From positions 62,001-126,000 of the forward strand of contig JAIQFP010000003.1 of assembly GCA_020073165.1 (NCBI GenBank): a DNA stretch of 64,000 nt. The letters are read 5' to 3'. The position numbers and the translations under genes are program-made. This stretch comes from Terriglobia bacterium. Lineage in GTDB: Bacteria > Acidobacteriota > Terriglobia > Terriglobales > Acidobacteriaceae. Under the pieces are notes generated by a model. That model had not been told where the DNA came from. It worked only from the letters and a program-made list of their open reading frames with translations, and ran no database searches. The stretch's first letter is position 1; the number at the start of each line of letters is the position of its first letter. Below, one piece after another: positions 1 through 64,000 of the stretch.

Positions 1-225
1 GCCAGTGCGGTGTATGCCTGCGCTTCCCACCCAGTGCTCTCGGGCCCGGCGGTGGAAAATATTTCGAAGTCCTGCATCACGGAAGTGGTGGTGACCAACA
101 CCATCCCGTTGACGGCAGAAGCAAAGAACGAGCCCAAGATCAGGGTGCTCACGATCGCTGGTTTGATCGGACGTGCCATCCAATCCATTCACGAGGAAAC
201 GTCCGTCAGCAAATTGTTCTTGTAA
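1..225 (+). CDS. prs: Ribose-phosphate pyrophosphokinase, C-terminal part
   Basis: This is the last 74 codons of a gene that begins outside the window; the reading frame is open from base 1. The enzyme makes PRPP from ribose 5-phosphate and ATP in the cytoplasm. The visible tail carries the family's conserved C-terminal pattern: a THPVLSGPA-like segment (here ASHPVLSGPA), then VVVTNTIPL, then a short KI-x-VLTIAGLIGRAI segment and a final IHEETSVSKLF. It is followed after 14 bases by rplY, the order prs-rplY-pth being common in bacteria. The N-terminal catalytic part cannot be examined here. Confidence 0.9.
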   Translation, partial: ASAVYACASHPVLSGPAVENISKSCITEVVVTNTIPLTAEAKNEPKIRVLTIAGLIGRAIQSIHEETSVSKLFL

Positions 226-239
226 ACAGGAATCAAATT

Positions 240-965
240 ATGGCAACTGAAAGCAACGTCTTAGAAGCGCAACCGCGGGCCGCCGGTACCAAGAACGATG
301 CCCGCCGGGTGCGCCGTGGTGGCAAGATCCCCGCTGTCCTGTATGGCGCCGGCAAACAGGCCACAGCGGTCAGCCTCGATCCGCGCCAGGTGGCGCGCAT
401 CCTGCACTCGGCAAGCGGTCACAATACTATTTTCGATCTCAACCTCGACGGTGGAGAGCGCACCAAGGCCATGATCGTGGATTGGCAGTACGAGCCTATC
501 AAGGGCTCTTTGCTGCACATCGATCTCAAGCGCGTCGCCATGGACCAAAAACTCAAGGTGCAGGTGCCCATCGTGCTTAAGGGCGAGGCGGCCGGCGTGA
601 AGCAGGAGGGCGGCATTCTCGAGCAACTGCTGCGCGAAGTGGAGATCGAGTGTCTGCCGACTGACATCCCCAGCTCCATCGAGGCCGACGTTAGCCACTT
701 GGTGCACGGGGTCGTGCTGCGCGTGTCTGATTTGCCACACGACGCGAAACTCAAATTCCTTTCCGACACGAACCGGCCCGTCGCTCACGTGGTTTCGGTG
801 AAGGAAGAAGTGGCGCCCACTCCGGAAGCTGTGGCTGCCGAAGCCGCCGCTGTCCCGGCCGAGCCCGAAGTCATCAAGAAGGGCAAGCAGGAGGTCGAGG
901 GCGAGGAAGGCGCCGAGGCGGCTCCCGAGAAGCCGGAAAAGGCCGAGAAGAAAGAGAAGAAATAG
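240..965 (+). CDS. rplY: 50S ribosomal protein L25 / general stress protein Ctc
   Basis: A 241-residue protein of the long L25 (TL5/Ctc) type, which binds 5S rRNA in the large subunit. Residues 1-95 form the L25 beta-barrel (start ATESNVLEAQPR, then R-x-x-GKIPAVLYG), residues 96-190 the Ctc-type second beta domain with GVKQEGGILEQ and the DIPSSIEADVS segment. The last 50 residues are a low-complexity Ala/Glu/Lys tail. The ATG sits 14 bases after prs and is preceded by AGGAATCAAAT, a modest Shine-Dalgarno. The long antisense frames over this gene are GC shadows. Confidence 0.95.
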   Translation: MATESNVLEAQPRAAGTKNDARRVRRGGKIPAVLYGAGKQATAVSLDPRQVARILHSASGHNTIFDLNLDGGERTKAMIVDWQYEPIKGSLLHIDLKRVAMDQKLKVQVPIVLKGEAAGVKQEGGILEQLLREVEIECLPTDIPSSIEADVSHLVHGVVLRVSDLPHDAKLKFLSDTNRPVAHVVSVKEEVAPTPEAVAAEAAAVPAEPEVIKKGKQEVEGEEGAEAAPEKPEKAEKKEKK

Positions 966-966
966 T

Positions 967-1000
967 TGGTGGTCGTTCGTCGTTGGTCGTTGGCCGATCA
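967..1000 (+). repeat. Intergenic GGTCGTT-type short tandem repeat
   Basis: The stretch between rplY and pth reads as degenerate tandem copies of a 7-8 base unit close to TTGGTCG / TCGTTGG. The same unit, in one or both orientations, recurs at 2087-2172, 6566-6622, 29541-29575 and 35103-35135, so this is one locus of a dispersed intergenic repeat family. Confidence 0.6.
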
Positions 1001-1056
1001 AGACGAGCAGCAGGCTGGTTCGGCTTGTGAAGAGCTAGCGGCTAAGAGCGAATGAC

Positions 1057-1638
1057 GTGAAACTGATCGTCGGGCTGGGCAATCCCGGTATCGAATACCA
1101 GTTCACGCCGCACAATCTGGGTTTCCTCACCATCGATCGCATTGCCAGCGATCGTGGCGTGGAAGTGAAAAACCGTCAGTGCCGCGCAATTACGGCCCGC
1201 GCTGTGATTGGTTCGGAAACGGTCCTGCTGGCCAAGCCAGAGACCTACATGAACCTGAGCGGCTTGTCGGTGCGCGAGTTGTTGGCAAAGCTCGACCTCA
1301 GGCCGGAAGCCGACCTGATCGTGATTTACGACGAGCTGGATTTGCCGTTGGGCACGATTCGCATTCGCCAGCGCGGTAGTTCGGCGGGGCACAACGGCAT
1401 GGAGTCGATCATCGGCGCGCTAGGTACGCAGGAGTTCTTGCGCGTCCGGCTGGGCATCGCGCCCGAACGGAAGATCAAGGACGGCGTGAAGTACGTGCTC
1501 ACGCCCTTTCGCAAGGCGCAGCTCAAGAAGATTGACGAAGTGCTCGATAGCGCCGCTGAAGCCGTGAATGTGATTTTGACCGAGGGCCCGGCGGCCGCTA
1601 TGAACCGCTTCAACCGCAAGGTGGAAGCGGAAGATTAG
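1057..1638 (+). CDS. pth: Peptidyl-tRNA hydrolase
   Basis: A 193-residue cytoplasmic enzyme that releases stalled peptides from tRNA. The N-terminus is the family signature (K-LIVGLGNPG-x-EY), with the catalytic His in TPHNLGF, the KPETYMNLSG segment, DELDLPLG with its conserved Asp, and GSSAGHNGMESI. Length is normal. The start codon is GTG at 1057, which is the only start that gives the intact MKLIVGLGNPG beginning. It lies between rplY and the rpsF cluster. Confidence 0.95.
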   Translation: MKLIVGLGNPGIEYQFTPHNLGFLTIDRIASDRGVEVKNRQCRAITARAVIGSETVLLAKPETYMNLSGLSVRELLAKLDLRPEADLIVIYDELDLPLGTIRIRQRGSSAGHNGMESIIGALGTQEFLRVRLGIAPERKIKDGVKYVLTPFRKAQLKKIDEVLDSAAEAVNVILTEGPAAAMNRFNRKVEAED

Positions 1639-1685
1639 CCAGGGACTTGCACGGCTGGATCCGTGCCGGAATTTTGGAGAAAAGC

Positions 1686-2081
1686 ATGAATCGCACTTAT
1701 GAATTGATGTTCATCGTCCGTCCGGATATGGCGGAAGAGGACCAGGACAAACTGATTTCCACGCTGGAATCGGCGGTGAGTTCGTCCGGCGGAACTGTGA
1801 AAAGCCTGGATCGCATGGGCAAACGGCGGCTGGCCTACGCGGTCCGCAGGTTCCAGGACGGCATTTACATGCTGCTGACCGTCGAGGGCAGCGGCGGCCT
1901 CATCCACGAACTGGAACGCCGCTTGCGCGTCACCGAACCGGTGATCAAGTTTCTCACCGTGCGCATTGACGAGGAGCAGAAGCGCCTCGACAAAATCAAG
2001 AAAATCCGGGATGCGCGCCGCAAAGCGCCGCCTGCGCCCGCCGAACCGGCCAGCGGTGAAGCCGCGACCGTCACAGCGTAG
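1686..2081 (+). CDS. rpsF: 30S ribosomal protein S6
   Basis: 131 residues, pairs with S18 in the small-subunit platform. The S6 fold signatures are present: [13 protein letters not shown] at the start, [11 protein letters not shown] in the middle and [13 protein letters not shown]. The start at 1686 is chosen over the upstream in-frame ATG at 1647 because it gives the canonical N-terminus and has GGAG eight bases before it. The last 25 residues are an Ala/Pro/Glu-rich tail typical of S6 extensions. First gene of rpsF-rpsR-rplI. Confidence 0.95.
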
Positions 2082-2086
2082 GACCC

Positions 2087-2172
2087 GTCGTTGGTCCTTG
2101 GTCGTTCGTCGGTGGCCGATTCGGAACGACGAGGGCGAGCCAACGACCAATGACCAGCGACCAACGACTGAT
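2087..2172 (+). repeat. Inverted pair of GGTCGTT / AACGACC repeat arrays
   Basis: Between rpsF and rpsR an array of GTCGTTGGTCCTTGG-like units is followed, after about 25 bases, by an array of the reverse complement (CCAACGACC-like units). The two arms could form a long imperfect hairpin in the intercistronic mRNA. It belongs to the same family as 967-1000 and ends 12 bases before the rpsR start. Confidence 0.6.
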
Positions 2173-2184
2173 CCAAGGAGCATC

Positions 2185-2634
2185 ATGGCTGACGAGACCA
2201 AAGCAAGCGCAGCACCTGAACCATCCTCCGGCGGAGATCGTCCGTCTGGAAGTGACCGCCCATCCGGAGCGGACCGTCCATCTGGCAGCGGTGACCGGCC
2301 GTCTGGCGGAGATCGTCCTGACCGCCCGTTCGGCGGTGACCGCCCCGACCGCGGCGGAGACCGTCGCGGCCCCCGTCCCGGTGGGCCCGGAGGCGGGCGG
2401 GAAGGCGGCCGCAAGTATTTCCGTCGCAAGAAAGTGTGCAAGTTCTGCGTGGAGAAAATTGAGGCCATCAACTACAAAGACGTTCGCCTGCTGGCGCAGT
2501 TCGTGGCCGAAAGCGGCAAGATCGTGCCCCGGCGCCTGACCGGGGTCTGCACCCCGCACCAGCGGCGCTTGTCCACGGCCATCAAGCAGGCCCGCAACAT
2601 AGCTCTGCTGCCCTTTGCCGGGAGAGCGTCCTAG
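2185..2634 (+). CDS. rpsR: 30S ribosomal protein S18 with long N-terminal Gly/Asp/Arg/Pro extension
   Basis: 149 residues against the usual 70-90. The C-terminal 75 residues are S18: [11 protein letters not shown], then [25 protein letters not shown] and [20 protein letters not shown]. Residues 10-70 are a low-complexity region built from repeats of [12 protein letters not shown] and GDRPDR. The ATG at 2185 follows AAGGAGCATC, a strong Shine-Dalgarno; the longer frame running from 1966 is an overlap with rpsF and was not used. The two CxxC-type cysteine positions (KVCKFC) of zinc-binding S18 are kept. Confidence 0.93.
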
Positions 2635-2640
2635 CACGAG

Positions 2641-2862
2641 GGTTGGTGTGGGGACGGGTCTCTGACCCGTCTGGGCCGAAAAGGGTGTGTAGGAACGGGT
2701 CTTCGACCTGCACGAGCCACGGCGGTTTGTGCCGCGGCAACTGCCTGAGATGAGCGGCGGCGATGTGCCCCACCGAAGGACAGCCCCGCAGGGGCGACAG
2801 ATATTAGCCCAGGGCGTAAGCCCTGGGTTGCAGCAAAATTCGATTCAAGTCCCTTTAGGGAC
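2641..2862. repeat. Cluster of palindromic intergenic repeats between rpsR and rplI
   Basis: Two copies of a GTGTGGGGACGGGTCT / GTGTAGGAACGGGTCT element (2645-2700) are followed by three hairpins: GCCCC-gca-GGGGC at 2783-2795, CCCAGGGC-gtaa-GCCCTGGG at 2808-2827 and GTCCCT-tt-AGGGAC at 2849-2862. This is a REP-like cluster in the middle of a ribosomal protein operon. No coding signal is seen. Confidence 0.7.
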
Positions 2863-2881
2863 GACATAACGGAGTCATCCA

Positions 2882-3334
2882 ATGGAAGTCATCCTCAAAG
2901 AAGACGTACAGAAGCTCGGCGCCCGCGGCGATGTGGTGAAGGTCACCGACGGTTATGGCCGCAACTATCTGCTGCCCCGCAAGCTGGCCATCGAAGCCAC
3001 CGCCGGCAACAAGGCGGTCATCGAGCAGATGAAAGCCGCTTCCGTTCGCCGCTCCGCCAAGGAAAAGTCCCAGGCGGAACAACTCGCCAAGCAGTTCGAC
3101 GGCGTCTCGGTCTCCTTCCAGCGCCGCAGCGGAGAGCACGACCAGCTCTTCGGCTCCGTCACCTCCAGTGACATCGCCGACGCCCTGGCCAAGAAGGGCC
3201 TCGACGTGGACCGCCGCAAGATCCAGTTGCACGAAGCGCTCAAGACACTGGGCGAGTTCACCGTGCCCATCAAACTGCACAGGGACGTAACCGCGCACTT
3301 CAAAGTGGTGATCGAGAAGGAAGCGACGGAGTAA
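2882..3334 (+). CDS. rplI: 50S ribosomal protein L9
   Basis: 150 residues, normal length, binds domain V of 23S rRNA. The N-terminal domain begins MEVILKEDVQKLG, contains DGYGRNYLLPR-LA and leads into the long central helix (residues 42-75). The C-terminal domain has LFGSVTSSDIADAL and the TLGEFTVPIKLH segment. GGAG lies eight bases before the ATG. It is the third gene of the S6-S18-L9 cluster but is separated from rpsR by a 247-base repeat-filled gap. Confidence 0.95.
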   Translation: MEVILKEDVQKLGARGDVVKVTDGYGRNYLLPRKLAIEATAGNKAVIEQMKAASVRRSAKEKSQAEQLAKQFDGVSVSFQRRSGEHDQLFGSVTSSDIADALAKKGLDVDRRKIQLHEALKTLGEFTVPIKLHRDVTAHFKVVIEKEATE

Positions 3335-3348
3335 ATCGGTACAGCTCA

Positions 3349-3400
3349 CGTAGGGACGGCCGTCTCGGTCGTCCACCGAGCAGAGCGAGGCCAAGTGCTC
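3349..3400. repeat. GTAGGGACGG-type palindromic repeat
   Basis: CGTAGGGACGGCCGTCTCGG, then a CCGTCC-like half (GTCGTCC) and ACCGAGCAGAGCGAGGC. The same layout (GTAGGGACGG, inverted CCGTCC, then CCGAGCGCAGCGAGG) is seen at 5257-5300, and in frame inside recG and selA. The rest of the gap to 3572 has no gene I can support; it should hold the promoter of the sigma factor gene. Confidence 0.65.
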
Positions 3401-3572
3401 GGCGACCCCTGGGTCGCAACCTCTGCGCTTTCAATTTCTTATCCCCTCCCCCTCGCTGCAAATTCCCTGCCAAACCCCTATAATTTCTGCTCACGGAACC
3501 GTCCTTGCCGCGTCCATAGCAATGCAAGCCGGGAGAACGCATGGCACCCGGTGGTAGAGGGCTAACGAAACC

Positions 3573-4286
3573 ATGCCGGCCGATGTTTGGGCAATACCTT
3601 TTGCGGTTGGCGATCGTTCCCATCCGGACGCGAGACGCGACGGTATGGCGAGAGGCAGCGGTTCCCAGGACCCCACATCGCGGGGCCACATGGCTGGGCA
3701 AAGTCTAGGCCGCATTGACGACACAGTGTTGGTTCGTGAAGCGCAGCGCGGCAACCGCGCCGCCTTCGAAGAACTGGTGCGGCACTACGACCAGGCTGTT
3801 CTCCGCCTGGCCATGCATCTTACCGGGTCGGATACCGAGGCCCAGGACATTTATCAGGATGCGTTCCTGAAGGCGTATAAGAACGTCGGTAATTTTCGCT
3901 TTGAGTGCTCGTTTTACACCTGGATCTACCGCATCGTGACCAACCTGTGTCTCGATCACCTGCGCAAGCGACAGGTGAGGAAAGAAGATGCGCCGGTTGC
4001 GGTGGATGCCGAAGGCGAGCAGTACGATGTCCTCGACCAGGTCCCGGACGGGCGGGCCGCTTCCAATCCGGAGCGCGACCTGATGACCCGCGAACTAGGC
4101 GGCCGCATCAACCGGGCGCTCGAGAAGCTCACGCCCCGCGAGCGCATGGTTTTCGAGCTGAAGCACTATCACGGGCTGAAGTTGCGGACGGTAGGCGAGA
4201 TTTTGAATACGACCGAAGAAACCGCCAAGAACACTTTGTTCCGCGCCACCCAGAAGTTGCGTGGCGCTTTGGCGGACATGCGATGA
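3573..4286 (+). CDS. ECF-type RNA polymerase sigma factor (RpoE/SigW-like)
   Basis: A 237-residue frame. Region 2 is clear (AFEELVRHYDQAVLRLA, DIYQDAFLKAYKN, FYTWIYRIVTNLCLDHLRKR) and region 4 follows (LTPRERMVFELKHYHGL, EILNTTEETAKNTLFRATQKLR). The first 45 residues have no match to the family, so translation may really start at ATG 3645 or 3690; none has a convincing Shine-Dalgarno, so the longest frame is given. The next gene is its likely anti-sigma factor, 37 bases downstream, which supports an envelope-stress role. Confidence 0.9.
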   Translation: MPADVWAIPFAVGDRSHPDARRDGMARGSGSQDPTSRGHMAGQSLGRIDDTVLVREAQRGNRAAFEELVRHYDQAVLRLAMHLTGSDTEAQDIYQDAFLKAYKNVGNFRFECSFYTWIYRIVTNLCLDHLRKRQVRKEDAPVAVDAEGEQYDVLDQVPDGRAASNPERDLMTRELGGRINRALEKLTPRERMVFELKHYHGLKLRTVGEILNTTEETAKNTLFRATQKLRGALADMR

Positions 4287-4323
4287 AGCTAGTGGCTACT
4301 AGCCAGCAGCCAGGCAGGCAATT

Positions 4324-5250
4324 ATGAAATGTGAGTGGGTTCGAGAAAACATCGTGTTGTACGTCTATAACGAACTGGCCGATGACGCTCGTTATGAACT
4401 GGAGCAGCACGTGGCACGCTGCACGGACTGTGCCGCCGAACTGAAGACCAGCCGCAAACTGCACGTCACCCTTTCTCAGTTCCCGGTGGAAGAGCCGACG
4501 CCCAACCTGCTGGCGGCTTCACGCATGCGCTTGCAGGAGGCCTTGGAAACCGCCGAGCAGGGCGGCTTCTGGCACCGCCTCGTGTTCGACCCAGCGGCCT
4601 GGTTGCACCAGATCCGGTTTTCTCCCGCGCTGGCTGCCGTTATCCTGATCGTGGGGTTCGCCGGCGGTGTTGGCACCACCTACCAGCTCTTTGGGAATCG
4701 CGGCCCGATCGTCGGACCCACGCCCGCTCCCGTTCAGTCTTCCATCACTGGTATTCGCTCCGTTTCCCAGGAACCCGGCTCGAATCAGGTCACCATTAAA
4801 TACGACACCGTCTCCACCCAGGAAGCGCAGGGTTCGCTCAACGATCAGCGGATCCAGCAGTTGCTGCTATTCGCGGCGCGCAATAACTACAACTCCGGTG
4901 TGCGCATGGATTCGGTGGACCTGCTCACCCAGCAGCCCAACGACACCCATGTTCGCGAAGCCCTGATGTACGCGTTGCGTTACGACTCGAATCCGGGAGT
5001 GCGTCTGAAGGCTTTGGATGGTCTGGGTTCCTACGTGAAGAATGACACGCGGGTTCGCGACTCCGTGCTGGAAGCGCTCATGAACGATTCCAATCCCGGT
5101 GTCCGCACCGAGGCCCTACGTCTGCTCGAACCCGTCCGCGCCGACAGCAGCGTGCGTGTGGTCTTGCAGAAACTGGCGGAAGGCGACCAGAACCAGTACA
5201 TCCGATCGCAAGCCCGGACCGCGCTGGCCCAGTTGCCGGAGATTGACTAA
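4324..5250 (+). CDS. Zinc-finger anti-sigma factor with C-terminal HEAT repeats
   Basis: 308 residues. Residues 1-45 form a zf-HC2/ZAS anti-sigma domain with His29, Cys33 and Cys36 (EQHVARCTDC) and Cys3. One membrane helix spans about residues 99-119. The part outside the membrane (residues 165-305) is made of HEAT-like repeats with the recurrent pattern DSNPGVR-x-x-AL. The ZAS domain should hold the sigma factor at the inner face of the membrane, and the HEAT part may sense a periplasmic partner (inference). Co-transcribed with the sigma gene. Confidence 0.85.
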   Translation: MKCEWVRENIVLYVYNELADDARYELEQHVARCTDCAAELKTSRKLHVTLSQFPVEEPTPNLLAASRMRLQEALETAEQGGFWHRLVFDPAAWLHQIRFSPALAAVILIVGFAGGVGTTYQLFGNRGPIVGPTPAPVQSSITGIRSVSQEPGSNQVTIKYDTVSTQEAQGSLNDQRIQQLLLFAARNNYNSGVRMDSVDLLTQQPNDTHVREALMYALRYDSNPGVRLKALDGLGSYVKNDTRVRDSVLEALMNDSNPGVRTEALRLLEPVRADSSVRVVLQKLAEGDQNQYIRSQARTALAQLPEID

Positions 5251-5256
5251 ACCTCG

Positions 5257-5340
5257 CGTAGGGACGGACGCCTCGTCCGTCCACCGAGCGCAGCGAGGCA
5301 TGGGATAAGAAGTGTGGGGCCGGTTCTCTGACCCGGCCGA
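5257..5340. repeat. Two palindromic repeats in the anti-sigma/DUF4097 gap
   Basis: First GTAGGGACGG-acgcct-CGTCCGTCC followed by ACCGAGCGCAGCGAGGCATGG, then GTGTGGGGCCGG-ttctctga-CCCGGCC. These are two variants of the GGGACGG family also seen at 2645, 3349, 11117 and 13296. Confidence 0.65.
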
Positions 5341-5367
5341 TGTGAGGAAGAAAATGGAAGGTGCAGG

Positions 5368-6552
5368 TTGAAAAAGTTCTCTCAATTCGTAGCGGTGTGG
5401 TTGCTGCTCTTGCCGCTGGCAATAGCGCAACAAACCCGCGTATATCGTGAAGGCAACAATTGGGCCCAGGAGATCACCGGGTCGCTGACCACGGTCAAGA
5501 ACCTTCGGGTCAAAGTGGATGTCGGCTCCGTGCGCGTGGAAGGCGGTTCATCGCAGGGCATCAACTACGTCATTCGTAATCGTGCTTATACTTCCTCCGA
5601 GGACAAGGCCCGCAAAGAATTCGATTCCTACAAAATCAGCGCCTACGTCAAAGGGGATACCGCGTGGATCGTCGCCGACTGGCAGGGGGAGAGCCCGCAC
5701 CGCTTCTCCGGCGACTTTTCCGTTACCGTTCCGCGTGACATGGATTGGGTCAAGCTGGAAACCGAAGGCGGCAGCGTGAGTACCACCGCTATCTCGGGCC
5801 GGGTGGAGGCGCAAAGCGGCGGCGGCAGCATTCGCCTGGACGACATTGGCGGTGCCATCAGCGGTGAGACTGGCGGCGGCAGTATCGACGTCGGCACCGT
5901 GGGCGGCGATCTCAGCTTACACACCGGCGGCGGCAGCATCCGGGTAAATTCTGCCAAGGGCAAAATCAGTGCGGAGAGCGGCGGCGGCAGCGTGGTCGTC
6001 GTCTCCGGCTTGCAGGGAGCCGTGCTCGAAACCGGCGGCGGCAGCATCCAGGTCGAGCGCTGCAATGGCCGCGTCAAGGCCACCACCGGCGGCGGCAGTA
6101 TTGATCTGGGCGACATCGGCGGCCCGGCGGAGATTGAAACTGGCGGGGGCAGCATCCGCCTGGCTTCCGCCAAGGGCATCGTTCACGCCGAAACCGCCGG
6201 TGGCAGCATTGAACTCAATGGCGTGCCTTCGGCCCGGGCGGAAACCGGCGCCGGCGGCATCGTGGCCAGGTTTGTCTCCTCCAGCGGAGAGCGCAACGAT
6301 TCCCTGCTGGAAACGTCCGCGGGCGACATTACAGTGTATCTGGCGCCGAACCTGAGCATCTCGATTCGCGCGTCCATCGAACTGGCCAATGGTCACAGCA
6401 TTCGCTCGGATTTTTCTGAAATCAAAGTTACTACCGAAGGCGGGGACTATGGTCCCAAGACCGTCACCGCCGAAGGCAACCTGAATGGCGGCGGCCCGGT
6501 GCTGAAAGTGCGCACCACTACCGGCGACATCGTGTTCCGCCGCAGCCACTAA
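5368..6552 (+). CDS. Secreted DUF4097-family repeat protein
   Basis: 394 residues with a signal peptide (residues 1-20, MKKFSQFVAVWLLLLPLAIA). It is a DUF4097-type beta-helix-like protein: residues 125-310 carry at least seven copies of GGGS[IV] spaced about 20-22 residues apart, each with alternating hydrophobics, as expected of stacked beta rungs. The start is TTG at 5368, preceded by AGGTGCAGG. Family members often sit beside sigma/anti-sigma pairs, as here, but their function is not known. Likely envelope-located. Confidence 0.8.
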   Translation: MKKFSQFVAVWLLLLPLAIAQQTRVYREGNNWAQEITGSLTTVKNLRVKVDVGSVRVEGGSSQGINYVIRNRAYTSSEDKARKEFDSYKISAYVKGDTAWIVADWQGESPHRFSGDFSVTVPRDMDWVKLETEGGSVSTTAISGRVEAQSGGGSIRLDDIGGAISGETGGGSIDVGTVGGDLSLHTGGGSIRVNSAKGKISAESGGGSVVVVSGLQGAVLETGGGSIQVERCNGRVKATTGGGSIDLGDIGGPAEIETGGGSIRLASAKGIVHAETAGGSIELNGVPSARAETGAGGIVARFVSSSGERNDSLLETSAGDITVYLAPNLSISIRASIELANGHSIRSDFSEIKVTTEGGDYGPKTVTAEGNLNGGGPVLKVRTTTGDIVFRRSH

Positions 6553-6565
6553 CATTTTTGCGCCG

Positions 6566-6622
6566 GTCGTCAGCCTGATCTGAATCCGCAACGGATCCGC
6601 TGACGACCGACGACAGACGACG
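6566..6622. repeat. GACGACC-type short repeat before the PDZ gene
   Basis: GGTCGTCAGC and later GCTGACGACCGACGACAGAC form an inverted pair of the same GTCGT/ACGAC unit seen at 967-1000. It ends just before the GGGGGT that may serve as the ribosome binding site of the next gene. Confidence 0.5.
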
Positions 6623-6631
6623 GGGGGTAAC

Positions 6632-7801
6632 ATGCGCAAATCGATCCTGACCACACTGCTCATTCTGGGGCTCCTTGCGGTTGGCAGTTTTGCCGCGGAG
6701 AGATATTCCTACGAACCCTTCGGCGAAGGCTTCGGATACTCCAGCGAAGACGTCCTGGGCGGCGGGTCGTACCTCGGCGTAGATACCCGCAATGTGACTT
6801 CCGATCGTCTCACCGCTCTCAAGCTGAAGGAAGAGCGTGGAGTGGAAATCACCATGGTGGACCAGGACGCGCCTGCCGGTAAGGCCGGCCTGAAAGAGCA
6901 CGACGTGATCCTCACCGTGAATGGCACTGACCTGGAAAGCGTCGAGCAACTCCGCCGTATGATCCATGAGACTCCCCCAGGGCGGGTGGTGACACTCGGT
7001 ATCAGCCGCGATGGCCAGCCACAGACAGTCAAAGTTCAGCTCGCCGACCGCAAGAGGGCCTTGGCCAGTTTCCCCGGAACCAAGGAATTCAACTTCACCA
7101 TGCCCGCCTTGCCGGCCATGCCTGATATGGATATGCCGGTCTCGGTCGTGGTGGTGCACTCCTCCATGCGCAGCGGACTGATGGTGGAGAACCTCACTCC
7201 GCAACTCGGCGATTTCTTCGGCGCCAGGAACGGGGAGGGTGTATTGGTGCGCTCAGTGGACAAGGGAAGCCGGGCGGAAAAGGCAGGCTTTCGCGCCGGC
7301 GATGTGATCGTGCGCGTGAACGGCGAGGCCATTCATGACAGCGGCGACTTCAGCCACGCCTTGCACTCCCGCAAGGAGAACACCGCAAGCGTCTCCATCA
7401 TTCGCGACAAGAAAGAGCAGACGCTTACCCTGACCCTGCCGGAACGCAAGCAATCAGAGATGTTCGAAGAGAGCCTGGACGTTCCCGAGATCGATACCGA
7501 AAGCCTCAACATCGATCTGAGTGAGCTGCGCTCCGAAATGGCGCACCTGCGGCCGCAGATCTCTGAGGCGGTCCGGGAAGCCCAGCGTGCCATGGACGAT
7601 GCCAGAGAGTCTCTCTCCCAGCAGCGCGAGCAGCTGCGCAAGCACGCGAAAGAGATGAAGAAACAGCAGAAGGAAGAGCTCAAGCAACAGGAAGAGGAAC
7701 TTAAAGAGCAGCAGCAGGAGCTCAAGCAGGAAATGAAGGAGCAACAGCAAGAATTGCGTGACCAAGTCCAAATAGAATTACACGGGCTAAGCGAGATCTA
7801 G
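6632..7801 (+). CDS. Secreted protein with two PDZ domains and a C-terminal coiled coil
   Basis: 389 residues. Signal peptide at 1-21. PDZ domain 1 spans about 47-135 (YLGVDTRN, APAGKAGLKEHDVILTVNG) and PDZ domain 2 about 185-275 (GVLVRSVDKGSRAEKAGF, RAGDVIVRVNGE). Residues 290-385 form a charged coiled coil very rich in Gln, Glu and Lys. No protease domain precedes the PDZ pair, so it is not a DegP-type enzyme; it may bind misfolded or exposed protein termini in the periplasm (inference). Last gene of the sigma/anti-sigma/DUF4097 set. Confidence 0.8.
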   Translation: MRKSILTTLLILGLLAVGSFAAERYSYEPFGEGFGYSSEDVLGGGSYLGVDTRNVTSDRLTALKLKEERGVEITMVDQDAPAGKAGLKEHDVILTVNGTDLESVEQLRRMIHETPPGRVVTLGISRDGQPQTVKVQLADRKRALASFPGTKEFNFTMPALPAMPDMDMPVSVVVVHSSMRSGLMVENLTPQLGDFFGARNGEGVLVRSVDKGSRAEKAGFRAGDVIVRVNGEAIHDSGDFSHALHSRKENTASVSIIRDKKEQTLTLTLPERKQSEMFEESLDVPEIDTESLNIDLSELRSEMAHLRPQISEAVREAQRAMDDARESLSQQREQLRKHAKEMKKQQKEELKQQEEELKEQQQELKQEMKEQQQELRDQVQIELHGLSEI

Positions 7802-7838
7802 TCGGTGGTGGGTGCGCAGCCCGCGAGACAATCTCCAT

Positions 7839-7871
7839 GGCACGGGAATCCTCCCGTGCCAACTTTATTTT
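7839..7871 (+). terminator. Rho-independent terminator after the PDZ gene
   Basis: A perfect 9-base stem GGCACGGGA / TCCCGTGCC with a four-base loop, followed by AACTTTATTTT. It separates the convergent PDZ and GGDEF genes; the T-rich side overlaps the end of the GGDEF gene. Confidence 0.7.
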
Positions 7872-9361
7872 CCCGCACCTTGGGCGGTACTTCTTTGCGG
7901 ATCGGGCGCCAGGAAGACCCGGTTTCGCCCCGCTTGCTTGGCCGCATACAACCCTGCATCGGACGCTTTGACCAGTTCATCCCGCGTGCTGCCATGGTCG
8001 GGGTAAGTGGCAACGCCTGCGCTAATGGTCACCGGCCGGGGGACGCCGGGGAACTGCCAGGTCTCCACCAGCCGCCGCAGTTTCTCCGCTACTGCCAGAG
8101 CGTGTTGCGGGTTGGTTTGCGAAAGCAGGATGGCAAACTCCTCGCCGCCATAGCGGCATACCACATCAAATTTTCGCAGTTGCTGATGAAAGAGTGAGGA
8201 AACCTGGCGCAGCACCTCGTCGCCCAGCAGATGGCCAAACTCGTCATTCAGGCGTTTGAACTGGTCGATATCCACCATGATCACCGCCATGCCGGAGCCG
8301 AACCGCCGCGCCCGTTCAATTTCCTCCGCGATGCGCATTTCGAAAAACCGGCGGTTGAAGATTCCGGTTAGGCCGTCGATATACGCCAACTGCTTCACCC
8401 GCTCCACGTAGTGCGCGTTCTGGATGGCAGTAGCGCAAATGTCGGCGACCGACTCCAGGGACTGGGTGTCGCTGGCATGGAACGCCCCTGCCTTCGCGCT
8501 GTCCAGCGCCAGTACACCCAGCGTCTGTCCAAAGGAAACCAGTGGAATGCACATCCGGGCCTGGGTCTCCGGGTACAACACAATGTGGTCCGGATCCTGG
8601 CTCACTATGTTCTCGATCAGTGTTTTTCCCGTCGCCACAGCCTGCCCAAACAGTCCTCCCGCGGGCAGCCGCCCACCTTCCGGATAACGCGCCGTGAACG
8701 TCCCGTGGTGGGCGCGCAGCACCAACTCTTCTTCCTCTTTCAGCAACACAGATACATGCGATACGTGGAAGGCTTCCTGGATCAGCAGGCATACTTTGGA
8801 CAGCAGTTCCTTCAAGCCCAGCACCGCCGTCATCTGCTGCGCAATCGTGTTAATGGCTTCCAATTGCGATGCCCGGCGCCGCTCCAGTGAATACAAGCGG
8901 GCGTTCTGCAGGGCCATGGAAGCTTGCGTCGAGAACAGCGTCAGCAAATCGATGGTTTCCTTGTCGAAGTGATCCAGGTTCTCGCTCTGGCAATCCAGCA
9001 CCCCGACCACTTCGTCCCGCACCATCAGCGGAACCGCCAGTTCCGAGCGCGTAGTCTTGGTCGAAGTCACATAGCGCGAGTCCTGGCTGACGTCCGGCGC
9101 ATAGATGGGACGTTTCTGCTTGGCGGCGGCCCCTGTCAACCCGGTACCCACCGGCAGCCGAACCTCGTCGTTCCCGTCATCCCACCCGATCTGAGAGCGC
9201 ACATGCAAATCCTGCATCTCCTTATCCAGCATGAGAATAGCGACGTTCTGCAGGTGAAAGTAGTCCCGCGCGATCCGCAGGATCTGCTGCAGAACTTCAT
9301 CCAGATCGAAGGTGGATAAGACCGCCTGGCTGGCGTCGTAAAGGATGGCGATTTTCTGCAT
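7865..9361 (-). CDS. GAF-GAF-GGDEF diguanylate cyclase
   Basis: About 498 residues from the ATG at 9361 (a 17-codon longer frame also exists). Two GAF domains occupy roughly residues 1-160 and 170-320, joined by a helix; the C-terminal 165 residues are a GGDEF domain with the active-site loop RYGGEEF. An RKFD just before it matches the RxxD inhibitory site, so product feedback is expected. It should make c-di-GMP from GTP under control of a small molecule or redox signal at the GAF domains. No membrane segment. A PilZ protein at 30854-31570 is a possible c-di-GMP reader. Confidence 0.9.
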   Translation of the reverse strand: MQKIAILYDASQAVLSTFDLDEVLQQILRIARDYFHLQNVAILMLDKEMQDLHVRSQIGWDDGNDEVRLPVGTGLTGAAAKQKRPIYAPDVSQDSRYVTSTKTTRSELAVPLMVRDEVVGVLDCQSENLDHFDKETIDLLTLFSTQASMALQNARLYSLERRRASQLEAINTIAQQMTAVLGLKELLSKVCLLIQEAFHVSHVSVLLKEEEELVLRAHHGTFTARYPEGGRLPAGGLFGQAVATGKTLIENIVSQDPDHIVLYPETQARMCIPLVSFGQTLGVLALDSAKAGAFHASDTQSLESVADICATAIQNAHYVERVKQLAYIDGLTGIFNRRFFEMRIAEEIERARRFGSGMAVIMVDIDQFKRLNDEFGHLLGDEVLRQVSSLFHQQLRKFDVVCRYGGEEFAILLSQTNPQHALAVAEKLRRLVETWQFPGVPRPVTISAGVATYPDHGSTRDELVKASDAGLYAAKQAGRNRVFLAPDPQRSTAQGAGK

Positions 9362-9486
9362 ATGGCTCGGAGAGATTGTAAAGTTTGCCGCAAGGATTGC
9401 CGAGGTTACCAAGGTTCCGAAAGTAACTCAGGCTCTGGGCGCCGGGCTCTAGGCCCTGGGTGCGGGCACTCCGGCGGCCCTAAAGC

Positions 9487-9693
9487 CTAGAGCCTGGATC
9501 CCGCTCCTCCCCGCCGCCTCGCCACCATCTTGACGATCCCCAGAATCACCAGGCAGAACCAGAAATCCACTACCAGCCCCAGGTCGAGGCGGAGAGGTAC
9601 ATGACGCGCCGGCAGAGGCAGATACGGCATCACTAGGAAGTATGCCGCGTTTCCCGCCAGCACCGCGATCAGGGCGTGCACGAAGTTGGCCAC
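9487..9693 (-). CDS. Small membrane protein of unknown function
   Basis: 68 residues from a GTG at 9693 (VANFVHALIAVLAG...); a longer frame starts at 9768 but its first 25 residues are basic, Cys/Gly-rich and look non-coding. Two membrane helices are predicted by eye (about residues 3-22 and 38-57), ending in a basic KMVARRR tail. It is divergent from recG. I do not recognise a family. Its reality rests only on the hydrophobic pattern and open frame. Confidence 0.4.
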   Translation of the reverse strand: MANFVHALIAVLAGNAAYFLVMPYLPLPARHVPLRLDLGLVVDFWFCLVILGIVKMVARRRGGAGSRL

Positions 9694-9770
9694 TGTTGAT
9701 TTAGACGCCGGACACCCGTAGCCGGGGCGTCGCGCCCCCGCTCTGCTAACATTCCTTCGAACTCCCATCC

Positions 9771-12050
9771 ATGCTGGAACTCACCACTTCCGTCCAGTAC
9801 GTGAAGGGCATCGGCCCCCGCGTGGCCGAGGTGCTGGCCGCCAAGGGCATCCACACCGTGGATGACCTCCTCCATTATCTGCCTTTCCGCTACGAGGACC
9901 GCCTGAACCCCCGCGGCATCTCCGAGCTCCGGCCCGGCGAAATGGCCACCGTCATTGCCGAAGTCCGCAACTCCGGCCTGTTCCGCACCCGCCGCATGCC
10001 TATCTTCCAGATGACCGCCGGGCAAGGAAGGTCACGCCTGAAATGCCTCTGGTTCCACGGCGCCTACCTGAAAGACAAGTTCAAGCCCGGGCAGATGGTG
10101 GCCCTTTACGGCAAAGTCGAGATGGATCGCAGTGGTGACCTGCAAATCATCCAGCCCCAGTTCGAGATCGTCGGCGACGCCAGCGACGACGCCTCCGCGG
10201 ATGCCACAGAGCAGAAAGTCGCCGCCTCGCTCGAAATCGGCCGCATCGTTCCCATCTACGAAACCGCCGGCCAGGGTAGGCTGACTTCGCGCTGGTTTCG
10301 CCGCATCCTGCGGACGGCTCTGGACAATCTTCCGCCAGAGTTGCCGGAGGCCATCCCCGCTGCCGTGCGCCGCCGCCTGGCGCTGATCTCCCCGCGGGAA
10401 GCCCTTTGCAAGGTGCACTGGCCCGATCCCGGCGAAAGCCTTCAAGCTCTGCAAGCCTCGCGCACCCCCGCCCACATCCGCCTGATCTTCGAGGAACTAT
10501 TTCTCGTCGAGCTTGGCCTGGAGCTGAAACGCCGCGAGCAGAAGGCCCAGACCGGAATCGCCTTCCGCCTCGACGACCGCGTACGCGAAGCCATCAAGAA
10601 AATCCTGCCCTTCCACCCCACCTCCGCCCAGAAGCGCGTGCTCAAAGAGATTGCTTCCGACATGGAGAAACCCGTCCCCATGCGCCGTCTGCTGCAGGGC
10701 GACGTGGGCTCCGGCAAGACCATCGTGGCTTTCGAAGCCGCCATCATCGCCATGGAAAACGGCTACCAGGTGGCGCTCATGGCCCCCACGGAAATTCTTG
10801 CCCAGCAGCATCACTTCTCTGCCCGCCGCATCCTGGAGAATGTCGGTTACCGCATCGTGCTGCTCACCGGCTCGCTCGAAGACGACCGCAAGCGCGAAAT
10901 CCGCCGCCACATTGCCCACGGCAACGCGCAACTCATCATCGGGACCCACGCCCTGATCGAGCAGAAAGTCGAATTCGACAAGCTCGGCCTGGTCATCGTG
11001 GACGAGCAGCACCGCTTCGGAGTCCTCCAGCGTTTCAAGCTGATGAAGAAGTCGGAAGATCGTGTGGGGACAGCCTCATCAGCCACCTCGACCCATGTGG
11101 GGACGGGCCATGTGGGGACGGGCGCCTCGCCCGTCCCGAGCGAGCGCAGCGAGCGAGATCCAGCGCAGATGCCGTCGATGGCTCACGACACTCCCCCCGA
11201 GCCCGATGTCCTGGTCATGACCGCCACTCCCATCCCCCGCACTCTGGCGCTCACACTCTACGGCGACCTCGACATCAGCGTGCTCGACCAAATGCCTCCC
11301 GGTCGCACGCCCATCGTCACCCGCCGCATCTCCGACGACCGCTCCGACGAGGTCTGGGACTTTGTCCGCAAGCAGGTTGCCGCCGGACACCAGGTCTACG
11401 TCGTCTATCCCGTGATCGAAGAGAACGAGGAGAACGAGCTCAAAGCCGCCATGAAGATGTACAAGGAGCTGAGCAAGCGCGTCTTCTCCGACCTGCGAGT
11501 CAGCGTGCTCCACGGCCGCCTCGACGCCGATCTGAAAGACCAGGTCATGCGCCTGTTTCAGAAAGGTGAGATTGACATCCTGGTCTCCACCACGGTGATT
11601 GAAGTCGGAGTGGACGTCGCCAATGCGACGGTCATGGTCATCGAACATGCTGAGCGCTTCGGGCTGGCCCAGCTTCACCAGCTGCGCGGACGCATCGGCC
11701 GCGGCGCCGCCAAGTCCTACTGCATCCTCATGACCGGCGGCAAGGTCTCCGAAGAGGGGGAGCGCCGCCTCGACGCCATGGTGCGCACCACCGACGGATT
11801 CCAGATCGCCGAACTGGACCTCGAACTGCGCGGCCCAGGCGAGTTCTTCGGCACCCGCCAGGCCGGACTGCCCAGCTTCCAGGTTGCCCACCTTATCCGC
11901 GACCGCGAACTGTTGGAAGTGGCTAAGCGCGAAGCAGCCGCCGTCGTGGCCGGACCCACGGCCGAAATTTCACAAGAAGAGATTAATCGCGCTCTCCGCC
12001 ACATGCGCGCCCGCTGGCAACGCACCTACGGGCTGGTCGAGGTAGGGTGA
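9771..12050 (+). CDS. recG: ATP-dependent DNA helicase RecG
   Basis: 759 residues. N-terminal wedge/OB domain (YVKGIGPRVAEVLAAKG, then the LPFRYEDR segment), followed by the SF2 helicase core: Walker A GDVGSGKT at residues 310-317, DEQHRFG at about 411, MTATPIPRT at about 483, and C-terminal motifs QLRGRIGRG and GPGEFFGTRQ-G. It reverses stalled replication forks. There are 72 residues between the DEQH and TAT motifs against about 29 in Escherichia coli RecG; the extra stretch is encoded by an in-frame palindromic repeat (see 11063-11163). The start at 9771 gives the usual LTTSVQYVKGIGP beginning. Confidence 0.95.
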   Translation: MLELTTSVQYVKGIGPRVAEVLAAKGIHTVDDLLHYLPFRYEDRLNPRGISELRPGEMATVIAEVRNSGLFRTRRMPIFQMTAGQGRSRLKCLWFHGAYLKDKFKPGQMVALYGKVEMDRSGDLQIIQPQFEIVGDASDDASADATEQKVAASLEIGRIVPIYETAGQGRLTSRWFRRILRTALDNLPPELPEAIPAAVRRRLALISPREALCKVHWPDPGESLQALQASRTPAHIRLIFEELFLVELGLELKRREQKAQTGIAFRLDDRVREAIKKILPFHPTSAQKRVLKEIASDMEKPVPMRRLLQGDVGSGKTIVAFEAAIIAMENGYQVALMAPTEILAQQHHFSARRILENVGYRIVLLTGSLEDDRKREIRRHIAHGNAQLIIGTHALIEQKVEFDKLGLVIVDEQHRFGVLQRFKLMKKSEDRVGTASSATSTHVGTGHVGTGASPVPSERSERDPAQMPSMAHDTPPEPDVLVMTATPIPRTLALTLYGDLDISVLDQMPPGRTPIVTRRISDDRSDEVWDFVRKQVAAGHQVYVVYPVIEENEENELKAAMKMYKELSKRVFSDLRVSVLHGRLDADLKDQVMRLFQKGEIDILVSTTVIEVGVDVANATVMVIEHAERFGLAQLHQLRGRIGRGAAKSYCILMTGGKVSEEGERRLDAMVRTTDGFQIAELDLELRGPGEFFGTRQAGLPSFQVAHLIRDRELLEVAKREAAAVVAGPTAEISQEEINRALRHMRARWQRTYGLVEVG
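11063..11163 (+). repeat. GTGTGGGGACGGG repeats inserted in frame in recG
   Basis: Three GTGTGGGGACRG-like units (at about 11063, 11095 and 11109) are followed by the inverted half GCCCGTCCCG and the CGAGCGCAGCGAGCGAG tail. The layout is that of the intergenic elements at 3349 and 5257. It is read in recG's frame as a Gly/Thr/Ser/Pro-rich linker (HVGTGHVGTGASPVPSERSE) between helicase motifs II and III, without a stop codon. Confidence 0.8.
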
Positions 12051-12082
12051 CGGGCATACCTGTTCCAGACAAAAGCAGAGAC

Positions 12083-12211
12083 TAGAACTGTCTCATAGAG
12101 ATTTGAAAGGGTGCGGCTTCCAGCCGCACCGCCGCGACCCACAAAAGATGCGGGCTTTAGCCCCCGAGGAACTCCACTTAATGCCGAAACAGACTCATCA
12201 GACCAGTTCTA
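12083..12211. mobile_element. MITE-like element with imperfect terminal inverted repeats
   Basis: A 129-base non-coding unit bounded by TAGAACTG-TCTCAT on the left and the reverse complement of TAGAACTGGTCTGAT on the right. Inside are the hairpins GTGCGGCT-tcc-AGCCGCAC (12111-12129) and CGGGCT-tt-AGCCCC. It carries no gene. The right inverted repeat continues as GAGTCTGTTTCGGCAT. No clear target duplication is seen. Confidence 0.55.
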
Positions 12212-12254
12212 ACAGTTACTGCCACTCGACATAGCTTCCTCTCTTTCAAACCAG

Positions 12255-12620
12255 GTGCAGGTCATCTTCATCTACTCCGCCACGGGGTACCCGGAGTGTT
12301 CGCTGGATGGCAACCACTGCCGCAGCGGCGAAGCCGGCGACCCACCCCCCGCGGATGCTTACGTCTCCGAGGGCTATCTCGCCAACATTCTTCGTTATCT
12401 GCAATGCTGCAAACTAGACGCGAACGGCCAATCAACCGGCCAGCCTCGCTACCCCACCTTGAAGCAGGTGTTCCTCATCAGCCGCAACTATGGTGGCTAC
12501 GCCATCAACGATCCCGGCAATGACACCAGTACCCAAGGCTGCCTGAGCCCCGAACCGTTTGCATACGAGCTTGCCTTTGGCATCCAGCGCCTGATCCCGA
12601 CGATGCACGCGAACTTATGA
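12255..12620 (+). pseudogene. Fragment of a secreted protein (middle part only)
   Basis: An open frame of 121 codons with protein-like composition: N-Q-V-Q-VIFIYSATG at the start, then ADAYVSEGYLANILRYLQ, RYPTLKQVFLISRNYGGYA and PEPFAYELAFGIQRLI. I recall the pattern YPxLxQVFxxSRxYxGYA...NPEPYAYExGFxVKWLI from larger extracellular proteins in several bacteria. There is no signal peptide, the GTG used as start lies inside the conserved region, and the stop truncates the family. It lies just after the MITE-like element, so it is probably a decayed remnant. The remaining sequence up to selA (12621-12833) shows nothing I can support. Confidence 0.5.
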
Positions 12621-12833
12621 CGTTTTGACACAGTTTGTTAGCTTACCGGCACCGCTTTTCCGGCCTGACGATTGTTCCCCGCCCCCCGCCCCCGGTCAAG
12701 ATGAAAGACTTTGCATGGAGTCTTTCGCCCAGCCCTCTTGCGAGTCCCTGCTATCCAATTGTCCCCGGCATCTACCTGCACGGCGGCGGGCGCACCGCCT
12801 CGACAACCATGTGAATATGGGATAATCACCGCC

Positions 12834-14306
12834 GTGAGTACCCGCGCCAAACCTGCTCTCTATCGCAAGCTGCCGTCGGTGGACGAACTCGCGCGCGTGC
12901 CGGAACTGGCCGCTCTCGTCGCGGAAGAAGGCCCCAGCGCAGTCACCGATGCCGCTCGCGTGGTGCTCTCCCGCCTCCGTCACGAGATCAGCCATGGCGT
13001 CCTCGATTCTGACAGTCAGCTGGAGCTTGCCCTCTCCGGACTGGCCGGGAGTGTCGCCCGCCAGCTTCGCCACGATCTCCGCTACTCCCTGCGCCCGGTG
13101 ATCAACGCCACCGGGGTCATTCTCCACACCAACCTTGGCCGTGCGCCCATTGCCGCTTCCGCTCTGGAGCATATCCGAGAAAGCGCGGCTGCTTACTCGA
13201 ACCTGGAGTTTGACCTGGAAAGTGGCGAGCGCGGGAAACGCGATGTCCACGTGGACCGGTTGTTTCGCAGGCTGCTCGACCACGTCTCAGAACACATAGG
13301 GACGGCCACCCCGGCTGCCCAACCGAGCCAAGCGAGTCAGCCCCGCCCGGCAATCTCCACCATCGTCGTCAACAACAACGCCGCCGCCGTTCTGCTCGCC
13401 CTCAACACCCTGGCCGAAGGCGGAGAGGTCATCGTCTCGCGCGGAGAGCTGGTTGAAATCGGCGGCTCCTTCCGCATTCCCGACGTCATGGCGAAGTCCA
13501 ACGCCATCCTGCGCGAAGTCGGCACCACCAACCGCACCCGCATCGCCGACTACGAGCGCGCCATCAGCGAAAAAACCCAGCTGCTGCTGCGCGTCCACCG
13601 CTCCAACTTTCAGATCACCGGCTTCACCCAGCAGCCGAGCGTCGAGGAGTTGGTCGGCCTCGCCCGCAAGCGCAATGTGCCGCTCGTCGAAGACCTGGGC
13701 AGCGGTGCCCTGTTCGACCTGCGCTCGATCGGGGTGAGCGACGAGCCCGGTGTTCTCGACAGCCTCCGCGCCGGCGTGGATGTAGTCACCTACAGCGGCG
13801 ACAAGCTGTTGGGGGGCCCGCAGGCCGGCCTGCTCAGCGGACGCGCCGATCTCATCGCCGGCATGCGCGCCAATTCACTGTTCCGCGCCTTGCGCGTGGA
13901 TAAGCTCACCTACGCCGCCCTGGAAGCCACTCTGCTCGCCTACGTCAAGCGCGACCACGATGCCATCCCCGCGCTGCGTATGATGCGCCTGTCCAAAGAG
14001 GAAATCGGGAAACGGGCCGAAGCCATCGCGGAAAGAATCGGTACTGAGAAGCTATCTGTGACGGCAATTGACGGTGAATCCGTGATCGGCGGAGGCGCAG
14101 CTCCGTCGGCCGTGCTGCGCACGCGCCTGCTGGCCGTCACCTGCAAGGACCTCAGCGCTGACGAACTGGCCGCACGCTTGCGTGCTTCTGATCCGCCGAT
14201 CATCGCCCGCGTGGACGAAGGCCGCGTCCTGCTCGACCTGCGAACCGTCTTTCCGGACCAGGACGACGTCGTGGCATGGGCACTTGGGCGCTTGGCGGAA
14301 AACTGA
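12834..14306 (+). CDS. selA: L-seryl-tRNA(Sec) selenium transferase
   Basis: 490 residues. SelA is the PLP enzyme that converts Ser-tRNA(Sec) to Sec-tRNA(Sec) with selenophosphate. Visible are the N-terminal RKLPSVDELAR, INATGVILHTNLGRAP, and the PLP lysine in TYSGDKLLGGPQAG (Lys near residue 324). Start is GTG at 12834, which gives the canonical KPALYRKLPSVDEL beginning; the longer frame from 12711 adds non-homologous sequence. Residues about 153-172 (IGTATPAAQPSQASQPRP) are encoded by a GGGACGG-type repeat. No selB, selD or tRNA-Sec is in the window. Confidence 0.93.
   Translation: MSTRAKPALYRKLPSVDELARVPELAALVAEEGPSAVTDAARVVLSRLRHEISHGVLDSDSQLELALSGLAGSVARQLRHDLRYSLRPVINATGVILHTNLGRAPIAASALEHIRESAAAYSNLEFDLESGERGKRDVHVDRLFRRLLDHVSEHIGTATPAAQPSQASQPRPAISTIVVNNNAAAVLLALNTLAEGGEVIVSRGELVEIGGSFRIPDVMAKSNAILREVGTTNRTRIADYERAISEKTQLLLRVHRSNFQITGFTQQPSVEELVGLARKRNVPLVEDLGSGALFDLRSIGVSDEPGVLDSLRAGVDVVTYSGDKLLGGPQAGLLSGRADLIAGMRANSLFRALRVDKLTYAALEATLLAYVKRDHDAIPALRMMRLSKEEIGKRAEAIAERIGTEKLSVTAIDGESVIGGGAAPSAVLRTRLLAVTCKDLSADELAARLRASDPPIIARVDEGRVLLDLRTVFPDQDDVVAWALGRLAEN
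13293..13348 (+). repeat. GGGACGG-type repeat inserted in frame in selA
   Basis: CACATAGGGACGGCCACCCC, then GGCTGCCCA, then ACCGAGCCAAGCGAGTCAG follows the layout of the intergenic element at 3349-3400 (CACGTAGGGACGGCCGTC... ACCGAGCAGAGCGAGGC). It sits in the selA frame between the N-terminal domain and the VVNNNAAAVLLALN segment of the PLP domain. Confidence 0.7.
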
Positions 14307-14314
14307 ACCGGTCT

Positions 14315-14845
14315 GTGGCGACGCTCTACACCATCGGCCATTCCACGCGCTCTTTCGCCGAATTGATCGAAGTCCTCAGCGCTCACCAGATCAAAACCCT
14401 GGTTGACATCCGCTCCTTCCCCGTGTCCCGCCGCTTGCCGCACTTCAATCGGGAAGCGCTGGAGAAGTCGCTCCCGGAAGCGGGGATCAGCTATGTCTGG
14501 ATCAAGGAACTCGGCGGATATCGCAAGAAAATCCGCGACGATTCCCCTAACCTCGCCCTGCGCAGCCCGGGTTTCCGCAACTATGCCGACCACATGCTGA
14601 CTGAGGACTTCCAGCGCGGCACCGCCCAACTGCTCAAGCTGGCCGAGCAATCCCGCACCGCGTACATGTGCGCCGAGCGCCTGTATTTCCGCTGCCACCG
14701 TATGCTGGTCTCGGACTGGCTGGTGGCCCATGGCCACGAAGTGCTACATATTGACGATGTCGGGCCAGTGAAGCCGCATGAACTCACCGCCGACGCGCGC
14801 CTGGTAGACGGCCAGGTGATCTATCGGGGCGACCGTCTGCTATAG
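14315..14845 (+). CDS. DUF488 domain protein
   Basis: 176 residues from GTG 14315 (an ATG at 14276 inside selA is the alternative). The family pattern is complete: TLYTIGHSTRSFAEL, LVDIRSFPVSRRLPHFN, FRNYADHM and the C-terminal CAERLYFRCHRMLVSDWL with two Cys and a His. DUF488 proteins are of unknown biochemical function; the conserved CaE-x-x-x-x-CHR motif suggests a metal or redox site. It follows selA by 8 bases or overlaps it, so the two are likely co-transcribed. Confidence 0.85.
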   Translation: MATLYTIGHSTRSFAELIEVLSAHQIKTLVDIRSFPVSRRLPHFNREALEKSLPEAGISYVWIKELGGYRKKIRDDSPNLALRSPGFRNYADHMLTEDFQRGTAQLLKLAEQSRTAYMCAERLYFRCHRMLVSDWLVAHGHEVLHIDDVGPVKPHELTADARLVDGQVIYRGDRLL

Positions 14846-14900
14846 CCGGCGACAAACAAAATCCATTGGCAACCCGCAATCGGCCATTGACAATAGTCCT

Positions 14901-15278
14901 ATGATCGTCGGCACCGGCATTGACATCGCCGAAGTCCCCCGCGTTGCCCAGGCCATCGCCCGCTTCGGCGACCGCTTCTTGCAGCGGATTTATACCGAAA
15001 ACGAAATCCGCTACTGCGACTCTAAGGCCAACCGCGTCGAGCGCTATGCCGCCCGCTTTGCCGCCAAAGAAGCCGCCATGAAGGCCCTCGGCACCGGTTG
15101 GAACCACGGCGTCCGCTGGCGTGATATCGAGGTCCGCCGCCAGCCCGGAGGCCGCCCCACCATCGCTTTCCATGGCAAAGCCGCCGAATTCGCCGCCAAG
15201 CTCGGCGCTGCGCGCGTGGCCCTCTCGCTTTCCCACACCACCGAGCAAGCCATCGCGCACGTCATCCTGGAAAGCTGA
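14901..15278 (+). CDS. acpS: Holo-[acyl-carrier-protein] synthase
   Basis: 125 residues, normal length. AcpS transfers 4'-phosphopantetheine from CoA to acyl carrier protein. The signature GTGIDIAEVPRV, then FxxRIYTENEIRYC and FAAKEAAMKALGTG with the catalytic Glu are all present, as is the terminal LSLSHT. The two ACP genes of this window lie at 33011-33606, so they are not in one operon with it. Confidence 0.93.
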   Translation: MIVGTGIDIAEVPRVAQAIARFGDRFLQRIYTENEIRYCDSKANRVERYAARFAAKEAAMKALGTGWNHGVRWRDIEVRRQPGGRPTIAFHGKAAEFAAKLGAARVALSLSHTTEQAIAHVILES

Positions 15279-15355
15279 ACCCACAGAGACGCAGCTTGCG
15301 TCTCCGGCTCAATCCTGGTTTCTGTTAGACTGTCGCCTCCGACTCGAAAACTCGA

Positions 15356-17764
15356 ATGACTGTCACCAGTGACACGCCCTCAGTTCCGGCCTCCGCTGCG
15401 GAGAAGGCTCGGGACCGTGCGCTGTTGGCCGGGATCGGCCTCAGCAGCTTCGCCGCGCTCCTCCTGGAGCTGGCGCTGACCCGCCTGTTTTCCGTCGTCC
15501 TCTTCTACCACTTTGCCTTCCTGGCAATTTCCATTGCCCTGCTGGGCCTGGGCGCGGGCGGAGTCTTCGCGTATCTCCGGAAGAGCTGGTTGGCGCGGTG
15601 TGACACCCGTCTCCTGGCATCTCTGCTTTGTGTGGGCAACGTGATCGTACTACCCATCATCCTGGAGATTGTTTTGCATGTTCCCGTTTCCCTGAAACTC
15701 TCCATCGGCAACTTCCTCCGGCTCACTGCCCTCTACCTCGCGGCGGCCGTGCCCTTCTTTCTGACCGGATTGCAATTCGCAGTTGTGTTCGCACGCGAGT
15801 CCCGGCATATTCCTCGCTTGTACGGAGCGGACCTGGTCGGAGGCGCCGCCGCCTGCCTCGCGGTCGTGCCTCTGCTGAACTGGCTGGGCGCGCCCAACAC
15901 CATCCTGTTTGCCGCCGTGACGTCCGCAATCGCCGCGGCCGTATGGGCGAGCACGAAAGCAGCTCGCTGGCGGATCAGTGCCCTGGCCGCGGCGCTGCTC
16001 ATGCTCATCGCCGCCAACTATTCGGGAAGGCTCATTGATGTCATCTACGCCAAGGGCGTGCTTCGAGACCGTTCCTGGGTAGAGTTCGCGCGCTGGAACG
16101 CAATTTCGCGCGTCGAGGTGGACCGGCAAGGCGACGCCAAGGCAATCGTCATCGACGCCGACGCCTCCACCTACATCATGAATGCGGACCCCAAGCGTTG
16201 GCAGGACCCGGACTGGCGGGACGATCTCATGTCAGCCCCGCCGGCACTGGCCAGCGTCCTGCGGCCGCATGGAGCCTTTGCCATCATCGGTCCCGGAGGC
16301 GGGGTGGACGTCCTGCGCGCCCTGGTCAACGGCAGCCCCAGCGTGACCGGGATCGAGATCAATCCCATCATCGCCAACACCATCATGCGCGGGCGCTATG
16401 CCGACTACGCCTATCACCTTTACGAGCGGCCTGAGGTGCACCTTCACGTGACCGACGGACGGTCTTTTCTGCGGGGCACGGACCAGCGCTTCGACGTGGT
16501 CCAGATGACCCTGGTGGACACCTGGGCCTCGACTGCCGCCGGCGCTTTCGCGCTGAGCGAAAACAGTCTCTACACGGTGGAAGCTTTTCAAGAGTACTTC
16601 GAGCACCTGCAGCCGGATGGAATCATTGCCATCACCCGCTGGGAATTTCGCGAGCCGCGTGAAGCCTTGCGCGTGGTTTCAGTCGCCATGGAGGCCCTGC
16701 ACCGCATGGGCGTGACCAATACCAGCGCGAATTTCATGGTAGTTGCCGGAGGAGAGTTGGACGAGGATGGCATTCCAGTGGTGGTGTTGGCCAAGAAAAC
16801 CGCGTTCACACCGCAGGAAGAAGAAGCGGTTCGAGCCCATCTGGACGCCAATCCTGACCTTGCATCCCTGTATCTTCCCTCGCATTCGGGAGGCAATCCC
16901 TTCTCCGCCCTGATCGAGAGCAATGACCCCTCGGGGTTCGCGCGGCGGTATGCCTATAACGTCGCGCCGGTGACCGACACCTCGCCCTTCTTCTTCTTCA
17001 CTCTCAAGATTGCCCGGATGCTTCATCCCCAGGACATAAAGCACGGCATTGACTGGAAGGTGAACCTGGGAGTAGCGGTGCTGGGAATGGTCCTGGTGAT
17101 TTCCCTGCTGGTGGTATTGGCTTTCCTCATCGTCCCCCTGGCCCTACGGAGCGGACGCCGCCAGCAGCAGCCCGTCCGGCTGCTTTACTTCATTGCCATC
17201 GGACTGGGCTACATCCTGGTGGAGATTGCCTTCATCCAGCGTTTTGTGTTGTTCCTCGGCCATCCCACCTATGCGCTCACTGTGGTGGTGTTCCTGCTCC
17301 TGCTCTCCAGCGGCGCAGGCAGCTTGGCCTCGCGCAAATGGATGAGCCAGACCGCACGGGGATGGCTGCCGCTTATGCTCGTTGCGACTGCCCTGCTGCT
17401 TTACGTGTTCCTGCTTCCGGGGATTCTGCATGCGGTGGTGGGGCTGCCATTCTTGGCCAAGTTGTTGGTCAGCGGCATCATTCTCGTTCCCCTGGGATTC
17501 GCCATGGGGATGCCGTTCCCGACTGGATTGCGGGCGCTCGCCAGCCTCCCTGCGCCCGAGTTTCCCGCGACGGGGAACGGCGACGCCAACGAGAATGCCG
17601 TCGAGTGGGCCTGGGCCATGAATGCCGCCTCCAGCGTCCTGGGCTCCGTCCTGGCCATGGTTATCGCCATTCAGTTTGGTCTCAACGTCACGCTAGCCTG
17701 CGGGGCAGTCGCGTATCTTCTGGCCTGGCTGTTGACTGGAACCCTGCAACCCCGCCGCGCCTGA
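15356..17764 (+). CDS. Multi-pass membrane protein with spermidine-synthase-like domain
   Basis: 802 residues. Residues 25-230 hold about six to seven membrane helices, residues 270-500 a Rossmann domain like that of spermidine synthases (GAFAIIGPGGGVDVLRAL, then VTGIEINPIIANTIM, and D-x-x-QMTLVDTWAS after DVVQ), and residues 570-800 another six helices. This membrane-Rossmann-membrane layout is common in Acidobacteriota and related phyla. The acidic EIN after VTGI fits binding of S-adenosyl ligands. The substrate is unknown; decarboxylated SAM chemistry is only an inference. Confidence 0.75.
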   Translation: MTVTSDTPSVPASAAEKARDRALLAGIGLSSFAALLLELALTRLFSVVLFYHFAFLAISIALLGLGAGGVFAYLRKSWLARCDTRLLASLLCVGNVIVLPIILEIVLHVPVSLKLSIGNFLRLTALYLAAAVPFFLTGLQFAVVFARESRHIPRLYGADLVGGAAACLAVVPLLNWLGAPNTILFAAVTSAIAAAVWASTKAARWRISALAAALLMLIAANYSGRLIDVIYAKGVLRDRSWVEFARWNAISRVEVDRQGDAKAIVIDADASTYIMNADPKRWQDPDWRDDLMSAPPALASVLRPHGAFAIIGPGGGVDVLRALVNGSPSVTGIEINPIIANTIMRGRYADYAYHLYERPEVHLHVTDGRSFLRGTDQRFDVVQMTLVDTWASTAAGAFALSENSLYTVEAFQEYFEHLQPDGIIAITRWEFREPREALRVVSVAMEALHRMGVTNTSANFMVVAGGELDEDGIPVVVLAKKTAFTPQEEEAVRAHLDANPDLASLYLPSHSGGNPFSALIESNDPSGFARRYAYNVAPVTDTSPFFFFTLKIARMLHPQDIKHGIDWKVNLGVAVLGMVLVISLLVVLAFLIVPLALRSGRRQQQPVRLLYFIAIGLGYILVEIAFIQRFVLFLGHPTYALTVVVFLLLLSSGAGSLASRKWMSQTARGWLPLMLVATALLLYVFLLPGILHAVVGLPFLAKLLVSGIILVPLGFAMGMPFPTGLRALASLPAPEFPATGNGDANENAVEWAWAMNAASSVLGSVLAMVIAIQFGLNVTLACGAVAYLLAWLLTGTLQPRRA

Positions 17765-17859
17765 CGTGAAGCTCAGGCCCACCGTCTGTTATGATGCTGC
17801 GGCTCGAACCTTTCTTGACGCCTGTGGATTTTCTGCGATGATGTTGACTGGGAGAATAC

Positions 17860-18939
17860 GTGCCTAGCCAGAAGCAGTTGAAGTGGTCTCAACTGAAGGT
17901 CGGGCTCACCGTGCTGGTCGCCAGCATCACCTTGGCCGTCTTGATATTCCTCATGAGCGGTACCGGCGGCATATTTACCCGCAAAATCATCGTCAAATCG
18001 TATTTTGACAACGCCAGCGGGCTGCGCGAGGGCGCCCCGGTGCGGCTGGCCGGTGTCGATATCGGCAATGTCACCCGCATTCGTGTGGTCTCCGATCCCG
18101 ACAAGAAATTGACCCCGGTCGAAGTGACCATGAAGGTCAGCACCCAATATCGGGAGAACCTGCGTGCCGATTCTCTGACCTCGCTCTCTACCGCCGGGGT
18201 GTTGGGGGAAACCTACATCGACATTGACAGCTCCCTGGCCAAAGGGCCGCAGGTCCGCAACGGGGCCGTCCTGCCGATTCGCGACCGTCCCGACTTCCAG
18301 GACGTGGTGCGCGCCAGCCAGGGCACCTTGCAGAACCTCGACGCCTTGCTGAAACGTGCTGATCGCATCATTGCCTTCATCGAAAGCGGGCAAGGCTCCG
18401 TCGGCAAGCTGATCTACGATCCCACCTTGTACACTCGCCTGACCTCCACGGTGGATGAGTTCCAGAACCTCGTCAGCCAGGTGAGTCAGGGCCAGGGCAC
18501 GATCGGCAAGCTGATTTCAAACGACGAACTCTACCGCAAAGTCAACGCCAGCGTGGACAAGCTGAACACCATCATCGACGATCTCAACGCGGGCAAGGGC
18601 ACCGCCGGCAAGTTCCTCAAAGACCCCACTCTCTATAACAATGCCAACGACACCGTAGCCAACGTCAAGAAGTTCACCGAAGATGTGAACGCCGGCAAAG
18701 GCGCGCTGGGCAAGTTGGCCAAGGACCAGGAATTCGCCGACAAGCTGCAGAACACCATGAACAAGCTCTCGGCTCTGACCGACCGTCTGGAAGCCGGGGA
18801 GGGCACCGCCGGCAAGCTGTTCAAGGATCCTTCCCTCTACAACAACGCCGACCAGATGTTGGTGGAAACCCGGCAACTGGTCAAGGCCATCCGGGAGAAT
18901 CCCAAGAAGTATCTCACCATCCACTTCAAGGTCTTCTGA
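17860..18939 (+). CDS. MlaD/MCE-family lipid transport protein
   Basis: 359 residues, GTG start with GGGAGA upstream. One N-terminal membrane helix (about residues 16-36) is followed by an MCE domain at 45-125 (YFDNASGLREGAPVRLAGVDIGNV). Residues 165-340 are a set of four to five repeats, each about 40 residues, with the core G-x-GT-x-GKL-x-x-D-x-LY. MCE proteins form periplasmic hexamers that carry phospholipids across the periplasm. The usual MlaE/MlaF permease and ATPase are not next to it. Confidence 0.85.
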   Translation: MPSQKQLKWSQLKVGLTVLVASITLAVLIFLMSGTGGIFTRKIIVKSYFDNASGLREGAPVRLAGVDIGNVTRIRVVSDPDKKLTPVEVTMKVSTQYRENLRADSLTSLSTAGVLGETYIDIDSSLAKGPQVRNGAVLPIRDRPDFQDVVRASQGTLQNLDALLKRADRIIAFIESGQGSVGKLIYDPTLYTRLTSTVDEFQNLVSQVSQGQGTIGKLISNDELYRKVNASVDKLNTIIDDLNAGKGTAGKFLKDPTLYNNANDTVANVKKFTEDVNAGKGALGKLAKDQEFADKLQNTMNKLSALTDRLEAGEGTAGKLFKDPSLYNNADQMLVETRQLVKAIRENPKKYLTIHFKVF

Positions 18940-19073
18940 GGGTCGCGCCAAGTGGGTGACATTCTGGACTTCCAGCCGTCCAAGCCAGGGCGTGGATTCC
19001 CCCGGGGTCGTTTCGTTCACTGGGGAATTAGGGCCTGAATGCTCTTCCATCTTCTCTTCCTACGCGAGGAACT

Positions 19074-21110
19074 ATGCGCTTCTTAAGGATTCCACTCTTT
19101 CTGCTTCTCTCCGCAGGTATGGCGCTCGCACAATCTGCCAGCCGCGACGGCCAAAAGCAGTCGGGCCTGAGTTTCACTCCTGATGCCCTCGACCCAAGCG
19201 TGGACCCATGCACGGACTTCTATGCCTACGCCTGCGGCAAGTGGCAGGTCCAGAGCCCGATTCCCGGCGATCGTTCGAGCTGGGGGCGCTTCGACGAACT
19301 AACCGAGCAAGGCCAGTATGTGGTGCGCGGCATCCTGGAGAAATACTCCGCCAACGACGCGCAGCGTAGTCCTGTGGAGCAGAAGATCGGCGACTACTAC
19401 CAGTCCTGCATGGACGAAAGTGCCATCGAAAGCGCGAGCACGCGGCCTCTGGACCGCGAACTGCAGCTCATCGCCGGGTTGCGCTCCAAGCAGGATCTGG
19501 CGAAACAGCTGATTCACCTGCACCGCGAAGGAGTCGGCGCCCTGTTCAGTTTCAGTTCCGACCAGGACTTCAAGGACGCCAGCCAGGTGATCGCCGAGGC
19601 TGACCAGGGCGGCATGGCCCTGCCCGATCGCGATTACTACCTGAAGGACGACGCGAAATCCGTCGAGCAGCGCAAGCAGTACGTGGAGCACGTGCAGAAG
19701 ATGTTCGAGCTGCTGGGCGACTCTCCCGATAAAGCTGCCGCCGAGGCCAAGACGGTCATGGACACTGAAACCGGCTTGGCCAAGGGTGCCTTGGACCGCG
19801 TCAGCCGCCGCGATCCTGAAAAGGTGTACCACCGCATGACCGCGACGGAGCTCGCGGCTCTGAGCCCCTATTTCGGCTGGAACCTGTATCTGCAAGGCAT
19901 CGGCGCACCGGCCACCCAGACGGTGAACGTCACCGAGCCCGAGTTCTTCAAGCACATGGACGGCCTGCTGAAAACCACTTCGCTCGACGACTGGAAGACC
20001 TATCTGCGCTGGCAGGTGGTGCACGCCAACGTCGCGCTGCTTCCCAGCCGGTTCGTAGAAGAGAACTTCAACTTCTTCAGCAAGACTCTGAGGGGGACGA
20101 AAGAACTCGGCCCGCGCTGGAAGCGCTGCGTAAACTTCGCCGCCGGCGACCTCGGCGAAGCCGTAGGCCAGAAATACGTTGACGCCACCTTCGGCGCCGG
20201 CGGTAAAGAGCGCATGTTGAAGATGGTGAACGCCCTGGAAAAGGCTCTGGGCGAGGACATCAACAGCCTGCCCTGGATGGGCGACGATACCAGGAAGCAG
20301 GCCCTCATCAAGCTGCAAGCCATCACCAACCGCATCGCTTATCCCGACAAATGGCGCGATTACAGCGGCCTGAAGATTGTCCGCGGCGATGCCATGGGTA
20401 ATTCGCTGCGCGCCAACGAATTCGAATTCCAGCGTCAGCTCGACAAGATCGGCAAGCCCGTGGACAAGAATGACTGGCCCTATCCGCCCATGACCGTCGA
20501 CGCCAGCTACAATCCCCTACTGAACAACATCACCTTCCCCGCCGGCATTCTGCAGCCGCCGTTCTTCGACAATCACGCCGACGATGCCATGAACTTCGGC
20601 GCCATCGGCGCCGGCATCGGGCACGAACTGACCCACGGCTTCGACGACCAGGGCAGCCAGTTTGACGCCCAGGGCAACCTGCGCAACTGGTGGACCGAGC
20701 AGGACAAGAAAGAATTCGAGCAGCGTACCCAGTGCATCGCCGATGAATACTCCGGCTTCACCGCCGTGGACGACCTGAAGATCAACGGCAAGCTGACGCT
20801 GGGCGAGAACGTGGCCGACAACGGCGGCCTGCGCATCGCCTACATGGCGCTGCTGAACACGCTCGCCGGCCAGCAGCCTGCCCCCATTGACGGTTTCACC
20901 GCGCAGCAGCGTTTCTTCCTGGGCTGGGCCAACGTCTGGTGCCAGAACCGCACCGACGCCTTCCGCCGCATGCTGGTCACCATCGACCCCCATTCCCCCG
21001 GCAAGTGGCGGGTAAACGGCACCGTGTCCAACATGCCCGAGTTCCGCGAGGCCTACCACTGCAAAGCCGACGCGTCGATGGTGCGCGAGAACGCGTGCAG
21101 AGTGTGGTAG
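19074..21110 (+). CDS. M13-family zinc metallopeptidase (PepO/neprilysin type)
   Basis: 678 residues with a signal peptide at 1-20. The N-terminal M13 segment (DPSVDPCTDFYAYACGKW) and the catalytic region with the zinc motif HELTH in GIGHELTHGFDDQG, the ENVADNGG third-ligand motif and the C-terminal HCKADASMVRENACRVW are intact. It is a secreted or periplasmic oligopeptidase. Length is normal for bacterial PepO. Flanked by unrelated genes. Confidence 0.93.
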   Translation: MRFLRIPLFLLLSAGMALAQSASRDGQKQSGLSFTPDALDPSVDPCTDFYAYACGKWQVQSPIPGDRSSWGRFDELTEQGQYVVRGILEKYSANDAQRSPVEQKIGDYYQSCMDESAIESASTRPLDRELQLIAGLRSKQDLAKQLIHLHREGVGALFSFSSDQDFKDASQVIAEADQGGMALPDRDYYLKDDAKSVEQRKQYVEHVQKMFELLGDSPDKAAAEAKTVMDTETGLAKGALDRVSRRDPEKVYHRMTATELAALSPYFGWNLYLQGIGAPATQTVNVTEPEFFKHMDGLLKTTSLDDWKTYLRWQVVHANVALLPSRFVEENFNFFSKTLRGTKELGPRWKRCVNFAAGDLGEAVGQKYVDATFGAGGKERMLKMVNALEKALGEDINSLPWMGDDTRKQALIKLQAITNRIAYPDKWRDYSGLKIVRGDAMGNSLRANEFEFQRQLDKIGKPVDKNDWPYPPMTVDASYNPLLNNITFPAGILQPPFFDNHADDAMNFGAIGAGIGHELTHGFDDQGSQFDAQGNLRNWWTEQDKKEFEQRTQCIADEYSGFTAVDDLKINGKLTLGENVADNGGLRIAYMALLNTLAGQQPAPIDGFTAQQRFFLGWANVWCQNRTDAFRRMLVTIDPHSPGKWRVNGTVSNMPEFREAYHCKADASMVRENACRVW

Positions 21111-21140
21111 GAGTGGGAGTCTTACCAGGCTGGGTTACTG

Positions 21141-21168
21141 GTGTAATGGCGATGTTACGCCAACAATG
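21141..21168 (+). repeat. Direct repeat, left copy
   Basis: GTGTAATGGCGATGTTACGC then CAACAATG. A near copy, GTGTAATGGGGATAACTACG then CCAACAATG, is at 22361-22389, so the pair brackets the oxidoreductase gene at 21279-22256. Confidence 0.5.
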
Positions 21169-21278
21169 CCGGAGGGGCCCTTGCGTAGGAGGCTGGTCAG
21201 CAGCTTCAGGCGACTTGGCGCATTGACGAAATGCTTCGAGGGGCTATCCTTCAGCAGTCCTGAAAACGGGAGTCCCTA

Positions 21279-22256
21279 ATGAAAGCTATTGTTTATCACC
21301 GCTATGGTTCACCCGATGTTCTCAAGTGTGAAGAAATTGAAAAGCCGGCCGCTGGGGACGATGAAGTCTTGATAAAAGTCCGCGCAGCTTCCGTCAATCC
21401 AGCTGACGCGCACCTGATGAAAGGCAGGCCCTACATCGGTCGCCTGGTGTTCGGGCTGCGCAAACCAAAGCTCACACGACCCGGCTTTGATGTGGCCGGC
21501 CAGGTTGAAGCTGTGGGCAGGAACGCAACCCAGTTCAAACCAGGCGACGAGGTGTTCGGCTCGTGCCGTGGCGCCTTTGCCGAGTATGCGTGTGCTTCCG
21601 AGTCAGCCCTGGTCATGAAGCCGGATAACGTGACGTTTGAGCAAGCGGCTTCTGTACCGGTGGCGGCATACACCGCATTGCAGGGTCTTCGCGACAAGGG
21701 AAAGATTCAGCCGGGGCAGAAAGTTCTGATCAACGGCGCCGCGGGCGGCGTGGGTACGTTCACTGTACAGATCGCCAAGTGGTTCGGCGCAGATGTGACC
21801 GGCGTATGCAGCACCAGGAATGTGAACATGGTCCGATCCATCGGCGCAGATCAGGTCATTGATTACACCCAGCAGGATTTCACCCAAGGCACGCAACGCT
21901 ACGATCTGATTTTCGACCTGGTGTCGAACCATTCGTTGTTGGCCTGCAGGCGCGTCTTGAAGCCCAAGGGGATATACCTCGGGGCCGGAGTAGGACCGGG
22001 CAGCACCCCCTCGATGATCGGTCTTCTGGCTCGCTGGATCGCAGCGCTTGTATTGTCACGGTTGGTGGGCCAGAAGTTCGTCATGTTTATGGCGAAACGG
22101 AGCCAAGAGGACCTGACCATCATGCACGAGCTCATGCAGGCCGGAAAGGTAACAACTGTCATCGACAGGCGTTACAGGTTGAGTGAGGTCCCCGAAGCTA
22201 TGAGGTATCTGGAAGAAGGGCACGCTCGAGGAAAAGTAGTAATAACTTTGGAATAG
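21279..22256 (+). CDS. Zinc-free quinone oxidoreductase / MDR-family NAD(P)-dependent reductase
   Basis: 325 residues. The N-terminal GroES-like domain begins MKAIVYHRYGSPDVLK and lacks the Cys/Asp zinc ligands of true alcohol dehydrogenases. The nucleotide-binding fold shows VLINGAAGGVGTFTVQIAK, and the C-terminal end has the EAMRYLEEGHARGKVVI tail. It is likely an NADPH:quinone or enone reductase of the medium-chain family. It is bracketed by a pair of short direct repeats (21141 and 22361). Confidence 0.85.
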   Translation: MKAIVYHRYGSPDVLKCEEIEKPAAGDDEVLIKVRAASVNPADAHLMKGRPYIGRLVFGLRKPKLTRPGFDVAGQVEAVGRNATQFKPGDEVFGSCRGAFAEYACASESALVMKPDNVTFEQAASVPVAAYTALQGLRDKGKIQPGQKVLINGAAGGVGTFTVQIAKWFGADVTGVCSTRNVNMVRSIGADQVIDYTQQDFTQGTQRYDLIFDLVSNHSLLACRRVLKPKGIYLGAGVGPGSTPSMIGLLARWIAALVLSRLVGQKFVMFMAKRSQEDLTIMHELMQAGKVTTVIDRRYRLSEVPEAMRYLEEGHARGKVVITLE

Positions 22257-22360
22257 AACAACAAGACCTCACAACGCGCTACATGAGCGTACCTGCAATT
22301 TCTCACGAGCTGTGACAGCTGTCGTAACCCGACGTTCACACCAACAACCCCGGTCAATGA

Positions 22361-22389
22361 GTGTAATGGGGATAACTACGCCAACAATG
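22361..22389 (+). repeat. Direct repeat, right copy
   Basis: Right copy of the repeat at 21141-21168, differing by a few bases in its middle. It lies in the 22257-22655 gap. Besides this repeat and the palindrome at 22549-22572 I see nothing coding in that gap. Confidence 0.5.
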
Positions 22390-22548
22390 AGCAGTTTCCG
22401 AGTGGCCCACGAAGCAGGACTTGGCCGTTCGCCGAGCCCGAGCTCCCACCAAATCGAATGGCCGTTTTGCGCTTGCCCCGAGGGCCCCGTATCCATGCGG
22501 ATGTGGGAGCGGCGTACACAAAATTCAAAAAGAGCTTGCATCTGATAT

Positions 22549-22572
22549 GGTGTTGTAGTTAACTATAACACC
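22549..22572. promoter_or_regulatory. 24-base palindrome upstream of the secreted-protein gene
   Basis: GGTGTTgTAG-TTAA-CTAtAACACC is an almost perfect inverted repeat (22 of 24 positions pair) centred on GTTAAC, 84 bases before the next start codon. It is AT-rich in a GC-rich region and looks like an operator for a dimeric regulator. The regulator is unknown. Confidence 0.4.
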
Positions 22573-22655
22573 TGGCGACCATCGGTGATCGCTCGCACCC
22601 GAGTACGAGAGGAGGACCTGGCCCCAAGAATTAAAGATGCTTAGGAGAATGCAGC

Positions 22656-23219
22656 ATGAAATCCCTTCGAATTATGCTGTCCGTTGTTCTGATGTCGCTC
22701 TCCACCGTGGCTTTCGCGCAGTCCGACGCGCCAAAGTCTTCCGTCGCTCCTGCGCCGTCGGCGGCGCAGCAGTCCTTCGCAACCATGAAAACCCTGGCGG
22801 GAGAGTGGGAAGGCCCCGTCACCGTCCCGGAGGCACCGGAGATGTCAGGCAGCAAGATGCACGCCACCATGCGCGTGACCTCGCGGGGACACGTCCTGGT
22901 GCACGAGTTCCAGGAAGCGGGAACGCCGCTGGATGCGACAAAGTACGACCATCCGGTGACGATGCTTTACCTGGACGGAGACCAACTCACCCTGGTCCAC
23001 TATTGCGACGCGGGGAACCGGCCACGCATGATCGGCAAGATATCTCCGGACGGCAAGACGGTCGAGTTCGAGTTCAAGGATATCAGCGGGAGCCCGGAGT
23101 ACCACATGCACCATTCCGTGTTCACCATCATCGACGCCAACCATCACACCGAGGATTGGACGTTCATGATGAAGGACAAGCCGATCCACGCACACTTCGA
23201 CCTGCACCGGACCAACTGA
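22656..23219 (+). CDS. Secreted protein of unknown function (DUF1579-like)
   Basis: 187 residues with a signal peptide at 1-21 (ending VAFAQ). The mature part starts with FATMKTLAGEWEGPV, a motif typical of DUF1579-like beta-barrel proteins (a LxGxWxG motif early in a lipocalin-like barrel), and has DGKTVEFEFKD and a His-rich EYHMHHSVF segment. Ribosome binding site TTAGGAGAATGC precedes the ATG. A candidate operator lies upstream. The next gene, a GntR regulator, starts 113 bases later. Confidence 0.65.
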   Translation: MKSLRIMLSVVLMSLSTVAFAQSDAPKSSVAPAPSAAQQSFATMKTLAGEWEGPVTVPEAPEMSGSKMHATMRVTSRGHVLVHEFQEAGTPLDATKYDHPVTMLYLDGDQLTLVHYCDAGNRPRMIGKISPDGKTVEFEFKDISGSPEYHMHHSVFTIIDANHHTEDWTFMMKDKPIHAHFDLHRTN

Positions 23220-23332
23220 CGCCGTTTTGCGGGCGTCTGAGCCCGCAGGCGTCATCCTGAGGAGAGCTTTAGCTCGACGAAGGATCTCAAGGCTACTAGG
23301 GTATCTCGGGTAAGGGCTATCTGGAACCCATA

Positions 23333-23746
23333 ATGGACCGCGAGTGGAACGACAATCAGCCGATCTACCGCCAGCTGCGCGACCGTGTGGTCGCGATGAT
23401 CCTGGACGGCGTGCTCAAGGAAGGCGATCCGCTGCCCTCCGTGCGCAACGTCGCGGCTGAGTACCGGGTGAATCCGCTCACGGTCCTGAAGGGCTACCAG
23501 CAACTGGTGGACGAGGGACTGGTCGAGAGCAGACGAGGTCTCGGGATGTTTATCAATGCCGGCGCGCGCAGCCTGCTGCTGCGGGGCGAACGGGAGAAGT
23601 TCCTGGGCGAAGAATGGCCGAGGATCCAGGCCACTATCCAGCGGCTTGGCCTGAAGGCGGAAGATCTCCTGAATGGTTCGGGGCCGTCGTCGAAGGCAGC
23701 GCCGTCGAAGCCCGCGAAGGCGGATCCCACGGAAGAGGAGCACTGA
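23333..23746 (+). CDS. GntR-family regulator, YtrA type
   Basis: 137 residues. The N-terminal 70 residues are a winged helix of the GntR family (PIYRQLRDRVVAMILDG, LPSVRNVAAEYRVNPLTVLKGYQQL) with a short C-terminal part that lacks a large ligand domain, as in YtrA. YtrA-type regulators usually control the ABC transporter encoded next to them, and here an ATPase gene follows 4 bases after the stop and a permease gene overlaps that. Autoregulation at the promoter near 23300 is expected. Confidence 0.9.
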   Translation: MDREWNDNQPIYRQLRDRVVAMILDGVLKEGDPLPSVRNVAAEYRVNPLTVLKGYQQLVDEGLVESRRGLGMFINAGARSLLLRGEREKFLGEEWPRIQATIQRLGLKAEDLLNGSGPSSKAAPSKPAKADPTEEEH

Positions 23747-23750
23747 AACC

Positions 23751-24638
23751 ATGGCATGCATAGAAGCTCGCGGTTTGCGAAAGGTCTACGGCACAACGGT
23801 GGCCCTGGGCGGCGTCGATCTGCGCGTCGAAGAGGGCCGCATCCTGGGCCTGATCGGTCCCAACGGCGCCGGCAAGACCACCGCGCTCAACGCGATTCTC
23901 GGCCTCACCCCCTATCAAGGAGAACTGAGAGTGCTTGGCCGCAACCCGTGGGCGGAGCGCGATCTGCTGATGCGCGACGTGTGCTTCATTGCCGATGTTG
24001 CGGTGCTGCCGCGCTGGATGCGGGTTTCGCAAGCGCTCGACTACGTCGCAGGGGTGCACCCGCGATTCGATCGCGCGAAGGCGGATGGTTTTCTGGCGAA
24101 GACCACCATTCAACGCGCCAGCAAGGTCCGGGAGTTGTCGAAGGGCATGGTCGCCCAGTTGCATCTCGCGCTGGCCATGGCGATTGATGCGCGGTTGCTG
24201 GTGCTGGACGAACCAACGCTTGGCCTCGACATCCTGTATCGCAAACAGTTTTACGATTCCCTGCTGAACGACTACCTCGATCGCAATCGCACCATCGTGG
24301 TGGCGACGCACCAAGTAGAAGAGATCGAGCACGTACTTACCGATCTCATGTTCATCGACCGCGGCCGCATCGTCTTCGATCGCAGTATGGAGGAAGTGGA
24401 GGCGCGCTACCGCGAGGTGGCGGTGCACCCGGAGCAATTGGCGGCGGCGCGGGCGCTCAAGCCGATCCACGAGCGGCAGGGGATCGGTCGCAGCATCCTG
24501 CTGTTCGATGCGGCCGAAGGTCAGCAACTTGCCGGGCTTCTCTCCGGACTGGGCGAGGTGCGCACGCCCAGCATCGCCGACTTATTCGTGGCGGTGGTGG
24601 GTAACCAATCCGGCATGGCACAAGGAGCGGCTCAATGA
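23751..24638 (+). CDS. ABC transporter ATP-binding protein
   Basis: 295 residues from ATG 23751. Walker A GPNGAGKTTALN at about 37-48, Q-loop region at CFIADVAVLPRW, an unusual signature ELSKGMVAQLHLALAM in place of LSGGQ, Walker B RLLVLDEPTLGLD, and the switch His in VVATHQVEE. The C-terminal 70 residues resemble the tail of YtrB/YxlF-type exporters. Stop codon overlaps the start of the permease gene (ATGA). A longer frame from 23673 overlaps the GntR gene and is not used. Confidence 0.92.
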   Translation: MACIEARGLRKVYGTTVALGGVDLRVEEGRILGLIGPNGAGKTTALNAILGLTPYQGELRVLGRNPWAERDLLMRDVCFIADVAVLPRWMRVSQALDYVAGVHPRFDRAKADGFLAKTTIQRASKVRELSKGMVAQLHLALAMAIDARLLVLDEPTLGLDILYRKQFYDSLLNDYLDRNRTIVVATHQVEEIEHVLTDLMFIDRGRIVFDRSMEEVEARYREVAVHPEQLAAARALKPIHERQGIGRSILLFDAAEGQQLAGLLSGLGEVRTPSIADLFVAVVGNQSGMAQGAAQ

Positions 24639-25555
24639 ATACTCAATCGAACGGCATGACCGGGTCTTCGACTCCGTCGCAAGGAACACCGGCGGCTGTG
24701 CCGGCAGCTCGAGCGATGTACTGGTCGGTGCGGCGCGAATTGTGGGAAAACCGTTCGATTTACATCGCCCCGCTGGCCGCCGCCGCCGTTTTTCTCTTCG
24801 GCTTCGTGATCAACATGGTTATTGCGCGGCGCCGCATCGGCGCATCGCTGCTCGACCAGGCGCAACAGCACAATTTACTCGCCACGAGATACGAATCATC
24901 AGCGGCACTGATCATGGGGACAGCTCTTATCGTGGGAGTTTTCTACTCTCTCGACGCCCTGTATGGAGAGCGCCGCGATCGCAGCATCCTGTTCTGGAAG
25001 TCGCTGCCGGTTTCCGATCTCACCACTGTGCTCTCGAAGCTGACCATTCCCCTAGTGATTCTGCCGCTTCTGAGTTTCGTCATCAGCCTGGCCACGCAAT
25101 TCATCATGCTCCTGCTGAGCAGCGTAATCCTGCTAGGCAGCGGCGTGAGCATTGCTGCGCTATGGACTGAGGTGTCGTTCTTCCACGTGTCCCTTGTGCT
25201 GCTTTATCACATTCTGACAGTACACGGTCTCTGGTACGCACCACTGTATGGCTGGCTGCTGCTGGTTTCCGCATGGGCGCCGCGCGCTCCGTTTCTATGG
25301 GCTTTCCTGCCTCCGTTCGTGATCAGTGGTGTGGAGAAGATTGCGTTCAACACTTCGCACTTCCTCATGCTCCTGCAGTACCGGTTGATGGGGCCGGGAG
25401 AAGCCATGGCGCCGAAGGGCGGCCCGAAGGATTTCATGGCAACACTCATTCCAGAGCATTTTTTCAGCACGCCAGGTCTTTGGACTGGCCTGGCACTGGC
25501 CGCGGTGTTTCTCGCCGCAGCGGTCCGACTGCGGCGCTATCAAGGGCCGATCTGA
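24635..25555 (+). CDS. ABC transporter permease-like membrane protein
   Basis: 306 residues with six membrane helices by eye (about 45-65, 95-115, 145-165, 175-195, 205-225 and 280-300). It begins with a 35-residue Ser/Thr/Ala-rich cytoplasmic tail followed by YWSVRRELWENRSIYIAPL, a pattern seen in ABC-2 type permeases. It overlaps the ATPase gene by four bases and is certainly its partner. The substrate is unknown. Confidence 0.85.
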   Translation: MNTQSNGMTGSSTPSQGTPAAVPAARAMYWSVRRELWENRSIYIAPLAAAAVFLFGFVINMVIARRRIGASLLDQAQQHNLLATRYESSAALIMGTALIVGVFYSLDALYGERRDRSILFWKSLPVSDLTTVLSKLTIPLVILPLLSFVISLATQFIMLLLSSVILLGSGVSIAALWTEVSFFHVSLVLLYHILTVHGLWYAPLYGWLLLVSAWAPRAPFLWAFLPPFVISGVEKIAFNTSHFLMLLQYRLMGPGEAMAPKGGPKDFMATLIPEHFFSTPGLWTGLALAAVFLAAAVRLRRYQGPI

Positions 25556-25599
25556 TTTATGAGTGCTTGATTGAATCAACCGCGTAAGGTGAACAGACT

Positions 25600-26331
25600 A
25601 TGAGCACGGATGTTGTGACAAAACGGATTACAGAAACGTCGCCGCGCCTCAAGGCCAGAATGGTCGGTGTGCTTTATTTGCTCATGGTCTCGCTGGGAGG
25701 ACTCGTCCAGTTCGCCCGCGGCAGGCTAGTTGTAAAGGGGGACGCCGCGGCTACGGCGATCAACATCCTGGCGCACGAGCCTTTATTTCGGTTAGCTTTC
25801 GCAGCTGACGTCCTCGTGGTCGCGTGCTCTATCGCTGTGACGGCTCTCTTCTATAGCTTGTTCAAGCCGGTGAACAGGAGCGTCTCTTTGCTGGCAGCGT
25901 TCTTTGGCCTCGTGGGAGGCACGATTCAGGGTTTTGCCTGCCTCTTTGAGTTCGCTCCCTTGGTCGTCTTGGGAGGCACGCAGCACGCGAGCGTATTTGA
26001 CGTGGGACAGTTACAAGCGCTCGCGTACATGTTTCTCAAATTGTATTCTCCGGCCTACGGCATCGCTCTGGTGTTTTTCGGATTCCAATTCCTCCTGATC
26101 GGTTACCTCACTTTCAAGTCAACCTTCCTGCCTCGCATTCTGGGCGTGCTGATGGCGTTTTCCGGTGTGGGTTGGCTGACCTTTCTGTCACCCTCTTTCG
26201 GTGCAAAGTATCTGTTCCCCTACATTCTGACCGCCGACATCGGGGAAGCATCGCTGGTTCTGTGGCTCCTCGTGTTTGCCGTGAACGAACAACGATGGAG
26301 GGAGCAGGCCGGCGCAGCGGGTGAATGGTGA
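25600..26331 (+). CDS. DUF4386 membrane protein, tandem copy 1
   Basis: 243 residues, about six membrane helices. Family marks are RMVGVLYLLMV at 22-32, KGDAAATAINILAHEPLFRLAF at 50-71 and YSLFKPVNRSVSLLAAFFGL at 87-106. First of five adjacent paralogues (25600-29464) with GTAAGGTGAACAGACT before the ATG. The function of DUF4386 proteins is not known. Confidence 0.85.
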   Translation: MSTDVVTKRITETSPRLKARMVGVLYLLMVSLGGLVQFARGRLVVKGDAAATAINILAHEPLFRLAFAADVLVVACSIAVTALFYSLFKPVNRSVSLLAAFFGLVGGTIQGFACLFEFAPLVVLGGTQHASVFDVGQLQALAYMFLKLYSPAYGIALVFFGFQFLLIGYLTFKSTFLPRILGVLMAFSGVGWLTFLSPSFGAKYLFPYILTADIGEASLVLWLLVFAVNEQRWREQAGAAGEW

Positions 26332-26429
26332 TCGTAGCGCGCCATGCACCTTGATTCATTCTCGCGTAAGGAGAACAGAGTATGAGCACGGATGGGATGA
26401 CGAGACGGATTGCAGAAACATCGCCGCGT
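26300..26429 (+). repeat. Intergenic duplication, copy A
   Basis: About 130 bases spanning the end of DUF4386 copy 1, the gap and the start of copy 2. It is nearly identical to 27088-27217 (end of copy 2 to start of copy 3), differing at only a handful of positions, while the gene bodies differ far more. Shared parts include GGAGCAGGCC, GTGAATGGTGATCGTAGCGC and CTCGCGTAAGGAGAACAGAG. Confidence 0.8.
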
Positions 26430-27086
26430 TCTTTAGCCAGAATGGCCGGTGTGTTTCAGTTGGGCGAAGGTATTACGGCCACATTCGGTCAAGTAATCGT
26501 TCTTGATAGGCTCATTGTCTCTGGCAACGCCGCGGCAACCGGGGCCAACATCTTGGGGCACGAGTGGTTATTTTGGTTGGGGTTCGCATCCTCCCTCGTC
26601 GGAGTTGTATTCCATCTTGCCTGGGCACTTCTCCTCTACGACTTGTTAAAGCCTGTAAACAGGCGGCTCTCCTTACTCGCGGTGTTCGTCATACTCGTGG
26701 GATGCGCGATTCAGGCTCTTACCAGCCTCTTATATCTCGCCCCATTGCTCGTCTTGAAAGGCGGGAGTTCCCTGAGCGCGTTTTCAGCGGAACAGTTGCC
26801 TGCGCTTGCCTTCACGTTTCTCAGGTTGAATGCTTACGCTTTCGACATTTACCTGGTGTTCTTCGGGCTCTGGTGCTTCCTGACCGGCCTTCTCATTTTC
26901 AGGTCAACCTTCCTGCCTCGAACCATCGGGATCTTGTTGGCGATTTCTGGTTTGGGCTGGACGATGTACCTCGTGCCGCCGCTCGCAGTCCGCATTTTCA
27001 TCCCCTACATCGCTGGCGCGTCCGCCGTCGGGGAAATGCCGTTGATGCTATGGCTTCTGCTGGCCGGCGTGAACGAACAACGATAG
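26382..27086 (+). CDS. DUF4386 membrane protein, tandem copy 2
   Basis: 234 residues, about six membrane helices. It has the same layout as copy 1 (ARMAGVFQLGEG, GNAAATGANILGHEWLFWLGF, YDLLKPVNRRLSLLAVF), but the body is the most divergent of the first four and the internal acidic residues differ. GTAAGGAGAACAGAGT precedes the ATG. Confidence 0.83.
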   Translation: MSTDGMTRRIAETSPRSLARMAGVFQLGEGITATFGQVIVLDRLIVSGNAAATGANILGHEWLFWLGFASSLVGVVFHLAWALLLYDLLKPVNRRLSLLAVFVILVGCAIQALTSLLYLAPLLVLKGGSSLSAFSAEQLPALAFTFLRLNAYAFDIYLVFFGLWCFLTGLLIFRSTFLPRTIGILLAISGLGWTMYLVPPLAVRIFIPYIAGASAVGEMPLMLWLLLAGVNEQR

Positions 27087-27087
27087 A

Positions 27088-27217
27088 AGGAGCAGGCCAG
27101 CGCAGCGGGTGAATGGTGATCGTAGCGCGCCCTGCGCCTTGATTCATTCTCGCGTAAGGAGAACAGAGTATGAGCACGGATGGGATGACGAGACGGATTG
27201 CAGTAACATCGCCGCGG
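27088..27217 (+). repeat. Intergenic duplication, copy B
   Basis: Second copy of the 130-base junction described at 26300-26429, here linking DUF4386 copies 2 and 3. The first 14 codons of copies 2 and 3 are therefore almost identical (MSTDGMTRRIA). Confidence 0.8.
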
Positions 27218-27922
27218 TTCAAAGCCAGGATGGCCGGTGGGTTGTGGCTGCTCTATATCTCGATGGCAGGACTCGCCGACTTCGCTCGCCGCGGGCTTGT
27301 TGTAAATGGGGACGCCGCGGCTACAGCGACCAACATCCTCGCCCACGAGCCTTTGTTTCGGCTGGGATTCGCAGCCGACCTCCTCGCGATCGCGTGCTAT
27401 ATCGCTGTGACGGTTCTCCTCTATGCCTTGTTCAAGCCGGTGAACAGGACCGTCTCTCTGATGGCAGCGTGCTTCAGCCTGGGGGGATGCATTATTCAGG
27501 GTTTTGGCGGCCTCTTTCAGTTCGCTCCGCTACTTGTCCTGGGAGGCACGCAGCACTCGAGCGTATTTAAGGTGGAACAGTTGCAGGCGCTCGCTTACAT
27601 TTTTCTCAAATTGTATTCTCAGGCCTACAGCATCGCTCTGGTATTTTTCGGATTCTTTAGTTTCCTGATCGGTTACCTCATCTTCAAGTCAACCTTCCTG
27701 CCTCGCATTCTGGGCGTGCTGATGGCGGTTGCCGGCACGGGTGGGCTGATCTTTCTATCACCGTCTTTCGGTGCAAAGTATCTGCCCTACATCGTGGCCG
27801 CCGACATCGGGGAAATACTGCTGATTCTGTGGCTCCTCGTGTTCGCCGTGAATGCTGAGCGATGGAAGGCGCAGGCCAGCGCAGCGGGGATTGGCGTTTC
27901 GCGGCGCGCCATGAACTCCTGA
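27170..27922 (+). CDS. DUF4386 membrane protein, tandem copy 3
   Basis: 250 residues. It is the closest relative of copy 1 in this array (shared GDAAATATNILAHEPLFRLGFAADLL, YALFKPVNRTVSLMAA, LVLGGTQHSSVF, FKSTFLPRILGVLMAV). About six membrane helices. The C-terminal 20 residues read through part of the repeated junction sequence. Preceded by the repeated GTAAGGAGAACAGAGT. Confidence 0.85.
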   Translation: MSTDGMTRRIAVTSPRFKARMAGGLWLLYISMAGLADFARRGLVVNGDAAATATNILAHEPLFRLGFAADLLAIACYIAVTVLLYALFKPVNRTVSLMAACFSLGGCIIQGFGGLFQFAPLLVLGGTQHSSVFKVEQLQALAYIFLKLYSQAYSIALVFFGFFSFLIGYLIFKSTFLPRILGVLMAVAGTGGLIFLSPSFGAKYLPYIVAADIGEILLILWLLVFAVNAERWKAQASAAGIGVSRRAMNS

Positions 27923-27952
27923 TACCACGGCTCGCGTAAGGAGCTAACGAAT

Positions 27953-28690
27953 ATGAGCACAGCAGTAATGACGGAACGGATTACAGAAGCGTCGCCGCGC
28001 CTCACGGCCAGGATTACGGGTGTGTTTTATCTCATCACCATCCTGACGGGAATATTCGCCCAGGGTTTCGTGAGCGAGAGGCTGGTGGTAAGCGGCGACG
28101 CCGCGGCTACGGCAACCAACATACTGGCCCATAGTTCCTTGTTCCAGTTGGGTTTCGCGGTCTACCTCGTCGAAATGGCGTGCCAGATCGCTATGACCGC
28201 TCTCTTTTATGACTTGCTCAAGCCGGCGGGCAGGATCGTCTCTTTGCTGGCCGCGTTCTTAGGCTTCGCAGGCTGCGTCATCAAGACTTTAAGCCGCGTC
28301 TTTTTTATCGCTCCCCTGATCGTCCTGGGAGGCGCGCACTACTTGAGTGTGTTCAGCGTGGAACAGTTGCAGGCGCTGTCGCTCCTCTTTCTTAAGGTGA
28401 ATGACCGGGGCGCTGCGATCGCCCTGGTATTTTTCGGATTCTATGCACTCCTGACGGGCTACCTGATTATCAGATCCACCTTCCTGCCCCGGATTCTGGG
28501 CGTGGTGTCAGTGATCGCAGGTCTGGGTTGGCTGACCTTTCTGTACCCACCGCTGGGATACCGTCTGTTCCCCTACGTTGCAGCCTTCGGCCTCCTCGGG
28601 GCAGCATCGCTGATCTTTTGGCTCCTCGTGTTCGGCGTGAACGAGCAACGATGGAAGGAGCAGGCCAGCGCAGCAGGGATGCGCCCATGA
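27953..28690 (+). CDS. DUF4386 membrane protein, tandem copy 4
   Basis: 245 residues, about six membrane helices, with ARITGVFYLITILTGIFAQ, SGDAAATATNILAHSSLFQLGF and YDLLKPAGRIVSLLAAFLGF. Ribosome binding site GTAAGGAGCTAACGAAT. The C-terminal WKEQASAAGMRP again comes from the repeated junction (GGAGCAGGCCAGCGCAGC). Confidence 0.85.
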   Translation: MSTAVMTERITEASPRLTARITGVFYLITILTGIFAQGFVSERLVVSGDAAATATNILAHSSLFQLGFAVYLVEMACQIAMTALFYDLLKPAGRIVSLLAAFLGFAGCVIKTLSRVFFIAPLIVLGGAHYLSVFSVEQLQALSLLFLKVNDRGAAIALVFFGFYALLTGYLIIRSTFLPRILGVVSVIAGLGWLTFLYPPLGYRLFPYVAAFGLLGAASLIFWLLVFGVNEQRWKEQASAAGMRP

Positions 28691-28726
28691 ACGCCGTCTA
28701 CAGCAGAAACGGGCCATCGGAGGAAA

Positions 28727-29464
28727 ATGAAGATGACAATCAGCGCCATCGACGACTTGCAACGGGCCGCTGCCAGAGTGGCGGGTTTTGCTTACCTAAT
28801 CACGTTCGCGACCGTGGTCTACGTCAATTTTGGTATCCACGACCGTCTGATTGTCGCCGGTAATGCCGCGGAAACCGCTCGCAATATCCTGGCGCACGAA
28901 CGACTCTTTCGTATCGGCATCGCCGGCGATCTCATTTACTGTGCAGGCGGGGTCGTGCTTCTCACAGCGCTCTACGTGATTCTCAAGCCGGTCAATCGGG
29001 GCCTTGCCTTGCTGGCGGCATTCTGGAGGCTGGTGTGGGTCTTGATGTGGCTGGTCATGACACTCAATCTCTTTGACGCTCTGCGGCTCCTCAGTGGCGC
29101 TGATTACTTGCGAGCATTTGAAGTGGAGCGATTGCAGGCCTTGGCGAGGCTCTATCTCGGCACGCGTTCTGACTACTATTACGTTGGCTTGCTGTTTGGT
29201 GCATTGGCATCCACCGTCTGCGGCTACCTGTGGTTCAAGTCCCGCTATATCCCTCGAGCACTGGCTGCCTTCGGCGTGATCTCGTCCGCATTTTGCGTGG
29301 CCTGTACTTTCGTTTTCTACATTTTTCCCAACTTCGACAAGATCGTTAACCTGTGGTGGTTCGATACGCCGATGGGTATTTTCGATATAACACTGAGTTT
29401 GTGGCTTCTGTTTAAGGGATTAAGGCCGTGTAGGGTAGCTGTCCCGACAAAGCAAGCGATCTAG
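28727..29464 (+). CDS. DUF4386 membrane protein, tandem copy 5 (divergent)
   Basis: 245 residues, about six to seven membrane helices. It keeps GNAAETARNILAHERLFRIGIAGDL and LKPVNRGLALLAAFWRL but is otherwise the most distant from the other four and does not begin with MST. GGAGGAAAATGAAG precedes the ATG. Its downstream flank carries a rearranged piece of the junction repeat (29478-29545), marking the end of the array. Confidence 0.82.
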   Translation: MKMTISAIDDLQRAAARVAGFAYLITFATVVYVNFGIHDRLIVAGNAAETARNILAHERLFRIGIAGDLIYCAGGVVLLTALYVILKPVNRGLALLAAFWRLVWVLMWLVMTLNLFDALRLLSGADYLRAFEVERLQALARLYLGTRSDYYYVGLLFGALASTVCGYLWFKSRYIPRALAAFGVISSAFCVACTFVFYIFPNFDKIVNLWWFDTPMGIFDITLSLWLLFKGLRPCRVAVPTKQAI

Positions 29465-29477
29465 CACAGGCCGGTGC

Positions 29478-29575
29478 CGCCCAACTTGGCGCGCCATGCA
29501 CCCTTGATTCAATCCCTGGCTGGAGGGAGCAGGCCAGCGCAGCCCAACGACCGGCCGACTAACGACCAACGGCTG
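29478..29575. repeat. Rearranged junction repeat plus AACGACC repeat at the end of the DUF4386 array
   Basis: GGCGCGCCATGCACCCTTGA then GGAGGGAGCAGGCCAGCGCA: the two halves of the junction repeat are present in swapped order. They run directly into CCCAACGACCGG and AACGACCAACGG, units of the dispersed GTCGT family, which also encode the last residues (SAVGR) of lipA on the other strand. Confidence 0.6.
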
Positions 29576-30479
29576 AAGTTGAGGTCGCGTCCGCCTGCTC
29601 GTGCGCATGATAGCTCGACCGCACCAGCGGCCCCGACTCCACATGGCGGAACCCGAAGCGCAGAGCTTCTTCCTTGAGGTAGTCAAACTCGTTCGGAGTG
29701 TAGAAGCGGGCGATCGGCAGGTGATCGCGCGAGGGCCGGAGATATTGGCCGACGGTTAGTATATCCACGCCGCGCGTGCCCAGGTCACGGAACACTTCGA
29801 CCAGTTCCGGGATGGTTTCGCCCAGCCCCACCATCACACCCGACTTGGTCACCATTCCCGGGGAGAATTCCTTGGCATTTTCCAGCAGCCGCAGCGTGCG
29901 CTCGTAGCGCGCTCCCGAGCGTACTGCGCGATACAGGCGTGGCACCGTCTCGGTGTTGTGGTTGAGCACGTCGGGTTGCGCGTCGAGCACGATTCTGAGC
30001 GCTTCATCCATCCCCTGAAAATCGGGGATTAGAACCTCAATGCGGCATCCCGGCGCCACCTCACGAATCTGCCCGATGGTCTCGGCAAATACCCGTGCAC
30101 CGCCCAGGTTGTCGTCGTCGCGGTTTACGCTGGTCACGACCGCATGCTTCAGTCCAAGCGTGGCGACGGCTTCCGCCACCCGGCGCGGCTCGTCCCAGTC
30201 AATAGGCTCGGGCTTACCTTTCGGTACCGCGCAAAAACCGCACCGCCGGGTGCAGATGTCCCCCAGCAGCATGAACGTCGCCGTGCGATGGTTCCAGCAC
30301 TCGCCAATGTTCGGACACTGCGCCGACTCGCACACCGTATGCAGGCCCAGTCCGCGCGCCAGCTTCTTGAGATTGTGAAAGTTCTCCCCGACCGGGGCCT
30401 TGGCCCGCAGCCACCCCGGTTTGGGTTGCCGTACCGGTGGCCCGAGTTCAATCTGTATAAATTGCGAAGTCCCTGCCAT
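29559..30479 (-). CDS. lipA: Lipoyl synthase
   Basis: 306 residues from ATG 30479. LipA is a radical-SAM enzyme that inserts two sulfurs into octanoyl groups. The auxiliary cluster motif CESAQCPNIGEC, the radical-SAM motif CTRRCGFC, HNTETVPRLY and GLGE are present, and the C-terminal segment has the conserved SGPLVRSSYHA with its cluster-binding Ser. The frame is open to 30557, but residues before MAGTSQF lack similarity to the family. No lipB is nearby. Confidence 0.95.
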   Translation of the reverse strand: MAGTSQFIQIELGPPVRQPKPGWLRAKAPVGENFHNLKKLARGLGLHTVCESAQCPNIGECWNHRTATFMLLGDICTRRCGFCAVPKGKPEPIDWDEPRRVAEAVATLGLKHAVVTSVNRDDDNLGGARVFAETIGQIREVAPGCRIEVLIPDFQGMDEALRIVLDAQPDVLNHNTETVPRLYRAVRSGARYERTLRLLENAKEFSPGMVTKSGVMVGLGETIPELVEVFRDLGTRGVDILTVGQYLRPSRDHLPIARFYTPNEFDYLKEEALRFGFRHVESGPLVRSSYHAHEQADATSTSAVGR

Positions 30480-30853
30480 CTGAGTCTCTAAGATTCTACC
30501 TGCTCGCGCCGCCATTCGTGAAACTAGCCATGGTTGCGGAACTGGGAACCACATCAAGAAGTGCTGTCAAGCCCCCGGAAGGCCCCCAACGAACACTTCG
30601 GCGAGCGCCGAAAGCCACCCCAGGTTGCACACATTGATGTGCGGCTCGCAGGCCCAGTCCTTGGCAGATTTTGCGGCTAAGCCATCTAGAAGCTGGACTT
30701 GGTAGGATATGTCTGGCTAAGTTCTTATGTTTCCAGCGTTTGGAGAAATAACTTTTTTCTCCTTGAAGGTCGTTGTGGTCGCGCCCGGGGCTCTTGCTTG
30801 GAGCCGAGGTTTAATGCCTGAGGTCCGAGGTCTGAACTCCAAGGTCTAAGTTT
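30480..30853. other. Non-coding gap between lipA and the PilZ gene
   Basis: This 374-base gap should contain the lipA promoter. Near its left end as transcribed for the PilZ gene (30810-30850) is a short array of TGAGGTCCGAGGTCTGA-like units, which recurs at 35136-35165 as TGAGGTCTGACGCCCGAGGT. I see no coding sequence or structured RNA. Confidence 0.5.
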
Positions 30854-31570
30854 CTAGCTTTCCAGATACGCGTCGACCCACTCTTTGATGCGCAGGCGAC
30901 GGTCGTCTTGGAGATCGAAACGCAGGCCAAAGCTCTTGCTGGCGGGCTTACGCCAGCTCACCGTGCCGCGTACCCAGATGCGGGGCAGCGTCAACAAGGC
31001 AAAAGAGACCTCAGCCGACATTCCCGGGGACATTTCTTCGTTGCTTCGCATGGACATCCCCCCGGAACTGATTTCATGGCTGGTAGCGTTAAAGCGGCGG
31101 CTGTCGCCGGTGACCACGGAAATTTCGGTGATTACCGGAATCCGCACATAGCGGCGGAACTCGTGCAGCACCAGCATCTGCGTCGCCCGCACCAGCTTCA
31201 GCGCGGCCGGGCGCTCCAGCGGCTCGTGGAAGATGGCGTTGATGCCGTACTTGGAATAGCTCATGGCTTGCTGGGCGTTGCCTCCCAGGCCATAGATGAT
31301 CATGCGGCTGTTGGAGGGCGAGGTACGCGCCGACTCCATGACGACCTCCGCTCCCGGAGCCAGCTTCACCACGCAAGCTTCAAACTTCTCCTTTTTCAAA
31401 CGCTCCTCAACATCTCCGGTCAGAACCACACTCTCCACTCCAAACTGCTTGAAGCAGTCCGAGAGAATACCTTTGGCAGGATCCTTGATGTCCACGAAAG
31501 CCGCCCGGGCCGCGGCCTTTCGCGCGGTGGAGGGAATGGGAGAGATCGCGGTTGCGAAGGCTTTGTCCAT
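30854..31570 (-). CDS. PilZ-domain protein
   Basis: 238 residues from ATG 31570; a longer frame begins at 31666. The C-terminal half is a PilZ domain with RRYVRIPV and, 20 residues on, SHEISSGGMSM, the c-di-GMP-binding RxxxR and [DN]xSxxG patterns (Asp replaced by Glu). The N-terminal half (residues 25-135) resembles a response-regulator receiver-like fold (VVLTGDVEERLKKEKFEACVVKL) without clear phospho-acceptor. It may read c-di-GMP made by the GGDEF protein at 7865-9361. Confidence 0.75.
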   Translation of the reverse strand: MDKAFATAISPIPSTARKAAARAAFVDIKDPAKGILSDCFKQFGVESVVLTGDVEERLKKEKFEACVVKLAPGAEVVMESARTSPSNSRMIIYGLGGNAQQAMSYSKYGINAIFHEPLERPAALKLVRATQMLVLHEFRRYVRIPVITEISVVTGDSRRFNATSHEISSGGMSMRSNEEMSPGMSAEVSFALLTLPRIWVRGTVSWRKPASKSFGLRFDLQDDRRLRIKEWVDAYLES

Positions 31571-31769
31571 AGCTGTGTTCACGAGTGCTTTGAAACCCCA
31601 TTGTGTCCTGAACCCAGAGCTGGGCAAAGCCCCTAGAAGGCCAATCGGTGGGTACAGAAGTACCATTACCAGGAATGCACTGCCGGGTTACCACGGGTCC
31701 TTGACGGCAGACCTCGGCGCCTGGGCTTCGATGGCTGTCCGGCCAAAGTCTGAGGGGCCGAGCCCTGGT

Positions 31770-33008
31770 TCATTCCCAGCGGCGGAACAACAGAGCGCCG
31801 TTCGTGCCCCCGAATCCGAACGAGTTGGACATGGCATACTCGAGCTCGGCTTTGCGCGCGTGATTGGGGACGTAGTCCAAGTCGCACTCGGGGTCGGGAT
31901 TCTCCAAGTTAATGGTGGGCGGCACCATCTGGTCGCGCAGCGCCAGCGCCGTGATCCCCGCTTCCAGCCCGCCCGCGCCGCCTAACAAATGGCCGGTCAT
32001 GGACTTGGTCGAACTGACCGCGACTTTGTGGGCATGGTCGCCGAAGGCGCGCTTGATGGCGATGGTTTCCAGCTTGTCGCCCAGGTCGGTGGACGTACCG
32101 TGAGCGTTGATGTATCCCACCTGCTGCGGCTGCAGCTTGGCATCGGCCAGCGTGTTACGCATCACCCGGTAAGCGCCGTCGCCATTCTCCGCCGGTTGGG
32201 TGATGTGGTGGGCATCCCCGCTCATACCGTAGCCGACCACCTCCGCCACAATCTTGGCGCCACGGCGCTGGGCGAATTCCAGCTCCTCTAGGATCAGGAT
32301 GCCCGCGCCTTCACCGATCACGAATCCATCACGCGCCGAGTCCCAGGGTCGGCTCGCTTTCTCGGGCGCATCATTGCGCGTAGAAAGCGCACGCATGGCG
32401 GCAAAGCCGCCCACCCCCATGGGAGTGATCGCTGCCTCGGTGCCGCCGGCGATCATCACGTCAGCATCGCAGCGCGCAATGATCTTGTAAGCATCGCCTA
32501 CCGAGTGGGCGCTGGAAGTACAGGCTGTACAGGTGGCTTCGTTGGGTCCCTTGGCGTTGTAGCGGATGCTGACGTGTCCGGCCGCGAGATTGACGATGGC
32601 CGCTGGAATGAAGAAAGGAGAGATCTTGCGCGGGCCGCCGTTGAGCAGGTTGTTATGCTCGCGCTCGATGACGTCAAACCCGCCGATTCCGGACCCGATA
32701 TGCACTCCCACCCGGGTCGAAATCTCAGGGGTCACCTGCAAGCCGGAGGCCTTCATGGCGTCATCCGTGGCCGCCAGGGCCAGATGGATGAAGCGCCCCA
32801 TCTTCTTCACTTCTTTTTTCTCGATGAACTGCAGGGGGTCGAAATTCTTGACCTCAGCCGCGATCTGGCAGGCGAACTGCGAGGCGTCAAATTGGGTGAT
32901 CCGCCCCACGCCGCTTTTGCCGGCCAGCAGGTTCCGCCACACCTCTTCCGTGGTGTTGCCCACCGCGCAGATCAGGCCAATGCCGGTGACTACGACCCGA
33001 CGCCCCAA
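31770..33008 (-). CDS. fabF: 3-oxoacyl-[acyl-carrier-protein] synthase II
   Basis: 412 residues. KAS II elongates acyl-ACP with malonyl-ACP in fatty acid synthesis. The catalytic Cys is in ATCTACTSSAHS, the two His in NAHGTSTDLGD and TGHLLGGAGG, and the C-terminal SNSFGFGGTNG is complete. It starts 2 bases after the acpP stop, so acpP-fabF form one transcription unit on the minus strand. Confidence 0.95.
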   Translation of the reverse strand: MGRRVVVTGIGLICAVGNTTEEVWRNLLAGKSGVGRITQFDASQFACQIAAEVKNFDPLQFIEKKEVKKMGRFIHLALAATDDAMKASGLQVTPEISTRVGVHIGSGIGGFDVIEREHNNLLNGGPRKISPFFIPAAIVNLAAGHVSIRYNAKGPNEATCTACTSSAHSVGDAYKIIARCDADVMIAGGTEAAITPMGVGGFAAMRALSTRNDAPEKASRPWDSARDGFVIGEGAGILILEELEFAQRRGAKIVAEVVGYGMSGDAHHITQPAENGDGAYRVMRNTLADAKLQPQQVGYINAHGTSTDLGDKLETIAIKRAFGDHAHKVAVSSTKSMTGHLLGGAGGLEAGITALALRDQMVPPTINLENPDPECDLDYVPNHARKAELEYAMSNSFGFGGTNGALLFRRWE

Positions 33009-33010
33009 TC

Positions 33011-33256
33011 CTACTTCCCGCCTTTCGAATGCTTCCCGATGTAATCAATCGCGTCCTGCACGGTGCGGATCTTCTCCGCGTCTTCATCGGGAATTTCGAT
33101 CTCGAAGGCCTCTTCGAAGGCCATCACCAGCTCCACCGTGTCCAGCGAGTCGGCGCCCAGGTCGTCCACGAACGAGGCGTTCTGCGTGACTTCGCCCTCG
33201 TCCACTCCCAATTGCTCCACGATGATCTGCTTCACTTTTTCGTCAACGACTGCCAT
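33011..33256 (-). CDS. acpP: Acyl carrier protein (copy next to fabF)
   Basis: 81 residues from ATG 33256. The phosphopantetheine serine is in [11 protein letters not shown]. The sequence is close to the ACP encoded 87 bases upstream (shared VKQII[12 protein letters not shown] and [15 protein letters not shown]). ACP carries growing acyl chains on the prosthetic group added by AcpS (gene at 14901). The longer frame to 33313 adds a basic stretch made from the hairpin repeats. Confidence 0.93.
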
Positions 33257-33282
33257 TGCTTCTCCTCGCCTGCGGTTTATCG

Positions 33283-33324
33283 CGCCGGCATCTTGCCGGC
33301 GTCGCGGGGGCATTCTGCCCCCGC
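33283..33324. repeat. Twin hairpins between two acpP genes
   Basis: CGCCGGCA-tct-TGCCGGCG at 33283-33301 and GCGGGGGC-attct-GCCCCCGC at 33304-33324, both perfect 8-base stems in direct succession. It looks like a REP/BIME-type unit and could attenuate transcription between the two ACP genes. Confidence 0.7.
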
Positions 33325-33342
33325 CATAGGAAGCCCAGGTCC

Positions 33343-33606
33343 TTACTTGCTCACCTTCGCGTGTTTGTCGATGTAATCGATCGCGTCCTGCACGGTGCGG
33401 ATTTTCTCTGCATCCTCGTCCGCAATCTCCAGGTCAAAGGCCTCTTCCAGCGCCATCACCAGTTCGACCGTGTCCAACGAATCGGCCCCCAGATCATCCA
33501 CGAACGCAGCGCTGAGGGTAACCTCGCCTTCATCCACTCCCAGTTGCTCGGAGATGATCTGTTTTACCTTTTCCACGATTTCCTTGGACTTGCCCTCGCT
33601 AGCCAT
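33343..33606 (-). CDS. acpP: Second acyl carrier protein
   Basis: 87 residues from ATG 33606, which has the strong site GGGAGGAGGGATTC before it. It has the same DSLDTVELV phosphopantetheine site as the next gene and about three quarters of its residues in common by eye. Both are of the housekeeping type, not of the distant polyketide type. It heads the order acpP-acpP-fabF. Confidence 0.92.
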
Positions 33607-33781
33607 AAGAATCCCTCCTCCCGGGAAGATAAAAAAGGGAACGAGTAGTGTACTGGGCCGAACGAATTGGTGTAAAGGAAGGGTTCGCCGCGCCGGACAA
33701 GACTCCTCCCGGCTGGGGGACAATCCACGCAAGAATCCTAACTGCTGCGACTTGCCGGGGTCAAACCCACCCTCTTGACGA

Positions 33782-35167
33782 CTACCGTCCGGAGTACTGG
33801 TCCCGCAACCAGATCTGCCGGCTGGTCATCGGGATCTGCCGCCCCTCGATGAAAACCTGTTTCACATCGGTGCGCACATCGAGCGGGTCCCCAGTTGCCA
33901 CCACCACGTTCGCGGTCTTGCCCACATCCAGCGATCCCAACCGGTCTGCCAGTCCCCAGATTTCCGCCGGGTTCAAAGTGATCGCCTTCAGGGCTTCGTC
34001 ATAGGGCAGGCCGAAAGCCACCGCGTAGCCGGCCTGGTAAGGCAGGTTGCGGACGTTGTGGGCTTCGTCGGACGCAAAAACGATCTTTACCCCGCGCTTG
34101 TACAACTCCGCTGGCAGGTTGTACACCGCGTCGTACCGCTCCTCCGGCTTGGGCTCCTCATAGATGGGGCCCACGATGACCGGCACCTTCAAGCCTGCCA
34201 CGTAGTCAAGGACGGGCTGCGAGTGGCTGATATGATTCAGCACAAACTTCAGATTGAATTCCCGGGCCAGCCCCACCGCCGTCTCCAGGTCGCTCGGCCC
34301 CTCGGCTGCCAGCACGATCGGCTTCTTGCCCTGCAGGTAGGGCAACAGCGCTTCCAGCTTCAGGTCGCGCTTGGGCGGAGTGGGCGGCTGTTTCTGGTCT
34401 TTGTCTTTGCCTGGGGTGGGCTTGCTCTCCACGTCCGACTTCTTTTTCTCGTAATCACTCCAACGCTGGGCATAGTCCTGTGCATCCAGGAGGGCCTGCC
34501 GTAACTGTGCCGCCATGCCCATGCGGGTGAAGGGAAACTTCGCGTGTTCCCAAGACTGGTTGCGCCGCTGGTCGCCGGTGAAATTCAACGGCATGGCGAT
34601 GTCGCGCACCAGCAGCATCTCCTGCGCAGATTTCCCATCCAGTTGGATGAACGAATCCTGCCCCGGCAACGTGTCGCGGCTGTCGGGCGCTACGATCGCG
34701 TTGGTGATCCCGTTCAGCCGCGTCACCGGAATCAGCGCCGACTCGGCGTGAAACGCGTCGTACACATGCATGTGCGGCATAATCTCGTCGCTGAGTTCGA
34801 TCAGATCATTGGTGCTCTTCTCCGCCGAAACCTCGGTCAGTCCGAGGTAGGTCTCGGAATCAATCAAGCCGGGGTAGACCGTCATGCCGCTCGCATCAAT
34901 CACCCGCGCATCCGTGGGAATGGTGACTGAGCCGGCTGCACCCACCGCCGCGATCTTGCCGTTCGCCATCACTAACACGCCATTCTCGATGACTCCGTGG
35001 GTGATGGTCAGAAGCTTGCCGCCTTTGAGGACGATGGTTTGTTGCGCGAGGCTCACCGCCGGAAGGGAAAGGCAAAGAGCCAGGATCGCAAGCAGTTGGC
35101 TTACGACCAACGGCCAACGGTCAACAACTCCAGTTGAAGTCTGAGGTCTGACGCCCGAGGTCCGCAT
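33782..35167 (-). CDS. Secreted amidohydrolase-family protein with a degraded metal site
   Basis: 461 residues from ATG 35167 (the preceding codon is also a possible start, GTG). Signal peptide to about residue 42. The fold of the imidazolonepropionase-type amidohydrolases is recognisable: composite domain ([18 protein letters not shown]), [12 protein letters not shown], and the terminal [13 protein letters not shown]. The first metal motif HxH is replaced by ETY, and the His found in the paralogue's LVQIHCY is Ala here (VLAAEG). The later His (LNHISHS) and Asp (FASDEA) remain. It is translationally coupled to the next gene upstream (TGATG). Confidence 0.8.
35103..35165. repeat. ACGACCAACGG and AGGTCTGA repeats inside the start of the amidohydrolase gene
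   Basis: TTACGACCAACGGCCAACGG and then TGAGGTCTGACGCCCGAGGT are units of two dispersed repeat families. They are read as the first 30 residues of the amidohydrolase ([11 protein letters not shown]), that is, the n-region of its signal peptide. Confidence 0.6.
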
Positions 35168-36471
35168 CACTCGCCCTCCTTGTAGTGCGGCATTCCGAAG
35201 CCCGGCAAGGCCCGGTCAAAGTACACATCGCCATCAATCAGCACCTTATTGGGCACTCCGTAGCTGGAGAGCGGATACCCATCCCAGATCACCAGGTCCG
35301 CATCCTTTCCCACATCAATCGATCCCACGCGGTCGTCCACGCCGATGATCCACGCGGCATTCAGCGTGATCATCTTCAACGCTTCCTCCTCGGTCGCTCC
35401 GCCGTAGCGCATGGTCTTGGCTGCTTCCTGGTTCAGGCGCCGCGCGAAGTCGCCCGAATCGCTCTTGATGGCCACCCGCACCCCTTTCCGCATCGCTATC
35501 ACCGCGTTCCACGGAATCGCGTCCCAGGCTTCCTGCTTGTATCCCCACCAGTCGGAGAAGGTCGCGATTCCCACATCCTCTGCCGCCAGCTTGTCCGCTA
35601 CCTTGTAAGCCTCCAGCGCGTGGTGGAACGCCCGCACCTTGTAGCCGAACTCCTTGGCCATCGCCATCTCGGTGAGAAGCTCGTCTGCCCGGTAGCAGTG
35701 GATTTGCACCAGCAGCTTGCCTCGCAGCACATCCGCCAGGGCCTCCAGCTTCAGATCGCGCTTGGGAGCGGTGGTATTCTTGTCACCGCTCTTGACCTTG
35801 GCGTTGTAGGCGTCCCACTCGTGCATGTAGTCCTGGGCCTGCACCAGGGCCTCGCGCTGCACCGCGAAGTTGCCCATGCGCGTGGAAGGCAGTTGCTCCC
35901 GGTCCCCGTACACCCGCTTGGGGTTCTCGCCGCTGGCGAACTTGATGGACCGCGGAGCGCCGGGGAACAGCATGGCATCGCGATTGGCCCCGTACTTGTG
36001 CTTGATCACGATCGCCTGCCCGCCGATCATGTTGGCCGAACCATGGAGTAGAAGTGAAGTCGTCACTCCGCCGGCCAGCCCGCGATAGATCGCCTTGTCC
36101 TGGTAGTCGAAGGCATCGAGCATCATCATCTGGGGAGTGACGGGGCTGGTGGCCTCGTTCACATCATCGTCGAGCGCGATATGCGAGTGCGAATCGATAA
36201 TGCCCGGCGTCAGGTACTTGCCGCTCGCGTCAATCACGGTAGCGCCTGTGGGCGCAGTGACGTTCTGCCCCACTGCTGCAATCTTGCCGTCCTTGATGTA
36301 GATGCTGCCGTTCTGAATGTTGCCGTGGGTGACGGTCATGACCACGGCATTCTTGATCAGGACTTCGTTGTGGGCAGAGCCAGTCTGGGACAGCCCTGCG
36401 GCGCAGGCCAGGATGAGCCAGACTGCGACTCCGACTGGAGGTCGCAAACGTATCGCAAGACGATGCAACAT
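35167..36471 (-). CDS. Secreted amidohydrolase (imidazolonepropionase-like)
   Basis: 434 residues, signal peptide to about residue 33. The metal-binding motif HSH is present in PGIIDSHSHIAL, further ligands in LVQIHCYRADE, RAFHHALEAYK and IKSDSGDF, and the C-terminal end has GSIDVGKDADLVIWDG. This is an intact binuclear-type amidohydrolase, unlike its downstream partner. Both are exported and probably act on peptides or cyclic amides; substrate unknown. Paired genes of this type are frequent in Acidobacteriota. Confidence 0.87.
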   Translation of the reverse strand: MLHRLAIRLRPPVGVAVWLILACAAGLSQTGSAHNEVLIKNAVVMTVTHGNIQNGSIYIKDGKIAAVGQNVTAPTGATVIDASGKYLTPGIIDSHSHIALDDDVNEATSPVTPQMMMLDAFDYQDKAIYRGLAGGVTTSLLLHGSANMIGGQAIVIKHKYGANRDAMLFPGAPRSIKFASGENPKRVYGDREQLPSTRMGNFAVQREALVQAQDYMHEWDAYNAKVKSGDKNTTAPKRDLKLEALADVLRGKLLVQIHCYRADELLTEMAMAKEFGYKVRAFHHALEAYKVADKLAAEDVGIATFSDWWGYKQEAWDAIPWNAVIAMRKGVRVAIKSDSGDFARRLNQEAAKTMRYGGATEEEALKMITLNAAWIIGVDDRVGSIDVGKDADLVIWDGYPLSSYGVPNKVLIDGDVYFDRALPGFGMPHYKEGE

Positions 36472-36587
36472 TTGGAGAAGCTCCTCAAAAAAGAAAAGAA
36501 ACGAGATTCTACCACTTGGACGATTGGCTATCGGAGATGTCTCGCCGGACTTGAAACTCCCCCACAGAAACTGGAAACTGCATATTC

Positions 36588-37037
36588 ATGCGTGCCGTCG
36601 TCCAACGCGTCAGCCGTGCCCAAGTCACGGTGAACGGAGACATCACCGGTAGAATCGCCCGTGGCCTCGTCGTCCTCCTGGGGGTTGCTAACACTGACAC
36701 CGAATCCGATGCTGACTACCTTGCCGACAAGATTGCCGGCTTGCGCATCTTCGAAGATGAAGCCGGAAAGATGAACCGGGCGGCCACAGACGTCAAAGCC
36801 GCTCTCCTTATCGTGTCCCAGTTCACGCTCTACGGCGACGTCCGCCGCGGTAGGCGCCCATCCTTTGACGCCGCGGCTCCACCGCGGCAGGCTCGCGCAC
36901 TCTACGAGTATTTTGTGGAACGCATCCGCGCCGCCGGTCTGGTGTGCGAAACCGGTCGCTTCCAGGAGATGATGCAAGTTGAACTGGTCAACGACGGGCC
37001 AGTCACCATCCTGCTTGACTCGCTGAAGACCTTCTAA
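36588..37037 (+). CDS. dtd: D-aminoacyl-tRNA deacylase
   Basis: 149 residues, normal length. DTD removes D-amino acids from tRNA. It starts [17 protein letters not shown], has the catalytic SQFTLYGD and the cross-subunit NDGPVT-x-LLDS motif, plus [12 protein letters not shown]. The gene is divergent from the amidohydrolase genes with a 116-base shared promoter region. Confidence 0.95.
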
Positions 37038-37089
37038 CTCAAACTGCGGAGTACGCGGGGAACGCCGAGAGCAGCTGACCAGAGGAGAG

Positions 37090-38010
37090 CTAGCTCACCA
37101 CAATGTCCGCGATCCGCACCGCATCCATACACGCCCGCACGTCGTGAGTGCGGATGATGTGCGCACCCTTCAAGATCACAGCCGTCTCCGTGGCCAGCGT
37201 GGCGTACAGCCGCTCCGCAACTGGTGCATCGTTCCCGTTGCGGGCCAGCGCCCGCCCAATGAACGACTTCCGCGATACTCCGGCCAGGAGCGGGTATCGC
37301 AGCTGGTGGAATTCCTCGAATCGCTTGAGCAGCGGGTAGTTCTCCTGGAAACTCTTGCCGAACCCGAATCCGGGGTCAAGCACAACCCGTTCCCGCTTCA
37401 CTCCGGCGATCTGAGCTGCGTCCGACCACTCCCGCAGCTCCCGCTTCACCTGCACCACGATGTCCGATGGCGGCGGCAGCTTGTGCCACTCCTCCGGACG
37501 CCCGCGCATGTGCATCAGCACTGCCCCGCACTTCAACTCCGCCAGCGTCTTCTTCATCTGCGGATCCCAGCGGAAGCCACTGACATCGTTCACGATCTCA
37601 GCGCCCGCCTCCACTGCTGCCTGCGCCACGTTAGCCTTGTACGTGTCTACCGAGAGTATTGCCTCCGGGCGTTTCCGCTTCACTGCCGTAATCACGGGAA
37701 TCACGCGCTGGATCTCTTCTTTCTCTGAGACCACGGTCTGCCCCGGAGCAGCAGCCTTGAGGGACGCTGTGTCCGCCTCTGGGGAAAACAGCACCCTCGC
37801 CCCTGGCCGCGTGGACTCACCACCCACATCCACGACGTCCGCCCCATCCTCGAGCAGTTTCAGCGCGTGTTCTACCGCCCGGTCGGGGTCAAGATGCAGA
37901 CCGCCGTCAGAGAACGAATCCGGCGTGACATTGACCACTCCCATCACCAGCGTGCGTTTGCCCAATTCGAGCGTGCGGGCGCCAAGGTTCCATTCGAAGA
38001 CCGGCCGCAT
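37090..38010 (-). CDS. folP: Dihydropteroate synthase
   Basis: 306 residues. Catalyses condensation of p-aminobenzoate with dihydropterin pyrophosphate. The motifs MGVVNVTPDSFSDGG, DVGGESTRPGA, VDTYKANVA, NDVSG and DPGFGFGKS are present, as is the terminal RTHDVRACMDAVRIAD. Between GGESTRPGA and the usual VSxxEExxRV there is an extra segment of about 20 residues (RVLFSPEADTASLKAAAPGQ). Rare insertions at this loop are tolerated in the family. It is convergent with dtd. Confidence 0.95.
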   Translation of the reverse strand: MRPVFEWNLGARTLELGKRTLVMGVVNVTPDSFSDGGLHLDPDRAVEHALKLLEDGADVVDVGGESTRPGARVLFSPEADTASLKAAAPGQTVVSEKEEIQRVIPVITAVKRKRPEAILSVDTYKANVAQAAVEAGAEIVNDVSGFRWDPQMKKTLAELKCGAVLMHMRGRPEEWHKLPPPSDIVVQVKRELREWSDAAQIAGVKRERVVLDPGFGFGKSFQENYPLLKRFEEFHQLRYPLLAGVSRKSFIGRALARNGNDAPVAERLYATLATETAVILKGAHIIRTHDVRACMDAVRIADIVVS

Positions 38011-38240
38011 ACCGGGCGATTCTAAACCCTGCGGTTGCCAGGGGTAGACAAAGATTCAATCCCCCTGGGACCCTGAGAGCCGCGGCAACCCCATCAGTGA
38101 CATCAGTGCTGCCGATCTTGGGCGCAGTCTGGGCTTTGATTCCAGCCACGGATTATCCAGTTGTTGCTGAAGGTCGCTTCTTGATGGAGAGTCGAAGAAC
38201 GCGGGATTTATTTGATCGCCCAAGGTGATCTATAGGTGGC
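38011..38240. other. Non-coding gap after the respiratory operon
   Basis: No gene is seen in this 230-base gap between folP and the last gene of the respiratory operon. It should contain the folP promoter and the operon's terminator, but I see no convincing stem with a T-run. Confidence 0.4.
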
Positions 38241-38870
38241 CTATGCCGTGCACGCCCGACTCTCGTGCCTCTGGCCGAGGAATTGCGCCAGCAACGTCAT
38301 CACCACTGGGAAACCAGGTGCACCGGTCCGATCCAGCTTGGCCTTTGCCGTGGAAACCCAGTTTAGTAGGTGGCGCTCCAGGAACTCGGTCTCGGCACGC
38401 GCCAGCGAGATGGCGGCTGCTTCGTCCGATGTGTTCTCGCAGGCGTAGCGAAGAGCGGCGAGGAATTCCAGCTGGGTGACAAGGTAGTCAGGAACCGCGC
38501 GCCTTGGGTCCGACTTGAGGCCGATAACCTCGTAGAAGTAGGTATTCTCCAGCGCGATCTCTTGCGCGGGATGAGATTTGTCATGGGCTGACTCGAAGAG
38601 AGGTACCGGAGGCTCGGGCACGCCCACGTCGAACAGAGCGATATACGCAGACTCGTAGAGTTCGTAGCTGGCGAACCATTCAAAGCCTGGGAACTCACCT
38701 TCACAGTTCAAGCGCCCCCACAGATCACAGAGCGCCATCGGAACCTCCGGCTGTGACAGAACGTTGAAGCACTCGTGCGTCGGTGGTGCAAAGACCAGGG
38801 CAAAGAACCGGTAGAGGTCGGTCTGTTGCCAGTCGATCAGGGTGACGGCATTCTCGTCTGCAGCGATCAT
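38241..38870 (-). CDS. TorD/NarJ-like molybdoenzyme maturation chaperone
   Basis: 209 residues, all helical in appearance, with the TorD-family features WQQTDLYRFFALVFAPP near the start, ESAYIALFDVGVPEP-x-PLFES in the middle and a C-terminal ERHLLNWV. Chaperones of this family hold the apo alpha subunit until the molybdenum cofactor is inserted and proofread its Tat signal. Last gene of the eight-gene unit, 28 bases after the gamma subunit, in the position of serD/ddhD/clrD in related operons. Confidence 0.8.
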   Translation of the reverse strand: MIAADENAVTLIDWQQTDLYRFFALVFAPPTHECFNVLSQPEVPMALCDLWGRLNCEGEFPGFEWFASYELYESAYIALFDVGVPEPPVPLFESAHDKSHPAQEIALENTYFYEVIGLKSDPRRAVPDYLVTQLEFLAALRYACENTSDEAAAISLARAETEFLERHLLNWVSTAKAKLDRTGAPGFPVVMTLLAQFLGQRHESRACTA

Positions 38871-38898
38871 CGGCGCCTCCTGTTCTTGAATCCCGTCT

Positions 38899-39633
38899 CT
38901 ACTCCAGCACTTGCCAGACGGAGAAATACTTCCGGCCGTCGCGGTCTTTCTGGCTCCCGTTCCAGACAGCGAAGGCCACGGTCGTGCCAGCGGCCAGATC
39001 GGGCAATTCGAAGGTCACGTTCCATCGGCCGTTCTGATAGATACCGCTTGATGGGAAGTTCTGCCCGGTACGCTTTGTCGTGCTGCGCCCCTGCGCTTGC
39101 ATCACCATCGAACCGCGCGTGCCGTTCCAGTAGTAGATTTCGACCGGGTGCTCAGCATCTCCCATCTGCAATGACGGTGCTATCGCGCCTGCATCTGCCT
39201 TCGCAGGAAACATGACGGCAGCGGCATCGAAGAAGCGATCATCGGCGTCCGTCGGGACTTTGAGGAAGCGGGTTTCCGGCGGCGTGTTTGGAACTTCCGT
39301 TAGTGTGGTTGCGTCATGCGTGGCATCGCGCCAGCTGAGCTGCACTATCAGCTTTCCACCCGCGCGTGCGAGACGCACGTCAACGACAGGAATCTCGACT
39401 GCGGCGGGTTCGTCCGTGTCATAGAGCGGAGGCGTGCGGTTGAGCGCGACATGTTTCGCCGCAATCTGGTTCCACACAGCGGGTCCGCCGTTTAGCAGGT
39501 GGTCGACACTTACCGGCGATGCAGCGACGGACAAGGACTGCCCGGAAGCCGGCTTTATCGCTGTTTGTGCCGAGGTGACGGCGGTGAGCAGCAAACAGAC
39601 TGAAGCGATGGTAAGCAGTTGATGAGTTCGCAT
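38899..39633 (-). CDS. Heme-b gamma subunit of a type II DMSO-reductase-family enzyme
   Basis: 244 residues from ATG 39633, which has AGGAGAAGG before it. Signal peptide at 1-22. The mature protein matches the ethylbenzene dehydrogenase gamma/SerC/ClrC/DdhC family: VRLARAGGKLIVQLSWRDAT, FFDAAAVMFPAK and the terminal DRDGRKYFSVWQVLE. In EbDH gamma the heme b is held by a Met and a Lys; the Met of AVMFP and the Lys of GRKYFS are at the corresponding places. It passes electrons between the alpha/beta pair and a periplasmic carrier. Confidence 0.85.
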   Translation of the reverse strand: MRTHQLLTIASVCLLLTAVTSAQTAIKPASGQSLSVAASPVSVDHLLNGGPAVWNQIAAKHVALNRTPPLYDTDEPAAVEIPVVDVRLARAGGKLIVQLSWRDATHDATTLTEVPNTPPETRFLKVPTDADDRFFDAAAVMFPAKADAGAIAPSLQMGDAEHPVEIYYWNGTRGSMVMQAQGRSTTKRTGQNFPSSGIYQNGRWNVTFELPDLAAGTTVAFAVWNGSQKDRDGRKYFSVWQVLE

Positions 39634-39643
39634 GGGCCTTCTC

Positions 39644-40645
<1,002 letters not shown>

Positions 40646-40657
40646 GGTTGCCTCTCC

Positions 40658-43423
40658 TTAGACCTTGGCCTTCTCGACGTCCACCTTGATGTCGCGGTTG
40701 TTGCCGGTCGGGCCCCAATAGTTCAGGCGGAAGTTGACGTGGCCATACTTGCCGATGAGTTGCGTAGGCTTGATCTTGATGTAGGTGAGCGATTGCCAGC
40801 CACCCTGCTTGAATCCGAGAAATTTCTCCCAGCCGTGGTACATGGTCACGCGACCAGGTTTTTCGCCGGGCAGGATCTGCAGGCGGCAGACACAGTGGCC
40901 AACCTCGTTGTGAATGCGCACCCAGTCGTTGTCCTGCAGGCCGCGTTTGCGAGCGTCGTCGGGATGCATGTAGACGATTGGCCCGCCGCGCTGCAGGCGC
41001 AGCATGGCGCGGTGGTCGCGCCAGGTGGAGTGGATGGACCAGCGTCCGTGGGGAGTATTCCAGTAAAGCGGATATTTTTCCTCGACCGGCTCCTTGAAGG
41101 TTGGCAGTTCCTCACCCAGATCGATGTACCAGGGGTGGTCAATGTAGAACTGCTGCCGGCCAGTGAGTGTTCGCCATGGACGTTTCTTGTCCGCCTGGTG
41201 CTTGAAAGGGGTGTAGGCAACACCTTGCTCGATGTCGCTGTTCCAGGATTCGGGATCCGTGGCGATGAACCGCAGGGGCTTTTGCTGGATCTGCTGGTAA
41301 GTCATGCCCTTGGTCTCTTCCGCGTTTCCGAGAATGAAGTTGACTGCCTGCTCGTCGGTCTGGATCGTGCCCTTGCCCGTCCAGTCGTGTGCGAGCTGGG
41401 TGAAGTCGCGGGTCCAGTCGAAAGCGTCATCGTGGAAAGGCTTTAGCCCTTTCTTGGTCGCGACCTCGGCCATCTTCTCCGCCAACGCGCGAAAGATGTC
41501 CCAATCGGTCTTACTCTCAAACAGCGGCTCACAGGCTTTGCCAAAGGGATGAATGTAGCTGTGGCAGTCGGTGGAGTTGATATCTACTTTCTCGTAGTAG
41601 CTGGCCGCGGGCAGCACCACGTCAGAGTAGAGCGCGGTAGTGTCCATACGGTAGTTGATATCGACGATGAGGTCGAGGTCTTTCCACAGCGACGACTCGA
41701 GGATCTCGTTGCCCTTGGCCTGATTCAGGTAGTTCGCGCGCCATACGATGAACGCCCGGGGCTTTTTGCCGTTCTTCGGCCACAGTGGCATCCATCCATT
41801 CTTGACCGATTCTTGGATATACCACTCGATAGGCTTGCCGTTGTAGAGATGCGGATCTTTGCTGGTGGAGTGAACGTAGCTCCACAATGTGGTGTTCTGG
41901 AAACGTTGCTTCTTGCGGGTTTCCGGAAAGGCAAGCTTGAAGAATCCCTGTTCCGGCCAGATGCGCTCCTGGCCGACGTAGTGATTGAATCCGCCGCCGT
42001 TCTTGCCTATGTTCCCGGTCAAGGCCACCAGCAGGATGAACGAGCGGTTGATCAGATCGTTGTGGAACCAGTGGTTGGTGCCGGCGCCGTGGATGATCAT
42101 AGCCGGCTTGCGCGTGCCGAGTTCTTTGGCGAAGAGCTCGATCTCGTGGGCAGGGAGGCCGGTACGGGCGGCGACTTTGTCCAGCGTGTATTGGCTCAGT
42201 TCCTTCTTCAGAAGTTCAAATACTGTCGTGACCTCTGCGGTCTTGCCATTCGCGAGCTGAACCTGGAATGTCCCGGTCAGTGCAGGGTCAGCCCCGTTGA
42301 GTTGGATGGTCTTCTGGTCCGACCCCATCGAGCCCGGCGTGGGAGCGGCATGCTGTTGCTTTGTGTCCCAAAAGTAGAAGATGTCTTCCTTGCCGCCCTT
42401 CTTAAGATCAGATTCGCGCAGGAAGCGTTTGCTGCCCGCGAGCACGAGGAGCGGCAGGTCAGTTTGTTCCTTTACATAGGGTGCGTCGATCAGGTCCTGG
42501 TCGATGAGAAACTTCGCCACACCCAGCGCGAGAATGCCGTCGGTCCCAGGGTTGATGCGGAAATAAAGATCGGCGTGTGTGGCGCTGGCGTTGTAGTCGG
42601 GCGAGATGCAAACGATCTTTGCGCCGTTGTAGCGAGCTTCGTAGGCGAAGTGCGCGTCGGGGATGCGGGTCTGTGAAATGTTCGATCCCCATAGCACGAT
42701 GTACTTGGAGTTGAACCAGTCCGCACACTCACAAGCTTCGGTCTGCACGCCCCAAGTCAGGGGTTCGCCCGGGGGCAGGTCGCAGTACCAGTCATAAAAG
42801 GAAAGGAAGACGCCGCCAATGTAGTGGGCCAGCCGGGAGCCGGCGCAGAAACTCACCGGGCTCATCGCTGGAATGACACTGAAGAACGAATTCGTATCTG
42901 GGCCGTAGTTGTAGATGTTGTCGAGCAGCTTCTCAGAAACGAGGGTGAGCGCCTCATCCCAGGAGGCTCGGCGCCATTTGCCTTCGCCGCGTTCACCGGT
43001 GCGGATCAGCGGGTAGCGCAGGCGCTGCGGGCTGTACACGTACTCGGTGAAGCATCCGCCTTTCTGGCAGCCGCGCGGATTGTAGTCGGGAAGGTCCGCA
43101 TTGATCCGCGGATAGTCGGCCGCCTGCTCCTCGCGCACCATCACGCCGTTGCGCACGTACACCTTCCATGAGCAGGAACCGGTGCAATTAGCCGAGTGCG
43201 TGGAGCGGACCACTTTGTCCCAGGTCCAGATCTTGCGATAGAAATCCTCCCATCCGCGGTAGGGATAAGTACGTAGCGGATCGAAGTCTCCCGTCAGCAT
43301 GCTCAACACCGGCTTTTCCTTGCGGGAGCAGCCGGGCAGAGCCAGCGTAGCCGCCGTCAGAGCTGCGGTCTGGATAAAGCCGCGCCGTGAGAATGGCTTC
43401 TTAGGGTTGATTTTGTCGCTCAT
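40658..43423 (-). CDS. Exported NarG-like molybdopterin alpha subunit (DMSO reductase type II)
   Basis: 921 residues, the length of periplasmic type II enzymes (SerA, ClrA, DdhA, archaeal pNarG) and far shorter than cytoplasmic NarG (about 1240). A Tat signal starts it (SRRGFIQTAALTAATLALPG), ending in a lipobox-like LPGC with Cys32. The FS0 cluster is H76-x3-C80-x3-C84-x34-C119 in STHSANCTGSCSWKVYVRNG. The molybdenum ligand Asp211 is in SFYDWYCDLPPGEP, and WGSNISQTRIPDAHF follows, all close to NarG. Substrate (nitrate, chlorate, selenate, other) cannot be decided. Its start overlaps the cytochrome c stop (ATGA). Confidence 0.9.
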   Translation of the reverse strand: MSDKINPKKPFSRRGFIQTAALTAATLALPGCSRKEKPVLSMLTGDFDPLRTYPYRGWEDFYRKIWTWDKVVRSTHSANCTGSCSWKVYVRNGVMVREEQAADYPRINADLPDYNPRGCQKGGCFTEYVYSPQRLRYPLIRTGERGEGKWRRASWDEALTLVSEKLLDNIYNYGPDTNSFFSVIPAMSPVSFCAGSRLAHYIGGVFLSFYDWYCDLPPGEPLTWGVQTEACECADWFNSKYIVLWGSNISQTRIPDAHFAYEARYNGAKIVCISPDYNASATHADLYFRINPGTDGILALGVAKFLIDQDLIDAPYVKEQTDLPLLVLAGSKRFLRESDLKKGGKEDIFYFWDTKQQHAAPTPGSMGSDQKTIQLNGADPALTGTFQVQLANGKTAEVTTVFELLKKELSQYTLDKVAARTGLPAHEIELFAKELGTRKPAMIIHGAGTNHWFHNDLINRSFILLVALTGNIGKNGGGFNHYVGQERIWPEQGFFKLAFPETRKKQRFQNTTLWSYVHSTSKDPHLYNGKPIEWYIQESVKNGWMPLWPKNGKKPRAFIVWRANYLNQAKGNEILESSLWKDLDLIVDINYRMDTTALYSDVVLPAASYYEKVDINSTDCHSYIHPFGKACEPLFESKTDWDIFRALAEKMAEVATKKGLKPFHDDAFDWTRDFTQLAHDWTGKGTIQTDEQAVNFILGNAEETKGMTYQQIQQKPLRFIATDPESWNSDIEQGVAYTPFKHQADKKRPWRTLTGRQQFYIDHPWYIDLGEELPTFKEPVEEKYPLYWNTPHGRWSIHSTWRDHRAMLRLQRGGPIVYMHPDDARKRGLQDNDWVRIHNEVGHCVCRLQILPGEKPGRVTMYHGWEKFLGFKQGGWQSLTYIKIKPTQLIGKYGHVNFRLNYWGPTGNNRDIKVDVEKAKV

Positions 43424-44904
43424 GGTCTCCCTCCAGGGGGAGCGGATAAAGTCACGTTCTGCGCTATCGCATTCCGACCCTTCTGTTCTCCCAACGTCCG
43501 CAAGTAGGCAAGCACGTCTGCGATGTCCTGGTCGCCGAGCGTCGGCGCCTCAGGACGCTGAAACGCGGGCATCGCGGTTCCGACGCGGCCGTTGCGGATG
43601 GTGCCGATGATGAACTCATCGGTGGCGGCTCGTTGGAATACTGGATTGCCGATCTCGGGGGCCAATCCGCCGCGGCCATTCATGCCGTGGCAGCCGGCGC
43701 AGTTTCTCAAGAAGAGAGACAGACCGTGGCTGGGGTCGCCGCGCAGAGTCAGCGCCGTCATGGCTGGAGCGGTCGGAGCGCCAGCGCGAAGGTATTCGAT
43801 CACTCCCGTGATTTCATCGGGAAGCAGTCCGCCCGCATGTGGACCCCACGCCGGCATCTGCGTACCCGGCCGCCCCTGCTCGATGTTCGCCTGTAGGTAC
43901 TCGCGGGTCGCGGTTGACACCAGCGAGACTCCACGAATGGCCGGAACGAAGCGTTTAAACTTCTTGTCCCACCGGCTATAGGAACCGTTGCCGTGGCAGG
44001 CGTTGCAATACTGCTGGTACACCTGCTCGCCGGTGAGCGGCGTGGGATGCAGCGCGCGGTATTTCTGCTCAATCTTGTCAGGCGCAAGATAACTTTCCGG
44101 GATGTCTCGCTTCCATTGCGAAAGCATATAGACGGCGAGCGCGAGCGCCTCTCGTTGCGTCACGGTAGGGTTCCGCATCTGGCTGTCAGGAACGACGCCG
44201 CCTGGGTCACGGAAGTGTGCCAACTGCCAGTTCCACGTGGTATGTGGCGGCCTCAGGCTGGTCATGATGAGCTGGTGCTTGGTCTTTGCGCCCTCGTTGT
44301 CCAGCGCCGGCCCCAGCGCGCCGCCACGTCCACCCAGCTTGTGGCAGGAACCGCAGCTCTTTTGCTGGTAGAGCTTCATGCCCGCGGTCAACAACGGAAT
44401 CTGATCGGGCGGAAGTTTCTCCGCATCGTGGCAGGTGACACACGTCGCCTCGGTCATCTCGGGGGGAAGAAGTGGGTAATCCCAGAACACGTCGTCAGCC
44501 TTGGCTTCGCGAAAAGTTAAGGCAGCGCCCTGCCCGTGGTGGCATACCGTGCATCCGAAGCGGTCCACTGGATGCTTGTCGAGAATGTGCCCGGGATGGG
44601 TGCGATGCGGCTGCTCAACATCGGTCATGCGGGGATCGTCGATCCCGTTATGGCAGGTGACGCAGCGGTCCACGGCCCCGAGCGCGGGAATGCTGGCCTG
44701 CTTCATCTCTACACGGAACTTGGCTAGCAACTCGCGGCCACGATCATCAGTGGCTTTCTGCCGGAGAATATCCTGGTACTGGTGTTGCACGACCTTCCAC
44801 TGCGCCAGGTAGTTCTCGTGGACCGCCGCTCCCACCAGGTAGCCGACGGTCACCAGGCTGGCCACCAGCAGGAGACAGCGATAAATTCGTGAAGGATCTT
44901 TCAT
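43420..44904 (-). CDS. Membrane-anchored hexaheme cytochrome c
   Basis: 494 residues. One N-terminal membrane helix (about 9-29) anchors it, with the rest in the periplasm. Six CxxCH heme motifs are present: CVTCH, CTVCH, CVTCH, CGSCH, CNACH and CAGCH. The last two belong to class I cytochrome c domains with distal Met candidates in GTQMPAWG and GTAMPAF. Strong site GGGAGGAGA before the ATG. It sits between cytochrome b and the molybdopterin subunit, so it is the likely electron bridge. Confidence 0.88.
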   Translation of the reverse strand: MKDPSRIYRCLLLVASLVTVGYLVGAAVHENYLAQWKVVQHQYQDILRQKATDDRGRELLAKFRVEMKQASIPALGAVDRCVTCHNGIDDPRMTDVEQPHRTHPGHILDKHPVDRFGCTVCHHGQGAALTFREAKADDVFWDYPLLPPEMTEATCVTCHDAEKLPPDQIPLLTAGMKLYQQKSCGSCHKLGGRGGALGPALDNEGAKTKHQLIMTSLRPPHTTWNWQLAHFRDPGGVVPDSQMRNPTVTQREALALAVYMLSQWKRDIPESYLAPDKIEQKYRALHPTPLTGEQVYQQYCNACHGNGSYSRWDKKFKRFVPAIRGVSLVSTATREYLQANIEQGRPGTQMPAWGPHAGGLLPDEITGVIEYLRAGAPTAPAMTALTLRGDPSHGLSLFLRNCAGCHGMNGRGGLAPEIGNPVFQRAATDEFIIGTIRNGRVGTAMPAFQRPEAPTLGDQDIADVLAYLRTLGEQKGRNAIAQNVTLSAPPGGRP

Positions 44905-44917
44905 CGCATTCTCCTCC

Positions 44918-46459
44918 CTAGTGCACCGGCCACTGTGAGGGCCACCAGTAGAAGTGCCAGTTGGGCCCGCGGTGGACCGTCGCGAAGTAAGTCAGAATCG
45001 TGAAGCCGACCAGGAAACAGGTGAACAGCGAGACTGCCGCAAGGCGCACCGAGTCCTTGCGCTTCAGGATGAACAGCGACCAAACTGCAAAAATCAGTAC
45101 CAATAAAGATCCGGGATTGATGGCGATGATCCAAAGTTGGTGAATGTTGGGGAACCAGTTGCGCAGCCAACCGTAATTCACCGTGAATGCCAGCATCCCA
45201 ACGGTCACCGCAAGGGCGAAGAAGAAGGACTGCCAGAAAACAGCCCGCTCGCTCCTGGTTCCGAACCAGGTACCCTCGCCTCCGGGACGGCGATCGAGGA
45301 ACGGAATCAACGCCAATCCCACGACCACGATTACCGGGATCAGCAGCCCGCCGGTGAACGCAGAGTACGAAACCAACTCCTGAATTCCCAGGAAGTACCA
45401 GGGAGCTTTGGCCGGATTCTCCGGAATCGCTGGATTGGCGAGCTCTTTGAGTGGTGCGTCGTAGTAAAAGGAAAGGATCAGCGTGACTGCCACCGTCACC
45501 ATGAAGACCGAGAGTTCCGCCCAGAACAAATGTGGCCAGCTCATCACCGTGTTTTCGGGGCCGCGGTTCACCGGCGGACGCTTGCCCTTCACCAAAGCCA
45601 TCAGGCCATAGGTTTTTGTGGCCAGCGGTTGGAACACTGCGCGACGTTCGCCTCCCCATTCCGCGAGTCCACCCATCGGGTCTTCGGGCTTGGCTAGGCC
45701 GCCATCCTTGCGAATGCGCCAGAAGTGGACGCCAAGCAGCGTTACTAGCGCGAGCGGAAGAATGAACACGTGCAGCACGTAGAAGCGAATCAGCGCGTCC
45801 TGGCCGACGTAGTTTGCGCCCAGCAACAATCGCTTCTGGAAGCCGCCGGGATCGAAGAATTTAGTGATTCCAATTGCGTCCGTCAACTCACGCGGCGAGT
45901 TGGCGATGTTTGAGCCGATGGTGATCGCCCAGTAGGCCAGTTGGTCCCAGGGCAAAAGGTAGCCAGTGAAGCTGAGGGCCAGAGTGATAACCAGCAGTCC
46001 CAGTCCGGCCAGCCAGTTGAATTCGCGCGGCTTCTTGTAGCTCGCGGTGAAGAATACCCGCGCCATGTGCAGCAGTACCGTCAGCACCATCAACTGCGCG
46101 GCCCAGCGATGAATATTGCGGATGAAGCGTCCCGTGGAAACTGTGAAATGAATATCTTTGATGGATTGATAAGCCAGATCCGTCGAAGGCTTGTAGTAAA
46201 CCATCAAAAGAACGCCAGTAATAATGGTGATGACAAAACTGGCCGTGGCCATCAAGCCGAGACCGAAGGTTAGCGTGGGTTTGAGGGTGCGCACGTGCAC
46301 CCGCACGCTGTGGATGTGCAGGAACAAATTATGAAACGTGGCCTGCGATTCCTCCCGCTCCGATTCAGGCGTCTTTCCCAGACGGAAACAGGCGTCCTTC
46401 ACGGTGTGGGGGAGTTCGTGCAGGTTGTGCAGAAATTCTCGAGTTGCGGTCTCTGCCAC
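44918..46459 (-). CDS. Cytochrome b of a Rieske/cytochrome b complex
   Basis: 513 residues, GTG start at 46459 with AGGAGG nine bases before it. Heme-b ligands are His117/His131 (H-x13-H) and His230/His245 (H-x14-H); the x14 spacing of the second pair is the cytochrome b6 type. The C-terminal half (subunit-IV-like) has KAPWYFLGIQEL in the place of the PEWY motif. About ten membrane helices in all, so b6 and subunit IV are fused. An N-terminal 55-residue extension is cytoplasmic. It should oxidise or reduce quinone with the Rieske protein encoded next to it. Confidence 0.9.
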   Translation of the reverse strand: MAETATREFLHNLHELPHTVKDACFRLGKTPESEREESQATFHNLFLHIHSVRVHVRTLKPTLTFGLGLMATASFVITIITGVLLMVYYKPSTDLAYQSIKDIHFTVSTGRFIRNIHRWAAQLMVLTVLLHMARVFFTASYKKPREFNWLAGLGLLVITLALSFTGYLLPWDQLAYWAITIGSNIANSPRELTDAIGITKFFDPGGFQKRLLLGANYVGQDALIRFYVLHVFILPLALVTLLGVHFWRIRKDGGLAKPEDPMGGLAEWGGERRAVFQPLATKTYGLMALVKGKRPPVNRGPENTVMSWPHLFWAELSVFMVTVAVTLILSFYYDAPLKELANPAIPENPAKAPWYFLGIQELVSYSAFTGGLLIPVIVVVGLALIPFLDRRPGGEGTWFGTRSERAVFWQSFFFALAVTVGMLAFTVNYGWLRNWFPNIHQLWIIAINPGSLLVLIFAVWSLFILKRKDSVRLAAVSLFTCFLVGFTILTYFATVHRGPNWHFYWWPSQWPVH

Positions 46460-46470
46460 GGGTGTGCCTC

Positions 46471-46935
46471 CTACACGCGGTAGCGCGTGCCCTCCGGGAC
46501 CTCGTTGTCAGCATTCACCACCAGGTCGCCGTTGGCGGCGCGGCTGACCTCCAGCCAGGGCAGCGGACGCGGCGCCGGCCCGCCGATCACGCTGCCTTTA
46601 CTATCGAAGCGGGAGCCGTGGCAGGGACAGGCGAAACCATCCTTTGATCGCGCCACGGTGCAGCCCAGGTGGGTGCATGTGCTCGAAATCGCGTAGAAGC
46701 CTTGGTCATCGCGAAAGAGCACGAGATTCTGCTCGGCAAAGGCGGTCTCGCTTCCGGGCGAAAATTGCTCCGGCGGACCAAGTTTGAAGCGGCGCACCGG
46801 CCCGGGCAACACCGCTGGGTTGGGCAGTCTCAACATTCCGGCAGCCGCCGTGCCCAAGGCCGCAAAGAAGCTGCCCAGCGACGCGAGACTCAGAAAGCTG
46901 CGCCGGTTGATGCGGGGTGGATCTAGACGGGACAT
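46471..46935 (-). CDS. Rieske iron-sulfur protein
   Basis: 154 residues from ATG 46935. A Tat-type start (INRRSFLSLASLGSFFAALG) serves as membrane anchor. The [2Fe-2S] ligands are Cys87 and His89 in CTHLGC, and Cys103 and His106 in CPCHGS, with Cys92 and Cys105 for the disulfide. It overlaps the FAD gene by 13 bases. A longer frame to 47004 exists but its added residues are His-rich and come from the overlap. Confidence 0.92.
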   Translation of the reverse strand: MSRLDPPRINRRSFLSLASLGSFFAALGTAAAGMLRLPNPAVLPGPVRRFKLGPPEQFSPGSETAFAEQNLVLFRDDQGFYAISSTCTHLGCTVARSKDGFACPCHGSRFDSKGSVIGGPAPRPLPWLEVSRAANGDLVVNADNEVPEGTRYRV

Positions 46936-48821
46936 GGCTTCCACTCCTTGGCAAAACTGAACTTCTCCATGGTGATGGCGGTGGTGGGACAACGCTGAGC
47001 ACAAAGGCCGCAGCGGATGCAGCGTTCTTCGTCCTTGATGATGGCGGAGAGATCGGCGGGATCGAGGTCCAACTCATGAGCCGCCGTCTCAAGTTCTGAC
47101 GAGAGTTCCAGCCGATCAAAGCTCACGAGCTTCAGGCAGACGGTGGGACAGACATCCACGCAACCTCCGCACAGAATGCACCGCTCGCCGTCGAAGATGG
47201 TGTTAATGCCGCAATCGAGGCAGCGGCCCGCTTCCGCCCTTGCCTGCTCCTCGTTGTAGCCGATCTCGACCAGTGTGTCTGGGCTTTTCAGGCGCTCATC
47301 CGCGGAAAGTATCGGAATGTGCAAACGTGAGCGGCGCTCGTAGTGTTTTTCGCGTTGATAGTTCTCGATGGGGAAATGGAACTGCACTTCTTCCTGCGCA
47401 ATCTCTTTGCCGCGCAGGAAGCGATAGACCGAACGCGCTGCCTGCTTGCCGCTGGCAATGGCATGGATCATGAGCCGTGGCCCGTAGGCGATATCACCGG
47501 CAATGAATACTCCGGGCGCCGAAGTCGTGCAGGTTGCGGGGTCATTGACGATCTGCTGCGGCGAACGCATCTCGATCCCGTCCCGGTGGGCGTCGATAAA
47601 ACTCAGGTCGGCAGACTGCCCGACGGAAAGCAGGACGGTGTCACCCTCTATTTCGGTCGTGACAGACTCGTCGAATTTCGGCGCAAAGCGCTTGTTGTCG
47701 TCATACACCTGCGTGCAACGGACGAACTTCACTCCGCGCACGAACCTCTGGCCGTTCCTCTCGCTTACAAGAACCTCTTTCGGACCCCAACTGTTGTGGC
47801 GGGTAACACCCTCTTCCTCGCCTTCGAGGATCTCCACTGTGTCCGCAGGCATCTCTTCGAGTGACTCCAGACACACCAGGTTCACCTGCCGCACCCCGGC
47901 CATGCGGGCTGCCGTGCGCGATACGTCGTATTCTTCCTGGCGCAGCACCGTTCGGGCTACGTCATAGGCAACGTTGCCGCCACCGATCACGATCACCCGC
48001 TGCCCCAGCGAGACTTCCTTGCCGAGGGAAACGTCACGCAGAAAATCGACACCGCCCATCACGCCGATGGCGTCGGCGTTGGGAATTGGCAACGCTCGCG
48101 ACCGCTTGGCGCCACAGGCGATGATGATGGCGGCAAACTCGCGGCGAAGATCGGCAAAGCTGACATGTTTCCCAACCTGCGTGTTGCAGCGGATCTCGAC
48201 GCCGAGGGACTGGATCACCGCGACTTCCGCTCGGATCAATTCGCGCGGCAGGCGATAGCCGGGGACGCCCGTGTAGAGCATGCCCGCGGGCTGCGGCTCC
48301 ATCTCAAGAATCGTAGGGCGGAATCCCATCAGGGCAAGATCATGCCCGGCGGCCAGCCCCGCCGGCCCAGAGCCGATAATCGCGATCCGCTCTCCGGTGG
48401 GCTTCGGGAACTCTGCATTGGCGAGAAACTCGAGCAAGTGACTGAGTTCGTCGACCTCGTCGCACCGCCGCGTTTCGTTCTTGTTCTTCAGGTAGGGAAA
48501 CAGCTCACGGCCCGCATCACTGCGGGCATCACTTCCGAATTTCTCGCAGACGAAGCGTTTGAGGGCGCGGATGGAAATCGGCTGATCGATGGTTCCCCGT
48601 CGGCAAGCCGCTTCGCACGGCGCGCCGCAGATGCGTCCACACAAAGAGGCCAGGGGATTCGGTCCGCGGGCAATCAGGTACGCCTGTTCGTAGTCGCCCG
48701 CGGCAATGGCCCGCACATAACCGCGTGCATCGGTATGAACCGGACACGCATACTGGCACTTGATTTGTTCTCGCCAATAGGCGGGGTCGGCTACGCGGAC
48801 ACAATATTGCGTCTCAGCCAT
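46923..48821 (-). CDS. NAD(P)H-dependent FAD oxidoreductase with two C-terminal [4Fe-4S] clusters (GltD-like)
   Basis: 632 residues, soluble. Residues 1-110 form a Fer4_20-type domain with Cys groups (CQYACPVH, CGRICGAPCEAAC). The FAD site is GSGPAGLAAGHDLAL near 150 and the NAD(P)H site GGGNVAYDVARTVL near 280. The C-terminal 100 residues contain CILCGGCVDVCP and CIRCGLCAQRCP for two [4Fe-4S] clusters. It resembles glutamate synthase small subunits and NfnB. As first gene of the unit it may exchange electrons between NAD(P)H and the cytochrome b side of the membrane (inference). Confidence 0.88.
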   Translation of the reverse strand: MAETQYCVRVADPAYWREQIKCQYACPVHTDARGYVRAIAAGDYEQAYLIARGPNPLASLCGRICGAPCEAACRRGTIDQPISIRALKRFVCEKFGSDARSDAGRELFPYLKNKNETRRCDEVDELSHLLEFLANAEFPKPTGERIAIIGSGPAGLAAGHDLALMGFRPTILEMEPQPAGMLYTGVPGYRLPRELIRAEVAVIQSLGVEIRCNTQVGKHVSFADLRREFAAIIIACGAKRSRALPIPNADAIGVMGGVDFLRDVSLGKEVSLGQRVIVIGGGNVAYDVARTVLRQEEYDVSRTAARMAGVRQVNLVCLESLEEMPADTVEILEGEEEGVTRHNSWGPKEVLVSERNGQRFVRGVKFVRCTQVYDDNKRFAPKFDESVTTEIEGDTVLLSVGQSADLSFIDAHRDGIEMRSPQQIVNDPATCTTSAPGVFIAGDIAYGPRLMIHAIASGKQAARSVYRFLRGKEIAQEEVQFHFPIENYQREKHYERRSRLHIPILSADERLKSPDTLVEIGYNEEQARAEAGRCLDCGINTIFDGERCILCGGCVDVCPTVCLKLVSFDRLELSSELETAAHELDLDPADLSAIIKDEERCIRCGLCAQRCPTTAITMEKFSFAKEWKPCPV

Positions 48822-48870
48822 TACTAAATTGCCTTTGGGCTAGAGTCTCGCCCGTACTGGACCGCCGTCT

Positions 48871-48884
48871 ATGACCAAGGTCAC
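48871..48884. promoter_or_regulatory. ATGAC-N4-GTCAC inverted repeat upstream of the respiratory operon
   Basis: ATGACCAAGGTCAC, centred about 56 bases before the start of the FAD oxidoreductase gene. It has the FNR/CRP/FixK-family layout of two inverted (T)TGAC half-sites with a four-base spacer. The same half-sites occur before the porin gene at 50482-50495. Confidence 0.45.
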
Positions 48885-48922
48885 CAGCCACTGTGCGTGC
48901 AAGAGCCCTAAGTGCACGGGTG

Positions 48923-49132
48923 CTAGAACTTCCAATTCAGCTCCGCATAGCCGAACTGGCCCGTGCCTCCGTTCGGATAGACCTTCTGAATCACTGCCCG
49001 TCCTGTGGCGCCCGCGTAGTATCCGGTCAGCGTGAGGTGTGGGTTGACCTGGTAGTCTGCGCTCACGTCATAGACATTGGCCAGACTCTGGCTTCCGTTG
49101 CTCGGGCGCCCAACAAAGCCGAAGGTGGCAGG
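48923..49132 (-). pseudogene. In-frame continuation of the porin gene beyond an amber codon
   Basis: The frame of the porin gene continues for 69 codons after the TAG at 49133-49135 and ends at TAG 48923-48925. The continuation has outer-membrane barrel character: VYDVSADYQVNPHLTLTGYY, then GATGRAVIQ, and it closes on ELNWKF, a terminal Phe as expected of a beta-barrel protein. The amber codon therefore interrupts the gene before its last strands. Confidence 0.8.
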
Positions 49133-50413
49133 CTAAAACGCGCCTCCGCCCGTATACCAAAGATCATTCTTGTTGCTGAGGCGCAGGAAGTGCGCATCGG
49201 AGCGGATCGTCCACTTCGGATGAGGACGCAGAATCACTTCTGCAAACGCATCCCGGTTGTTCATCAGGTTGTAGAACGGGAAACGCGCGTAGATGCGCGG
49301 CGTGGGCAGCACCTGAAAGAAGGTTCCGTGTTGCCGATCGTTGGGATTGTCATCGCCGGTGCCGTAAAAGTATCCGCCGCGAAGCCACGGCTTGAGTTTC
49401 AACTTAGGCTGGAACCCGCCCTCGACAGCCACGGCCCCCGCACGGTGATCCAATACTCCCCAATTGCCGAACTGCCAGGTGCCCCAGAGAAGCAGATCTG
49501 CCGTCCCGCGTCCCGTGTTCAGCGTCTGCAGGTAATCGCCACCCAGGCTGGTGACGCGGATATTGTGCTGGTCGGCCGTGCGCGCGACAGTGGAGCGATT
49601 GTCAGTTTTGAGGGTGCGGCGGCCGTCGTGATAGCTGAGCGCAAAAACACGCCATTCACCCGACGATCGCTTGCCAACTGGACGTGTGATCGCACCGTAG
49701 AGGATGTCGGTATCCAATTCCCCCCAGGCATTCACCTGGAATACGCCCTGGGTTGCACGGGCCGCTACAAAGGTGAGATTCATGGTCGGCGTTCCGCGCA
49801 CGTACTGAACTCCGTCAAAGCTCCGCCCGACATGGGAGAAGCCGAAGTTACCGACCAGGCGGTGCGCGATGCGATCGCGCTTGAGAGCGGCCAGAGTTGA
49901 ATCTTTCGGCGTGGTTTCGGCGCCCTCAACAAACTCAAAGCGGCCGAATCGCAGGCTGCTGGCTTTGTCCCCGAAAATGCTTTTCAGGCGGACGAATCCC
50001 TGTTTGACGAAGAAGTACCCTGCGGTCGAGTCGGCATTGGCGGCAAAGTAGTTGGCACCCAGTCCGAGTTGCCCCTGCGGCAAGGGGGCGATGGAGTTTT
50101 CGGGGAGACTTAGTAGCAATGGCTGCGCAAATTCTGCCTGCCAGTCCCATCCTGGCCGTTCCTGGCTGAAGCTCAGCCGCAGGAGTGAGGCAAAGTACGT
50201 ATAGTTAGGCTCGGCAGCGGTGGTGTCGAACCAGTCCCATACCTCCGGGCGCACGCGCAGGCTGCCAGAAAAGTGGATTCCGGCAAATGTAATCGGCGTA
50301 GAGGAGGGTTGGTTTTGTGCGCCGCACCGATCGCCGCCGGTCAACAGCGACAGCAATACACTGGCAAAGATCAGTATCCTCTTGCGCACGGTCTTGTAGC
50401 GTCGTTCGTTCAC
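49133..50413 (-). CDS. Outer-membrane porin (alginate-export type), truncated by a stop codon
   Basis: 426 residues with a signal peptide (about 1-32). The mature part is rich in alternating hydrophobic strands, with the alginate-export-like patterns SGSLRVRPEVWDWF, SLRFGRFEFVEGAE, DGVQYVRGTPTMNLTF and LKPWLRGGYFYGTGDDNPNDRQHGTF. It stops at TAG 49133 after GGGAF, although the frame carries on for 69 more codons (48923-49132). It may bring the oxyanion substrate to the periplasm. Its own promoter region contains the same inverted repeat as the respiratory operon. Confidence 0.8.
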   Translation of the reverse strand: MNERRYKTVRKRILIFASVLLSLLTGGDRCGAQNQPSSTPITFAGIHFSGSLRVRPEVWDWFDTTAAEPNYTYFASLLRLSFSQERPGWDWQAEFAQPLLLSLPENSIAPLPQGQLGLGANYFAANADSTAGYFFVKQGFVRLKSIFGDKASSLRFGRFEFVEGAETTPKDSTLAALKRDRIAHRLVGNFGFSHVGRSFDGVQYVRGTPTMNLTFVAARATQGVFQVNAWGELDTDILYGAITRPVGKRSSGEWRVFALSYHDGRRTLKTDNRSTVARTADQHNIRVTSLGGDYLQTLNTGRGTADLLLWGTWQFGNWGVLDHRAGAVAVEGGFQPKLKLKPWLRGGYFYGTGDDNPNDRQHGTFFQVLPTPRIYARFPFYNLMNNRDAFAEVILRPHPKWTIRSDAHFLRLSNKNDLWYTGGGAF

Positions 50414-50481
50414 CGTCGTCGCCTGCCGCTACCATGGAAATGCCGACCGTCAACGCTACGGTACGCAAGCGGAAATCAGCT

Positions 50482-50495
50482 ATGACATAAGTCAC
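50482..50495. promoter_or_regulatory. ATGAC-N4-GTCAC inverted repeat upstream of the porin gene
   Basis: ATGACATAAGTCAC, centred about 75 bases before the porin start codon. The outer five bases on each side are identical to those of the site at 48871-48884, and only the spacer differs. Confidence 0.45.
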
Positions 50496-50864
50496 GGTGC
50501 TCTATGACCTTGGGTTTACCAGATGTAGCAAGGATCTACGGTAAGAACACCTCCCGTCAGGGCATGCGCTCGTGCGCACGACCGCCACATATTTCCCGGA
50601 ACTCCCAGGCCCGTACGGGTATTGTCGGCGACTTGGAAAATGGCCGCCCCTAAACGTAGATTCACTCAAACACCGTAACCACCCGGGTCCTGGAGGGTAA
50701 ATCCTCTGAATGCGGCACGGCCACCGCCACCGCCGCTCTGCAACACCTCAACTTCGGGCTCGCTAGGCGGTTTTGGGCAAGCCGGCAATCGCCCTCTGCG
50801 CCGTCCCCTTGCTCGCCCCGGTTTCGACCCCAATCTCTGCCCAGGAACGCCCGCGCGCAGACAG

Positions 50865-51050
50865 GCAATCCTGGAAGCATCCACAACGACCCGCGAGCGC
50901 CCCAGGCGTGACGATGTGAAAGCCCTGATTGACGACCTTGTTGGCAAGGAGCTCTCGCGTAACACCATCCGCAACGCTCTATGCGTCGTCCGTGGCTTGT
51001 TCAATCATTTATTGAGGCGCGAATGTGTCCTTTGTGGACCGTCTGGATGA
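50865..51050 (+). pseudogene. Tyrosine recombinase fragment (core-binding domain)
   Basis: Read in one frame this gives QAILEASTTRERPRRDDVKA, then LIDDLVGKELSRNTIRNALC, then VVRGLFNHLLRREC, and a TGA at 51048. The segment with LSRNTIRN and V-x-RGLFNHL is the SAM-like core-binding domain of phage integrases. There is no start codon, no catalytic domain and no downstream continuation. It lies 107 bases from the tRNA gene, where integrating elements often insert, and is a remnant of a different, older element. Confidence 0.6.
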
Positions 51051-51156
51051 GGGCCCCGCAGAGGAGCCGAGAACAAGTCGGCAACAATCCGCAACCCCCA
51101 CGCAACCAACGGAAACGGGCGAGAGTCAGATTCCTTTGGAAGCTTGCTGACTTGAT

Positions 51157-51233
51157 TGGTGGCGGCGGTTGGACTCGAACCAACGACCTACGGATTATGA
51201 GACCGTCGCTCTAACCACCTGAGCTACACCGCC
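51157..51233 (-). tRNA. tRNA-Met (CAT anticodon)
   Basis: 77 bases with encoded CCA. Acceptor stem GGCGGTG / CGCCGCC pairs (one G-U), the T arm is GTTGG-TTCGAGT-CCAAC, the D arm has AGCTCAGGTGGTTAGAGC, and the anticodon loop is CTCATAA. One T-T mismatch closes the anticodon stem. CAT fits elongator Met; a tRNA-Ile2 with lysidine cannot be excluded from sequence. It lacks the initiator features. Confidence 0.9.
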
Positions 51234-51344
51234 ACGGTGAACCGATCGGAGGGAACCAGCACACTTGCGGGCTGATCAAGACTTGCGCTGCCTGTTGGAA
51301 AACCGGCCAACCCACGCTCGATTCTATGAGGCTACTCGAACGGG

Positions 51345-51434
51345 TGTCAAACCTGGTGCGGTGTGTGGCTACGCGAATTGTTTGTCAGGAATACACGAAT
51401 TGAGTGTCAGGAACCTCGAATTATTTGTCAGGAA
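51345..51434. repeat. Left terminus with three direct repeats, probable transposase-binding sites
   Basis: Three copies of CGAATTrtTTGTCAGGAA, at 51374-51391, 51396-51413 and 51417-51434, spaced 21-22 bases apart (start to start). Each contains TGTCAGG, which matches the TGTCAA at 51345 proposed as the very end. Arrays of 18-22 base sites at the termini are characteristic of the Mu/Tn7/Tn402 class of transposons. Nothing coding is seen in 51234-51566. Confidence 0.6.
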
Positions 51435-51566
51435 GGCGTGAGGAAAGTGGCTGGACACACCGCGGCGTGTGCGGCCAGGAGTACCTTTCCAACCCTCCGC
51501 GCACGCCTTTTCAGAACTCGTTGGGGCGCTAACATCACCCCAATTGTAAGAGCAAAAATCGTTCGC

Positions 51567-52391
51567 CTAGCCGCCCTCGTACACCAGGCTGAGCGCTTCG
51601 CCGAAAGAGATGCCACGCTCGCGAGACAGCGCCTCCGCTTCGCGCGCAACCTCGGCAGAGTCCGCATTCACTTTGATCACGTTGGTTTCGGTGAACTTCA
51701 CAGGATGCGCACGCTGCAACGCTTCACCGAAGGAGATGTCTTCGCTGCGCGCCGTCGCTGCGGCCGTCGTCGCGATATCGACTGACTTCGTGTCTACCTT
51801 GATCGAAGGGGTCTCCGTGAAGTGGCCCGCATGGGCTTCCTCGATCACCTGGCCCAGGGCTTCGCAAAAGGAAATGTTCTTCTCCGCCGCGCGGATCTCG
51901 GCTGCGCGGGCTCTCTCGATGGACTCAGGCGAAGCCTTCGTACCGCGGCCCTCGGTGAAGTTGATCGCGCTCCCGGCACATTCGATGGTGTCGAACTTCC
52001 CTTCCGAAAAGGTCACGTCCGCAAGACCCTTCACCGATGGAATGGCAGCTCCCAGAAAACCGACATGCCGCAGTGACAGCGGGCGCCCGTCCGCGCCGCG
52101 GTAGAAAGCGACCGATCGCTTCTTGAATCGCCCTTCTCCAAAGGCTTTCACAAACTCAGGTGTCACCTGTTTGAATTTTGCGAGCAGCGTGTCGCCGGCA
52201 CGCTTCAGCGACTCCACCCAGCCGTATGCCGGCGCATCGTCCTGCGGGTGTCCGATGACCAGTGGCGCCTCATGCTGCGCGGGGTTGTAGTTGTTCACCA
52301 GCACGTCCAGATCGGCCGGCGTGTAACGGCCCTTCTCGCCGTAATCCCCACTCCTGAAAATCTCGATCCAATCCCTCAATCCCGTCGCCAT
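51567..52391 (-). CDS. Mu gpI-like phage protease/scaffold protein
   Basis: 274 residues. The N-terminal 150 residues resemble the Mu I protein (DWIEIFRSGDYGEKGRYTPADLDVLVNNY, APLVIGHPQDDAPAYGWVESL), a prohead protease. The C-terminal 120 residues hold three copies of a short helix repeat built around ISF-[CG]-EAL, separated by 25-40 residues, which may be a scaffold-like oligomerisation region. It is the last gene before the element end and overlaps the portal gene by 16 bases. Confidence 0.75.
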   Translation of the reverse strand: MATGLRDWIEIFRSGDYGEKGRYTPADLDVLVNNYNPAQHEAPLVIGHPQDDAPAYGWVESLKRAGDTLLAKFKQVTPEFVKAFGEGRFKKRSVAFYRGADGRPLSLRHVGFLGAAIPSVKGLADVTFSEGKFDTIECAGSAINFTEGRGTKASPESIERARAAEIRAAEKNISFCEALGQVIEEAHAGHFTETPSIKVDTKSVDIATTAAATARSEDISFGEALQRAHPVKFTETNVIKVNADSAEVAREAEALSRERGISFGEALSLVYEGG

Positions 52392-53746
52392 CTCTGCATC
52401 CTCCTTAAGCCCGCCAGCATCTCTTCGTTCATTTGGGGATCACCGCAAAAGTTGGGCGCGGCGCCGCTCGGTGCCGGCTGCGGTGACCGCGGAGTGAGAA
52501 CGGTGTCGCCCTCTGCGGGCCGTGGCCTTCCATAAGCCTCCCGCAGATAGTTCTCGGTGAAGTCGAGGCCCATAGCCTGCAGCAACTCGTCGATCTTGAC
52601 GCGAATAGCCAGATCCTCGGAGGAGGCGGTATTGATCGACCAGCGCGGCATCGGCGCGTCCGGGCCGAAGTTCCACATCACCAGCCGACGCACCAACTGC
52701 CCGTTGACCACTGACTCCAGAGCCCGTGCCTGCTCCACCACTCGCTGATGGAACATTTCCTGATGCACCTGGCCTAGCGCGTAGCTGCCGGCGCCTTGTT
52801 CGCTGCCGTGGCTGGTGAGGGTCTCGCCCAGAATTGCGCGGGCGATCGCCAGTTCCATCCGCTGGACCAGGCGCTCGTACACGGCCGGGTTTTGCGAGCG
52901 CGCCGTGGTGAGCAGCGAGTCCACCATCTTGAAATTTTCCGGGACGGCGATCGCGATCTTCTCGACCAGGGCCTCGGCGGCCGCGAGAGCCTTTTTTTGC
53001 TCGTCGTCAGTCGCGCCCTGCGGGTACATCACTGCCGCCGTGCCCGGACCCTTTTCTGCGTACCGCAGCCAAAAACGGATTGCGTTGCGCTTGAACCATG
53101 AAGGCCAGAAGGCGCGCCGCAACAGCGGACTGCCGAAGCGGTTTCGCTTGCGCGGGTTGTAGCTGAAGATCAGGAACTTTTCTTCCGGCACCAGTTTGCC
53201 GCCGGCCTGGGCGGAAGGATAGCTGAGGAAGCGCAGCGGCCCCACCTGGGGCAGCATGCGCTGTTCACCAAAGCAGAAGAACTCCTGTGGGCAGTCGTGA
53301 ATGGAAGCTAGGCCAACTTCCCCGGCGGTGATCTCATAGTTGATCTCAGCGATCGCGAGGCCGTAGGCGGGCGCGTCGAGCAATGCACCTAAGACCTGGT
53401 GAAATCCTTTCAGGCCGTCGAACCGCTGCTGGATGAAGTCCGCAACGTTCTGCGCTTCTGCGCTGTCATCGGCCGGCGCAATCGAGCGCTCGCGGCCGAG
53501 CACTGCCAGCTTCAGCGTCGCCAGCAGGCCCCCGATGTCATCGTCTTTCTCTTCCAGGTCGGAGTAGTAGTCAAAAGCCTCGGGATAATTCCCGATCATG
53601 GCCTGCCAGATCCGCGTGGGCTCGGTGGTGCCGCCAAAGCCGCGAGCCAGGCCGAGCGTGCCCGCACCGTAGCTGAGCACCCGCAGCTCGTTCTCGTTGA
53701 CGATCTCGCCGGTTGGCGGTTTCGGAATTGTCACCGTCTCAACCAT
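52376..53746 (-). CDS. Mu gp29-like portal protein (DUF935 family)
   Basis: 456 residues. The family pattern includes RIWQAMIGNYPEAFDYYSDLEEKDDDIGGLLATLKLAVLG, broken here into its conserved parts, then EKGPGTAAVMYPQG, AIARAILGETLTS and GSYALGQVHQEMFHQRV. DUF935 proteins are the portal proteins of Mu-like phages (DNA entry vertex). The C-terminal 30 residues look degenerate. Its product normally acts with the terminase, for which no gene is visible. Confidence 0.8.
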   Translation of the reverse strand: MVETVTIPKPPTGEIVNENELRVLSYGAGTLGLARGFGGTTEPTRIWQAMIGNYPEAFDYYSDLEEKDDDIGGLLATLKLAVLGRERSIAPADDSAEAQNVADFIQQRFDGLKGFHQVLGALLDAPAYGLAIAEINYEITAGEVGLASIHDCPQEFFCFGEQRMLPQVGPLRFLSYPSAQAGGKLVPEEKFLIFSYNPRKRNRFGSPLLRRAFWPSWFKRNAIRFWLRYAEKGPGTAAVMYPQGATDDEQKKALAAAEALVEKIAIAVPENFKMVDSLLTTARSQNPAVYERLVQRMELAIARAILGETLTSHGSEQGAGSYALGQVHQEMFHQRVVEQARALESVVNGQLVRRLVMWNFGPDAPMPRWSINTASSEDLAIRVKIDELLQAMGLDFTENYLREAYGRPRPAEGDTVLTPRSPQPAPSGAAPNFCGDPQMNEEMLAGLRRMQRWRRD

Positions 53747-53850
53747 TGCGCCTCAAAATCTCTTTTTCAAAAGGGGGCGCTTCGCCAGCCGCCCCCTCCT
53801 TCGAGGACCGGGAAGGCCCATGTCGCCGCCCCGGCGGAGGAAACATCTCT

Positions 53851-54528
53851 TCATGCCGCGGTGGCAGGCTCAGCTTCAGAAGCCGGGCTCTCCTCCAGCA
53901 GGCATTTCTTGATCTTCGCTGCAACTGCGTCGAAGAGCTTGGAATCCCATTCCGCCCACCCCAGGAAATTAACGTCGTGTTGAATCATCCCATCGAGCCG
54001 AAAGCCGTCACTGGCCTTCTGGCCAAGGGCTTTCAGCGCGTGACTCATAGCCGACCTTGACAGCCTGGAGTAGTCGGGGAACGTCGATTCGAGCGCTCTC
54101 AGTACAGCACACAGGTCGATGCTGGCCTGGTCAGCCTCCTGGACGGAGCGCACAAAGGCAGCGGCCTTTGCCGAGATCTCCTTTCCCAGCGCGGCACGCC
54201 GTGCGCACAATTTTTGCGCGTTTCTGATGCGGGCGACCTTCTGTTCCTTGGTCTGTCTCTCGCGCAGACCGCTCAGTCTCGCTTCGAGACCCGTGAGCGC
54301 GAAGCCCAGATCGGCTGCCAGTTGGCGGGCCGCGTTGGCTTCGCCGGCCAGGCGCTCCACTTCGGCCTGTGCGCCGGCATCATCTTCACCAACCGCCTTC
54401 ACCAGCAATTCGCGCCGCCGCTTTTCCGCCTGCTCCGCCTGGCGTTCCACTTCCTTCCTTCGTGCGTCTATCTCGCTGCACTTGGCGCTCACGCTGGCGA
54501 TCTGTTCTTCGATTGAAACGGTCTTCAT
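53851..54528 (-). CDS. Coiled-coil phage protein of unknown function
   Basis: 225 residues. Residues 10-110 are a charged coiled coil (KEVERQAEQAEKRRRELL and similar heptads), followed by about 100 residues of mixed fold with SAMSHALKALGQKASDGF. I do not recognise the family. It lies in the structural gene run between tail tube and portal genes and may be a scaffold, tail or chaperone-like protein (inference). Confidence 0.55.
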   Translation of the reverse strand: MKTVSIEEQIASVSAKCSEIDARRKEVERQAEQAEKRRRELLVKAVGEDDAGAQAEVERLAGEANAARQLAADLGFALTGLEARLSGLRERQTKEQKVARIRNAQKLCARRAALGKEISAKAAAFVRSVQEADQASIDLCAVLRALESTFPDYSRLSRSAMSHALKALGQKASDGFRLDGMIQHDVNFLGWAEWDSKLFDAVAAKIKKCLLEESPASEAEPATAA

Positions 54529-54560
54529 TGTTTCCTCCCTCGATTTTCCCCGGCTCGTCG

Positions 54561-55571
54561 CTATGCGCCCGCCACCAGATACGCGGGCACGTTGTTTTTG
54601 GCCGTGACCTGCACGATCTCGGTGTTGGCCTTCTTGATCAGCGAGTCTTCATTCGACTCCACCTGGATGACGACGTCGTTGGTGTCGGTGGCCGGTTGCG
54701 CCGCCGAAAGATAGATTGACGGAAACAGGAAATCCAGTTCGCAATCCGCTGCGGTCGCGATGTTGATCTGGACCTCGGTTTCGGTGTCGCCGAGAAAGCG
54801 GGTGACCAGGTCATCCGTCTCTTTGGCGGCAATGGTCATGGCCAGCTTGCAGGACGGATGCCCGATCTGCAGCCGCGTGCCGTACAGTACGCTGCCCGGC
54901 CCTTTGAACGGCGTAATGTCCTGGGTCAGCGTCACCGTCCAGCTCAGCACGCGGTCGGGATCGATCGCGGTGGCTGCGCCGGGATTGCCGATCGAAAATG
55001 CCGCATCGGAAGCCAGCAACTGTTTGATCGTGGGCAGCGCCGGCATGTTGGCGATAGCGCCGTCCGTCGCCTTGCCACTGCCAATCATGTCGAGGCGGGC
55101 CTGCACCACGCCGCGGCCGCTGCCGGAGAATTCGGCCACGTTGATGCCCACGTCGATGAACTTGCGTTTCAGCGGGTCGGAGTCTTCCGAATAAATCGTG
55201 GTGGCCAGCGCGTTGCCGGTGGTTTGCTGGAACTTGATGGTGTGGGTGTACGGACTGGCCTGGCCGGCATCGGTGACCAGTCCCATCAGGAACGCCGGAA
55301 TCCAGCCCAGCAAAAAGTCGTCCACATCGAGGGTGATGGAGAAAGCCACGTCCTGGTCGGTGGCCACGCGGTAAGTGGGGAAATCGTGGCCTTTGCCCGT
55401 CTTGTCGCGATCGCTGCGATACTGCCGGGTGAGCGCCACATAGGCGCCGGGATCGAATTCCAGGCGGTGCGTCAGGTCAGCATCGATCAGCGCAGTCCCA
55501 AAGGCGCTCTGCTGCTTCGGGCTGATCACCAGATTGCGCTTCTTGTAGACGTTCTGCAGGTTCCAGGCCAT
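54561..55571 (-). CDS. Phage tail tube-like protein
   Basis: 336 residues from ATG 55571. It begins MAWNLQNVYKKRNLVISP and has the beta-rich, low-Cys composition of tail tube proteins with the pattern PTYRVATDQDVAFSITLDVDDFLLGWIPAFLMG. Repeated beta sandwich features occur in the C-terminal half (residues 200-330). Assignment to the tail tube family is based on these patterns and its place in the phage gene set. A longer frame to 55682 adds a sequence unlike the family. Confidence 0.6.
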   Translation of the reverse strand: MAWNLQNVYKKRNLVISPKQQSAFGTALIDADLTHRLEFDPGAYVALTRQYRSDRDKTGKGHDFPTYRVATDQDVAFSITLDVDDFLLGWIPAFLMGLVTDAGQASPYTHTIKFQQTTGNALATTIYSEDSDPLKRKFIDVGINVAEFSGSGRGVVQARLDMIGSGKATDGAIANMPALPTIKQLLASDAAFSIGNPGAATAIDPDRVLSWTVTLTQDITPFKGPGSVLYGTRLQIGHPSCKLAMTIAAKETDDLVTRFLGDTETEVQINIATAADCELDFLFPSIYLSAAQPATDTNDVVIQVESNEDSLIKKANTEIVQVTAKNNVPAYLVAGA

Positions 55572-55579
55572 GGTTTTTC

Positions 55580-56083
55580 TTAGGCGCTCCCCTCGTCGCT
55601 GTTGCGGGCCACAATCGAGACCTCGCCGTTTTCCAGCGGCACCGAAAGCCATCTCGGTGGCAGCCAGTTTTGTGTGGTGCAAGCCATGTCGGTTTCCAGT
55701 TGATTCAGCACGGCCGGACCCGCTGTGCCTGCCTCAGTTGCATTCACTTCCAGGCAGGCCTGGCAAAGGTCATGCTCTGCAACGGCATCGGCTGCGCCAC
55801 AATTCCGGCAGCGCGCTCGACGCGAAAAGGAAGTGACCAAGCACAGCGCACACCATGACGTCGCGCCAACGCACAACGCGACGATCCCCAGGACTAGCAG
55901 CGGTGGCCCCGCCAGAAGCAAACGCAGGACTCTTATCAGGTTCGATTTCCCCTGCCCTCCGCAACGGTGCGAACAATAAAAAGCCAGCCCCGCGATCGAG
56001 ACCGCGAAGATGGTCGCGAGGAAAAGTGGCGCGACGATCAGCAACTTGAGCGGCCCGGACTTCATGTCGCGCAGCAGCTTCAT
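55580..56083 (-). CDS. Small membrane protein with a zinc-ribbon-like segment
   Basis: 167 residues. Two membrane helices (about 11-35 and 50-78) are followed by CRNCGAAD...CQACLE, two CxxC pairs as in a zinc ribbon, and then a 60-residue soluble tail. It overlaps the tape-measure gene stop (ATGA), so it is translationally coupled. The family is not known to me. It may be a holin-like or tail-associated protein (speculation). Confidence 0.45.
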   Translation of the reverse strand: MKLLRDMKSGPLKLLIVAPLFLATIFAVSIAGLAFYCSHRCGGQGKSNLIRVLRLLLAGPPLLVLGIVALCVGATSWCALCLVTSFSRRARCRNCGAADAVAEHDLCQACLEVNATEAGTAGPAVLNQLETDMACTTQNWLPPRWLSVPLENGEVSIVARNSDEGSA

Positions 56084-58767
56084 ACAACACCCTCTCCCGT
56101 GTAAGCCAGGTCATCCAGCCGCAACCCGGCTTTGATCTCCTTCGCCCCGCCCTTCCTCATCCAGGCCCTGAAGCTAAGCGCGTCGATGGCATGGATGTGG
56201 ATGTGGAACTCGCCGGACGGACGGCCATGGTTGATGGCTTCGAGCTGCGCCCGGTTCTGTCGCGTGGCCTGAGGATTGATTACGTACTCACCGTCCTCCA
56301 GGATGGCCAGCCCCTTGCGTGCGGAGCCGCCCAGCGTGAAGAGACCCCCGGTCTGGAACTCCGGAGCCCCAAAGATCTGCGCGCCGCGGCTGGTGCGGTC
56401 CTTGTCGATTCCCTCAATTTGCTTGTGAATCTTCGTCGCCCGCGCCGGGATGGTCTGCCAATAGATCAGCCGCCCCGAGTGGCCGATCTGGTTCATCTCC
56501 GCCCACGCCTGCTTCTCCAAGTCGTCGAGCTGCTGGTAGGCCGTGGCCGCGTCTTCCTGATAGTTCTCATAGGCCAGCAGGGTCTGGTGCATCGCCGGGT
56601 AGTACTTGCCCAGCACCAGGTCCCAAGCCTGCTTCTCCCGCGCGCGCCGCCCGAACACGCCACCGAAAATGCCGGCAATCCCGCCGATGATCGCTCCGAT
56701 GACAGTCCCGATCCCAGGCAGGATGGCTGTGCCCGCCAGCGCACCGCCAGCAGCACCCGTAATCCCCCCCAGCACAGGGCTAGCATATTGGTAGCCCAGG
56801 CCGATGCCGGTGATTCCGAGTTCGAGGCCGAGCATCCCCAGAATGCCGCCGGAGAAAAACTTCCCACCGATGGTGATGCCGTGCGTGAAAATCTTGGCGA
56901 TGGCCTTTTGCAGCAGCGACCCGAGCAGCGTTTGCGCCACAAATCCCTGTGCCTTTTGCTGCGCAGCCACCCCAGCCGTCCCAACCCCGGCAGAAAGCGT
57001 GGCCGCCGCCGCTGGCGCGACCGCCGCCAGTCCGCCTGCACCGGGAATGGAAAGACCGGCGAGCGCGCCGAATAGTCCTCCGCCGTTGGCACCTGCCGCC
57101 GGCGCCGCGTTGCCGGTCAGCCCAGGAATTGTGCCGCCGCTGACCGCTCCTCCCGCGCTACTGCTTCCGCCGCCGATGCCGAACAGGCTGCCCAGCAGCG
57201 ATCCCAGCAAACCGCCGCCGCCGATGCCGGCAGAGGCGCTGCGGATGGAATTCATGGAAAGCAGCCACTCCGCAACGATCTGGAAGAAGAACTTCTTGAT
57301 CTCCGACAGGATGCGCTGCCCAATGTTCCCGCTGGTGATGTCGTCAAACACCGACTCCAGCTCCCCGGCGAGTTCGTCGCGCATCTGGCGGTTTTCATCC
57401 AGGATGCGGGAGTTGGTTTCACTCCAGATGGCCTCGCGGCGGAACTGGGCATCGGCTTCGGTGATCTGATGATCGGCAAGCAAACGGTCGATCTCCCGCA
57501 TGCGGTCCTGATAGTCATTCACAATCTGCGCGGAAGCTCTCAGCCAGGGCGGAACCGATGCGGCAGCCGCCTGCTCCTCAATCTGCGTCGTCTGATCGGC
57601 GGCAGACTGCAAGGCGCGGTTGGTTTCCACCGTTTGAAGATTTCTCAGCGCATCCACAGCTTCATCCAGGGAGTGTTGCGCCGCGCGACGCATCGGGTCA
57701 GTGGCGTCGAGGTTGCCGAATTGTCTCTGGAAATCGACCCTGAGCTTCAGAATCTGCTGGCTCGTCCGCTCGGCAATCTGGTCGATGCCAGTGGCCGCCG
57801 CTAGTGTGGCCTCATTGGCTTGCTGCTCGACCTGCCGGCTGAAGTCTTCCTCCAACTTATAGATTTCGCGATTCGCGATGTCATGCTGTAGAACCCTTTG
57901 CTTTTCCGCATCGGCCTGGGTCAGCACTCCCCGCTTTTCGAGCACGTCGATCTGATTTATGGCCTCTCTCTCTTTTTCCAAAGCCGCGGCTGAGCCTTCG
58001 AGTCCAATGCTGGCACGCTGGTTTTCGAGTTGCCGGATCTCGTCCAGGTTCTTGCGACGCAAGGCCACGATCTGGGCATTCGTCGCCCTCTCCTGCGCGA
58101 GGCGAACTTCTCCAACGGTTGCGAGGATTAATTTGGCGGCGTCGGCATATTCCTGTGTGCCGTAGTCGAACTTTTTTCCGGCGGCGTCGAGTTGTTGCTG
58201 CTGCAACCTGGTCAGGTCCTGGAGTTGAATCTGCGCCTGCGCCTTGAGCGCACCGTAGCCCTCTTTCCCCGCAGTGGCCGCAGTTTTTTGGAACTGCAGC
58301 AGTTGATCTTCCAGCGGCTTCAGGAAGGATTGCTCCTCGGCGATTTTGCGCGCCTGGGAGAAATCGACCGTTGAGCCAGTGACCCAACCCACCACATTCT
58401 CTTCAAACTCAAAAACCGCTTCGAGCGCATGGACCGCGGTGGTCTTCAAGTCTTCCAAATGATTCACCGCCTCCACCACGGCCGCGCCCAGAGCTACCAC
58501 CACGCCCACCTTAAATGCAGCGCTCAGCGCGTCCGACACGCCCGGCAGCTTGCTCAGCAATTTCTCCAGGCTGCGCGGCATCGTAATTCCGAGGGTTTGC
58601 GCCATCAGCAGTTCGGTGTCATGCGCGCGTTCCTGGTCGCGGCTCATGCGCGCGAAGACGGCGGAACCTTTCTGTCCGGCAGCATCGAGCCCCGCGCCGA
58701 TCCCCTGCAGGCCATGGACCATGCCCGACTCATCCAGCCGGACCTCGATTTCTAGCGCTGTCGCCAT
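56080..58767 (-). CDS. Phage tail tape-measure protein
   Basis: 895 residues from ATG 58767. Typical tape-measure layout: N-terminal segment of about 100 residues, long helical coiled-coil regions (150-500), and a Gly/Ala-rich hydrophobic centre (about 520-730) with many GxxG and AxxA runs. The C-terminal part has a conserved ILEDGEYVINPQATRQNRAQLEAIN segment, broken here by neighbouring charged residues, which is frequent in tape-measure proteins. It sets tail length and is ejected during infection. Confidence 0.8.
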   Translation of the reverse strand: MATALEIEVRLDESGMVHGLQGIGAGLDAAGQKGSAVFARMSRDQERAHDTELLMAQTLGITMPRSLEKLLSKLPGVSDALSAAFKVGVVVALGAAVVEAVNHLEDLKTTAVHALEAVFEFEENVVGWVTGSTVDFSQARKIAEEQSFLKPLEDQLLQFQKTAATAGKEGYGALKAQAQIQLQDLTRLQQQQLDAAGKKFDYGTQEYADAAKLILATVGEVRLAQERATNAQIVALRRKNLDEIRQLENQRASIGLEGSAAALEKEREAINQIDVLEKRGVLTQADAEKQRVLQHDIANREIYKLEEDFSRQVEQQANEATLAAATGIDQIAERTSQQILKLRVDFQRQFGNLDATDPMRRAAQHSLDEAVDALRNLQTVETNRALQSAADQTTQIEEQAAAASVPPWLRASAQIVNDYQDRMREIDRLLADHQITEADAQFRREAIWSETNSRILDENRQMRDELAGELESVFDDITSGNIGQRILSEIKKFFFQIVAEWLLSMNSIRSASAGIGGGGLLGSLLGSLFGIGGGSSSAGGAVSGGTIPGLTGNAAPAAGANGGGLFGALAGLSIPGAGGLAAVAPAAAATLSAGVGTAGVAAQQKAQGFVAQTLLGSLLQKAIAKIFTHGITIGGKFFSGGILGMLGLELGITGIGLGYQYASPVLGGITGAAGGALAGTAILPGIGTVIGAIIGGIAGIFGGVFGRRAREKQAWDLVLGKYYPAMHQTLLAYENYQEDAATAYQQLDDLEKQAWAEMNQIGHSGRLIYWQTIPARATKIHKQIEGIDKDRTSRGAQIFGAPEFQTGGLFTLGGSARKGLAILEDGEYVINPQATRQNRAQLEAINHGRPSGEFHIHIHAIDALSFRAWMRKGGAKEIKAGLRLDDLAYTGEGVV

Positions 58768-58991
58768 GGTGCGGGGATGTGGTCTCCTTGATAGATGTGA
58801 CAGTTGCACGGCTCAGCCAGGATCGAATTGCGGCGGCGTTTCAGCCGCGCGACTTCGGTCCCGCACTTCGGACAATGGCGATCCCTGCCTTCCAGGAGGG
58901 CAGATAAGCGTTGCATGAAAACCTGAAGCTCTCGCTCCCGCGCCTCTTCGGTTTCAGCATGCGAGACAAAATTGACCACTACTCTGCTCAC
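58752..58991 (-). CDS. Small phage protein with zinc-binding cysteines
   Basis: 79 residues from GTG 58991, with GGAGG seven bases before the codon; the longer frame to 59237 has no such site. It begins VSRVVVNFVSHAETEEARER, continues with a helix and has CPKCGTE and later CNCHIY, four cysteines placed as in a small zinc knuckle. Overlaps the tape-measure gene by 16 bases. Function unknown. Confidence 0.5.
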   Translation of the reverse strand: MSRVVVNFVSHAETEEARERELQVFMQRLSALLEGRDRHCPKCGTEVARLKRRRNSILAEPCNCHIYQGDHIPAPWRQR

Positions 58992-59121
58992 CGTTGAACC
59001 TCCACCGCGCCATGTGCGGCACGCCTTCTGACGGGCGACTGAGCTTAGACTTGTCGAGTTTGCTTGGCGCTGTTGGGCCATCACAGGATCTCCTCGGGGG
59101 ATGCAGCGCGGCAGGACCGGA

Positions 59122-59370
59122 TTACGGGCGACCGACCTTGCGGTACGGCCCGCGGGTTTGGCCGGTGTTGGCGAGACGGCGGTCGCGGAATGCGCGGAGC
59201 GAAGCAGTCGAGACGCGCCAGTTCGCTCGATCTGCATAACGTATCGCCGTGATTTCGCCTGATTCGATGGCCCGGTAGACCGTCCTGCGGCACACGCACA
59301 CGGGATCGAGGATGCGCAGCGCCGCGGTCACGGTCACCAGTTCTTCTTGATTGCTCTGGCCCGGCATCAT
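59122..59370 (-). CDS. Excisionase-like helix-turn-helix protein
   Basis: 82 residues. The pattern TAALRILDPVCVCRRTVYRAIESGEITA, with following IRYADRANWRVSTASLRAFRDRR, is that of excisionase/MerR-type winged helix proteins that bind DNA by a recognition helix. The C-terminal tail RGPYRKVGRP is basic and AT-hook-like. It may control element transposition or structural gene expression (inference). Confidence 0.6.
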   Translation of the reverse strand: MMPGQSNQEELVTVTAALRILDPVCVCRRTVYRAIESGEITAIRYADRANWRVSTASLRAFRDRRLANTGQTRGPYRKVGRP

Positions 59371-59556
59371 TTGAAGGAAGGGACGACTTCATCTTATCGG
59401 GGAGGAAGCAACTCAGCGATTGACTGGCGAGGTACGCCAGCCGTTGCTGGGTGTTGGCCGTGGAATTTGGCGCGCTTGGGTGCTTTGGTCGATTTGGTCG
59501 GAACTGCTCAGAAGGCGATTGCGATTGCCTCGGTTGATTCCGCATACCCGCCGCCT
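59371..59556. other. Phage intergenic gap
   Basis: 186 bases between the excisionase-like gene and the repressor gene, on the minus strand. No gene is seen; it probably holds the promoter of the structural operon. Confidence 0.4.
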
Positions 59557-60510
59557 TCATTTTTTTCCTCGACGGGCCGTGCTCCGTTTTCGCAGGCGTC
59601 GGCCTTTCTCGCCTTTGTGCACGCTCCCCAATGGAGCGGCCGCAGTGACCGTGCATACAACGCGGCCCAAGATGCGCCAGGAGGGATCTTCTTTGGTCCC
59701 AACCCTGATGGGAATGACGGCATCCCGCCACGCCGACAACATCGGGCTGATCCCCGTGTATGCTGTGCCGGCCTCGTTCGGGATGTACATGTCCATTTGC
59801 AGGGCGACCTGCAGGTCGGGCATCTCGGCTCGCGTGAGCACAGCAACGCGCGTTTGCTCGCCCACCACGTACAGATGGCGGACATATATGCCCGAGCGAA
59901 ACGCTTTTCCCGAACCCGTGTTGAAAGCTACCACCTTGGACCCGTGCAGGAGGTCTGCGTCTGTCTCGGATGAGTCCACGGCAACAAATTCGGTACTGGT
60001 AGAGTCCCCGACTACGTCCTCGCGAGGAACCCTCAAACAAGTGGTTTTCTCAGCATTCGGAACAAACGCGGAGGGTATGGGCAACAGCATCTCGACATCG
60101 CTGGGTGGCGCCAGCGAAGGCATGCCGACATACCCAATGTCCCTGAGTACTGGAAGGTGAACAGCGTCGCCGACCGGTGCTGAGGGCCGTTCTCTCAGGA
60201 GACTCTTGAAGTTCGGAACCGTTGTCTCGATCGTCCGCTGGGTTACTCCCGCTTGCAGAAGAAACCAGAGCGGATCTTGTCCAGACTCCGCAGCGAAGTT
60301 GGCCAGTTTGACGTAGCTCTCCGAGGATGGTTCTTTGTTCCTTTGGCCGGTCTCCCAGTAGTAGACCATGACATCACTGAGGTTCAGTCTCCTGGAAAAA
60401 GCGGCGCGATTCAGCCCCACAGCCGTCCGCAGAGTGATGATCTTGGAGGGCCACCCGCCGGTATTGATGACCTCGGTCCCCGGTTTTTTTGTGGTTGACT
60501 TCTTAACCAT
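59557..60510 (-). CDS. CI-like phage repressor (HTH plus S24-like C-terminal domain)
   Basis: 317 residues. An N-terminal XRE-type helix-turn-helix (IITLRTAVGLNRAAFSRRLN, LSDVMVYYWETGQR) is followed by a linker and a C-terminal domain like LexA/CI proteins. A GDST in DVVGDSTSTEFVAVDS may be the S24 serine region and is followed by HGSKVVAFNTGSGK; the catalytic Lys is not certain, so autocleavage is unproven. It is divergent from the regulator and transposase genes, as repressors in Mu-like phages. Confidence 0.75.
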   Translation of the reverse strand: MVKKSTTKKPGTEVINTGGWPSKIITLRTAVGLNRAAFSRRLNLSDVMVYYWETGQRNKEPSSESYVKLANFAAESGQDPLWFLLQAGVTQRTIETTVPNFKSLLRERPSAPVGDAVHLPVLRDIGYVGMPSLAPPSDVEMLLPIPSAFVPNAEKTTCLRVPREDVVGDSTSTEFVAVDSSETDADLLHGSKVVAFNTGSGKAFRSGIYVRHLYVVGEQTRVAVLTRAEMPDLQVALQMDMYIPNEAGTAYTGISPMLSAWRDAVIPIRVGTKEDPSWRILGRVVCTVTAAAPLGSVHKGEKGRRLRKRSTARRGKK

Positions 60511-60587
60511 AGTTAGTGCCTAATGTAGTTAGCATTTGGCTAGTTGCTGTTGGACCACAGCCAGTTTACGATTTGGACTCTATCCCA
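60511..60587. promoter_or_regulatory. Operator/promoter region between repressor and transposition genes
   Basis: A 77-base AT-richer stretch with repeated TAGTTAG-type units: ATAGTTAGTG, AATGTAGTTAGCATT and CTAGTTGC. The second unit has ATG..CAT symmetry. Such repeated half-sites fit operators for the CI-like repressor that control both divergent transcripts. Confidence 0.45.
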
Positions 60588-61031
60588 ATGAGCGCCGCGC
60601 GCGCAATACCGGAGATCGGCCGGGATTCAGGGGAGAACCATTCTGGGTACGGGGCCGTTGCTCCACTGACGGTGGCATCCGACATCGACTCGGCAATCCG
60701 TTGCCTTCTCGCGGAATCGATCAGGCGCTGTCCCAAGAGTCGCGAGCAAATTGCAGAGCAGATGTCTGCCCTGACGGGACAGGGCATAACAAAGGTGATG
60801 CTCAACGACTACGTCGCCAGGTCGAAGAGCGCCCGCTTTCCCGCAGTGTTCGTGATGGCTTTCTGCGCCGTGGTCGGCGATGATCGCCTTCAGCGCTTCT
60901 TGCTGGATCGTCGGTTGCGCAACCTGCTGGAGCTTGGCGAGCACAGCGTAGAAGTGAATCGATTGCGCGGAGAAATTGCGGAAAGCGCCACGGCGAGGCA
61001 GCGCAAGCCCAAGGTGAAGAAGGCGTCATGA
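60588..61031 (+). CDS. Mu-like phage regulatory protein, HTH-like
   Basis: 147 residues from ATG 60588; a longer frame from 60516 runs through the operator region and is not used. The central part (IRRCPKSREQIAEQMSALTG, KVMLNDYVARSKSARFPAVF, FCAVVGDDRLQRFLL) matches a small regulatory protein encoded directly before the transposase gene of Mu-like phages. Stop overlaps the transposase start (ATGA). Confidence 0.7.
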   Translation: MSAARAIPEIGRDSGENHSGYGAVAPLTVASDIDSAIRCLLAESIRRCPKSREQIAEQMSALTGQGITKVMLNDYVARSKSARFPAVFVMAFCAVVGDDRLQRFLLDRRLRNLLELGEHSVEVNRLRGEIAESATARQRKPKVKKAS

Positions 61032-63079
61032 ACTCGTGGCTGGAGTCCGGCGTCGTGCAGCAGTTAGAGCAATGGAGTGACTCGACATTGCGCTCTAAGA
61101 TGCGCAGCGGTCAGTTGCGCTGGCGCTTCAAGCCTGGAGCAGCTCGTCTCCGTAATGGTGTGGCACCGCGCCAGATATCAATAGCCTGCCTTTCCGCACA
61201 CGCGCAAATGAAACTCGCGCACGCCCGCCTGGCCGAACCGGCGCCCACATCCATCATTCTCGCATCGGAAGCCGGCGCGCAGGCTTCCATGTTCACTACG
61301 CTGCCGCCAATTCCCGAGAAGGAACGTCTGGTGCCCAATGCGGAGCAGACGGCGATCGCGCAGCGCAAGCTTGAAGTCATACGTCCGTTGTTGGATCGCG
61401 CCAGCGGCCAGGTGTCGGCGATCCGCCTGGCGGACGGCCGCGTGGTTGGCACATTGGAAGAATTCGCCGCATACATCGGCGAGCAGCATAGAGTGAGTGC
61501 CCGGACCGTCCTTCGTTGGTATGCGAGGTTCAAATCCAGGGGCTTCGAGGGCCTCGCGACAACTGCGCGCACCGACCGAAACAAATCACGATATTTTCAG
61601 CAGTTCCCGGCGGCCGCCGAATTCGTGCTAAGGAAAAGAATCGGCGAGCGCCTGAGCGTTGCCCTCACCTATGACGGTTTGGTGCGCGAGTGCGCACGCC
61701 TGAAAGTTCCGGCACCTTCTTATGAAACGGTGCGACGCTACTTGGAGTCGCTGCCCGGCCCCGTGAAAATCATGGCGCTGGAGGGCGCGCGCAGCTACGA
61801 CAATAAATGCTCCCCCTACATGCCTCAGGACTACCGGAGTGTGGCCCCTGGCGCCCTTTTCGTGGCAGATCATTGCCGCCATGACTGCTTCACCGTGGCA
61901 TCGGATGATTGGTTCCCCGGCGCGCGGCCAGGCGTTCCAATCAGGCTTTGGTTGACTGCGTTGATGGATTGGGCATCGCGAAAGATCGTAGGCGCCGCCT
62001 GGAGTCTGGTGCCCAGCAGCGATAGCATCAGCAGCGCCCTGCGCCAGGCGATCGAGACTTGCGGCATTCCCGACGCGATACTTTTGGACAACGGCCTCGA
62101 TTTCAGCAGCATCCACAGGATCTCTTTCTCGCCCGAAGCGCAGGGTGTGCTCGTCAGACTCGGCATCCGGGCCGTCACTTCTCTGCCCTACAACGCTCGC
62201 GCGAAAAACATTGAGCGGTTCTTCGGGACGCTGCATGCCCGCTTCGATTTGCTCTTTCCAACCTACTGCGGGAATTCACCCTCACACCGCCCGCAGGAGT
62301 GCGAGGCGCTGCTGCGAGAACACCAGAGGTTGAGCAAGGCAGGGCAGTCCCATCTCAGCAGGCTGCCGAACGCGACTGAGTTCATCGAGCTCGCCAAGCA
62401 GTGGATTTTTACTGAGTACAACAACCGCCCGCACTCTGGACAGGAGATGCAAGGCAAGAGCCCCAATGCTGTCTGGTCGGCAGTTGAGCATCGGCGCGTG
62501 CCTGACAATCCGCATCTTCTCGACGTGTTGATGTGGCAGAGACAAAAAAGAAAAGTAACCTCCGGCGGCTGCGTCCAGCTCTACAACCAGCGATATGAGC
62601 CGGTGGACGAGTACGACAAAGACGGAAAGGTCATCCTCCCCAGCGCCGCCAATCTCTTCATGGAGATCGACAGAGATGTGATGGTGGCCTGCGATCCCTC
62701 CAACCTGGGAGACGCGATCGCGCTCGATCTAGATGGGCAAGTGATCGGCCGGTTGCAAGCGCAAAAGCTCATTGCCAGAGGGCCGGTGGCGCGCGAGGAA
62801 GTCAAAGCAGGAATGCGAAAGCAACGGCGTTTCGCGCGCGTTGTGAAGGACTATGTCAGCTTCCTTTCCGAAGGACACACCACCGAACTTGATCACCTGC
62901 GCGGGCGCGCAGGCGTTTCAACCCTGAAACGGCTCCCCGCCGCGCCGGAAGTGATGCCCAGAGCGCGGGCGGTGAATGATGATCTTTGCGTAGAGGAGAT
63001 CGTAGAAAGGTTTCTGAAAAGGCGCGAGGCCCCTTACATCGAGGACATCGTCTCCAACTTTATGAAAGAAGGCGAGTAG
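61028..63079 (+). CDS. Mu-type DDE transposase (MuA-like)
   Basis: 683 residues. N-terminal DNA-binding regions (about 1-240, with ARTVLRWYARFKSRGFEGLA as an HTH) precede the catalytic core. The DDE residues can be placed at Asp281 (ADHCRHD), Asp354 (LLDNGLDF) and Glu396 (NARAKNIERFFGTLH), with 41 residues between the second Asp and the Glu. C-terminal region 480-683 resembles the MuA beta barrel and the MuB-interacting tail. The gene is followed 1 base later by the ATPase gene, as in Mu A-B. Confidence 0.9.
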   Translation: MNSWLESGVVQQLEQWSDSTLRSKMRSGQLRWRFKPGAARLRNGVAPRQISIACLSAHAQMKLAHARLAEPAPTSIILASEAGAQASMFTTLPPIPEKERLVPNAEQTAIAQRKLEVIRPLLDRASGQVSAIRLADGRVVGTLEEFAAYIGEQHRVSARTVLRWYARFKSRGFEGLATTARTDRNKSRYFQQFPAAAEFVLRKRIGERLSVALTYDGLVRECARLKVPAPSYETVRRYLESLPGPVKIMALEGARSYDNKCSPYMPQDYRSVAPGALFVADHCRHDCFTVASDDWFPGARPGVPIRLWLTALMDWASRKIVGAAWSLVPSSDSISSALRQAIETCGIPDAILLDNGLDFSSIHRISFSPEAQGVLVRLGIRAVTSLPYNARAKNIERFFGTLHARFDLLFPTYCGNSPSHRPQECEALLREHQRLSKAGQSHLSRLPNATEFIELAKQWIFTEYNNRPHSGQEMQGKSPNAVWSAVEHRRVPDNPHLLDVLMWQRQKRKVTSGGCVQLYNQRYEPVDEYDKDGKVILPSAANLFMEIDRDVMVACDPSNLGDAIALDLDGQVIGRLQAQKLIARGPVAREEVKAGMRKQRRFARVVKDYVSFLSEGHTTELDHLRGRAGVSTLKRLPAAPEVMPRARAVNDDLCVEEIVERFLKRREAPYIEDIVSNFMKEGE

Positions 63080-63080
63080 C

Positions 63081-64000
63081 ATGGCTCTCTCTGCAGCCGC
63101 GCGCAAGAAGCTGTTGGAAGTAGATCTTCCGGCATCGCAGTCGGTTCGGGCCGAGCTGCTCGATTACCTGCGTCGGACCGGGCTCGAAGTCCGCGACTTT
63201 GCCAGCCGCATCGGCTATGCCACGGTAACCCTGGGATTTTTCCTGCAGGGCAGCTATCAATCGGTTGCCGGCAGCGACCGCGCCATCCGCAGCGCCATTC
63301 TCGAATTCATCCGCACCCATCCGATCGGCGGTGACGTCGAAGTCGAAGCCGGAAGGGTTTACGAGACGGGCAACTTCAAAATTCTGAGACGCCACTTCTA
63401 TGAGTGCCTCGACAGGGGTTTGGCGGTGTACTGTTACGGACCTGCCGGCAGCCAGAAAACGTATCTTTTGACATCGATGGTGTCGGAGCTGAACCGCGCC
63501 GAAGTGGCGAAGAACGGCACCGCGCGCCGCGCCTTCATGGTATATGTGCGCGATGGCATCCGGCCGAACGACTTGCTCAAACGCATTGCCGAGGCAGCCG
63601 GCACTCTCAGCGTGGGCAGCACAGACCGCATCCTCCGAAATCTGCGGTTTGACTTCCGCGGCCGGCGTGTTCTGATCGTCTTCGACGAAGCCCAGCACAT
63701 GGACAACCACTGCCTAGAGGTCGTGCGCGAACTGCTCGATTCCCCGCCGCACGCGGGCCTGCTCTTCGCCGGCAGCCACAACCTGAAAACCATCTTCCAG
63801 CAATTCGACCTGGAGCAGTGGCGGTCCCGGATTCACGCATCCCGGTCATTGCCGGGGATCTCGGACGAGGAAGCGCGGACGATCGTTACCGGCGAGATCG
63901 GGAGTGGATTCCCGGCGAAAAAGATCGCTGGACTGATCGAAGCCGCGCGCGTGGAAGACCCGCGCCAGGGCAGGAACTACACGTACATCTCCGCCCGCAA
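63081..64000 (+). CDS. MuB-like AAA ATPase, N-terminal part
   Basis: At least 306 residues; the frame is open to the edge. An N-terminal HTH-like region (residues 15-60, LRRTGLEVRDFASRIGY) precedes an AAA domain. Walker A is GPAGSQKT (residues 120-127), with Gln in place of the third Gly, and Walker B is RRVLIVFDEAQHM. LLFAGSHN follows as sensor region. Together with the DDE transposase it forms the MuA/MuB pair: MuB selects target DNA and activates the transposase. Confidence 0.85.
   Translation, partial: MALSAAARKKLLEVDLPASQSVRAELLDYLRRTGLEVRDFASRIGYATVTLGFFLQGSYQSVAGSDRAIRSAILEFIRTHPIGGDVEVEAGRVYETGNFKILRRHFYECLDRGLAVYCYGPAGSQKTYLLTSMVSELNRAEVAKNGTARRAFMVYVRDGIRPNDLLKRIAEAAGTLSVGSTDRILRNLRFDFRGRRVLIVFDEAQHMDNHCLEVVRELLDSPPHAGLLFAGSHNLKTIFQQFDLEQWRSRIHASRSLPGISDEEARTIVTGEIGSGFPAKKIAGLIEAARVEDPRQGRNYTYISAR

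Follow-up and report, generated by a model that had tools for sequence, protein, structure and literature searches.

In the right-hand part of the window analysed here, a stretch of 64,000 nucleotides from a Terriglobia bacterium (G000:C7:62001-126000), lies what is, on balance, probably a complete Mu-type transposable element that was derived from a Mu-like phage by reduction and now acts as a phage satellite. The contig runs on past the window, and reading the element through into this right extension showed that it is complete. It spans window position 51364 to window-equivalent 66250 (14,887 bp), with its right end 2,250 bp past the window. The first-pass annotation had described a minus-strand order running from a repressor to a protease and then to an element end; profile matches agree with this order, and the left end falls exactly at 51364. 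The terminus that starts there (TGTGGCTACGCGAATTG...) has an inverted match at window-equivalent 66250, and CGGTG is duplicated outside. The right end carries one inverted copy of the ~22-bp repeat that is found at the left end (Table 1). In a search of the whole genome, near-exact copies of the end repeats occurred only at these two ends, and no further copies or relics of the element were found. The element has every feature of a Mu-like transposable element, namely MuA and MuB, TG...CA ends with a 5-bp duplication, and end-specific repeats. The combination of MuA/MuB, matched ends and a 5-bp target duplication shows that transposition brought it in as a unit of 14.9 kb.

Table 1. Features of the Mu-type element, in window coordinates unless marked as window-equivalent.
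Feature	Position	Strand	Basis or remark
Target-site duplication CGGTG	51359..51363, second copy window-equivalent 66251-66255	.	identical 5 bp abutting TG...CA termini
Left end, TGTGG terminus and three ~22-bp direct repeats (TACRCGAATTGWKTGTCAGGAA)	51364..51434	+	presumed transposase sites
Mu-I-type head maturation protease without scaffold middle	51567..52391	-	phrog_976, 4e-53
Three tandem copies of scaffold C-terminal motif (within protease gene)	51588..51965	-	motif HMM, structure model
Mu-type portal	52376..53746	-	Portal_Mu, 1e-78
Coiled-coil protein, common to reduced elements	53851..54528	-	sequence comparison; not detected in full-size relatives
Tail tube	54561..55571	-	Phage_tube_2, 3.3e-11; start ATG 55571 from alignment with relatives
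Membrane/zinc protein	55580..56083	-	no relatives found
Tape-measure-like protein (ORF open to 58809)	56080..58767	-	homologous to gene in tape-measure slot of full phages
Small zinc-finger protein (ORF open to 59237)	58752..59120 (approximate)	-	profile search
HTH_17 / excisionase-like regulator	59122..59370	-	profile search
HTH repressor-like protein (rep)	59557..60510	-	profile search
Regulator, first gene of transposition operon	60516..61031	+	phrog_2345
MuA-type DDE transposase, 683 aa	61028..63079	+	phrog_310, 2e-87
MuB-type AAA ATPase	63081..64000 in window, ends 64074	+	phrog_296, 1.6e-23

Past MuB, the right extension contains a gene resembling the MuA N-terminal HTH, an HTH_3 gene and a GemA-like gene before the right end is reached. 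The name GemA-like is a provisional one, based on similarity among reduced elements and on a sub-threshold GemA match of the copy in the related element G176. The gene between MuB and the HTH_3 gene (L002:14059-14613, window-equivalent 64058-64612) resembles the N-terminal HTH region of MuA alone and is perhaps a regulator that binds the element ends; fragments of this kind also adjoin MuA in the related elements G176, G162 and G407. A tRNA-Met (CAT) at 51157-51233 sits ~130 bp outside the left end, and the insertion is not inside the tRNA. Host genes begin past the right end with a MacB/FtsX-type permease, and the host DNA further right (L003, G000:C7:131901-151000) holds an apparent NiFe hydrogenase large subunit, a b-type cytochrome subunit and hyp maturation genes. 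A search for the empty site within the same genus matched the right flank only.

The late genes of the element are a partial set. The earlier observation that no terminase or capsid gene is present held when the contig was extended to the right until the other end was found, and MuF, chaperone, baseplate/tail tip and lysis genes were likewise absent from the element, which is thus not a complete Mu-like phage with terminase, capsid, MuF, tail tip and lysis genes. A search for a terminase elsewhere in the window genome, run with the terL of a full-size relative (L004) as query and without a positive control, gave no match. PDB sequence searches also returned nothing. The portal has a shorter C-terminus than its relatives, still in frame, and no MuF gene follows it. 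The tape-measure-like protein matches the long gene that in full phages follows the tube and two chaperone-slot genes. Neither it nor its full-phage homologue is recognised by any Pfam or PHROG model, and its probable identity as a tape measure follows from this homology, its length and its position. It has no match among INPHARED phages and no close relatives in IMG/VR, where one distant relative of the transposase was found.

The first-pass annotation had proposed either that the phage is rearranged or degenerate, or that this is a specialised particle-like system. The last of these, read as a self-sufficient particle of the tailocin or gene-transfer-agent type, is highly improbable: portal, protease, tube and tape measure are retained, but the element has neither capsid nor terminase genes, nor any for a baseplate, tail tip or lysis, and searches elsewhere in the window genome found no related portal or capsid. 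As the element encodes too little for a particle of its own, a helper-dependent satellite is the likelier reading. Degeneration fits poorly, as described below.

To place the gene order, we compared the element with full-size relatives obtained in portal searches (11 genome loci and 52 viral-contig loci, plus G048; ~60 in all). Where their contigs reach the late genes, the order is terS-terL-portal-MuF-protease-capsid-gp36-tube-chaperone slots-tape measure; in L004 the labels terL, terS, MuF, capsid, protease and tube were confirmed with PHROGs and Pfam. None of the ~60 relatives has the window order (tape measure-tube-coiled coil-portal-protease), which was seen once overall, and the normal head module that might have lain beyond 64000 is absent. 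The order had been noted as inverted relative to the transposase. The internal order is indeed reversed, unlike in all full-size relatives whose contigs reach these genes, but the divergence of late genes from the A/B strand is the ordinary layout in this phage group, so that we rejected it as an anomaly. A simple inversion of the late module was also rejected: the order along the window strand itself is reversed, and an inversion preserves order relative to transcription.

Candidate ends were found in four full prophages, whose lengths are 41.3, 43.3, 43.5 and 41.9 kb, some of these ends having been picked among tied scores and being less certain than those of the window element. The ends of one, G033, resemble those of reduced elements (TGTG..T.C.GGAATT). 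The full-size Acidobacteriota Mu-like prophages (G048, G033, G016, G032 and the L018-L076 contigs) have in common with the window element MuA/MuB, a portal, protease, tube and tape measure, late genes that lie on the repressor side and run divergently, and TG...CA termini with a 5-bp duplication. They differ in their size of ~42 kb, complete head, terminase and tail genes, canonical order and single scaffold motif. The coiled-coil gene was not detected in them; the coiled-coil alignment was too divergent for a scan of the viral contigs.

Searches with the window tape measure, transposase and coiled coil traced reduced relatives in other Acidobacteriota. Four of them carry a transposase (G176, G407, G194 and G162), and G050 and G055 are partly assembled fragments, the tape measure of G050 not being assembled together with its element. 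G176 (14,489 bp, duplication GTCGT) encodes rep, a scaffold-motif protein, the coiled coil, a tape measure, an HTH protein and a tube, with the tape measure preceding the tube as in the window element. G407 (15,713 bp, duplication GCTGT) has the coiled coil, a protease-scaffold, a tape measure, a gp26-like gene and terS. G194 has the coiled coil, a scaffold-motif protein and a tape measure but no tube, and no ends were assigned in an end search. G162 (15,734 bp, duplication GTTCC; ends plausible, at a score of 14 against a background of 13) has a capsid protein, two chaperone-slot genes and a tape measure, and no motif gene. Its capsid protein (L195:7630-8715, G162:C29) matches Phage_capsid_4 at 5.7e-39; no terminase or portal was detected in the same element. 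Where ends are available, sizes are thus 14.9 kb for the window element and 14.5, 15.7 and 15.7 kb for the others, against 41.3-43.5 kb for the four full phages. G707, from another part of the phylum (L194, G707:C83:15000-34900), combines a tyrosine integrase with primase/helicase-like, terminase-like, neck, coiled-coil, scaffold-motif and tape-measure genes, and is an integrase-type counterpart of the window element.

A feature that most of these elements share lies in the scaffold. Protease/scaffold proteins of full phages end in a C-terminal motif of ~40 residues (...S..LAE.A..L..E..I.YGEAL..V...). With an HMM built from 39 full-phage scaffold C-termini, and no reduced-element sequences in training, one copy was found in 50 of 53 full phages. 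The reduced elements contain tandem copies: four in G194 (E 1.5e-38), three in G407 (3.5e-27), three in the window element (9.5e-19), and two each in G176 (8e-17) and G050 (8e-8, the second copy weak); G707 is also matched (2e-16). Six of the eight examined reduced elements combine the coiled-coil gene with two to four tandem copies. In the window protein, all invariant protease residues are present (H48, S93, H109), whereas G407 has lost H48 and H109 and retains its three motifs, and the motif proteins of G176, G194 and G050 have no protease domain. The structure model of the window protease-scaffold shows the last motif copy as a helix-turn-helix (pLDDT ~90) and a good protease domain, joined by a poor linker. 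Its top Foldseek matches are herpesvirus proteases (best E ~0.007), which is weak but consistent with the Ser-His-His type.

Could the element nevertheless be a defective prophage, a Mu-like phage cut down by internal deletions and rearrangements to the transposable core and a random, functionless remainder of late genes? We consider this unlikely. In its favour, the relatives of the element are ordinary phages of ~42 kb, the trimming of portal and protease coincides exactly with the missing MuF, the reduced elements have mosaic gene sets and several origins, and no helper was seen. On the other hand, the frameshifts, stops and truncated genes of a decayed prophage are not found: ~93% of the element is coding and every ORF is intact, the portal C-terminus and protease N-terminus being shorter in frame, and the ends are exact. 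Random remainders would also not be expected to amplify scaffold motifs in six separate elements, to share a coiled-coil gene that was not detected in full phages, or to be alike in size, and a reverse-order tape measure-tube-portal on one strand is not readily produced by random deletion. Finally, the genes shared by reduced elements are under purifying selection between two species: dN/dS between G055 and G176 is ~0.44 for the coiled coil, 0.5 for the tape measure and 0.3 for the HTH gene (Nei-Gojobori, at high dS).

In the MuA tree the reduced elements are scattered, and the AU test rejects them as one clade (p 5e-63), with the reservation that G162 is a long branch and that recombination of A could mislead. 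Reduced elements thus appear, from their transposase sequences, to have arisen more than once, and the window element was probably derived by reduction of a Mu-like phage. Their recurrence in related bacteria, under selection, suggests that they are particle-borrowing parasites rather than wreckage, though the exact order of the window element was seen once. With an incomplete set of virion genes and a length of 14,887 bp, it falls within the 7-20 kb range of phage satellites (PMC13376191). Some observations speak against a satellite: the gene sets of reduced elements are mosaic (G162, G194 and G050 differ), and a portal and tube of its own are unusual for one.

If the element is a satellite, it probably depends on a helper, as its gene content indicates. 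Within the cell it would move by its own MuA/MuB, and between cells it would travel in the particles of an incoming Mu-like helper. The three scaffold motifs of its protease-scaffold would bind the helper coat protein and compete with the helper scaffold, and tandem motifs without a scaffold body may alter assembly so that capsids suited to a 15-kb genome result. The portal, tube and tape measure of the element would replace helper parts in the hijacked particle, and the helper would provide terminase/packaging, capsid, baseplate and lysis proteins. The precedent is CpmB of SaPI1, whose C-terminal motif is the same as that of the helper scaffold and which competes for coat protein, with small capsids as the result (PMC5644958). 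By analogy with CpmB, the motif would bind coat protein in Mu-like phages, and its tandem copies are candidates for the factor that redirects helper assembly or packaging. At ~0.35 of full-phage size, the reduced elements would be in the range expected for a smaller shell. We tentatively propose, at a little under even confidence, that these elements form an undescribed, repeatedly arisen class of transposing satellites that hijack capsid assembly with tandem helper-scaffold motifs and supply their own tape measure, tube and portal.

A further point against a satellite is that searches of the rest of the eight genomes with reduced elements found no relatives of the portal or capsid. With no resident helper in sight, a helper would need to come from outside. 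This lack of a resident helper also suits a resident defence element, in which late-gene derivatives mainly act as dominant-negative parts that poison the assembly of incoming Mu-like virions, and which is never packaged but spreads by transposition and vertical descent. The G407 protease, with two histidines lost and three motifs, could be read in this way, and assembly interference is a known defence strategy of prophages and islands (PMC10884400, PMC11364771). We nevertheless regard this as quite improbable, as PADLOC found no family match to the late genes, and as defence leaves unexplained the retained tape measure, tube and portal, the terS homologue of G407, the terminase-like gene of G707 and the similar sizes. 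As interference is also normal for satellites, the two readings overlap.

Several known satellites resemble the window element in part. Like SaPI/PICI, it belongs to the ~15 kb size class and encodes a protein with a scaffold C-terminal motif (in CpmB capsid redirection, that of the helper's scaffold), and some reduced elements also have a terS-like gene. Unlike them, it uses MuA/MuB transposition instead of integrase excision, its motif is tandem, and it has its own portal, tube and tape measure. It shares with cfPICI the encoding of part of the virion itself, but has no capsid or terminase; the only reduced element with a capsid protein is that of G162. P4-like satellites and AH14b of Pseudomonas (PMC4936722) are similar in size and also have no head or lysis genes, whereas the window element has Mu transposition in place of integrase, AlpA and P4-type primase. 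The tyrosine integrase and family replication module that characterise PICI, P4-like satellites and cfPICI are thus absent from it, and by these modules it belongs to none of the three families; among reduced elements only G707 has an integrase. Mu-type satellites are not described in any of the literature searched.

Whether satellites originate by reduction from phages or by de novo assembly is under discussion (PMC11389934). Here reduced and full-size elements share host group, transposase and ends, and the reduced form seems to have emerged repeatedly, so that this host group could allow a direct test of the reductive route. The tandem motif suggests an unusual way of interfering with capsid assembly.

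The coiled-coil searches also led to other loci. A match in G198 was discarded as a membrane-channel-like protein. L192 (G700:C445) and L193 (G721:C323) contain coiled-coil relatives (E ~1e-13) without recognised virion genes; by eye, the gene next to the relative looks integrase-like in L192 and primase-like in L193. In L168 (G026:C15:371000-384426), a distant coiled-coil relative adjoins an 894-aa tape-measure-like ORF and an integrase-like gene, again judged from inspection.
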